From Opitutia bacterium (GTDB taxonomy: Bacteria; Verrucomicrobiota; Verrucomicrobiia; Opitutales; Coraliomargaritaceae), in the NCBI GenBank assembly GCA_029248665.1, contig JAQWIW010000023.1, forward strand, positions 1-34,747: DNA of 34,747 nt, given 5' to 3'. The notes under the pieces are model-generated. The model saw nothing but the letters and a program-made list of their open reading frames with translations. It searched no databases and was not told the DNA's origin. The position numbers were made by a program, and so were the translations under genes. Shown here in pieces: positions 1 through 34,747 of the stretch; the stretch's first letter is position 1, and the number at the start of each line of letters is the position of its first letter.

Positions 1-421
1 CGTGATGGTAAATTTTACCCATGGAAAATGTTTTGTAACCATTTTGCTTAAACCAATCTGGAATATCTGGAATGTTCGGCGCACCTGTACAAGTTGTTCC
101 CCATTGATTAGTGGTTGGTTTATCAAATCGTGTACCGAACCAAGTAAACCTTTTTTCCGTAGGATACATACCCGCCATCAAACTGGCTCGTGAGGCTCCA
201 CAGACTGGTACCTGAACATAAGCATTTTCAAATAAGGTGCCCATGGCTGCCAAACGATCGATGTTTGGACTGATGCTTCGCTCCGCACCATAGCAATTTA
301 ATTCTGGTCGTAAATCATCGACGGCAATAAAAAGAATATGGGGTGTTTTAGGGCTATCTGCAGATAACACGTTTGTGATAAATGCACAAAATACTAAAGA
401 AAGAAAAAGAAAGGGTTTCAT
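1..421 (-). CDS. Secreted sulfatase (type I, formylglycine-dependent), N-terminal part
   Basis: The first 140 residues of a sulfatase run off the left edge of the window. The N-terminus is a signal peptide: a hydrophobic stretch at residues 3-20 with a likely cut after LSA (residue 21), so the enzyme is exported. The metal-binding pair D35-D36 lies in ILFIAVDDLRPELN. The sulfatase signature is VCGASRASLMAG, with Cys74 as the residue converted to formylglycine. The CxAxR form and the VDDLRP motif resemble iduronate-2-sulfatase-like (S1_7-type) enzymes that remove sulfate from polysaccharides; the exact substrate cannot be told from this fragment. It is transcribed divergently from the aldose epimerase gene. 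The ATG is at 419-421 with no clear Shine-Dalgarno. Confidence 0.9.
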   Translation of the reverse strand, partial: MKPFLFLSLVFCAFITNVLSADSPKTPHILFIAVDDLRPELNCYGAERSISPNIDRLAAMGTLFENAYVQVPVCGASRASLMAGMYPTEKRFTWFGTRFDKPTTNQWGTTCTGAPNIPDIPDWFKQNGYKTFSMGKIYHH

Positions 422-453
422 AATAGGGTTAAGGGAAAGAAAGTGTTATATTA

Positions 454-479
454 ACTCTTATATTTAATAAATAAAGAGT
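454..479. repeat. AT-rich inverted repeat upstream of the sulfatase gene
   Basis: The arms ACTCTT (454-459) and AAGAGT (474-479) are perfect complements. The interior is AT-rich and largely self-complementary. It lies 33 bases upstream of the sulfatase start, in the divergent region shared with galM, so it could be an operator or a hairpin in the leader. AT-rich spacers produce such pairs by chance, so confidence is low. The rest of the 422-616 spacer is AT-rich and shows nothing else recognisable apart from the short direct repeat before galM. Confidence 0.3.
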
Positions 480-580
480 AAATAGCTGTTAAATATAGCA
501 TTTAAAAGGGGATTAATAAAGATACACTAATGATAGTAAAATATTAAAAAATGAAACTAAATGTCTTTTCACTTTTAAAA

Positions 581-604
581 TAATAACTAATAAATAATAA
601 CTAA
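581..604. repeat. Short tandem-like direct repeat in the galM leader
   Basis: TAATAACTAA occurs at 581-590 and again at 595-604, separated by four bases and ending 12 bases before the galM ATG. It may simply reflect AT-rich sequence. It could also be a pair of binding sites or an unstructured leader that helps an SD-less start. Confidence 0.3.
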
Positions 605-616
605 AGCGAAAAAATT

Positions 617-1678
617 ATGCAGATATCTTCACAACATTACGGTACTTTAAAAGACGGACAAGACGTTCAAATTTTCACTTTAATTAATAAACAAAATCTT
701 AAAGCACAAATCACCAACTATGGAGGTATCATTGTCAGCTTAGAAGCCCCCGATAAAGAAGGTCACTTTAGCGATATTGTCTTGGGCAAAGCATCATTAG
801 CTGATTACGAAGCGGGCCACCCCTGTTTTGGTGCATTAACTGGGCGAGTCGCTGGACGCATTGGAAAAGCACAGTTTGAAATTAATGGCCAATCCTACCA
901 ACTAGAAGCCAACAACGGCCCCAACTGCCTACACGGAGGTCTAGATGGCTGGCACTTACAAGTCTGGGAGGCAAAAATCATCAACGAAGAAGGCATCGAA
1001 AAACTCCATCTAAGCTATACAGACCCAGATGGACACAATAACTTTCCCGGGACTGTCTCTGTAGAAGTCACTTACGCATTGCTCAAAAACAACGCATTAG
1101 AAATCACCTACCGAGCCCATACCGATCAAGCCACCCCCTTCAACCCCACCAACCACTGCTACTTCAATTTAGCTGGCGAATCCACCGGTGCTGGTACCTT
1201 AGCCGATCACATCGTACAAATTGAAGCCCATGCCACCGCCAAAACCTCTGAAGACATGGCTCTAGTTGGTGAAAAATCTGACCTCGTAGAAGGATTAAAT
1301 GACCTAAGGAATCCAATACGAATTGGAGACCTTAGCGAATTAAGCACAAAAAATGTGGACAGTCATTATTTCCTCAACGGAGGACGCACGCAAAATCCTC
1401 GCCACGTGGCCACAGTGAGTCATCCGCAATCTCAACGCATTTTCAAACTATGGACGACCGAGCCCGGCGTACAATTTTATACCGCAATCAACCTTTCTAC
1501 TGAAGGCCCCGATATAGGAAAAGACCAGCAAGCTTATGAAACCAACGGAGCCTTTTGCCTAGAAACTCAAGATTATCCAGATAGCGTCCACTTCCCATCT
1601 ATGGGCTCTGCTATTTTAAAACCTGAATCCGATTTTTATTCTCGCACCCTCTTTCAAATAGAGACCTTAAACGATTAA
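617..1678 (+). CDS. galM: Aldose 1-epimerase (mutarotase)
   Basis: This enzyme interconverts the alpha and beta anomers of aldoses such as galactose and glucose, feeding the Leloir pathway. The 353 residues match the usual family length. Visible motifs are the sugar-binding GRVAGRI (76-82), the catalytic acid His106 in NCLHGG, His180 in PTNHCYFNL, and the catalytic base Glu316 in AFCLETQDYPD. No signal peptide is seen, so it is probably cytoplasmic. The ATG at 617 follows an AT-rich leader without a Shine-Dalgarno. The gene diverges from a secreted sulfatase and precedes a flavoprotein by 22 bases. A role downstream of sulfated polysaccharide breakdown is plausible but is only inferred from position. 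Confidence 0.95.
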   Translation: MQISSQHYGTLKDGQDVQIFTLINKQNLKAQITNYGGIIVSLEAPDKEGHFSDIVLGKASLADYEAGHPCFGALTGRVAGRIGKAQFEINGQSYQLEANNGPNCLHGGLDGWHLQVWEAKIINEEGIEKLHLSYTDPDGHNNFPGTVSVEVTYALLKNNALEITYRAHTDQATPFNPTNHCYFNLAGESTGAGTLADHIVQIEAHATAKTSEDMALVGEKSDLVEGLNDLRNPIRIGDLSELSTKNVDSHYFLNGGRTQNPRHVATVSHPQSQRIFKLWTTEPGVQFYTAINLSTEGPDIGKDQQAYETNGAFCLETQDYPDSVHFPSMGSAILKPESDFYSRTLFQIETLND

Positions 1679-1700
1679 TTTCGCCTTATTCCCCTCAAAA

Positions 1701-2936
1701 ATGCCCAAGAAAGCCTCAAAAAAGATCGCGATCATCGGCGGAGGTGCCGCTGGATTTTTTGCCGCACTCACTCTTTCTGAGCTAGATGCAGAGGCCGAAG
1801 TCCATCTTTTTGAAAAACGCAATCAATGGCTTTCTAAAGTGAAGATCTCCGGTGGCGGCCGTTGCAATGTAACCCACCATTGCTTTGACCCCAAAGCCCT
1901 TTCAGAAAAATACCCCAGAGGCTCTAAAGAACTTCGAGCTGCCTTCCATACATGGCAACCCCAAGATACCATTGATTGGTTTGCCCAAAGAAAAATCCAA
2001 TTAAAAGCCGAATCTGACGGACGAATGTTCCCGACTACAGATGACTCACAAACCATTATCGATTGCTTTTTAAATCAGGCCCAAAAGTCTCAAATCAAAT
2101 TGAGAAAAGGTCTAGGTATTGATGGCATCAGCCTAAATCCCGATGGCAGTTTTCTCCTAGAAATCAACGATGAGGAAAAAACCTCTTATCAGTCCGTATG
2201 CTTAGCCTTAGGCTCGCTGAAGTCCAGTCCACTCGAACGCTCTATCGCCAACCTTGGACACTCTCTTGAATCGCTCGCACCTTCTTTATTTGCCTTTAAC
2301 ATTAATGACACTCGAACCTTTGGTCTCTCCGGTCTCTCTGTCCCCAATGCTAAAGTATGGCTCAATTCACCTAAACAATCTCAAACCGGCCCCCTACTCA
2401 TTACCCATCGAGGTATGAGTGGCCCAGCCATCTTAAAACTCTCGGCTTGGGAAGCACGCACACTCCAAGCGCAAAATTACCATTTTGATTTTTCAATTAA
2501 TTGGCTCGCACACATTCCTAAAACTTCCATCGAAGACACCTTTGAAAAGCACCGTATCGAAAATGGTAAACGAACTTTAAAAAATACGCTCCTCTTCGAC
2601 CTGCCACGAAGACTTTGGGAATCGCTTCTTGTATATGCAAAAATTTCACCCGAGACCACCTGGTCACAACTTTCTAAAAAAAGCTCAGAAGCACTCGTCA
2701 AAGAACTCACCGAAGGTCTCTACAAAGCCCAAGGCAAAACCACCAATAAAGATGAATTTGTCACCTGTGGAGGCGTTAAACGCCAAGAGATAAACTTTAA
2801 AAGAATGGAAAGTAAATTTGTGCCCAATTTGTACTTTGCTGGAGAATGCATTGATCTAGACGGCATCACAGGAGGCTTCAATTTCCAAGCCGCTTGGACA
2901 ACTGGACGAATTGCTGGCATGGCTATGGCCGAATAA
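1701..2936 (+). CDS. NAD(P)/FAD-dependent oxidoreductase, HI0933/BaiN family
   Basis: A 411-residue flavoprotein. The N-terminal dinucleotide-binding motif is IAIIGGGAAGFFAA (residues 9-22). The family signature KISGGGRCNVTH follows near residue 48. The C-terminus has the FAD-contacting segment NLYFAGECIDLDGITGG and a closing helix. These features define the HI0933/BaiN group, which also carries the label aminoacetone oxidase family. Biochemical roles in that group are poorly settled, so no substrate or gene symbol is assigned. The gene starts 22 bases after galM on the same strand and may be co-transcribed with it. No membrane segment or signal peptide is seen. Confidence 0.9.
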   Translation: MPKKASKKIAIIGGGAAGFFAALTLSELDAEAEVHLFEKRNQWLSKVKISGGGRCNVTHHCFDPKALSEKYPRGSKELRAAFHTWQPQDTIDWFAQRKIQLKAESDGRMFPTTDDSQTIIDCFLNQAQKSQIKLRKGLGIDGISLNPDGSFLLEINDEEKTSYQSVCLALGSLKSSPLERSIANLGHSLESLAPSLFAFNINDTRTFGLSGLSVPNAKVWLNSPKQSQTGPLLITHRGMSGPAILKLSAWEARTLQAQNYHFDFSINWLAHIPKTSIEDTFEKHRIENGKRTLKNTLLFDLPRRLWESLLVYAKISPETTWSQLSKKSSEALVKELTEGLYKAQGKTTNKDEFVTCGGVKRQEINFKRMESKFVPNLYFAGECIDLDGITGGFNFQAAWTTGRIAGMAMAE

Positions 2937-2983
2937 ATTCATCCCTTGATTGATTTTTAGCAATAAGCCACTTAATTCAATTT

Positions 2984-3217
2984 ATGGCTGATCCAAAATC
3001 CAATATAAGAAGTGCAAAAAGCCACCAACATTTTTTTGCAAACACCTTAGAGTACGGAATCCAAGCCTCATTTGCTAATGCTGATGGCAGGAAGAATTTT
3101 CTAATTCCTCAAACTAGTAAAAAAACAGAGGAAGCCCCCTTAGCCGTTGAGTCCTTTTCTATGACGCCTGAGCAATATCACTCATTGATGGAGCGAGTAA
3201 GTACACTCTATCATTAA
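2984..3217 (+). CDS. Small hypothetical protein, 77 residues
   Basis: I do not recognise this protein. It is soluble and polar. It begins MADPKSNIRSAKSHQHFF, has a middle FANADGRKNFLIPQTSKK, and ends in a short likely helix, SMTPEQYHSLMERVSTLYH. No cysteine pair, membrane segment or nucleic-acid-binding motif is evident. It lies 47 bases after the flavoprotein gene on the same strand. It has an ATG without a Shine-Dalgarno, like most genes here. The region is not covered by any competing reading frame, and its codon use looks like its neighbours, which supports it being real. Confidence 0.6.
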   Translation: MADPKSNIRSAKSHQHFFANTLEYGIQASFANADGRKNFLIPQTSKKTEEAPLAVESFSMTPEQYHSLMERVSTLYH

Positions 3218-3324
3218 ATTGAAATCCATCTCTGCACATACTCTTAGACTTATAGATAAGCACTAAAGGCAGGTTACTAGTATAGACTTAAGATTTTTTG
3301 ACGTACCTAATACGAAAGTTTTCT

Positions 3325-4719
3325 TTATGACTTGGAGTAGAAATCATCAATCTTCTGAGACACATCACGATAACCAATATCGATTCCGTAAAGTGCCTTG
3401 TATTCAGCCATTGCTTTCTCTGAATCGCCTTGAGATTCATAACAACGACCCAAGTCATAGATAACTTCTTTCTTCAATTCAGTCACACCTGAAATTTCAG
3501 ATTTTGCCGAAACCAATTGCTCTGCAGCAAGATCGTGGAATCCTTTTTCCATGTAGGATTGACCGAGTAAAACTAAAGCCTTAACACGAATCTTAGGCGC
3601 TCTTAAAGCTAATTGTAGCTCCTTGATTGCTCCATCTATATTGCCCTGCTGTTTGTACAGTTCACCCAAATCATAACGGTAGCTAAACTCATTAGGGTAA
3701 CGCTGTACTAAGCTTTCTGCTTGGCTTAAACGGAAATCGTATTCTTCCTTCTGCAGTTTTTCCAGTTCTGCTAGTAAAGCTGCATCTTCTGGATTTTCTT
3801 CAAGACTTGCCTCAACTAGAGCAATTTCCTTAGACATTTTCTCACGAGTCAATGTCACCATTAAAGTCTCTAGATTCACATCTGCCTTACCCGAATCAAG
3901 CAAACGAGCCTTTGATAACCAATCTAATGCATTATCAAACTCCTCAAGTTTGCGATAGTAATTCACAAGGTCTTTCAACACGTTAATATCCTCAGGCTGG
4001 GCTTCCGCTTTTTTCAAGGCCTCTTCAATTAATGAACGAAGACCCTCTTCACCTGTTTGAGCACGGCTTGATTGTTCAAGTCTTTGAGCTTCATCACTAT
4101 CTTTAAGCTTTTCTCTAAAGCTTTTCTCTTCTTCCCATTTACCCTTATCAACAGTCTGCTGTACCGATGCCTTCTTAATTAAGTCTTGTGCTTCATCGTC
4201 AGCAGGATGATTTTTGAGAATAATATCTCCAACAGAAATCGCCTGTTCGGCTTTCTTTGCTGCAATACATTCACGAATTAACTGCTTACCATTATTTGCA
4301 TTTGTTTGATCTAAATTAAATAAGCATTCAAAGCCTAAAAGTGCTGTCTCGACTAGATCCAATTCCTTAGCGGCAAGTGCTAGTGATTTGTGTGCCGTAC
4401 TATTTGAATAATTTTCATCAATCTGATCTTCCGAAGTTTGCAAAGATTTTTCTGGGTTTTTTCGAATCTCTGACTCATTCACACGACCATAAGAAAGCTT
4501 AGCTAATAAGCCGGCTAAACCTCCACTTTTCTTTGTTACAGACATTTTACCCTGTGCCTTTCTAAGCATACGCCTGGCTTCCGCGCAATTTGGATTAGCC
4601 TTAACGATATTAGATAAAATACTCGCTGCGTAAAAAGGTTCTATATTAATCAAATTACTGGCTTTGGAAACGTACTTCTGTACACGAGAATCTAAGTCTT
4701 TGATTTGGGTTTCTTTCAT
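3325..4719 (-). CDS. Tetratricopeptide-repeat protein
   Basis: A 464-residue protein built from helical repeats. Residues about 25-55 (FYAASILSNIVKANPNCAEA) form a first TPR-like unit. A polar, probably flexible linker (about 58-108) with a GGLAGLLAKL segment follows. Regular TPR units then run to the C-terminus, for example FSYRYDLGELYKQQGNIDGA and ELKKEVIYDLGRCYESQGD. A charged region around residues 195-250 may be a coiled coil. There is no signal peptide or membrane segment, so it is probably a cytoplasmic scaffold. It lies downstream of glmM on the minus strand with a 39-base gap and may share its transcript. The partner proteins cannot be told from sequence. Residue positions are approximate. 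Confidence 0.85.
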   Translation of the reverse strand: MKETQIKDLDSRVQKYVSKASNLINIEPFYAASILSNIVKANPNCAEARRMLRKAQGKMSVTKKSGGLAGLLAKLSYGRVNESEIRKNPEKSLQTSEDQIDENYSNSTAHKSLALAAKELDLVETALLGFECLFNLDQTNANNGKQLIRECIAAKKAEQAISVGDIILKNHPADDEAQDLIKKASVQQTVDKGKWEEEKSFREKLKDSDEAQRLEQSSRAQTGEEGLRSLIEEALKKAEAQPEDINVLKDLVNYYRKLEEFDNALDWLSKARLLDSGKADVNLETLMVTLTREKMSKEIALVEASLEENPEDAALLAELEKLQKEEYDFRLSQAESLVQRYPNEFSYRYDLGELYKQQGNIDGAIKELQLALRAPKIRVKALVLLGQSYMEKGFHDLAAEQLVSAKSEISGVTELKKEVIYDLGRCYESQGDSEKAMAEYKALYGIDIGYRDVSQKIDDFYSKS

Positions 4720-4758
4720 AAAATACGGTTAAGGTGAAATAAGATAAAATGTGATAAC

Positions 4759-6111
4759 TTAGAGGATGCTAAGACCATTGCAAGCTTCAGTTACAATAAT
4801 TTGCATAACTTTTTTCCCAATTTCTTCGGTTTCCGCTTCTACAAGTATTCTTAATTTAGGCTCAGTTCCAGAATATCTCATCAAAATACGTCCCTTACCT
4901 AAAAGCAATGCATGACCTTCTTTTAATGCAGATTGTAATTCAGGGAGTGTCTCCAATGGAATTTTTTCTACTACCTGTAAATTTTTGGTCTCCTGTGGGA
5001 ACAAATCAATACCTCCACTTAATTCAGATAAAGGCTTATTTGAAGATTGGAGCATATTTAACAACTGTAGTGCCGCTAACAAGCCATCACCAGTCGGACA
5101 CACATCACTGAATAAAATATGCCCAGAAGACTCACCTCCTAAATTAGACCCAATCGCACGCATCTTTTCAGCGACATTTCGATCGCCAACATCCACGCGC
5201 TCAACTAAACCACCTGCTTCTTTTACCGCAAAGTCTAAACCTAAATTACTTTGTACTGTCACCACCAAAGTATTGTTGCCTAAGGCACCATATTTTAAAG
5301 CATCTTTAGCAAACATGCCTAGTAAAACATCTCCAGGAATAATAGCCCCTTTTTCGTCACAAACAACTAAACGGTCACCGTCACCATCATGAGCTAAACC
5401 AATATCTGCTCCTGATTGCAAAACAGCCTCAGAAAGCGAATTCGAACATTCACTGCCCACACCTTCGTTGATATTAGTACCATTTGGATCAATTCCCAAT
5501 AACACTAAGTCTGCACCGAGTGCTTTTAAAATTGCGGGTGATGTTTTGAAGGTCGCTCCGTTCGCACAATCCAAGACAATCTTCATCCCCGATAAAGCCG
5601 ATTCCTTCAGCAATCCAGTAAAAGTTTGAGCATAAAAAGCATGATCTGCATATTCAAGATCGCTTAATACTTCAGCGTGATAATCCCCTTCCACTGAATC
5701 CACCAAAGCTTCGATCGTATCCTCAGTCGCAAGGTTAAATTTTTGCCCCTTTTCGTTAAATAATTTGATACCGTTGTCTGAAGAAGGGTTGTGAGAAGCT
5801 GTTAGAGCAATACCTAAAGAAGCTTCATGCTTCAAGACTCCTAAGGCCACGGCTGGCGTTGGCACCACACCCAAAAAAATAACGGATAGACCACTTGCCT
5901 CAAATCCTTTGCGCATTGCTTGTTCAAGAGCGGTGCCGCTAGCTCTAGTATCTCGACCAATAATAATCGGTGCCAAGCGATCGACCTCTTCATTTATATT
6001 CGATTGCAAAAACTTCGCTATGGCTAAGGACAAACGATACGCAAAAGCTTCGGTTATTGGATGATCCCCATAACGCCCACGAATTCCATCTGTTCCAAAA
6101 TATTTCCCCAT
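4759..6111 (-). CDS. glmM: Phosphoglucosamine mutase
   Basis: GlmM converts glucosamine-6-phosphate to glucosamine-1-phosphate, the step before UDP-GlcNAc in peptidoglycan and lipopolysaccharide synthesis. The 450 residues match the family. It starts MGKYFGTDGIRG, the typical GlmM N-terminus. The phosphorylated catalytic serine is Ser106 in TASHNP. The Mg-binding loop is DGDGDR (Asp242, Asp244, Asp246). The C-terminal phosphate-binding loop is RYSGTEPKLRI. Together these separate it from ManB/Pgm-type mutases. It sits between trpD and a TPR gene on the minus strand, 37 bases downstream of trpD, so the three genes may be co-transcribed. Confidence 0.97.
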   Translation of the reverse strand: MGKYFGTDGIRGRYGDHPITEAFAYRLSLAIAKFLQSNINEEVDRLAPIIIGRDTRASGTALEQAMRKGFEASGLSVIFLGVVPTPAVALGVLKHEASLGIALTASHNPSSDNGIKLFNEKGQKFNLATEDTIEALVDSVEGDYHAEVLSDLEYADHAFYAQTFTGLLKESALSGMKIVLDCANGATFKTSPAILKALGADLVLLGIDPNGTNINEGVGSECSNSLSEAVLQSGADIGLAHDGDGDRLVVCDEKGAIIPGDVLLGMFAKDALKYGALGNNTLVVTVQSNLGLDFAVKEAGGLVERVDVGDRNVAEKMRAIGSNLGGESSGHILFSDVCPTGDGLLAALQLLNMLQSSNKPLSELSGGIDLFPQETKNLQVVEKIPLETLPELQSALKEGHALLLGKGRILMRYSGTEPKLRILVEAETEEIGKKVMQIIVTEACNGLSIL

Positions 6112-6148
6112 ATACCTAATATTTAATTATTTTGAATCACTCTTCAGG

Positions 6149-7210
6149 CTAAATCTTAGAATAAAATACTTTCACCTTATTTAACCACTCAAGTAACTTA
6201 CCTTCTTCAACAATCGCTTTGGCTAAATCCACCCCTTCACTTAAAGTGCCTACTTTACCCACAGATAAAAACCCAGCCGCAACATTCAAATAAATACTAT
6301 CACGTAAACCTTGCTTAATCCCGGCATCATTATTATTTTCGGCAAAATCCATTAACAAAGCTACATTCTCATCAACTGAGCCACCTTTTAAATCCTCAGC
6401 ATCGCACTCAGCTAGTCCAGCAGTCACCAATTCTAAAATTCCTGAATGATCCGACAAAGCACCAAAGCCCTTATGATAATTCACTCCAGCACAACTTAAT
6501 TCGTCCAATGCGCTATTCGGCACAGGCACCCCATGCACGATTAATCCACCATTCAAACCCAAAGCTCCCATCGCCTCCGCAATCGGACCGACCCATGATT
6601 TAGAATATACACCCATCAATTGATGCTTCGGTTGAGCCGGATTGATCATCGGCCCTAATAAATTGAAAATTGTTTTTTGTCCTTCCGCGGCCAATGCTTT
6701 TCGTGCAGGCATAATTGCCTTAAACACAGGATGAAAAGCAGGTGCAAAGAAGAAGGTGAAATTCAAGGCCTCTAAAGCTCGGCGATGTACTGATAAATCT
6801 ACCATTAATTGTATCCCCAAGGCCTCCATCAAATCGGCACTTCCACATTTAGAGGTGATCGATCGATTACCATGCTTTAAAACAGGCACACCTCCAGCTG
6901 CTAAAATAAAACCCACTGTTGTTGAAATATTAAAGGTACCAAAGCCATCGCCCCCCGTACCACACACATCAATACCTCGCTCTGCAAAATCAGAAACCTC
7001 TGGGTCAATCGCTAACTGACGAAACACCGATGCAAATGCCGAGACCTCTTCTGCAGTTTCTCCTTTTAACGCCAAGGCTTTTAAAAAATTTATCTTTTCA
7101 GCATCTGAAATTGAATCATAACCTAAGAGCTCTGCGGTTCTTTCCGCTTCTTCACTAGGCAAACTCAAACCATTCTTCAGTTTTTCTGTACTTTCCAATA
7201 AATTTTCCAC
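6149..7210 (-). CDS. trpD: Anthranilate phosphoribosyltransferase
   Basis: TrpD joins anthranilate and PRPP to make phosphoribosylanthranilate, the second committed step to tryptophan. The PRPP-binding loop is CGTGGDGFGTFNIST (GTGGD at residues 84-88). KHGNR (112-116) and the anthranilate-site region LGPMINPAQPKHQLMGVY are all present, and the 353 residues are normal length. The start codon is GTG at 7208-7210, which gives VENLLESTEKL translated with Met; no better ATG lies upstream. No other trp gene is in the window, so the pathway is scattered or lies elsewhere. It is divergent from uppP and followed by glmM. Confidence 0.95.
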   Translation of the reverse strand: MENLLESTEKLKNGLSLPSEEAERTAELLGYDSISDAEKINFLKALALKGETAEEVSAFASVFRQLAIDPEVSDFAERGIDVCGTGGDGFGTFNISTTVGFILAAGGVPVLKHGNRSITSKCGSADLMEALGIQLMVDLSVHRRALEALNFTFFFAPAFHPVFKAIMPARKALAAEGQKTIFNLLGPMINPAQPKHQLMGVYSKSWVGPIAEAMGALGLNGGLIVHGVPVPNSALDELSCAGVNYHKGFGALSDHSGILELVTAGLAECDAEDLKGGSVDENVALLMDFAENNNDAGIKQGLRDSIYLNVAAGFLSVGKVGTLSEGVDLAKAIVEEGKLLEWLNKVKVFYSKI

Positions 7211-7318
7211 AGTACTATAGGAAAGACGCCCAAAAAAACGACAAGCTCAAAATCGATGACTTTTTCCAAATCATACATAAGCAAACCCTCGCCTAAATAC
7301 AGATTGCATAGACCCAGC

Positions 7319-8347
7319 ATGATTAAAAATTTCATCTCCATGCTCCTGCTACTCTTTGCACTATTCTCTAATACAGCATCCCTCTGTGCCGAAACGCCAG
7401 AAATCACTCCTTTAGAAAATCGAATAGATAGCACTCCAAGCGATAATTCTGACTACCTAAATTATATCGACTGCCTAATACTCGGCATCGTTGAAGGAAT
7501 TACTGAATATCTACCCATTTCATCCACTGGACATTTACTCATCACCAATCAGCTTTTAGGGCTCAATTCAGATATCCCTATCAGCGATGAATATAGCTTA
7601 AAAGAAGCCGCATTTGCTTATATTATTATTATCCAAGCAGGCGCCATCCTCGCCGTGATCTTTTTATATTGGAAAACCATACTTCAAATCCTCATGGGAT
7701 TTATGGGAAAAAACCCGAAAGGACGCAAACTTGGGCTCCTTTTGATCATTGCCTTTCTTCCAGCCGCCTTCATTGGGCTCGCTCTCAATGATTGGATAGA
7801 GCAGCAACTCGGAGACAACCTCATCGCTATTGCTCTCGCTTTGTTTCTCGGTGGAATCGTGATGCTCATAACCGAAAAAAAGAGAAAAAAAGAGCCAAGC
7901 CGCGAAGCTCAGGCTCAAGCTCAGGCTCAGACTCAGCCACTCTCCAAATTAAGCGAGCTCGACCAACTAAATTTCAAACAAGCACTTTCTATCGGATTTG
8001 CCCAGTGCCTTGCTCTATGGCCAGGCATGAGTCGCTCTATGGTCACCATAATCGGAGGCTATTGGGTCGGACTCGCTCCCAAAAAAGCCGCCGAATTCAG
8101 CTTTCTACTAGGTTTGATCACCCTATCTGCTGCTTCAGCCTATAAAGTACTCACCGATGGAGCCATGCTCACACAGACTATGGAGATCAAACCCATGCTC
8201 ATTGGCTGCTTAGTCGCTTTCATTTCAGCGATCTATGCAATCCGTTTTCTTGTCACTTGTTTGACTCGCTATGGATTAGCTCCATTCGCTTGGTATCGCA
8301 TAGGCCTCGCCTTTATGATTATCCTCTTTTTTCTACCAAAATTTTAA
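7319..8347 (+). CDS. uppP: Undecaprenyl-diphosphatase with an added signal-peptide-like N-terminus
   Basis: UppP (BacA) dephosphorylates undecaprenyl diphosphate so the lipid carrier can be reused for peptidoglycan and other surface polymers. Motif one is EGITEYLPISSTGH, with the two glutamates at residues 59 and 63. Motif two is PGMSRSMVT. Several membrane segments surround them. I chose the ATG at 7319 because MIKNFISMLLLLFALFSNTA then reads as a signal sequence with a likely cut after SLCA; an in-frame ATG at 7256 gives a polar extension instead. Compared with the standard protein, about 40 residues precede the first catalytic helix. A hydrophilic loop contains an AQAQAQTQ run encoded by a hexanucleotide repeat. 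Confidence 0.93.
   Translation: MIKNFISMLLLLFALFSNTASLCAETPEITPLENRIDSTPSDNSDYLNYIDCLILGIVEGITEYLPISSTGHLLITNQLLGLNSDIPISDEYSLKEAAFAYIIIIQAGAILAVIFLYWKTILQILMGFMGKNPKGRKLGLLLIIAFLPAAFIGLALNDWIEQQLGDNLIAIALALFLGGIVMLITEKKRKKEPSREAQAQAQAQTQPLSKLSELDQLNFKQALSIGFAQCLALWPGMSRSMVTIIGGYWVGLAPKKAAEFSFLLGLITLSAASAYKVLTDGAMLTQTMEIKPMLIGCLVAFISAIYAIRFLVTCLTRYGLAPFAWYRIGLAFMIILFFLPKF
7907..7936 (+). repeat. Hexanucleotide tandem repeat (GCTCAG)x5, imperfect, inside uppP
   Basis: Five units run head to tail: GCTCAG, GCTCAA, GCTCAG, GCTCAG and ACTCAG. They encode an AQAQAQAQTQ stretch in the loop after the basic KKRKKEPSRE segment. The unit is a multiple of three, so slippage would change loop length without breaking the reading frame. 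Confidence 0.85.
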
Positions 8348-8362
8348 TTCGAGAAAGCAAGC

Positions 8363-8393
8363 TTGACGAACCCTCAACAAAGAGTTTTGTTAT
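8363..8393 (+). promoter_or_regulatory. Candidate sigma70-type promoter for rpmF-plsX-fabH
   Basis: TTGACG (8363-8368) is a five-of-six match to the -35 consensus. TGTTAT (8388-8393) matches four of six -10 bases at a long 19-base spacing. They lie 28 bases before the rpmF ATG, in the only gap between uppP and rpmF. The long spacer lowers confidence. Confidence 0.35.
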
Positions 8394-8421
8394 CCACTCT
8401 AATTTTTAACAATTTCTGATT

Positions 8422-8601
8422 ATGGCACAGCCAAAACGCAAACAGTCTAAACAAAGAAGCCGCAAACGTCGTGGTTCAATTCAATTTAAATTACCACATC
8501 TTGCCAAAGATCCGCAAGATGGCACAATGCATCGGGCACACTGCGTAAACCCTGCTAATGGCACATATAGAGGTCGCCAAGTATTAGACGTTGAAGTCTA
8601 A
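8422..8601 (+). CDS. rpmF: 50S ribosomal protein L32
   Basis: A 59-residue protein beginning MAQPKRKQSKQRSRKRRGS, the typical basic start of L32. It ends with an NGTYRGRQVLDVE-like tail, also family-typical. Only one cysteine is present, so this is a zinc-independent version rather than the four-cysteine ribbon form. L32 is part of the large ribosomal subunit near the exit-side and peptidyl-transferase region. It lies 20 bases before plsX. The order rpmF-plsX-fabH is conserved across many bacteria, which strongly supports the call despite the short length. Confidence 0.95.
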   Translation: MAQPKRKQSKQRSRKRRGSIQFKLPHLAKDPQDGTMHRAHCVNPANGTYRGRQVLDVEV

Positions 8602-8621
8602 TTCGTAATCCCACTCATCCC

Positions 8622-9671
8622 ATGATGAGCCATAAAAATCCCAAATGCACCATTGCGGTGGATGTCATGGGGAGCGATAAAGGCCCGACAGAATTCATAC
8701 GTGCCTTAATCTATCTTAAAAAGCAAAATACTTTACGCTCCGAGTTAATATTAGTCGGAAGAAAAAAATTACTGGAACGACTTATATCGGTTAAAGAAAA
8801 GGAAATTCAAACCGACCGCATTCAAATTTTAGATGCAACAGAAGTCATAGGAATGGATGAAAAACCTATTCTTGCACTTAAGAAGAAAAAAGATTCTTCC
8901 ATGCTCAAAGCCATAGAACTGGTAAGAAATAAAGAAGCGGGTGCCATGGTAAGTTGTGGCAATACTGGAGCCATGATGGCAGGTGGTACCATTCGATTAC
9001 GCCCAATAGAAGGAATTGGCAGACCTGCACTCGCCGCCATTATTCCCAGTAAGAAAAACCCTTTTGTTTTTTTAGATGTCGGTGCCAATCCTGAAGCAGA
9101 TCCAACAAATTTAATGCATAATGCCATTCTTGGAAAACATTATGCTCAAGCCCGTTTAGGTATCCAAAAACCAAGAGTTGGACTCCTCACTATAGGAACT
9201 GAGCAAGGTAAAGGCACTCCAAATATTGCCAAAACTCATGAATATTTATCTAAGCTCGATAGCACACTCAATTATGTCGGCTTAATTGAAGGTTTTCAGT
9301 TATTCGATGGAAATATTGATATCGTTGTCTGTGATGGATTTGTTGGTAATGTTTTACTCAAAAGCTCTGAATCACTGTTCTCATTCATCGGAGATACCAT
9401 AAAAAAAGAACTCGTTCGTAATATAAAACGAAAAATTGGAGCCGTACTTTCCGCATCAGCATTTAAGGATATGAAATCACAGCTCAATCCCGATGATCGT
9501 TCAGGAGCTCCTCTACTTGGATTGAATGGAAATATCATCAAGTCTCATGGCTCTTCAAATGATGTTGCCATTGCCAGTTCAATAATCGCCGCTCAGACCA
9601 TAGTAGAATGCGACATTATTGATGGAATAAAATCTGATATTCTTCTCGCAAATAAAATAATTGAAGCTTAA
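8622..9671 (+). CDS. plsX: Phosphate acyltransferase PlsX
   Basis: PlsX turns acyl-ACP into acyl phosphate, the acyl donor for PlsY at the start of phospholipid synthesis. The N-terminal signature is IAVDVMGSDKGP (about residues 11-22). The central GAMVSCGNTGAMMAGG and the later VVCDGFVGNVLLKSSE are hallmark segments. The 349 residues are normal length. Two adjacent ATGs (8622 and 8625) are possible starts; either gives the same domain. It is expected at the inner face of the membrane. The gene is followed 42 bases later by fabH, its usual partner. Confidence 0.96.
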   Translation: MMSHKNPKCTIAVDVMGSDKGPTEFIRALIYLKKQNTLRSELILVGRKKLLERLISVKEKEIQTDRIQILDATEVIGMDEKPILALKKKKDSSMLKAIELVRNKEAGAMVSCGNTGAMMAGGTIRLRPIEGIGRPALAAIIPSKKNPFVFLDVGANPEADPTNLMHNAILGKHYAQARLGIQKPRVGLLTIGTEQGKGTPNIAKTHEYLSKLDSTLNYVGLIEGFQLFDGNIDIVVCDGFVGNVLLKSSESLFSFIGDTIKKELVRNIKRKIGAVLSASAFKDMKSQLNPDDRSGAPLLGLNGNIIKSHGSSNDVAIASSIIAAQTIVECDIIDGIKSDILLANKIIEA

Positions 9672-9713
9672 AATAAGGTTTAAATTATATTAGAAAAAAT
9701 TTAATTATCGGCA

Positions 9714-10697
9714 ATGACAGCATCTATAATTCTAGGAACAGGTTCCTACACTCCTGATAAAATTATTACTAACGATGACATGTCGAAAATCGTCGATACT
9801 TCAGACGAATGGATTAAAACTAGAACTGGAATTCGTCAAAGGCGGTTTGCTGCAGATAATGAAACTACGAGTGATATGGCTCTTCAAGCAGCCAGCAAAG
9901 CAATTCTCAATGCAGGCATAGAAAAAAATTCCATTGATTGTATTATTTTTGCAACAATGACGCCGGATATGCCTTTCCCATCTTCAGCCTGCATATTACA
10001 ACATAAAATGGGCCTTCCTAATGTCACAGCATTTGATATTCAGGCCGCTTGCTCAGGCTTCATCTATGCCTTGAATCTTGCCAATACTATGATCTTATCC
10101 AAACAATATAAGACCATTTTAATCATTGGAGCAGAAAAATTGAGCAGCATCTTAGATTTTGAAGACCGCACTACTTGTGTTCTATTTGGAGACGGTGCCA
10201 GTGCCGCGATCCTCACAGAAAGTAATGATTCGAATATCGGCATATTGCATACTGATACTGGTGCAGATGGAGAGACTCCTGAATTACTTCACCAACCCGC
10301 TGGTGGCTCGGCCATACCTCCTTCCATAGATTCTCTTAACAATCGCTTACACTTCCTGAAAATGAACGGCAAAGAAATTTTCAAAAAAGCCGTTCGTGTC
10401 ATGGGTCAATCATGCGTTAAATCACTTGAAGCCTGCAATTTAACATCTGAAGACATTGACTTAGTCATTCCCCACCAAGCTAACATGCGTATCATCGAAA
10501 GCTTAGCAAAACGTTTAGAAATTCCTTTAGATAAATTTCACAATAACCTCGACCTTTACGGAAATACTTCTGCTGCCTCTATAGGTATTGCACTAGATGA
10601 AGCAATTCAAGCGAACCGCATCAAAAAAGGTGATCGTATTCTGTTGGTTGCATTTGGTGCAGGCTTAACTTGGGGTTCTCAGATAATTCAATGGTAA
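9714..10697 (+). CDS. fabH: 3-oxoacyl-ACP synthase III
   Basis: FabH condenses acetyl-CoA with malonyl-ACP to begin fatty-acid synthesis. The Cys-His-Asn triad is complete: Cys113 in AACSGF, His254 in PHQAN, and Asn284 in GNTSAAS. The N-terminal [15 protein letters not shown] and the [14 protein letters not shown] stretch are typical. The 327 residues are normal. The stop codon overlaps the next start as TAATG, so translation of the BamD-like gene is probably coupled to fabH. The gene uses an ATG at 9714, without a strong Shine-Dalgarno. Confidence 0.97.
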
Positions 10698-11731
10698 TGA
10701 AAAACACATATTTAAGATTGAATCCATTATTACTCATTCTATTAAGCCTTACATGCTTACAAAGCAACGTGAATGCCAGCTTAAATCCGCTTAAATGGCT
10801 ATCGACTAAAAATTCTACTTCAGAAGTAATAGCAGTAGAAGATAGTTTTGAAAAAGATACCGAGCGATTAGTCAAAAAATTAGCAAAATTTAAGGCAATA
10901 GATAATAAAAAAGCTGAACAAAAGATTTATAAAAAAATCATTCTTAAACATCCAAGAGCCAGCATTGCCAAAGAAGCTGCTTACAATCGTGGGATTTATC
11001 TTTTAAATAAAGAAAAATGGAGTGATGCTTTCAATGCCTTCAGCATCATTAAACGCTATCATCCTGACTTTTCTAAACTTGATTCAGTTATAGAGTTACA
11101 ATTTCAATGCGCTGAAAACTTAATGCATCAGGTGAAGAAAAAAACTTTAGGTTTCAAGAATCACTCAACATATAACACTGAATCGATCGCTTTGTTTATT
11201 AGCTACGCTAGCCTCTATCCCTATAATGAAAAGGCCCCATTAGCCTTACTTAATTCAGCAAAAGTTTCTGAAAGTGATAAAGAATACGATGTTGCCGTTG
11301 TTTCTTTAAAAAATCTTATCAACAATTATCCAGATAGTGAATATACTGCCGAAGCTTATTTCATGATCGCCCATATTTATTCAAAATTTATTAAAGGGCC
11401 TGAGTATGATCTGGAATCCACTCGTGAAGCCATACGCTATTGCGAAGATTTTCTGGCCCTATACCCAAAACATGAAGAAATCGCTACGATTGAAATATTA
11501 TACGAACGATTGCTCAATTCATTAGCGACTAATCGGGTACTCTTAGCAGATTACTACTATTTTAATAAGCGAGATAATATCGCCGCCATTATATTTTATA
11601 ATGAAGCTATCACCATTGCACCAAATTCACAAGCTGCTATAGAAGCTCGAGAACGATTAGAAGCAATTGAAACTGGTATACGCCCTACTACTGGACGAAA
11701 CCTAATTAAGAAACTCTTTTTTATTAAATAA
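10697..11731 (+). CDS. Exported TPR protein, BamD-like
   Basis: A 344-residue exported protein. The ATG at 10697 was chosen because it overlaps the fabH stop (TAATG) and opens directly with a signal peptide, [20 protein letters not shown], with a likely cut after NVNA. Longer in-frame starts inside fabH only add a polar tail. The mature part has TPR-like helical repeats, including AAYNRGIYLLNKEKWSDAFN, SEYTAEAYFMIAHIYSKFIK and NIAAIIFYNEAITIAPNSQA. This fits the BamD/YfiO-type outer-membrane assembly family. The cysteine at the end of the hydrophobic core lacks a good lipobox, so lipidation is doubtful. It is longer than BamD of Proteobacteria. The adjacent LptE-like gene supports an outer-membrane role. 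The BamD assignment is tentative. Confidence 0.7.
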   Translation: MKNTYLRLNPLLLILLSLTCLQSNVNASLNPLKWLSTKNSTSEVIAVEDSFEKDTERLVKKLAKFKAIDNKKAEQKIYKKIILKHPRASIAKEAAYNRGIYLLNKEKWSDAFNAFSIIKRYHPDFSKLDSVIELQFQCAENLMHQVKKKTLGFKNHSTYNTESIALFISYASLYPYNEKAPLALLNSAKVSESDKEYDVAVVSLKNLINNYPDSEYTAEAYFMIAHIYSKFIKGPEYDLESTREAIRYCEDFLALYPKHEEIATIEILYERLLNSLATNRVLLADYYYFNKRDNIAAIIFYNEAITIAPNSQAAIEARERLEAIETGIRPTTGRNLIKKLFFIK

Positions 11732-11739
11732 ATCCCAGT

Positions 11740-12288
11740 ATGTACAATCCCACCGTATTTACAGTAATCTTAACACTATTCTGGACATTCGTTTCAAGTA
11801 GTTGCTCACATTATTCTGTAATTCCTACCAATACTGCACCCTTCAAAACAATTTATGTGCACACCATTTCGAATCAAGATTTTGCCCCAAATATTCACAC
11901 CCTCTTTCAAAATCAAATTAGACAAAGCATCCTAAGAGATAATCGCCTAACCATTGCAAAAAATCCTTTAGAGGCCGATACACAGCTTTATTTAACGATT
12001 GAAGATTACAGTAGAAAAGTAAGTACTCGCTCTAGCGTAGATGCCGGTCGCTTTAACTCACTCAGTCTTCAATTAACCGTATCCGTATCTTTATATGATA
12101 ATCAGACTGATTCTTATTTGCTCAACAATGTATCACTAAATAGTAGTATACCCGTATTTTTTGATGCCTTAAAAAATACGATAAACCATCGAGAAATAGA
12201 ATATTATACACTTCCTACAATTACCAAAGATTTATCCCAAGATATACTAGAGTTAATCTTAAGCGATTGGTCGATATCAGTTGATTGA
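11740..12288 (+). CDS. LptE-like outer-membrane lipoprotein
   Basis: A 182-residue small lipoprotein. The N-terminus FTVILTLFWTFVSSSC has a hydrophobic core and a candidate lipidated Cys22, although the lipobox (SSS before Cys) is imperfect. After it comes the LptE-type pattern: FKTIYVHTISNQDFAP, then NQIRQSILRDNRLTIAKNP, then EADTQLYLTIEDY and LQLTVSVSLYD. In the family this protein plugs the LptD channel that delivers lipopolysaccharide to the outer membrane. It begins eight bases after the BamD-like gene. Its end overlaps the end of the convergent hisI by 12 bases. The family assignment comes from overall pattern and context, not from an invariant motif. Confidence 0.68.
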   Translation: MYNPTVFTVILTLFWTFVSSSCSHYSVIPTNTAPFKTIYVHTISNQDFAPNIHTLFQNQIRQSILRDNRLTIAKNPLEADTQLYLTIEDYSRKVSTRSSVDAGRFNSLSLQLTVSVSLYDNQTDSYLLNNVSLNSSIPVFFDALKNTINHREIEYYTLPTITKDLSQDILELILSDWSISVD

Positions 12289-12699
12289 TTCAACAAATTT
12301 TAAAGAATCTGTCCCAGAGATTTTTCGATAATAACACCCTTCTCTAGACACTCCCTTTTCGTTCTTAGTGTGACAAGCACCTTTACCTTGAGGAATCACT
12401 CGATACAAAAGTGAATTCTGCTCACAATTCACACGAATCTCCTCCAACTTCAAAAAATCACCACTCGTTTTACCTTTGATCCACAACTCATTTCGACTCG
12501 TGCTCCAAAAAGTTGCCATGCCGGTTTCTTGGGCTGTCTTTAATGCAAGTTCATTAACATAACCAAGAATCAAAACTTCCCCAGTCTCTGCATTTTGTGC
12601 CACGGCAGGAAGCACATCTGATCCGCATTCTGCAATTTTTTGCAACTTTTTAAAATCAAGATTTAACACACCGCCTTCTTCCAATTCATAATTACTCAT
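12277..12699 (-). CDS. hisI: Phosphoribosyl-AMP cyclohydrolase with an altered metal motif
   Basis: HisI opens the purine ring of phosphoribosyl-AMP in step three of histidine synthesis. Family segments are clear: VLILGYVNELAL, FWSTSRNELWIKGKTSGDFL, and GKGACHTKNEKGVSREGCYYR. The three zinc-ligand cysteines are kept (Cys92, Cys109, Cys122). The aspartates of the usual DCDxD magnesium motif are replaced: here the residues are Asn91-Cys92-Glu93-Gln94-Asn95. The 140 residues are normal for the single-domain form, with no HisE fusion. No other his gene is near. It is convergent with the LptE-like gene. Confidence 0.92.
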   Translation of the reverse strand: MSNYELEEGGVLNLDFKKLQKIAECGSDVLPAVAQNAETGEVLILGYVNELALKTAQETGMATFWSTSRNELWIKGKTSGDFLKLEEIRVNCEQNSLLYRVIPQGKGACHTKNEKGVSREGCYYRKISGTDSLKFVESIN

Positions 12700-12792
12700 T
12701 ATTTCGGTATAGGATATTTAAAGGTTGAGTCGAGTTAAGATTTAAGCATTAAAATTAAATAGAAAATTAAAACCCTTAAAAAAAATATTTTT

Positions 12793-14778
12793 ATGAGTGA
12801 TACATTAAGAAACGATGCAGCTAACCAAGCAAGAGGATTAGCGATTGACGCAGTCCATTCATGCAGTTCAGGACACTTAGGATTACCTTTAGGAGCTGCC
12901 GAAATTGGTGCTTCTTTATTTTCAACTGGTCTCAACTTTGATCCTCAACAACCTACTTGGCCAAATCGTGATCGCTTTATTTTATCCGCCGGTCACGGAT
13001 CTATGTTCCTTTATTCTTGGTTACACCTATCAGGTTATGACCTGCCCCTTGGAGAATTAAAACAATTTCGTGTCCTACATTCTAAAACTCCAGGCCATCC
13101 TGAGTACAAAGAAACACCAGGCGTAGAGGCAACAACCGGGCCACTTGGTCAAGGTGTTGGTAATGCTGTTGGCTACGCTCTATCTGGGAAAAAATTAGCC
13201 AGTCGTTATAATACAGCAGAACATGCCTTATTTGATTTTCATGTATTTGCATTAATGGGTGATGGCTGTTTCCAAGAAGGTGTTGCCCGTGAGTCTATTT
13301 CTTTTGCAGGTCACCAAAAGCTAGATAACCTTATTTTAATCTACGATTATAATAAAGTCACACTAGATGCTATGGCAGATAAAACACAAAGTGAAGACAC
13401 ACCCGCTTTCTTCGCTGCCCAAGGATGGGAAGTTTTTGAAATAGACGGACATTCGATTGATGCAATCGACCAAGCCATTGCGCAGGCGAAAGAAAACAAT
13501 AACGGAAAGCCAAAAATTATTTTAGCAAAAACCATCATCGCAAAAGGTATCTCTGAAGTTGAAGGCACCGCAGGAGGTCATGGAGAAAGTGGAGCTAACT
13601 TTGCCGAAACCGCACGTGCTAAGCTCGGCTTACCCAAAAGCACTTTTTATGTTTCAGAAGATGTTCGAAATTACTTCAACGATAAGGCAAAAGCTCGTTC
13701 CGAAACACGCACCTCATGGGAACAAACCTATGCATCTTGGAAACTAGCTAATCCATCACTCGCTCAAGAATTTGAAGCGAGTAATACCTCACTTGATTTT
13801 GAATCACTCTCCGCAATGATTCCTGAATTTACTCCAGAAAATGCCAATGGTGCATCACGAGCTTCAGGAGGAATTATCTTTAACGCAATCGCTAGCAAAG
13901 TACCAAATTGCATAACAGGTTCTGCTGACCTTTTTGGCTCAACCAAAAACTACATTAAAGAAGGAGGTAATTTTGCCCCCGAAAACTTAGATGGACGTAA
14001 TATTTGGTTTGGCATTCGTGAACATGGTATGGGTGCAATTTGCAACGGTATTGCCTATGATGGATATTTCAAAATCAGCGGAGCTACCTTTGCTGTATTT
14101 GCAGATTATCTTAGACCTTCCATTCGTCTTGCAGCACTCTCCGGTCTGCCCGTGAGCTATATTCTCACCCACGATTCTGTAGGGGTTGGCGAAGACGGCC
14201 CGACTCATCAACCTGTGGAAACCGTCAGTGGATTGAGAGTCATTCCAAATTTAGATGTCATTCGTCCAGGAGATGCCGAAGAAACCGCTGGTGCATTTAT
14301 TGCCGCACTTTCTCGCACAGACGGACCCACCGCATTAATCCTTTCTAGACAGAACATCAGCACTAAATCCATGCTTTCTGCCCAAGAACGCAGAAGCGGT
14401 GTCCAACTCGGTGGTTATATTGTCCATAAAGAAACCGCGGAGCTCAAACTCATTATATTAGCCACAGGCTCTGAACTGCCAATCGCTATAGAAGCAGCCC
14501 AAGATATCGGACCAAATGTTCGCGTCGTTTCTATGCCAAGCTTTGAGCGCTTCGAAAGGCAATCAGCTGATTACAAAGAAAGCATCCTGCCGAATGCTTG
14601 CCGTAGCCGAGTTGCTATTGAAGCAGGTGTTTCCAGTACCTGGGGGACATACCTAGGATTAGATGGTAAGAGTGTTTGTATTGATCGCTTTGGACTTTCA
14701 GCTCCAGGAAATATCGTAATGAATGAATTAGGTATTTCTTTAGAAAATTTAAAATCAGTTGCTTCTGATTTGGTTTAA
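12793..14778 (+). CDS. tkt: Transketolase
   Basis: Transketolase moves two-carbon units between sugar phosphates in the pentose phosphate pathway, using thiamine diphosphate. The full 661 residues are present. The N-terminal substrate segment is SGHLGLPLG, slightly varied from the common SGHPGAPMG. The ThDP motif runs from GDG (156-158) to Asn187. The pyrimidine domain has [14 protein letters not shown], and the substrate loop is [17 protein letters not shown]. The C-terminal domain is complete. It starts at an ATG with a T/A-rich leader and no Shine-Dalgarno. It is divergent from hisI with a 93-base gap, AT-rich, that must hold both promoters. nadA follows after 33 bases. Confidence 0.97.
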
Positions 14779-14811
14779 GTCATCTTATAAAGCTTAACAC
14801 TTATTATTTAT

Positions 14812-15801
14812 ATGAGTAAAACTGTACTCAATTATGAGCCGTTGATTTTCCCTCCAAAAAAAACCAACGAAAAAATAGTCCTTTCTGATATTCAACAAGA
14901 GATTCTTTCTTTAAAAAAAGAAAGAAATGCAATCATCCTTGCTCACAACTATCAAATAGAGGCGATTCAAGAAGTGGCCGATTTTGTCGGAGACTCCCTT
15001 GGACTTTCTTATAAAGCAGAAGAAGCGGATGCGGATGTTATCGTTTTCTGTGGCGTTCATTTCATGGCCGAAACCGCAAAAATTGTGAACCCTCAAAAAA
15101 CAGTTTTACTGCCTGATTTAGATGCCGGTTGTTCTCTCTCTGATGCCTGTCCAGCCGAGCAACTTAAAGCCTATAAAGAAAAACACCCAAATATTTATGT
15201 AGTCGCCTACATTAATTGTTCCGCTGGTGTTAAGGCACTATCTGATGTTATTTGTACAAGTGGTAACGCCCAAAAAATTGTAGATCAAGTGCCTGCAGAT
15301 AAAGAAATACTTTTTGTCCCTGATCAGAATTTAGGACAATGGGTCTCACAACAGACCCATCGTAAAATGGAACTCTGGCCCGGCTCATGTTATGCACATG
15401 TCTTATTTACTTTTAACGCTCTCAAAAAAATCAAAGATCAATTTCCCAAAGCACTCATTGTTGCCCACCCAGAATGTGTCCAAACTGTTCGAGAATTTGC
15501 CAACGAGGTCTGCTCCACAGAAAAAATGGTACACTTCTGCAAAGAAAGCCCAGCCGACACTTTCATAATCGTCACCGAAACGGCAATGATCCACAGATTA
15601 CAAAGGGAAATCCCTAATAAAACTTTTATTGCTGGCCCCACAAATACCTGTGCCTGCAACGAATGTCGCTTCATGAAAATGAATACGATAGAGAAATTAC
15701 GAGACTGCTTAAAAAACTTAAGCCCCCAGATTGAGATCCCTGAGACCACTCGTAAGCAAGCCTATGTACCGTTAAAACGCATGCTTGAATGGAGCCAATA
15801 A
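14812..15801 (+). CDS. nadA: Quinolinate synthase
   Basis: NadA condenses iminoaspartate with dihydroxyacetone phosphate to make quinolinate for NAD synthesis, using a [4Fe-4S] cluster. The expected cluster cysteines are Cys107 in DAGCSLSDACP, Cys222 in AHPECVQTV, and Cys285 in the NTCACNECRFMKMN segment. The substrate-binding LAHNYQ is at residues 43-48. The 329 residues are normal. NadB and NadC genes are not in the window. The MFS gene starts three bases after the stop codon, suggesting one transcript. Oxygen sensitivity is expected from the family. Confidence 0.96.
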   Translation: MSKTVLNYEPLIFPPKKTNEKIVLSDIQQEILSLKKERNAIILAHNYQIEAIQEVADFVGDSLGLSYKAEEADADVIVFCGVHFMAETAKIVNPQKTVLLPDLDAGCSLSDACPAEQLKAYKEKHPNIYVVAYINCSAGVKALSDVICTSGNAQKIVDQVPADKEILFVPDQNLGQWVSQQTHRKMELWPGSCYAHVLFTFNALKKIKDQFPKALIVAHPECVQTVREFANEVCSTEKMVHFCKESPADTFIIVTETAMIHRLQREIPNKTFIAGPTNTCACNECRFMKMNTIEKLRDCLKNLSPQIEIPETTRKQAYVPLKRMLEWSQ

Positions 15802-15804
15802 ATA

Positions 15805-17022
15805 GTGCCTGAACTGATCCAGAACACACACTCCAGAGACAGTCTTCGTTCTTTTCTTTACGGCATCCTAGAAGCTGGGTGGCAAACTTTTGCATTCATT
15901 GTTGCTATTCGATATTTTAATTCCGATATCAACTTCAAAGCCTTTATTGCCGCCTCCGGTCCTATCGGATTTTTACTCACACCTCTTTCCTTATATTTTT
16001 TCGCAAATAAGAAATTCACCGCATCATTTGCTTGTGCCTTGGTCTATTTTTTGACCGCACTATTTTTATTTGGTTCAATCACCGTAAATAGTCTAGCTGT
16101 ATTTGGAGCCTGCATCATTATCAGTCAAATAATCAATGTGCAAAAAGGCCCTGTCTTGTTGCAAATTTACACGACAAACTATCCGCCAGAAAATCGAGGA
16201 CATTACATGAAAATGCCTCATATTCTTTCCGCAGTAAGTGCTGTTGCTTTTGGCTTCATTGGAGGAAAAATTTTAGACATTAACATAGAAAACTACACTC
16301 TACTGTTTTTGTTAATGGCCATAATCTCTCTTATAGCCAGTGCAGTCGTCTACAAGATGCCTAGCCAAAAACTCACCCGAGAACATATAGGAAACCCTTG
16401 GCAAAGCATATCATTGATTTGGAAAGATAAGCTCTTTGGATCTATGCTCGGTGCTTGGATGCTACTAGGTATTGGCAACCTCATCTGCCTGCCCATTCGC
16501 TATGAATACCTAGCCAATCCCAAATTTGGAATCGATGCAAATAATACACAAATTGCCCTCCTCATGATTGCCGTACCCGCAGTAGCCAAAATTTTAAGCA
16601 CCACTATTTGGGCTAACCTATTTGATCAATTAAAACTCATCACCACTCGCAACATCAATAATGCCTTCTTTATTCTCAGCATTATACTCTTTTTTATTTC
16701 CGATAACATTATTTTAATCACCATAGCCTCAGCATGCTATGGGACTGCCTTAGGTGGTGGTAAAATATTTTGGAACCTTTGGGTGACGAAAATCACTAGC
16801 CAAGAAAAAGTGTCTTCATACATGAGTGTGCACATGGCTTTAACTGGATTAAGAGGTACGATTGCCCCCTTCATCGGTTACTGGATTCTCATTAAGACAA
16901 GCCCACAAATCGTTGCCTATCTTGGCGCTTTTTTAGTTGCGCTTTCCATCGTCTTATTTGAATTAATGAAAAATAACCCACGCTTACTAGACGCTCATAA
17001 TAACAAAGAAAATGCACATTGA
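15805..17022 (+). CDS. MFS-type permease, substrate unknown
   Basis: A 405-residue polytopic membrane protein with about 12 hydrophobic segments, the pattern of the major facilitator superfamily. The loop after the fourth or fifth segment carries NYPPENRGHYMKMPH, similar to charged MFS cytoplasmic loops. The start is GTG at 15805, three bases after the nadA stop, and no ATG lies close by. The last 11 bases overlap the start of the helicase gene, so the two are probably translated together. Nothing in the sequence names a substrate. Being placed after nadA makes a nicotinate or pyridine-related role conceivable, but there is no direct support. Confidence 0.8.
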   Translation: MPELIQNTHSRDSLRSFLYGILEAGWQTFAFIVAIRYFNSDINFKAFIAASGPIGFLLTPLSLYFFANKKFTASFACALVYFLTALFLFGSITVNSLAVFGACIIISQIINVQKGPVLLQIYTTNYPPENRGHYMKMPHILSAVSAVAFGFIGGKILDINIENYTLLFLLMAIISLIASAVVYKMPSQKLTREHIGNPWQSISLIWKDKLFGSMLGAWMLLGIGNLICLPIRYEYLANPKFGIDANNTQIALLMIAVPAVAKILSTTIWANLFDQLKLITTRNINNAFFILSIILFFISDNIILITIASACYGTALGGGKIFWNLWVTKITSQEKVSSYMSVHMALTGLRGTIAPFIGYWILIKTSPQIVAYLGAFLVALSIVLFELMKNNPRLLDAHNNKENAH

Positions 17023-19339
17023 TCCGGTAAATCGCATCTTACAAATCAGCGTTGGCGAACTTTCTCGATTTCATAATACTAGCCAAAAATCCTTTGATGG
17101 CTTACAGCCATGGCGAGCAGAACTCGGTCGAAAATGGCACGAAAAAATTCAACAAGATACCGCTGAAGTATTTCCAAATTCAAAATTTGAAGTCAGCGTC
17201 AAAAAAACGCTCCATTATAAAAATTGGGCCTTTGAGATACAAGGGCGTATCGACCAGATCATCGATAACGAAAAAGGGACTTTAGAAATTAATGAAATTA
17301 AAACGGTTCGCTATCCCATCCCTGAAGCATCCAATATCCTCAAAGAAAAATACACGCACTACTTCACGCAATGTGCAATTTACTTTCACCTCTTACAACA
17401 ACAATGCGATTACGCAGATACTCAATTAAGTGCAAGCTTGACCCTCATTGATATTGAAACAGGACTCTCCCAAACAATTGAACTTGATGACCAAGATAAA
17501 GCCACCGTTCATGAACAACTAGACGCACTCCTTCCTTTTCTCAATGACCGAAGTAATGCCCATACACGACTTCAATCCATTGAAACCAAAGCACCTTTTT
17601 CTAAACTCCGTGAAGGACAATCTGAACTCATTAACGCACTAGAAAAAGCCACCCTCCAAAGTCCTCATATTCTAGTACAAGCACCCACTGGATTCGGCAA
17701 AACTGGGATTGTTCTCCATCACGCCGTAAATCATATGAAAAGTGGTTTTTTCGAGCGACTCATTTACCTTACCTCTAAATCGACGGGACAACTCCAAACA
17801 CTTAAACAACTCAATACCCTCGGCTCTTTACGACATGTACAAATGCGTAATCGGCAAGAACTCCGTATTGATTCATCCAATCATCGTTGCACCGCAGACA
17901 CACAGTGCGATGTCCATTTCAACCTTAGGCTCAGGCAGATTGGACTCGGCCCCGAAAATCTTTTCAAAGGCAATAGTTTCACCATCGAAGAAATTAAATC
18001 CACTGGATCGGAACTCGGGCTCTGCCCTTATGCCTTAACCAAATGGGCCCTCCCTTATGCTGAAATTTGGGTCGGTGATTCCAACTACATATTCAATCCA
18101 AGTAGTCGAAATGTTTTCTTTGAGACACATGGATTCAATCCCAAGAAAACTCTATTGATTATCGATGAAGCTCATAATCTACCAAGCCGTACCGCTGACG
18201 CACTCTCCATTGAACTCTCCGCCTATGCTTGGGAATCTTTACAAGAAAGCATTTTCGAAAACTATGCTTCAAACTGCTTAAAAGCAATCGGCAGAGATAT
18301 CCTAAAGTTTCTTAAAACCCTAAAAAGCAAAACCATCCTCAACACCACCCAGACCTACATCCTTCAAGACCTCTTCGATGATTTCAGCCAAGAACTCAAC
18401 GAAACACCAATCTATAATCATGATATCCCTCAAAAAGATCTCTCTTTAATTTACTCCATACCCAAAGCAAAAGACATCCTCTCAAACCAAGCAGAAAATT
18501 TTATAATTTGGAGCCCCAAAGAACAAACACTCAAACTCAATTGCTTAGACCCATCAGAATGGATTTCAGAGTGCCTCAAACCCTTCGCCTCCACCATTCA
18601 AATGTCTGCTACCCTCGACCCCATTGATAACCATTTGAAATTGATTGGACTTTCAAACCTCGAAAGTACAATTGCTATAGGACATGCTCCTTGGCGATCC
18701 AATGCCTATTCCATAGCCATAGATACCCGAGTCGACACCCGATATAAAAACCGCAGCCAATATTATGAAACGACCGCACACACCATCACTACTCTATATC
18801 AAGAGTCAAACGGTCAACCCATTGCCATATTTTTTCCAAGCTACCATTATGCTAATACGATTAAAACATACATTGAAACGATCGACTCTAGCCTACCCAT
18901 TTACATTCAAGAAAAAAACCTCAGTCTCAAAGAGCAAAAAGATTTCATTGAAAACAGTATCGATCATCAAGCTATTCTCTTTCTTGTTCTCGGCTCAGCA
19001 TTCACCGAAGGTATTGACACCTTAGGAGGGCAGATTCAAACCGCCATGGTTGTTAGCCCAGCACTCCCTGAAGTCAATCCACTCAATGAAATGAAACTTC
19101 AACACGAAAAGCTGAATGATTCCTCTAAAGCATTTCAAAAAACCTACATCATCCCCGCCTTTCAAAAAATTCATCAAGCACTCGGACGACTGGTTCGTGC
19201 TCCCGAGCATTCCGCAAAAATTCTCCTACACGGAAAACGCTTTCTCCAACCCGAATACCGTGAAATTCTTGCTGATGAATATCAAACTGAAACCGTCATT
19301 CGGAAATCATCTGAATTAATCGATTGGTTGCACAATTAA
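17012..19339 (+). CDS. Cas4/RecB-type nuclease fused to an XPD/DinG-type helicase
   Basis: A 775-residue two-domain protein. Residues about 1-190 form a PD-(D/E)xK nuclease of the Cas4/RecB kind: His43, Asp81 in GRID, Glu95-x-Lys97 in INEIKT, and the QxxxY motif at Gln120-Tyr124. Residues about 195-775 form a superfamily 2 helicase. Its Walker A is APTGFGKT (224-231), its DEAH box is 385-388 in IIDEAHN, and motif VI is QALGRLVR (722-729). Cys293, Cys299 and Cys338 sit where XPD-like enzymes hold a [4Fe-4S] cluster, but the first of the usual four cysteines is not visible. DNA repair or recombination processing is likely. The ATG overlaps the MFS gene by 11 bases. Similar nuclease-helicase fusions are known in other bacteria but remain little studied. 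Confidence 0.9.
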   Translation: MHIDPVNRILQISVGELSRFHNTSQKSFDGLQPWRAELGRKWHEKIQQDTAEVFPNSKFEVSVKKTLHYKNWAFEIQGRIDQIIDNEKGTLEINEIKTVRYPIPEASNILKEKYTHYFTQCAIYFHLLQQQCDYADTQLSASLTLIDIETGLSQTIELDDQDKATVHEQLDALLPFLNDRSNAHTRLQSIETKAPFSKLREGQSELINALEKATLQSPHILVQAPTGFGKTGIVLHHAVNHMKSGFFERLIYLTSKSTGQLQTLKQLNTLGSLRHVQMRNRQELRIDSSNHRCTADTQCDVHFNLRLRQIGLGPENLFKGNSFTIEEIKSTGSELGLCPYALTKWALPYAEIWVGDSNYIFNPSSRNVFFETHGFNPKKTLLIIDEAHNLPSRTADALSIELSAYAWESLQESIFENYASNCLKAIGRDILKFLKTLKSKTILNTTQTYILQDLFDDFSQELNETPIYNHDIPQKDLSLIYSIPKAKDILSNQAENFIIWSPKEQTLKLNCLDPSEWISECLKPFASTIQMSATLDPIDNHLKLIGLSNLESTIAIGHAPWRSNAYSIAIDTRVDTRYKNRSQYYETTAHTITTLYQESNGQPIAIFFPSYHYANTIKTYIETIDSSLPIYIQEKNLSLKEQKDFIENSIDHQAILFLVLGSAFTEGIDTLGGQIQTAMVVSPALPEVNPLNEMKLQHEKLNDSSKAFQKTYIIPAFQKIHQALGRLVRAPEHSAKILLHGKRFLQPEYREILADEYQTETVIRKSSELIDWLHN

Positions 19340-19369
19340 TTCAGAAAGCCTGCAATCCCTTAGGAATTA

Positions 19370-19846
19370 CTAATAGCGAGAACGCATTGCACGTTCTGCT
19401 TCACGCATCTCCACCTTACGCTTCATCGTCTCACGCTTGTCGAAGACCTTTTTACCTACACACAAGGCGATCTCCACTTTAATCAAAGCTTCTTTAAAAT
19501 AAACACGCAAAGGCACTAAAGTTTTACCACCAGCGTCAACCGCGCCAATCAAACGGCTAATTTCCTTAACATGTAAAAGCAACTTACGCTTCCGACGCTC
19601 CGAATGATTTAATTCATTCCCATGTGAATAGGGAGCGATATAGCTATTCAGCAGCCACACTTCCCCTTTTTCTACACGGCAATACGATTCATTAATCTGC
19701 ATATTGCCCTCACGAATGCTTTTCACTTCCGTGCCCAGCAATTGAATACCCGCCTCAAAACGGTCCCCAATTGTATAATTGAAACTCGCCTTACTATTAC
19801 GAATTTGTCTCTGTTCTGGTCCTTTCTTCTGTTTTTTCGCACTCAT
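19370..19846 (-). CDS. smpB: SsrA-binding protein SmpB
   Basis: SmpB binds tmRNA and delivers it to stalled ribosomes for trans-translation. The 158 residues include the family's start NSKASFNYTIGDRFEAGIQL, the GTEVKSIREGN signature, INESYCRVEKGEVWLLNSYI, and the basic C-terminal tail with DKRETMKRK. It is convergent with the helicase gene (30-base gap, no clear terminator seen) and lies 88 bases downstream of rpoZ on the same strand. The tmRNA gene itself was not found in the window. Confidence 0.96.
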   Translation of the reverse strand: MSAKKQKKGPEQRQIRNSKASFNYTIGDRFEAGIQLLGTEVKSIREGNMQINESYCRVEKGEVWLLNSYIAPYSHGNELNHSERRKRKLLLHVKEISRLIGAVDAGGKTLVPLRVYFKEALIKVEIALCVGKKVFDKRETMKRKVEMREAERAMRSRY

Positions 19847-19934
19847 ACTGCTAAATGTACACCACGCTCAAAAAAATGGTGATACAAATCAAACTGAAAG
19901 AACCTTCTTCTTAACGCTATACGTAAAAACTAAA

Positions 19935-20144
19935 CTAGTAACTATCGTTCTCGTCTAGCTGGTAATTAATCTTACCTTCCATGATTTCACGTAAAGCCAT
20001 ATCCTCAGCGGATAAACGCTCAAGAGATTCAACCAACGGTTTGTATCCATTCTTTAATTGTTTAGCACGACGAGACACCACGTTCACTAAAATCATAGGA
20101 TCCGTGATAATCTTTTGTGCTTCTGCTAAATAATCGTCTCTCAA
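19935..20144 (-). CDS. rpoZ: RNA polymerase omega subunit, TTG start
   Basis: The omega subunit helps assemble RNA polymerase by holding the beta-prime subunit. The coding part, read from the TTG at 20142-20144, is 69 residues: (M)RDDYLAEAQKIITDP, then ILVNVVSRRAKQLKNG (the conserved core), then ALREIMEGKINYQ. A longer frame starting at an ATG at 20184-20186 adds 14 residues that do not look like omega. The TTG is preceded by GGAG (20153-20156) at an eight-base spacing, one of the few good Shine-Dalgarno motifs in the window. It lies upstream of smpB on the minus strand. Confidence 0.88.
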   Translation of the reverse strand: MRDDYLAEAQKIITDPMILVNVVSRRAKQLKNGYKPLVESLERLSAEDMALREIMEGKINYQLDENDSY

Positions 20145-20152
20145 TGTAATAT

Positions 20153-20156
20153 CTCC
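20153..20156 (-). promoter_or_regulatory. rpoZ: Shine-Dalgarno GGAG that fixes the rpoZ TTG start
   Basis: On the minus strand GGAG lies eight bases before the TTG. It decides the start against the upstream ATG at 20186. Most other starts here lack such a motif. Confidence 0.65.
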
Positions 20157-20257
20157 TTTAAGTATTAAATGTGTATGTGAAATCACTACAGGAACCGATT
20201 TCTAACAACAAAAGCAAACAAAAAAACAAATTTAATTAAATACTGTTAAAATTCCCA

Positions 20258-20263
20258 TTGACA
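20258..20263 (+). promoter_or_regulatory. Candidate -35 element (TTGACA) upstream of rplM
   Basis: A perfect TTGACA lies 40 bases before the rplM ATG. No strong TATAAT follows at 16-19 bases; TAGCTT (20280-20285) and CTTTAT (20283-20288) are weak candidates. The location before a ribosomal protein operon fits a promoter. The rest of the 20145-20303 divergent spacer is AT-rich without other visible signals. Confidence 0.4.
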
Positions 20264-20303
20264 ATGAGTATCTTAAATCTAGCTTTATCCGCTTTTCTTC
20301 ATC

Positions 20304-20735
20304 ATGAAAACAACTTTAGCAACATCTACCAATCATAAAAAGGAATGGCACATTATTGACGCCAAAGGCCAAGTGCTCGGACGCATGGCTGTGCAAATTG
20401 CCAATCTATTAAGAGGACGCCACAAAGCAGTCTACACTCCGCATGTTGATGCAGGTGACTATGTCGTTATCATTAATGCTGATAAAGTAGCACTCACCGG
20501 ACGCAAAGAAGAGAACAAACGTTATATGTTCTATTCAGGCTGGATGGGCGGCGAGTCCTACAAATCTGTCGCACAAATGCGCCAAAACAAACCTGAATTT
20601 ATCATTGAGCATGCAGTTAAAGGAATGCTTCCTAAAAACCGCCTCGGTCGCCAAATGATCAAGAAGCTTAAAATTCACGCAGGTTCCGAGCACCCTTACC
20701 AAGCTCAAAAACCTCAACCTTACTCTGTAAGTTAA
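20304..20735 (+). CDS. rplM: 50S ribosomal protein L13
   Basis: L13 is an early-assembling protein of the large subunit. The 143 residues match the family. Key segments are KKEWHIIDAKGQVLGRMA near the N-terminus, LLRGRHKAVYTPHVDAGD, and AVKGMLPKNRLGRQM. It starts at an ATG with a C/T-rich leader and no Shine-Dalgarno. rpsI follows after 40 bases, the universal L13-S9 pairing. A TTGACA lies upstream as a possible -35 element. Confidence 0.98.
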   Translation: MKTTLATSTNHKKEWHIIDAKGQVLGRMAVQIANLLRGRHKAVYTPHVDAGDYVVIINADKVALTGRKEENKRYMFYSGWMGGESYKSVAQMRQNKPEFIIEHAVKGMLPKNRLGRQMIKKLKIHAGSEHPYQAQKPQPYSVS

Positions 20736-20775
20736 TTAACTTATTAATAATTTTTATATTTTCCTTATTTAACAT

Positions 20776-21177
20776 ATGGCAACGAAAACAGAAAAAGATA
20801 TCACTACAGTCGGTCGTAGAAAAACTGCTTCCGCTCGTATCCGCCTAAGAGCTGGCTCCGGAAAAATTGAAGTGAATGGAAAAAATCCTAGTGATTATTT
20901 CAAAGCTGAAGACTTTACCCGCAACGCACTATCGCCTCTTGAAACACTTGATGCAAAAGATCAATTTGATATTACCATCAATGCAGCAGGCGGAGGATTA
21001 AACGGACAAGCCGGTGCAGTAAGACTCGGAATCGCTAGAGCTTTAGAAAAAGTTGATTCTGAAAATCGCGTCACTTTGAAAAAAGAAGGACACTTAAGTA
21101 GAGACCCTCGCAGTAGAGAACGTAAGAAATCAGGCCAGCCAGGGGCAAGAAAACGCTTCCAATTCTCGAAACGTTAA
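20776..21177 (+). CDS. rpsI: 30S ribosomal protein S9
   Basis: S9 is a small-subunit protein whose C-terminal tail reaches the P-site tRNA. The 133 residues include VGRRKTASARIRLRAGSG, INAAGGGLNGQAGAVRLGIA, and the ending RKRFQFSKR with the conserved terminal SKR. It forms a two-gene unit with rplM. An intrinsic terminator begins 31 bases after the stop codon. Confidence 0.98.
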   Translation: MATKTEKDITTVGRRKTASARIRLRAGSGKIEVNGKNPSDYFKAEDFTRNALSPLETLDAKDQFDITINAAGGGLNGQAGAVRLGIARALEKVDSENRVTLKKEGHLSRDPRSRERKKSGQPGARKRFQFSKR

Positions 21178-21207
21178 TTTTATTACTCTTACATAAGTAA
21201 AAATTTC

Positions 21208-21249
21208 AAAAACCCTCTACGGCAAAACTTTAAGCCAAAGAGGGTTTTT
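21208..21249 (+). terminator. Rho-independent terminator after rplM-rpsI
   Basis: The arm AAAAACCCTCT (21208-21218) pairs perfectly over 11 bp with AGAGGGTTTTT (21239-21249). The loop is 20 bases, and the right arm provides the T-run. The poly-A on the left arm also allows weak function on the other strand. It separates the ribosomal genes from the arginine cluster and is the clearest terminator in the window. Confidence 0.88.
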
Positions 21250-21286
21250 CTTTTCAAAAGCCATCAATCCCTTATAACAATTAAAT

Positions 21287-22309
21287 ATGAAAACAGCTAT
21301 TGTCGGTGCTTCAGGTTATTCTGGAGAAGAATTGGTACGGTTGCTCTCTCAGCATCCCGAGGTGGAGCTTTGTGCCGTCACCTCACGGTCGCTCGCTGGG
21401 CAAAAGGTCGCAGATCACTTGCCTAAGCTCAGCCACATTCTCAAAGACCTCACCTTCACTGAATCCAGCCCACAAGCCTTAGCTGAAAATAAGGAAATCG
21501 AAACCGTCTTTTTAGCCCTCCCTCATGGCGTTTCTTTTGAATATGCTGAGCCCCTCTTCGAAGCAGGTAAAACCATCATAGATTTAAGTGCCGATTTTCG
21601 GTTAAACTCTCCCAGTAATTACGAGAAATACTACGGAAAAAAACACCCTGCACCTCAATTGCTTGATGTATCTCCCTACGTACTCCCTGAAATCAGCCAC
21701 CCAAAATGGATGGACGCACAACTGATTGCCTGCCCAGGATGCTACCCAACCAGTGTTCTCATACCACTCATACCACTCTTTAAAGCAGGGCAAATCAGCC
21801 ATAAAAATGTTGTCATCAACAGTTACAGCGGGGTCAGCGGAGCCGGAAAAACGCTCAATGAAGGCTTATTATACACCAATGTAAACGAAAACCTTAAAGC
21901 GTACGGCTTACCCACACACCGGCACCTATCTGAAATTTCCGAACAACTCGATACTGCCGCTTTTGAAGATGTCTCTGTTCAATTTTGCCCTCATTTAGCC
22001 CCTATCAACAGAGGCATTCATACCACCATAGTCGTTCCAGCTAAAGTATCCATTGAAACAATTTACGCTCAATGGGAAAAAGCCTACGGCGATGCACCCT
22101 TCGTGAAAATCTTACCCAGTGGTACTTTCCCAGAAATCAAGAATGTCGTCGGATCCAACAGAATCGATTTCTCCGCCGTTTATGATAAGCAAACCGAAAA
22201 CTTAATCATCACCTCTGTTATCGACAACTTAATCAAAGGGGCCAGCGGACAAGCTGTTCAAATATTCAACAAAAAATTTGCTTTCCCAGAAACCATGGGG
22301 CTTCTCTAA
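21287..22309 (+). CDS. argC: N-acetyl-gamma-glutamyl-phosphate reductase
   Basis: ArgC reduces N-acetylglutamyl phosphate to the semialdehyde with NADPH, step three of arginine synthesis. The NADP-binding motif is GASGYSG (7-13). The catalytic cysteine is Cys152 in ACPGCYPTS. The catalytic histidine lies in INRGIHTTI. The 340 residues match the long form. It opens the arg cluster 37 bases after the rpsI terminator, starting at an ATG with an AT-rich leader. No ArgR box could be identified with confidence by eye. Confidence 0.97.
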   Translation: MKTAIVGASGYSGEELVRLLSQHPEVELCAVTSRSLAGQKVADHLPKLSHILKDLTFTESSPQALAENKEIETVFLALPHGVSFEYAEPLFEAGKTIIDLSADFRLNSPSNYEKYYGKKHPAPQLLDVSPYVLPEISHPKWMDAQLIACPGCYPTSVLIPLIPLFKAGQISHKNVVINSYSGVSGAGKTLNEGLLYTNVNENLKAYGLPTHRHLSEISEQLDTAAFEDVSVQFCPHLAPINRGIHTTIVVPAKVSIETIYAQWEKAYGDAPFVKILPSGTFPEIKNVVGSNRIDFSAVYDKQTENLIITSVIDNLIKGASGQAVQIFNKKFAFPETMGLL

Positions 22310-22364
22310 GATTGTAAAGACGCCTCTACGAATATTTTTCTGAACTACTCGACTCGCATTGATT

Positions 22365-23597
22365 ATGGATTCCCAATTTACAATACAAGCTCAAGCCAAT
22401 TCCAAAGGACTCTTTGATTGCCCAGGCTATAAATATTCGGCAACTGCTGTCGACATCCGGGACAACCAATCAGGCCAACTTGATATTGCTTTAATTATTG
22501 GTAATTCACCTTTAAAATCAGCCGCCGTCTTCACCCAAAATGACGTGACTGCTGCGCCTGTTGATTTATGTAAAGCCATCCTTAAAGCCAATCCTGAAAA
22601 AATCGGCGGCATTGTCATCAACAGCGGAAACGCCAACGCATGTACAGGAAAACAAGGCATTGCTGATGCACAGGAAATGTCTGCCAGTGCACAAGTCACA
22701 ACAAACATAGGGCTTCCATTTTATGTATGCTCAACTGGAAGAATCGGGAGAAAACTCCCCATCGATAAAATTTCCGCAGGAATCGACACCTGTGCTAAAG
22801 CTCTCCAGCATTGCCCCGAACAAGCTCTATATGCCTCACAAGCTATCTTAACTTCCGACACTTGTGAGAAAAATGCTACCGTCACCATTCAATACCAAGG
22901 CAAGACATTCACCCTAGCTGGAATGGCCAAAGGTGCAGGGATGATCGAACCCAACATGGCCACCATGCTCGCATTCATAGTCACCGACATAGAAGCCAGC
23001 CACGTATCTCTACAGAAAGCTCTTTCCAAAGCCAATGCACAAACCTTCAACTGTATCTCAATTGATGGCGACATGAGCACAAACGATACAGTTATTCTTC
23101 TCGCCAATGGAGAATCCGGCCAATCCATTGATGACGACCCTATTTTAGCTCAAGCCTTCCAAGAAGCCCTCACTTTAATTTCTGAAATCCTCGCCAAAAA
23201 AATCGTCAGTGACGGAGAAAAAATCACTAAAATCGTGACTCTAGAAATCAAAGGATGTCGCACATTTGAAAATGCAGAAAAAATAGCTCGGGCAGTCGGC
23301 AATTCATTACTCGTAAAAACCTCTTTTTATGGCTCCGATCCAAATTGGGGACGTATCGTTGATGCCGCAGGCTATGCAAGAGTTGGACTCAAATTAGATC
23401 AACTTAATCTCCATTACGATGACATTCCTGCACTCCTTTCAGGTATTCCACAAGAACAACATACAGACGACTGGAAGACAATTGTTCAAAAAAAATCCTT
23501 TGCCATTAGATTAGACCTAAATCAAGGAGACCAATCATTTAAATTAATTACCACAGATTTAAGCGAAGCCTACGTTGATTTTAATAAAAGCGAATAG
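22365..23597 (+). CDS. argJ: Bifunctional ornithine acetyltransferase / N-acetylglutamate synthase
   Basis: ArgJ moves the acetyl group from acetylornithine to glutamate, closing the cyclic arginine pathway. The autocleavage site is in KGAGMIEPNMATML: the nucleophile is Thr200, counted from the ATG at 22365, and cleavage after Ala199 yields the alpha and beta chains. The NSGNANACTG segment (about 87-95) and the C-terminal YGSDPNWGRI are family hallmarks. A TTG two codons upstream is in frame, but the ATG is preferred. Because argJ is present, the acetyl group need not be removed by ArgE. Whether it is truly bifunctional (able to use acetyl-CoA) cannot be judged from sequence. Confidence 0.96.
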   Translation: MDSQFTIQAQANSKGLFDCPGYKYSATAVDIRDNQSGQLDIALIIGNSPLKSAAVFTQNDVTAAPVDLCKAILKANPEKIGGIVINSGNANACTGKQGIADAQEMSASAQVTTNIGLPFYVCSTGRIGRKLPIDKISAGIDTCAKALQHCPEQALYASQAILTSDTCEKNATVTIQYQGKTFTLAGMAKGAGMIEPNMATMLAFIVTDIEASHVSLQKALSKANAQTFNCISIDGDMSTNDTVILLANGESGQSIDDDPILAQAFQEALTLISEILAKKIVSDGEKITKIVTLEIKGCRTFENAEKIARAVGNSLLVKTSFYGSDPNWGRIVDAAGYARVGLKLDQLNLHYDDIPALLSGIPQEQHTDDWKTIVQKKSFAIRLDLNQGDQSFKLITTDLSEAYVDFNKSE

Positions 23598-23610
23598 CAA
23601 ATCACTGATT

Positions 23611-24513
23611 ATGGAACACAATTTATTAGATTTAGACGCCACCACCAAAGCCTCCGTATTACTGGAAGCACTTCCTTATATTCAAAGATTTAAGGACTCT
23701 ATATTTGTTATTAAATACGGCGGAGCTTTCATGGATTCAAGTGATCCAAGTAAACGCAAAAAAATAGCTTCTGACATCGCCTTCCTTCATGCCGTCGGCA
23801 TCAAAGTCGTCATTGTACACGGAGGTGGCAAAGCTATCACAAATGCACTCAAAGAAAAATCTATCAAAAGCGAATTCAAAAACGGCTTAAGGATTTCCAC
23901 TAGACCCGTCATCAAAGTAGTTGACCAAACCTTAAACGAAAAAATCAATCCAGATATTTGCCAAGACATCATTGAACAAGGAGCGCACGCCATCCAAATC
24001 GACGGCAAAGACATTTTACTCTGCAAACAAAAAACATTCTCAGACGAAAACGACCTATCTCAATCCTATGACCTCGGCTTCGTCGGAGAAACCTACAGCG
24101 TAAAAACAAAAATTATCAAAAAAGCCCTGTCTAATGGAAGTATCCCAGTGATCTCTCCATTAGCAAAGGATGATGAAGGAGCCATCTATAACACCAATGC
24201 TGACTCAGCTGCCTGCAAAGTTGCCAGTGCACTCAAAGCTAGACGCCTCGTTTATTTATGCGATGTACCCGGCCTAATGCGTGATGTAGAAAACCCAGAT
24301 AGCTTAATCTCTTCATTGAAAGTTCATCAAATCAACGAACTCATCGATAACAAAATTATATCTAGTGGAATGATTCCTAAAGTCGAAAGTGCCCAAAGTG
24401 CCCTCCTCGAAGGCGTCAAACGTGTTCACTTTATTCACGCCGAACAGGCTCACACTCTTTTATTAGAAATCTTTACTCATCAAGGTATCGGAACCGAAAT
24501 CCTTAATCACTAG
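23611..24513 (+). CDS. argB: Acetylglutamate kinase
   Basis: ArgB phosphorylates N-acetylglutamate, the second step and often the arginine-controlled one. Visible motifs are VIKYGGAFMDSSDP (lysine and glycine-rich nucleotide site), VVIVHGGGKAI, NTNADSAACKVA, and the Lys in SSGMIPKVESA. The ATG at 23611 is preferred. A longer frame starting inside argJ only adds a tail of 12 residues. The 300-residue length is typical. The N-terminal helix LLDLDATTKASVLLEALPYI resembles the extension found in arginine-sensitive ArgB enzymes, so feedback inhibition is possible, but this is an inference. Confidence 0.95.
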   Translation: MEHNLLDLDATTKASVLLEALPYIQRFKDSIFVIKYGGAFMDSSDPSKRKKIASDIAFLHAVGIKVVIVHGGGKAITNALKEKSIKSEFKNGLRISTRPVIKVVDQTLNEKINPDICQDIIEQGAHAIQIDGKDILLCKQKTFSDENDLSQSYDLGFVGETYSVKTKIIKKALSNGSIPVISPLAKDDEGAIYNTNADSAACKVASALKARRLVYLCDVPGLMRDVENPDSLISSLKVHQINELIDNKIISSGMIPKVESAQSALLEGVKRVHFIHAEQAHTLLLEIFTHQGIGTEILNH

Positions 24514-24531
24514 CTAACTAACATTTTTCTT

Positions 24532-25710
24532 ATGGAACACCATCCATCACTCGCAAAAAATTACGCACCGCCACCCTTTAATGCAGTCAAAGGCCAAGGC
24601 GTCTTTTTGTACGATGATCAAGACAAGCAATACTTAGATTTCACTTCAGGCATTGCAGTAACCGCCCTAGGACACTCCCACCCTAAATGGACATCCGCAG
24701 TTCAAAAACAACTCCATAAACTAGTCCATTGCAGTAACCTTTTTGGGATACCCAGTCAGCAACAACTTGCCGATAAGCTTGTACAGATCGCAGGCCCCGG
24801 TCGTCTATTATTTTGCAACAGCGGTGCAGAAGCCAACGAAGCACTGATTAAACTAGCAAGACTCCATGGACTCAAAAAAAGCAAAACAACAGGGCATGCC
24901 TGTCACCAAGTAATCACTGCAACCAATGCTTTTCACGGACGCACCTTCGGCTGTATGGCTGCTACACCACAAGACAAAATCCAAAAAGGATTTCACCCAA
25001 TGCTCGAAGGTTTCCGTTATGCTGAATTTAATAACATTGAAAGCTTCAAAGAGCAAATAGACCCCTCAGTCGCCGCCATCATGATTGAAACGATCCAAGG
25101 TGAAGGCGGTATCTTCCCGGCTAAAAAAGAATTCCTTCAAGCACTTCAACAACTTTGCCAAGATAATGACCTTCTCTTAATAATTGATGAAGTCCAATGC
25201 GGTATCGGTAGAACCGGCGACTTTTTTGCCTATCAAGAAAGCGGCATCATCCCAGATGCCATCGGTATGGCTAAAGGACTCGGTGGAGGATTCCCCATCG
25301 GAGCTATATGGATCAAGCAAGCAAATGAAGAACTCTTTCAACCAGGATCACACGGCACCACATTTGGTGGAAATCCACTTGCATCCGTTTCAGGTAACGC
25401 CGTTATTGATACCATTCTAGAAGATAAACTGCTCGATAAAGTTAAAAAACAATCCAAAAAATGGCATCAGCAAATTCATGACTTAAAAGATAAATACCCA
25501 AATAAAATTCATGCCATAAGAGGCAAAGGATATATGGTTGGTATTTCAGTCGATGACGCATTAGCCCTCACTCATAGTGCTAGAGAAAAAGGACTACTAA
25601 TTGTACCCGCAGGTCACAATACCATCCGCCTCTTACCACCACTAATCGCAGAAGAAACTCACTTAAACCAAAGTATCCAAGTTTTAGACTCTGTCTTTAA
25701 AGACGCATAA
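24532..25710 (+). CDS. argD: Acetylornithine aminotransferase
   Basis: ArgD uses PLP to convert N-acetylglutamate semialdehyde to N-acetylornithine, with glutamate as amino donor. The PLP lysine is Lys248 in IGMAKGLGGG. The PLP-ring aspartate lies in IIDEVQCGIGRTG (about 217-229). The N-terminal GQGVFLYDDQDKQYLDFTSG and the CNSGAEANEAL loop are standard. The 392 residues match the family. It may also serve the lysine pathway, as some ArgD enzymes do. It sits 18 bases after argB with an ATG and no Shine-Dalgarno. Confidence 0.96.
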   Translation: MEHHPSLAKNYAPPPFNAVKGQGVFLYDDQDKQYLDFTSGIAVTALGHSHPKWTSAVQKQLHKLVHCSNLFGIPSQQQLADKLVQIAGPGRLLFCNSGAEANEALIKLARLHGLKKSKTTGHACHQVITATNAFHGRTFGCMAATPQDKIQKGFHPMLEGFRYAEFNNIESFKEQIDPSVAAIMIETIQGEGGIFPAKKEFLQALQQLCQDNDLLLIIDEVQCGIGRTGDFFAYQESGIIPDAIGMAKGLGGGFPIGAIWIKQANEELFQPGSHGTTFGGNPLASVSGNAVIDTILEDKLLDKVKKQSKKWHQQIHDLKDKYPNKIHAIRGKGYMVGISVDDALALTHSAREKGLLIVPAGHNTIRLLPPLIAEETHLNQSIQVLDSVFKDA

Positions 25711-25739
25711 TTATTTTATAACCGCCCAAATGTATTACA

Positions 25740-26672
25740 ATGAAACATTTCAATCATATAACTGATTTCTCTTTAGAAGAAATCCAAGCTACGTTACAGC
25801 GAACAAGAGACTTTAAACTCAACCGTACGAACACACCCAAAACCCTAGAGCAGCAATCTTGGGGCTTACTTTTTTATAAGAGCAGCACCCGCACCAGAGT
25901 ATCTTTTGAAGTAGGCATACAAGAACTCGGTGCTAATGCCATTGTACTCAATTCTCAAAACACACAAATCGGCCGAGGTGAAAGCATCAAAGACACAGCC
26001 ATTGTACTCTCAAGATATCTACATGGATTAGTCATAAGAGCTTATGACCATTCCGTAATCACTGAATTTGCCAAACACGCAAGCATGCCTATCGTCAACG
26101 GCTTAACTGACTTCAATCACCCATGCCAAGTTCTCACTGATATTTATTCCATATTGGAACGCATCGACCCAGAAAACGTTCAACTATCTACCATCCAAAA
26201 TAAAAAAATTACTTTCTTTGGAGATACCGCTTCAAATATGGCCAACTCATGGATCATTGCAGCCGCTCATATAGGCTTTGACCTAGTCCTCGCCGGCCCC
26301 AAAGGTTATGAACCCACCACACAAGTTTTAGAAAAGCTCAAAGCGGAAAACCTCACTCCACGACATACATTCACAAATGACCCAAACGAAGCAGCCAGCC
26401 AAGCAGATGTCATAAATACCGATGTTTGGGTATCCATGGGTGATGAAGCCCAAAGCAAAGAGCGAAAAGAAGCCCTCGCTGATTTTCAAGTTAATGAAGC
26501 ACTCGTCACCCAAGCCAATAAAGATTTCCTTTTTCTTCATTGCCTACCTGCACACATCGGGGAAGAAGTGACAGAAGCAGTTATTGAAGGGACAAATTCC
26601 ATCGTTTACGACCAAGCCGAAAACAGACTTCACACGCAAAAAGCCATTTTAGCACAACTACAATTAAGCTGA
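25740..26672 (+). CDS. argF: Ornithine carbamoyltransferase
   Basis: ArgF makes citrulline from ornithine and carbamoyl phosphate. The carbamoyl-phosphate loop is SSTRTR (48-53), followed by HPCQ (127-130). The ornithine-side motif is FLHCLPAH (His267, Cys268). The 310 residues match the family; the SMG loop appears as DVWVSMGDEAQ. HCLPA identifies ornithine rather than aspartate or acetylornithine as substrate. It ends the arginine cluster; argG and argH are not in the window. uppS follows only 14 bases later. Confidence 0.96.
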   Translation: MKHFNHITDFSLEEIQATLQRTRDFKLNRTNTPKTLEQQSWGLLFYKSSTRTRVSFEVGIQELGANAIVLNSQNTQIGRGESIKDTAIVLSRYLHGLVIRAYDHSVITEFAKHASMPIVNGLTDFNHPCQVLTDIYSILERIDPENVQLSTIQNKKITFFGDTASNMANSWIIAAAHIGFDLVLAGPKGYEPTTQVLEKLKAENLTPRHTFTNDPNEAASQADVINTDVWVSMGDEAQSKERKEALADFQVNEALVTQANKDFLFLHCLPAHIGEEVTEAVIEGTNSIVYDQAENRLHTQKAILAQLQLS

Positions 26673-26686
26673 AAATAAACTTAACT

Positions 26687-27388
26687 ATGGATACTCCACA
26701 ACATGTTGCCATTATTATGGATGGTAACGGCCGCTGGGCTAAAAAGCGTAAGCTCACCCGATTAGCTGGACACAAAGAAGGAATTAATTCGGTTAAAAAA
26801 GCAATTGAAGCCGCAATAAGAAATAAAATTCCCTACCTCACACTCTATGCATTCAGTTCAGAAAACTGGAACCGCCCCAAAGAAGAGGTCAACGGCTTAA
26901 TGTCTCTCCTCCACGGCTTCTTAGAAAAAGAACTAAAATTGCTCATAGAAAACAAAATTCAACTCAAGACCATTGGACGCATTCATGAATTACCTAAAGC
27001 CACCCATAAACTTATAGTTGAAAGTAAAGAAAAGACTGCCCATTTTGATCAACTCACCTTAACAATCGCTCTCAACTACAGTTCTCAAAATGAAATCATT
27101 GATGCCGTAAAACGAATCATCCAAGAAGAAAGAGAAAGCACAATCAATCTCGAAGAATTAACCTACCCAAAAATCGCATCTCATTTGGACACAAAAGACC
27201 TACCCGATCCAGATCTAATCATTCGCACCTCAGGCGAATATCGACTCAGCAACTTCCTCTTACTACAATCCGCCTACGCAGAAATTTACACCAGCCCTAT
27301 TTTGTGGCCAGACTTTAACCAATCACACTTTACCACCGCCTTAGAACATTTTGCACAACGTGAAAGACGCTACGGAAAAATTAGCTAA
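26687..27388 (+). CDS. uppS: Isoprenyl (undecaprenyl) diphosphate synthase
   Basis: UppS adds cis-isoprene units to farnesyl diphosphate to make the C55 lipid carrier. The diphosphate-binding motif is IIMDGNGRWAKKR (Asp12, Asn14, Arg16). Further motifs are LTLYAFSSENWNRP and PDPDLIIRTSGEYRLSNFLL, then QSAYAEIY. The 233 residues are normal. It begins 14 bases after argF and starts the uppS-cdsA-dxr-rseP order, a gene order common in bacteria. Its product feeds the UppP cycle at 7.3 kb. Confidence 0.95.
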   Translation: MDTPQHVAIIMDGNGRWAKKRKLTRLAGHKEGINSVKKAIEAAIRNKIPYLTLYAFSSENWNRPKEEVNGLMSLLHGFLEKELKLLIENKIQLKTIGRIHELPKATHKLIVESKEKTAHFDQLTLTIALNYSSQNEIIDAVKRIIQEERESTINLEELTYPKIASHLDTKDLPDPDLIIRTSGEYRLSNFLLLQSAYAEIYTSPILWPDFNQSHFTTALEHFAQRERRYGKIS

Positions 27389-27410
27389 ACATTATTTCAC
27401 CCACATTTTC

Positions 27411-28235
27411 ATGAATACACGAATTATCATTTCAATATCTATATGGCTTTCAGTAATTCTCGCACTCGGGATTTTCCGAGCGCATGCTGGCGTATTTATT
27501 TTAGCCTTTATTGCTTACTTCGCCCAACTCGAACTCTATCAAATGTTTGAAAAAAGCGGGCTCAAGCCCATGAAGCAAGTCGGCCTCATCTGCGGTGCCA
27601 TTCTCATGTTCGGCTCATTTTATTTAGGCGATATCGGAAATGATATTTTCCTCATCAGCTTTCTCTTTATCACCCTGCTAATAACCGGACTCGATGTTCA
27701 AGAAGGACGCTTCAAAAGCCTTCTACCCACACTCTTTGGATTTATTTATATCCCTTACTTGCTCCACTTTATTATTAAAATTTACCACCTAAATATCCAA
27801 GAAGGCTACTCTGCGGATTCAGGCGTTTTTCTCAGCTTTTGGGTCGTCATCATTGCCATCAATACCGACATCGGTGGCTATATTTTCGGCAAACTCTTTG
27901 GTAAAACCAAACTCTCCATCATCAGTCCCAAAAAGACCCTTGAAGGTGCCATCGGTGGAATCTTCTTTGCCGCAGTCATCGGCGTAATTCTAGTCTTGGC
28001 ATTCGGCGACTTAACTCCATCTCAACTCGGCCCCTGGAAAGCATTCTTAATTATCATCCCGCTATCATTTGTATCCATTGCTTCTGACCTCATCGAAAGT
28101 GCCTTCAAACGACAAGCAGGACAAAAAGATTCTGGAAGCATGATCCCAGGCTTAGGGGGAATCTTCGATCTCTCCGATAGTATAATTCTAACCGCACCGC
28201 TTGCCTATTTACTATTTAAGTTCTTTATCTTTTAA
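27411..28235 (+). CDS. cdsA: Phosphatidate cytidylyltransferase
   Basis: CdsA makes CDP-diacylglycerol, the common precursor of bacterial phospholipids. The 274-residue membrane protein has about eight hydrophobic segments. The C-terminal signature region is KRQAGQKDSGSMIPGLGGIF followed by DLSDS. Compared with the textbook signature (HGG...DRxDS) the histidine is Leu and the arginine is Leu, while the KD and DS residues are kept. An earlier ATG at 27351 overlaps uppS. The ATG at 27411 was chosen because it starts directly with a membrane segment (NTRIIISISIWLSVIL). Confidence 0.92.
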   Translation: MNTRIIISISIWLSVILALGIFRAHAGVFILAFIAYFAQLELYQMFEKSGLKPMKQVGLICGAILMFGSFYLGDIGNDIFLISFLFITLLITGLDVQEGRFKSLLPTLFGFIYIPYLLHFIIKIYHLNIQEGYSADSGVFLSFWVVIIAINTDIGGYIFGKLFGKTKLSIISPKKTLEGAIGGIFFAAVIGVILVLAFGDLTPSQLGPWKAFLIIIPLSFVSIASDLIESAFKRQAGQKDSGSMIPGLGGIFDLSDSIILTAPLAYLLFKFFIF

Positions 28236-28237
28236 AC

Positions 28238-29407
28238 ATGCATAAAGCTAAACGAATAATTTTACTAGGTGCTACAGGGAGCATTGGAAGCAACACCCTA
28301 GAAATTATTCAGCGATTCCCAGAAGACTTTCAAATCGTCGGCATCAGTGCCCACACCAATAGCCAAGCACTCGCTCAAATAGCTAACACTTTTCAAGTGC
28401 CCTCCATCGCCCTAAGTGACGAAAGCACTTACCAATCAGCCATCCAAGCAGAACTATTTTCAAAAAATAGCCAAGTCTACGGAGGCGACCACGCACTCGA
28501 TCAACTCATTCAAGAAACCCAAGCCGATATGGTCGTAGTCGCCATCGTCGGTGCTCGTGCCCTATCACCCACCCTCAAAGCCATTCAAAAAGGCTTTGAT
28601 ATTGCACTAGCCAATAAAGAATTACTCGTCCTCGGAGGATCCTTTGTCACTCAAGCTGTTCAAAAAAACAAAGTGCGCCTTCTTCCCATCGACTCCGAAC
28701 ACAACGCCATTTTTCAATGCCTCCATGGCAACAACAGCAAAGACTTAAAATCAATTATCCTCACCGCTTCTGGAGGAGCCTGTCGAGACACTCCAATCGA
28801 CCAACTCCACACCATCACCCCAGAGCAAGCCAAGCAACATCCCAACTGGTCTATGGGTGCAAAAATCACCATTGATTCCGCCACCATGGCCAACAAAGGA
28901 CTCGAACTCATCGAAGCACGCTGGCTCTTCGACCTCCAACCCCACCAACTCAAAGTCACCCTACATCCAGAAAGCATCGTCCACTCATTCGTTCATTGGA
29001 TAGACGGAAGCGTACTCGCTCAACTCTCACCACCCTCAATGACCTTTGCCATCCAGCATTGTCTCTTCTACCCAGACAAACGAACCAACCCCAAGCCAAG
29101 TCTAGATTTTGACACCTCCTTTAGCTTAAACTTTGCCCCCCCTGAACCAAAACGCTACCCATGCTTACAACTCGCCTACCAAGCACTTGAACAAGAACCC
29201 TACGGCGGAGCCATCTATAACGCCGCCAACGAAATTGCCGTCCAACGCTTCATAGAAAAAGCAATTCGCTTTACCGATATTCCTAAAATTATCCAACACG
29301 CACTCAAGCATATCCAAGTTCCAGACACCCTCAGCCTTGAATCACTCCTACAAATCGATCAAGACACACGAGACTACGCCCTACAAATCGACCCAAAAAA
29401 GCTTTAA
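28238..29407 (+). CDS. dxr: 1-deoxy-D-xylulose-5-phosphate reductoisomerase
   Basis: Dxr makes 2-C-methyl-erythritol 4-phosphate, the first committed step of the MEP isoprenoid pathway. The NADPH motif is GATGSIG (11-17). ANKELLVLGG, the metal-site PIDSEHNAIFQCL, and TASGGACRD are conserved, as is SMGAKITIDSATMANKGLEL. The 389 residues match the family. It starts two bases after cdsA, so the genes are surely co-transcribed. Fosmidomycin-site residues appear intact. Confidence 0.97.
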   Translation: MHKAKRIILLGATGSIGSNTLEIIQRFPEDFQIVGISAHTNSQALAQIANTFQVPSIALSDESTYQSAIQAELFSKNSQVYGGDHALDQLIQETQADMVVVAIVGARALSPTLKAIQKGFDIALANKELLVLGGSFVTQAVQKNKVRLLPIDSEHNAIFQCLHGNNSKDLKSIILTASGGACRDTPIDQLHTITPEQAKQHPNWSMGAKITIDSATMANKGLELIEARWLFDLQPHQLKVTLHPESIVHSFVHWIDGSVLAQLSPPSMTFAIQHCLFYPDKRTNPKPSLDFDTSFSLNFAPPEPKRYPCLQLAYQALEQEPYGGAIYNAANEIAVQRFIEKAIRFTDIPKIIQHALKHIQVPDTLSLESLLQIDQDTRDYALQIDPKKL

Positions 29408-29437
29408 CTTCAATCCATGTTATAGTACCCTCTTACG

Positions 29438-30859
29438 ATGCAATTTCTTCTCAACTTCTGGTTCATCTTTACCGGCATACTCGCCCTCGGCATCTGTGTA
29501 TTCATTCATGAACTCGGGCACTACATCGCCGCCAAAAAACGAGGACTCGTAGCCGACCGCTTCTCCATAGGATTTGGACCCAGACTCTTCGGCTGGCATC
29601 ACAACGGTACCGACTTTCGCATTTCTCTTTTCCCCCTCGGCGGATATGTATCACTTCCTCAACTCGCTGACATGGGACGGCTCGAAGGCGGTGAAAACCC
29701 CTACAAAGACCTCCCCCCCATCACCTATACCGACAAAATGATCGTCGCGGTCATGGGAGCAGTCTTCAATTTAATCTTCGCCTTTCTTCTCACCCTCGTC
29801 CTCTGGGGAGTAGGACGAGAAGTCATTAAATCCACCACCATCGGCACCGTTGCCCCAACCATCGTCAACTCCGACGGCATCACCCTACCCAGTCCCGCCC
29901 AACAAGCTGGACTCCAAAGCGGAGACACCATTCTTTCCGTAGATGGTCAACCCGTCAGCGATTGGTGGGATTACATGAACACCCTAGCCACAGGCGTAGG
30001 ACGAAGCCCCGACGGACAACCCCAGTCCATTCTTGAAATCCAAAGAGACCAACAAACCCTCACACTCACCACCTACCCACAACTCATTTCCTCCGAACGC
30101 ATGCGAGCCCTCGGCATCCTCCCAGAGACCGATTCCAACTCAGCACCCATCGTCCTTCGACTCGAAAACAACATGCCCGCATACCAAGCAGGACTCCAAA
30201 TCCAAGACCGCCTCATCGCCCTCGACGGAGAACCCATCACCTCTGGAGCCTTCCTTAAAACCTACCTCACAAAAAATCAAAACCGAAGCATCAACGTCAC
30301 CATAAAACGAAACGGACAAACCCTCATCCTGCCCATCCAACCCCGAATCAAAACCGAAGCCGGCGAAACCCAACCACGCTTCGGCTTCGCTTACGATTAC
30401 GACTACAAAGTACAACGCATCCACGAAGATCCCATCACCCAACTTTCAGGCTTTGCTCAAACCATGCAACGCACACTCTATGCCCTCCTCAACAAAAACT
30501 CAGACGTCGGCTTAAAAAATATGAGCGGCCCCGTCGGCATCATCCACGGACTCAACATCATGGCTCGCCAAGGATGGGTGCATTTCATTTGGTTTCTCGC
30601 CCTCATCAACGTCAACCTAGCCATCTTCAACCTTCTCCCCATACCCGTACTCGACGGCGGACACATGCTCTTTGCCACACTTTCAAAAATACTCAGGCGA
30701 CCCCTCCCCCTCAGTATAATGGTCAACTTACAAACCACCTTTGTCACATTACTATTAATCTTTGTAGTCTACGTCACCTTCTTTGACCTAAGACGCATTC
30801 AACTTATCCCAACCTCAGATAATTCGCCCAAATCCATCGAAGCAACCGAAACGCCCTAA
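29438..30859 (+). CDS. rseP: Site-2 (RseP-type) zinc metalloprotease
   Basis: An inner-membrane intramembrane protease that typically cleaves anti-sigma factors or leftover signal peptides. The zinc motif is FIHELGHYIAA (His24, Glu25, His28) in the first membrane helix. The third ligand lies in LLPIPVLDGGHM near the C-terminus. Between them are two PDZ-like domains: one around AGLQSGDTILSVDGQPVSDW, another around AGLQIQDRLIALDGEPITSG. The MSGPVGIIHG segment is typical. The 473 residues are normal. No anti-sigma factor gene is close by, so the substrate is unknown. It lies 30 bases after dxr and 12 before ispG. Confidence 0.94.
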   Translation: MQFLLNFWFIFTGILALGICVFIHELGHYIAAKKRGLVADRFSIGFGPRLFGWHHNGTDFRISLFPLGGYVSLPQLADMGRLEGGENPYKDLPPITYTDKMIVAVMGAVFNLIFAFLLTLVLWGVGREVIKSTTIGTVAPTIVNSDGITLPSPAQQAGLQSGDTILSVDGQPVSDWWDYMNTLATGVGRSPDGQPQSILEIQRDQQTLTLTTYPQLISSERMRALGILPETDSNSAPIVLRLENNMPAYQAGLQIQDRLIALDGEPITSGAFLKTYLTKNQNRSINVTIKRNGQTLILPIQPRIKTEAGETQPRFGFAYDYDYKVQRIHEDPITQLSGFAQTMQRTLYALLNKNSDVGLKNMSGPVGIIHGLNIMARQGWVHFIWFLALINVNLAIFNLLPIPVLDGGHMLFATLSKILRRPLPLSIMVNLQTTFVTLLLIFVVYVTFFDLRRIQLIPTSDNSPKSIEATETP

Positions 30860-30871
30860 CGCAGAAACCTC

Positions 30872-32962
30872 ATGGATAATACAGCACAAGAAAAGATCCA
30901 AACTCAGCTTCAGCCCTATTGCATTTCACGCAACTACGCACAACGCATACCCACTCGAGAAGTCCGCATCGGCAACACCGCCATTGGAGGCGAAAATCCC
31001 ATTCGCATCCAATCCATGACCACCACCCCCACCCAAGACATTCAAGCCACCGTCAAACAAAGCTTAGCCCTTGCCGAAGCAGGCTGCGAAATTATTCGCA
31101 TCACCGCACCAAACAAAAAAGCGGCCCAAGCCCTCGGCCCCATCGCTCAAGCACTCAAAGAAGCCAAGTGCCATGTTCCACTAGTCGCCGATATCCATTT
31201 CCTCCCCTCCGCCGCCATGGAAGCCGCAAATCACGTTGACAAAGTCCGCATCAACCCAGGCAACTACGCAGACAATAAAAAATTTGCCATCAAAGAATAC
31301 ACCGATTCCGCTTACGCCCAAGAACTCGAACGACTCCACGAAACCTTCACCCCCATCGTCCTCCGTTGCAAAGAACTCGGACGAGCCATGCGCATCGGAA
31401 CCAACCACGGCTCACTCTCCGACCGCATCATGAACCGCTACGGCGACACCCCACTCGGCATGGTTGAAAGTGCCCTCGAATTCATCCGCATCGCCGAAAG
31501 CCACAACTACCAAGACATCTGTCTTTCCCTAAAAGCCAGTAATCCCAAAGTCATGATCGAAGCCTACCGACTAGCCGTCAGTAAAATGCACACCCATGGC
31601 ATGAACTACCCACTCCACCTCGGAGTCACCGAAGCAGGCGATGGAGAAGACGCACGCATCAAAAGTGCCATCGGCATAGGGACCCTCTTAAACGATGGCA
31701 TCGGCGATACCATCCGAGTCTCCCTCACCGAAGACCCTATCCACGAAATTCCCGTCGCTCAAGCCCTCGCCCAAAAAGCCATGAAACTCTGGGACAAAAA
31801 CAGCCATAACCCAGACACCAACTTACAAGTAAACAACGAATGTATAGACCCCTACAGCTATACACGAAACCCAAGCCAAGCGATAGAACTCAATGCCTCC
31901 ACTGCCATCGGAGCCACCCATCCTCCACGCATTGTCATAAAAGCACACCACCCATTAGAAGATTACCAAAGCCTCATCCAATCCATTTGTAAGCACCAAG
32001 TCCAAGCCAAAGAAAATAAACTCGAAGGACTCCTCCTCGACATCACCACCCCAGCCGACCTCCAACATTTCATCCAGCTTCACGAAGCACTCCAAAGCGT
32101 CATCCCCTTCTTCGTACTCGATCTCTCATCCCAGATTGATCTCGAACACTTAGAAAACGCTCAACTCTCCACCACACCCAACGCACTCATCCTTACCCAA
32201 AAACTCGACACAACCGACACCCACTACGCCACCCAATTACTCCAATTTTGTCGAAACCACCAACACATCTTTGCCCTCAACGCCCATCCACAAGACATTG
32301 AAGACAGCATCGGCCCCATCCTTTCAAAAATGGGCACCGATAATCTCATCCTCACCACCCAACTCGATCCAGAGCAAACAAAAACCCAACCCATTCACCC
32401 AGCAGGTCACTACCGACACCTCCTTCAAGTCGCAAAAAAATACTTTCCAAAATCCCCAATCTGGATTCGCAATAGTCATCTCAACAGCATCGCACCCGAA
32501 GACTATTTCTCCGATCGACTCCTCGAAAGCAGTATCCTCACCGGCAACCTCCTCTGTGACGGCATCGGCGACCTCATATCCATCGAAGACGAACCCAACC
32601 TAGAACAAGCCATACCCCTCGCTTACAACATCCTTCAAGGAGCACGAGCCCGTATCACTAAAACCGAATTTGTCGCCTGCCCAAGTTGTGGACGCACCCT
32701 CTTTGACCTCCAAAGCGTCACCCAACGCATCCGAGCCAAAACCGACCACCTCAAAGGCGTCACCATCGCCATCATGGGTTGCATCGTCAACGGCCCCGGA
32801 GAAATGGCCGATGCCGACTTCGGTTACGTCGGAGGAGCCCCCGACAAAATCAACCTCTACATCGGCAAAACCTGTGTCGAATACAACGTCCCCGCCAACC
32901 AAGCCCTCGACCGCCTCATCCACCTCATCAAACAAGAAGGCAAATGGGTCGAACCTGTGTAA
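30872..32962 (+). CDS. ispG: 4-hydroxy-3-methylbut-2-enyl-diphosphate synthase, long form
   Basis: IspG (GcpE) reductively converts MEcPP to HMBPP near the end of the MEP pathway. The 696 residues are nearly twice the common bacterial length. A TIM-barrel domain (about 20-300) includes GGENPIRIQSMTTTPTQD and ADIHFLPSAAMEA. A middle region (about 305-590) is the inserted domain of the long form known from plants, Chlamydiae and some other bacteria. The C-terminal iron-sulfur domain has Cys603 and Cys606 in CPSCGRTLFD and Cys637 in MGCIVNGPGE. It closes the co-directional series that begins with argC. No terminator is obvious after it. Confidence 0.95.
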   Translation: MDNTAQEKIQTQLQPYCISRNYAQRIPTREVRIGNTAIGGENPIRIQSMTTTPTQDIQATVKQSLALAEAGCEIIRITAPNKKAAQALGPIAQALKEAKCHVPLVADIHFLPSAAMEAANHVDKVRINPGNYADNKKFAIKEYTDSAYAQELERLHETFTPIVLRCKELGRAMRIGTNHGSLSDRIMNRYGDTPLGMVESALEFIRIAESHNYQDICLSLKASNPKVMIEAYRLAVSKMHTHGMNYPLHLGVTEAGDGEDARIKSAIGIGTLLNDGIGDTIRVSLTEDPIHEIPVAQALAQKAMKLWDKNSHNPDTNLQVNNECIDPYSYTRNPSQAIELNASTAIGATHPPRIVIKAHHPLEDYQSLIQSICKHQVQAKENKLEGLLLDITTPADLQHFIQLHEALQSVIPFFVLDLSSQIDLEHLENAQLSTTPNALILTQKLDTTDTHYATQLLQFCRNHQHIFALNAHPQDIEDSIGPILSKMGTDNLILTTQLDPEQTKTQPIHPAGHYRHLLQVAKKYFPKSPIWIRNSHLNSIAPEDYFSDRLLESSILTGNLLCDGIGDLISIEDEPNLEQAIPLAYNILQGARARITKTEFVACPSCGRTLFDLQSVTQRIRAKTDHLKGVTIAIMGCIVNGPGEMADADFGYVGGAPDKINLYIGKTCVEYNVPANQALDRLIHLIKQEGKWVEPV

Positions 32963-32979
32963 AATAAACTGCAAAAACA

Positions 32980-33468
32980 TTAATCTTCCATTATTTCCCT
33001 TAGTTTGAAAGCCGCAAATAAAGCAAATATCCAAGTCGTCAGTGATGATGCAATTGCCCAAGTGGCGACAGAACCTAACCAGAAATCGCTCAATTGCTTG
33101 CCGAAAATCCACAAGATAATAGATACTCCAGCACAAAGAACGCAAAGCACTATGGTGACATTTCTTCTCAAACTCAGCTTCCAATAGTCAGGCCAATCGA
33201 ACAACTCGCGGTTCGAATCTGACTTCGGTGTGGTAAGCTTCCAAGCAAGTCTAATCGAGTCAGCACAAAGTAAAGTAAGAATAACTGGAAGATTCTTCAT
33301 AATTTCCTCTTGAGCCCTTAGATGCTCACCGACGAAAACCGTGAAAGATGGTTCTAATACGCCGAGCGCAATAATCAGAAGTGCTACTAAGAACTCTACC
33401 GAAACAAAACATACCCTAAATAATTCCAAAATAAATCGAATACAACTAATGTTCGAGGTGTCGCTCAT
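32980..33468 (-). CDS. Hypothetical membrane protein, about four membrane segments
   Basis: I do not recognise this protein. From the ATG at 33468 (an alternative is 33474) it has 162 residues. Four hydrophobic stretches are visible: around CFVSVEFLVALLIIALGVL, NLPVILTLLCADSIRLAW, VTIVLCVLCAGVSIILWIF, and SVATWAIASSLTTWIFALFA. A polar loop with SDSNRELFDWPDYWKLSLRR lies between the second and third. It follows and overlaps the 297-residue gene by 23 bases (29 from the earlier ATG), so the two are surely co-translated. Its size and topology resemble small membrane effectors of defence or toxin systems, but that is inference. It converges on ispG with 17 bases between stops. Confidence 0.75.
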   Translation of the reverse strand: MSDTSNISCIRFILELFRVCFVSVEFLVALLIIALGVLEPSFTVFVGEHLRAQEEIMKNLPVILTLLCADSIRLAWKLTTPKSDSNRELFDWPDYWKLSLRRNVTIVLCVLCAGVSIILWIFGKQLSDFWLGSVATWAIASSLTTWIFALFAAFKLREIMED

Positions 33469-34339
33469 CTTCAATTTCTTTCAGCATCAAATATGCTTCC
33501 TTAAAAAGTTCTGCATTGGTTGGCTCTTTATCAAATGAGAAACATTTGTTTATTGCAGATGTCTTAATAATAACGATTACTCCATCTTTAAGACCTTTAA
33601 TATGACCATTTCCATAACCATCTGCAGCCATCAGAATTGCAGCATCTCCGATTGGTAGTTTTTCTTTGGAATGATATTTTTTATCTTTAGTCTGCTTAGA
33701 TACTTCATCTACAATTTCAGGTAGGTTTGTTTTCAAAGGCTGTCTATCAGATGATTCTTCTCTTATAAGCATTTTATCAGACCCACGACTTTTAATATAA
33801 TCACTTAACCCTTTCCAAAGAGATCCATATAATGGATTTGGAGGATTCAGATTTGCAGAAATTTTATAAATCTTTTCAACAGCAGACAATTTTTGTGCGA
33901 AGGTTTTTAAGTCAGCAATCATTTTGATTTCACAATCTACAAAAAAATCTTCATATTTGTGCTTAACCACAGAAGAAAAAAACTGATTAAATTTGTATTT
34001 CTCTATGTGTTGCGAAGCTCTTGAAAATGCTATTCCAGCCATACTTGGAATATATACAAAGTGACTTGAAGCTATTCTCAAATTTGGTTCAGGCTGGGTA
34101 TTCTCTATTTTTGCTACAGGATCAGAAATAACCACTTCTGCGTTGGGATTGTACTTACTTAATCTTCCGGTAATATAGGGAACTCCATCGTTCTCATTTT
34201 CTTCTGCATCAAAAAATGACCAACCCATATCTTTATAATGATAGGGTTTGGGTGATTTTATAGCATTATAAATTTTCTCAGTATTTAAAATCCCTCTCTT
34301 AATGAGACGACCTAGATAATATGAGTAAACTTTGGACAT
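33446..34339 (-). CDS. Hypothetical protein, 297 residues, first gene of an orphan pair
   Basis: I do not recognise this protein with confidence. It has no signal peptide or membrane segment and is rich in Lys, Ser and Asn. The N-terminus is a basic helix, SKVYSYYLGRLIKRG. A central beta-rich part includes SHFVYIPSMAGIAFSRASQH and the segment NPPNPLYGSLWKGLSDYIKS. The C-terminal part has a Gly-rich DAAILMAADGYGNGHIKGL. The overall order faintly recalls DUF4747-type proteins, from memory and unverified. The gene is visibly more AT-rich than the neighbouring ispG, suggesting transfer. It overlaps the following membrane-protein gene. A perfect TATAAT lies four bases before its ATG. Confidence 0.75.
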   Translation of the reverse strand: MSKVYSYYLGRLIKRGILNTEKIYNAIKSPKPYHYKDMGWSFFDAEENENDGVPYITGRLSKYNPNAEVVISDPVAKIENTQPEPNLRIASSHFVYIPSMAGIAFSRASQHIEKYKFNQFFSSVVKHKYEDFFVDCEIKMIADLKTFAQKLSAVEKIYKISANLNPPNPLYGSLWKGLSDYIKSRGSDKMLIREESSDRQPLKTNLPEIVDEVSKQTKDKKYHSKEKLPIGDAAILMAADGYGNGHIKGLKDGVIVIIKTSAINKCFSFDKEPTNAELFKEAYLMLKEIEDERHLEH

Positions 34340-34343
34340 ATAA

Positions 34344-34349
34344 ATTATA
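34344..34349 (-). promoter_or_regulatory. Candidate -10 element (TATAAT), possibly leaderless
   Basis: On the minus strand TATAAT ends four bases before the ATG of the 297-residue gene. Transcription starting six or seven bases after it would begin at or within the start codon, giving a leaderless message. A -35 element at the right distance is poor (ATAATA). Confidence 0.45.
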
Positions 34350-34379
34350 GAGATTTTTTTACTTATTATTATTCCTTTT

Positions 34380-34409
34380 AATTTAAATAGACTTCCTACA
34401 ATTTAAATA
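34380..34409. repeat. Two palindromic AATTTAAATA boxes 20 bp apart
   Basis: AATTTAAATA occurs at 34380-34389 and 34400-34409. The core ATTTAAAT is a perfect palindrome in both. The centre-to-centre distance of 20 bp is about two turns of DNA, so a dimeric regulator could bind both on one face. They lie 41-70 bases upstream of the orphan two-gene unit, just beyond its likely promoter. The rest of the 34340-34501 spacer, which also must hold the ctaA promoter, shows no other clear signal. Confidence 0.5.
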
Positions 34410-34501
34410 TCTAGAACTGATAGCTTGTCTTAAATACTTAGCTTACGACTTGCGGAATGTGTTGATTTGATTCTCTGTAGTATCGAATATATTGAATCAC
34501 T

Positions 34502-34747
34502 ATGAATATGGGACGCACGGCAGATTTTAAATTAGGACTTTTTCTCTATTGTTTGTTCGCTTTGGTATCGATCACTTTGCTTTTGTTTGCGGGTGGTTTT
34601 ACGACGAGTATTAAGGCGGGGATGGCGTTTTTGGATTGGCCTTTGTCGAATGGGTCGATCAATCCTGAGGGCTGGTTGACGGAGTCGGATAAGTTTGCCG
34701 AGCATAGTCATCGTTTGCTGGGGATGCAGATTGGGCTGATTTCTATG
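34502..34747 (+). CDS. ctaA: COX15/CtaA-type haem A synthase, N-terminal part
   Basis: The first 82 residues are in the window; the gene runs off the right edge. CtaA oxidises haem O to haem A for cytochrome oxidase and sits in the inner membrane. A first membrane segment covers about residues 11-30. It is followed by the family loop GGFTTSIKAGMAFLDWPL (31-48) and the conserved FAEHSHRLLGM with His68 and His70, one of which is the haem-site histidine. A start at the second ATG (34508) is also possible. Its plus strand is strongly G-rich, unlike the other plus-strand genes checked. Confidence 0.88.
   Translation, partial: MNMGRTADFKLGLFLYCLFALVSITLLLFAGGFTTSIKAGMAFLDWPLSNGSINPEGWLTESDKFAEHSHRLLGMQIGLISM

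Follow-up and report, generated by a model that had tools for sequence, protein, structure and literature searches.

The 34,747-nucleotide stretch of an Opitutia bacterium contig analyzed here (the window) encodes a 775-residue protein in which a Cas4/RecB-type nuclease domain precedes an XPD/DinG-type helicase. With a probability of roughly 60%, we read this protein as an EndoDinG-type, vertically inherited chromosomal repair factor of the Opitutales that most likely works alongside RecO where replication has left gaps, where forks have stalled or at crosslinks. This reading draws on properties computed here, namely the domain composition and fold of the protein, the invariance of its catalytic residues, its presence throughout the order and the recO-like operon of its relatives. 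The architecture itself is already known; new are an altered FeS motif in the clade of the window protein and a recurring link to a recO-like gene in its relatives.

Domain structure and relation to known nuclease-helicases

The gene (17012–19339, + strand) is one open reading frame with an ATG start. The reverse strand is rich in stop codons throughout this interval, and the start codons of homologues line up at residue 1 of the 775-residue protein. A promoter and terminator scan returned no more sites than did shuffled sequences.

AlphaFold2, given 42 aligned homologues, predicted the full chain with a pLDDT of 88.3 and a pTM of 0.85, and residues 1–190 alone (17012–17581) with values of 94.8 and 0.89, respectively. 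Compared with solved folds using Foldseek and VIA-align, this N-terminal part resembles PDB entry 9kqh (Z 16.3), Cas4 SSO0001 (4ic1, Z 13.5) and MGME1 (8xa9, Z 12.9), and further RecE (3h4r, Z 11.3), AddA (Z 10.4), EXO5 (Z 10.2) and Dna2 (Z 8.1–8.2). The model, the fold matches and the invariant residues described below identify it as a PD-(D/E)XK domain of the Cas4/RecB type. No Pfam family matches it above cut-off. The Cas4 profile TIGR00372 finds the protein weakly (E = 9.6e-4, 19 bits against a cut-off of 65), and PHROG 1706, labeled 'CRISPR/Cas system associated', matches residues 26–136 at 4.9e-11. Seventeen open reading frames of at least 100 amino acids overlap 10000–26000; four were scanned with Pfam and the others named by reading, and none of them resembled cas1 or cas2.

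The remainder of the chain contains DEAD_2 (residues 291–403) and Helicase_C_2 (PF13307, 1e-22; residues 601–757, 18812–19282), both above the Pfam cut-offs. Conservation in the alignment marks the Walker A motif APTGFGKT at residues 224–231 (17681–17704) and the Walker B DEAH box at residues 385–388 (18164–18175). Three NCBIfam models scored below their cut-offs (rad3, 139 of 247 bits; dinG_rel, 68 of 548; YoaA, 62 of 680). The full model aligns with 9kqh across both domains (Z 30.1, rmsd 6.1, 708 residues, 23% identity), and the next best matches are XPD and TFIIH chains, which cover about residues 190–775. The domains and the XPD fold agree with the fusion to an XPD/DinG helicase that a sequence-only reading of this DNA had proposed.

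Entry 9kqh, 'Finegoldia magna DinG in complex with ssDNA and ADPNP', was released on 2025-12-03; a publication on it was not found in the literature searched, which covers few subscription journals. The two proteins share the two-domain architecture, but the solved chain has four cysteines in its FeS region and an alanine at the position of D81 of the window protein. Judged from sequence, this alanine probably represents an engineered, nuclease-dead mutant.

The class closest in description is EndoDinG, a subgroup named in a 2025 review (Cheng 2025, PMC11981726) with Bdellovibrio bacteriovorus HD100 as its type. The review cites the endonuclease activity of the Bdellovibrio protein as unpublished data and states that a structure was then still to be reported. 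The window protein has the N-terminal PD-(D/E)XK domain with the H/E/D/E/K residue set (H43, E60, D81, E95, K97), the XPD/DinG motor domains MD1 and MD2 and an FeS domain at the expected position, where C293, C299 and C338 fall within the three or four cysteines by which the review defines this domain (PMC11981726). The subgroup is, however, described with a CCCC FeS motif, whereas the window protein displays R285-H-C-C-C, and because R285 replaces the first cysteine (Cys1) we class the protein as an EndoDinG variant and not as a standard member. The sequence-only reading was right that the architecture exists elsewhere; that its role is largely uncharacterized was an overstatement, as the subgroup has been named (PMC11981726) and 9kqh has been solved.

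A functional echo of Dna2 with a different class of helicase had also been suggested, and the comparison upholds it. In Dna2, too, a RecB-type nuclease and a helicase, there of superfamily 1, share a single chain, and the nuclease domains are structurally similar (see the Z scores above), whereas the DEAD_2 and Helicase_C_2 domains and the XPD fold place the window helicase in superfamily 2. UvrD-Cas4 fusions likewise join a Cas4-like nuclease to a helicase, but their helicase is the 3′-5′ superfamily 1 enzyme UvrD, and they are found mostly in defense contexts (PMC5704561). ExoDinG proteins (S. aureus and B. subtilis DinG) carry a nuclease on the N-terminus of a DinG helicase as well, but this nuclease is a DEDDh 3′-5′ exonuclease of an unrelated fold; crosslink resistance by S. 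aureus ExoDinG is reported to require both activities (PMC12345164).

Some DinG proteins are reported to act on RNA, and the enzyme could likewise serve mainly to resolve RNA-DNA hybrids or to degrade RNA. A 2026 paper describes Listeria DinG as an exonuclease acting on unprocessed rRNA (PMC12774634), and CasDinG is described as unwinding RNA/DNA hybrids (PMC10450177). In the DinG of S. aureus and B. subtilis, however, the fused exonuclease is reported to be of the DEDD type (PMC12345164), whereas the window protein has a PD-(D/E)XK domain, and this domain groups structurally with DNA nucleases, which makes such a main role improbable.

Conservation of the nuclease site and the motor

Conservation was examined in two homologue sets that share genomes: 54 sequences from relatives, including the window copy, and 84 sequences comprising the window protein, 78 loci of the genome_contigs collection and one protein each from Listeria, Legionella, Acetoanaerobium, Burkholderia and Paenibacillus, with L081 and L109 excluded as too short. 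In the smaller set, position 43 is histidine in 53 of 54 sequences (the other has a gap), and D81, E95, K97, Q120 and Y124 are unchanged in all 54. In the larger set, the residues are invariant wherever they are present: H43 (nucleotide position 17138, + strand) in 79/79, D81 (17252) in 80/80, E95 (17294) in 82/82, and K97 (17300), Q120 (17369) and Y124 (17381) in 83/83 each, the absent residues being gaps, mostly in rows truncated by contig ends. E60 (17189), which was missing from the earlier residue list and is the fifth metal-site residue according to the description of EndoDinG, is also invariant (80/80 with the residue present).

The sequence-only reading had named the N-terminal residues H43, D81, E95-x-K97 and QxxxY (120–124) and had offered two ways to refute it, a predicted fold of residues 1–190 other than PD-(D/E)XK or a lack of conservation in homologues. 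Both checks were carried out and the reading withstood them: the residues are present (with isoleucine between E95 and K97), they are invariant in both sets and they belong to a predicted PD-(D/E)XK fold, all of which supports the claim of a probably active Cas4/RecB-type nuclease.

The motor residues are conserved as well in the 84-sequence set. Walker A residues G227 and K230 are found in 84/84, T231 is threonine in 82 and serine in two; Walker B residues D385, E386 and H388 are found in 84/84, A387 is alanine in 82 and valine in two; and R726 and R729 are unchanged in 81/81.

Variation of the FeS motif

The FeS region of the window protein (17864–18025, + strand; delineated by the alignment of this region) carries a degenerate motif that the sequence-only reading had missed. 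R285 stands where Cys1 would be expected, followed by H291-x-C293, C299 and C338-P, such that Cys1 is lost and the pattern HxC...C...CP is kept. Forty-two of the 84 proteins lack Cys1 but have HxC-x(4-6)-C and a C-terminal CP[YF] (HCCC; 40 by the strict pattern and, added by hand, L080 and L115 with an additional cysteine in the region), 29 are CCCC, ten have lost the motif and three are odd. CCCC occurs in 24 proteins of the order and in every one of the five that come from other phyla. One protein, L079, combines CCCC with HxC and is placed inside the HCCC clade on a tree that was built without the FeS columns, by a quick method that gave long-branch warnings. On this tree, the four states need at least ten changes; the lost state needs three (about three lineages), and starred branches require only one of these.

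All ten proteins that have lost the motif keep every checked nuclease and motor residue (10/10 each), and the nuclease site is thus under a tighter constraint than the FeS site. In one member of the window's family, L087, Cys1 and Cys2 are gone and the histidine is kept; this protein resembles an intermediate in the decay of the motif.

The counts are consistent with the histidine taking over from Cys1 as a ligand. We offer this as no more than a suggestion, because the in-order CCCC proteins often carry a histidine just before Cys2 too (19 of the 24). An independent-pairs test of HxC gain against Cys1 loss had no power, with two pairs on starred branches, in one of which the changes have the same direction. 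A description of the altered FeS motif of the window clade was not found in the literature searched, in which few subscription journals are represented.

Taken jointly, the observations can be read, tentatively and with considerable doubt, as those of a marine Opitutales enzyme that is leaving its dependence on FeS: a nearby histidine would functionally replace Cys1, other lineages would have dropped the site, the nuclease and the motor stay invariant, and the RecO pathway would gain a nuclease-helicase through an ancestral operon of a recO-like gene and EndoDinG. In this departure from FeS, the H-C-C-C site might hold another type of cluster or zinc.

Distribution

A search of relatives found matches at E ≤ 0.001 in 72 of 91 genomes. 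In four of these (G043, G057, G068 and G085), the match is confined to the helicase part, does not go beyond E values of 1e-5 to 1e-7 and resembles an ordinary DinG; strong matches thus remain in 68 of 91. In the family of the window, the gene is present in 40 of 43 genomes. A phylum-wide sample gave 83 of 240, many of them merely weak helicase matches. Records of Listeria, Legionella, Burkholderia, Paenibacillus, Enterococcus and Acetoanaerobium, among others, match over 80% or more of the query length, with 22–28% identity. On a conjugative plasmid of Legionella sainthelensi (L140, 3911–10208), genes for a GIY-YIG nuclease and for UmuC/UmuD-type (Pol V) proteins come after the homologue. A profile search of the window genome revealed no other Helicase_C_2 protein and no second DinG, and a VRR_NUC partner is absent from this genome.

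The Cas4-like nuclease, the adjoining GIY-YIG and Pol V genes on the Legionella plasmid and a match of the helicase part alone to the PADLOC typeIV_DinG model (5e-69) would fit a nuclease that defends against phages or mobile elements. Such a role is nevertheless quite unlikely for a gene that is found in 40 of 43 family genomes and in housekeeping contexts. Viral contigs gave no match in what was a weak test with a single-sequence query, whose peptides were not conserved and which missed the relatives in genome_contigs as well, and the 20 matching records among the 50,697 of a phage collection are below 60% identity; 16 of the 20 are unannotated, and some may be host DNA.

Gene neighborhood and the recO-like link

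In the window, the gene is preceded on the same strand by nadA (14812–15801, PF02445, 1.6e-117) and by an MFS transporter gene (15805–17022, PF07690) that overlaps its start by 11 bases. We compared this arrangement with 80 loci, kept from 471 relatives that alignment A1 had found in genome_contigs. An MFS gene lies nearby in nine of the 80 (L057–L060, L068, L069, L072, L075 and L086) and nadA in five (L058–L060, L072 and L075); in L072 and L075 other genes intervene between the MFS gene and the helicase. In four loci (L057, L058, L060 and L081), smpB, rplM and rpsI are near the gene. The coupling to an MFS gene and nadA, which the sequence-only reading had singled out as unexplained, is therefore local to the genus of the window and a few other family members. 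Although overlapping genes on one strand in the window and its genus would suit a functional coupling, the small counts, the intervening genes and the retention of the enzyme across the order without these neighbors render it highly improbable, and we treat both genes as lineage-specific neighbors outside the system.

Elsewhere in the order, the gene is often found downstream of genes for a 7TM-HD protein, YbeY, a DUF502 protein and a RecO-like protein. An HMM of the recO-like family, run over the 80 loci, detected a same-strand recO-like gene upstream in 25 of them, directly adjacent in 18 (gap of −1 to 153 bases) and further off in seven. The gap of −1, by position a 4-base stop/start overlap, occurs in three of the 18 (L100, L102 and L134). 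Once the 37 family loci and five others with less than 1 kb of upstream sequence are set aside, 38 loci remain, of which 18 have the recO-like gene adjacent and 25 have it in all; clade membership was taken from the tree, except for L081 and L109, which were placed by identity. In the window's family, none of the 37 genome_contigs loci has recO beside the gene by this HMM, and the link is hence not obligatory. The identity of the recO-like family is itself weak: RecO_N is found in 13 of 18 members (best 3.7e-5), TIGR00613 reaches 8.4e-6 at best, under its cut-off, and RecO structures are matched at E values of 0.44 and 1.3 only. A paper on a recO-DinG operon link was not found in the literature searched, with its small share of subscription journals.

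Another contig of the window genome (G000:C34, L138:6293–7690) carries a DUF502 gene followed by a highly divergent recO-like gene (no Pfam match; TIGR00613 at E = 3.5e-3), and no helicase gene follows them. As this pair has stayed together without the helicase, the helicase gene most likely moved, and the MFS gene and nadA probably came to lie next to it by rearrangement.

In some relatives, a small gene, F7, lies between recO and the helicase; it has no Pfam match (one member scanned) or NCBIfam match (four scanned). A protein of about 280 amino acids with a signal-peptide-like start is encoded just upstream of the helicase in L066 (5093–5923, +) and nine relatives (alignment A2); in L090, L091 and L103 it lies between the recO-like gene and the helicase, and the members scanned have no Pfam or NCBIfam match.

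Proposed function

The motors of the XPD/DinG family move in the 5′ to 3′ direction. From family membership, domain composition and gene context, we infer both enzyme activities, the helicase polarity and the pathway as follows. The motor would travel 5′ to 3′ on single-stranded DNA and open forks or flaps, and the N-terminal Cas4/RecB-like, metal-dependent nuclease (H43, E60, D81, E95, K97) would cut the single strand that the motor exposes. Its sites of action, next to RecO, would be post-replicative gaps, stalled forks or crosslinks, and neither the MFS gene nor nadA would be linked to it in function. The RecO pathway is to be taken with caution, as an operon can join unrelated housekeeping genes, and ybeY, the DUF502 gene and the 7TM-HD gene are part of the same one.

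The logic of a nuclease-helicase and a nuclease fold common to AddA, RecE and Dna2 would also suit a bacterial counterpart of Dna2 that resects double-strand breaks and makes tails for RecA. The window genome, however, already has an AddAB-like pair (G000:C32, L144:4056–10030), a 942-residue AddB-like protein and a 1049-residue AddA/RecB-like protein with UvrD and PD-(D/E)XK domains, both scoring well under the cut-offs of the curated equivalog models. This pair probably takes care of break resection, so we consider a resection machine unlikely and the processing of gaps, forks or crosslinks beside RecO more likely.

If the recO-like link is functional, EndoDinG gains a pathway that can be tested. 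What the FeS cluster contributes to XPD/DinG helicases is a matter of debate, and the review counts this question among those that call for more work (PMC11981726). Within one order, the enzyme is otherwise conserved but occurs with CCCC, with HCCC and with no motif, which makes this question testable on natural proteins; were the departure from FeS dependence real, these proteins would form a natural series for probing what the cluster does in an XPD-type helicase.
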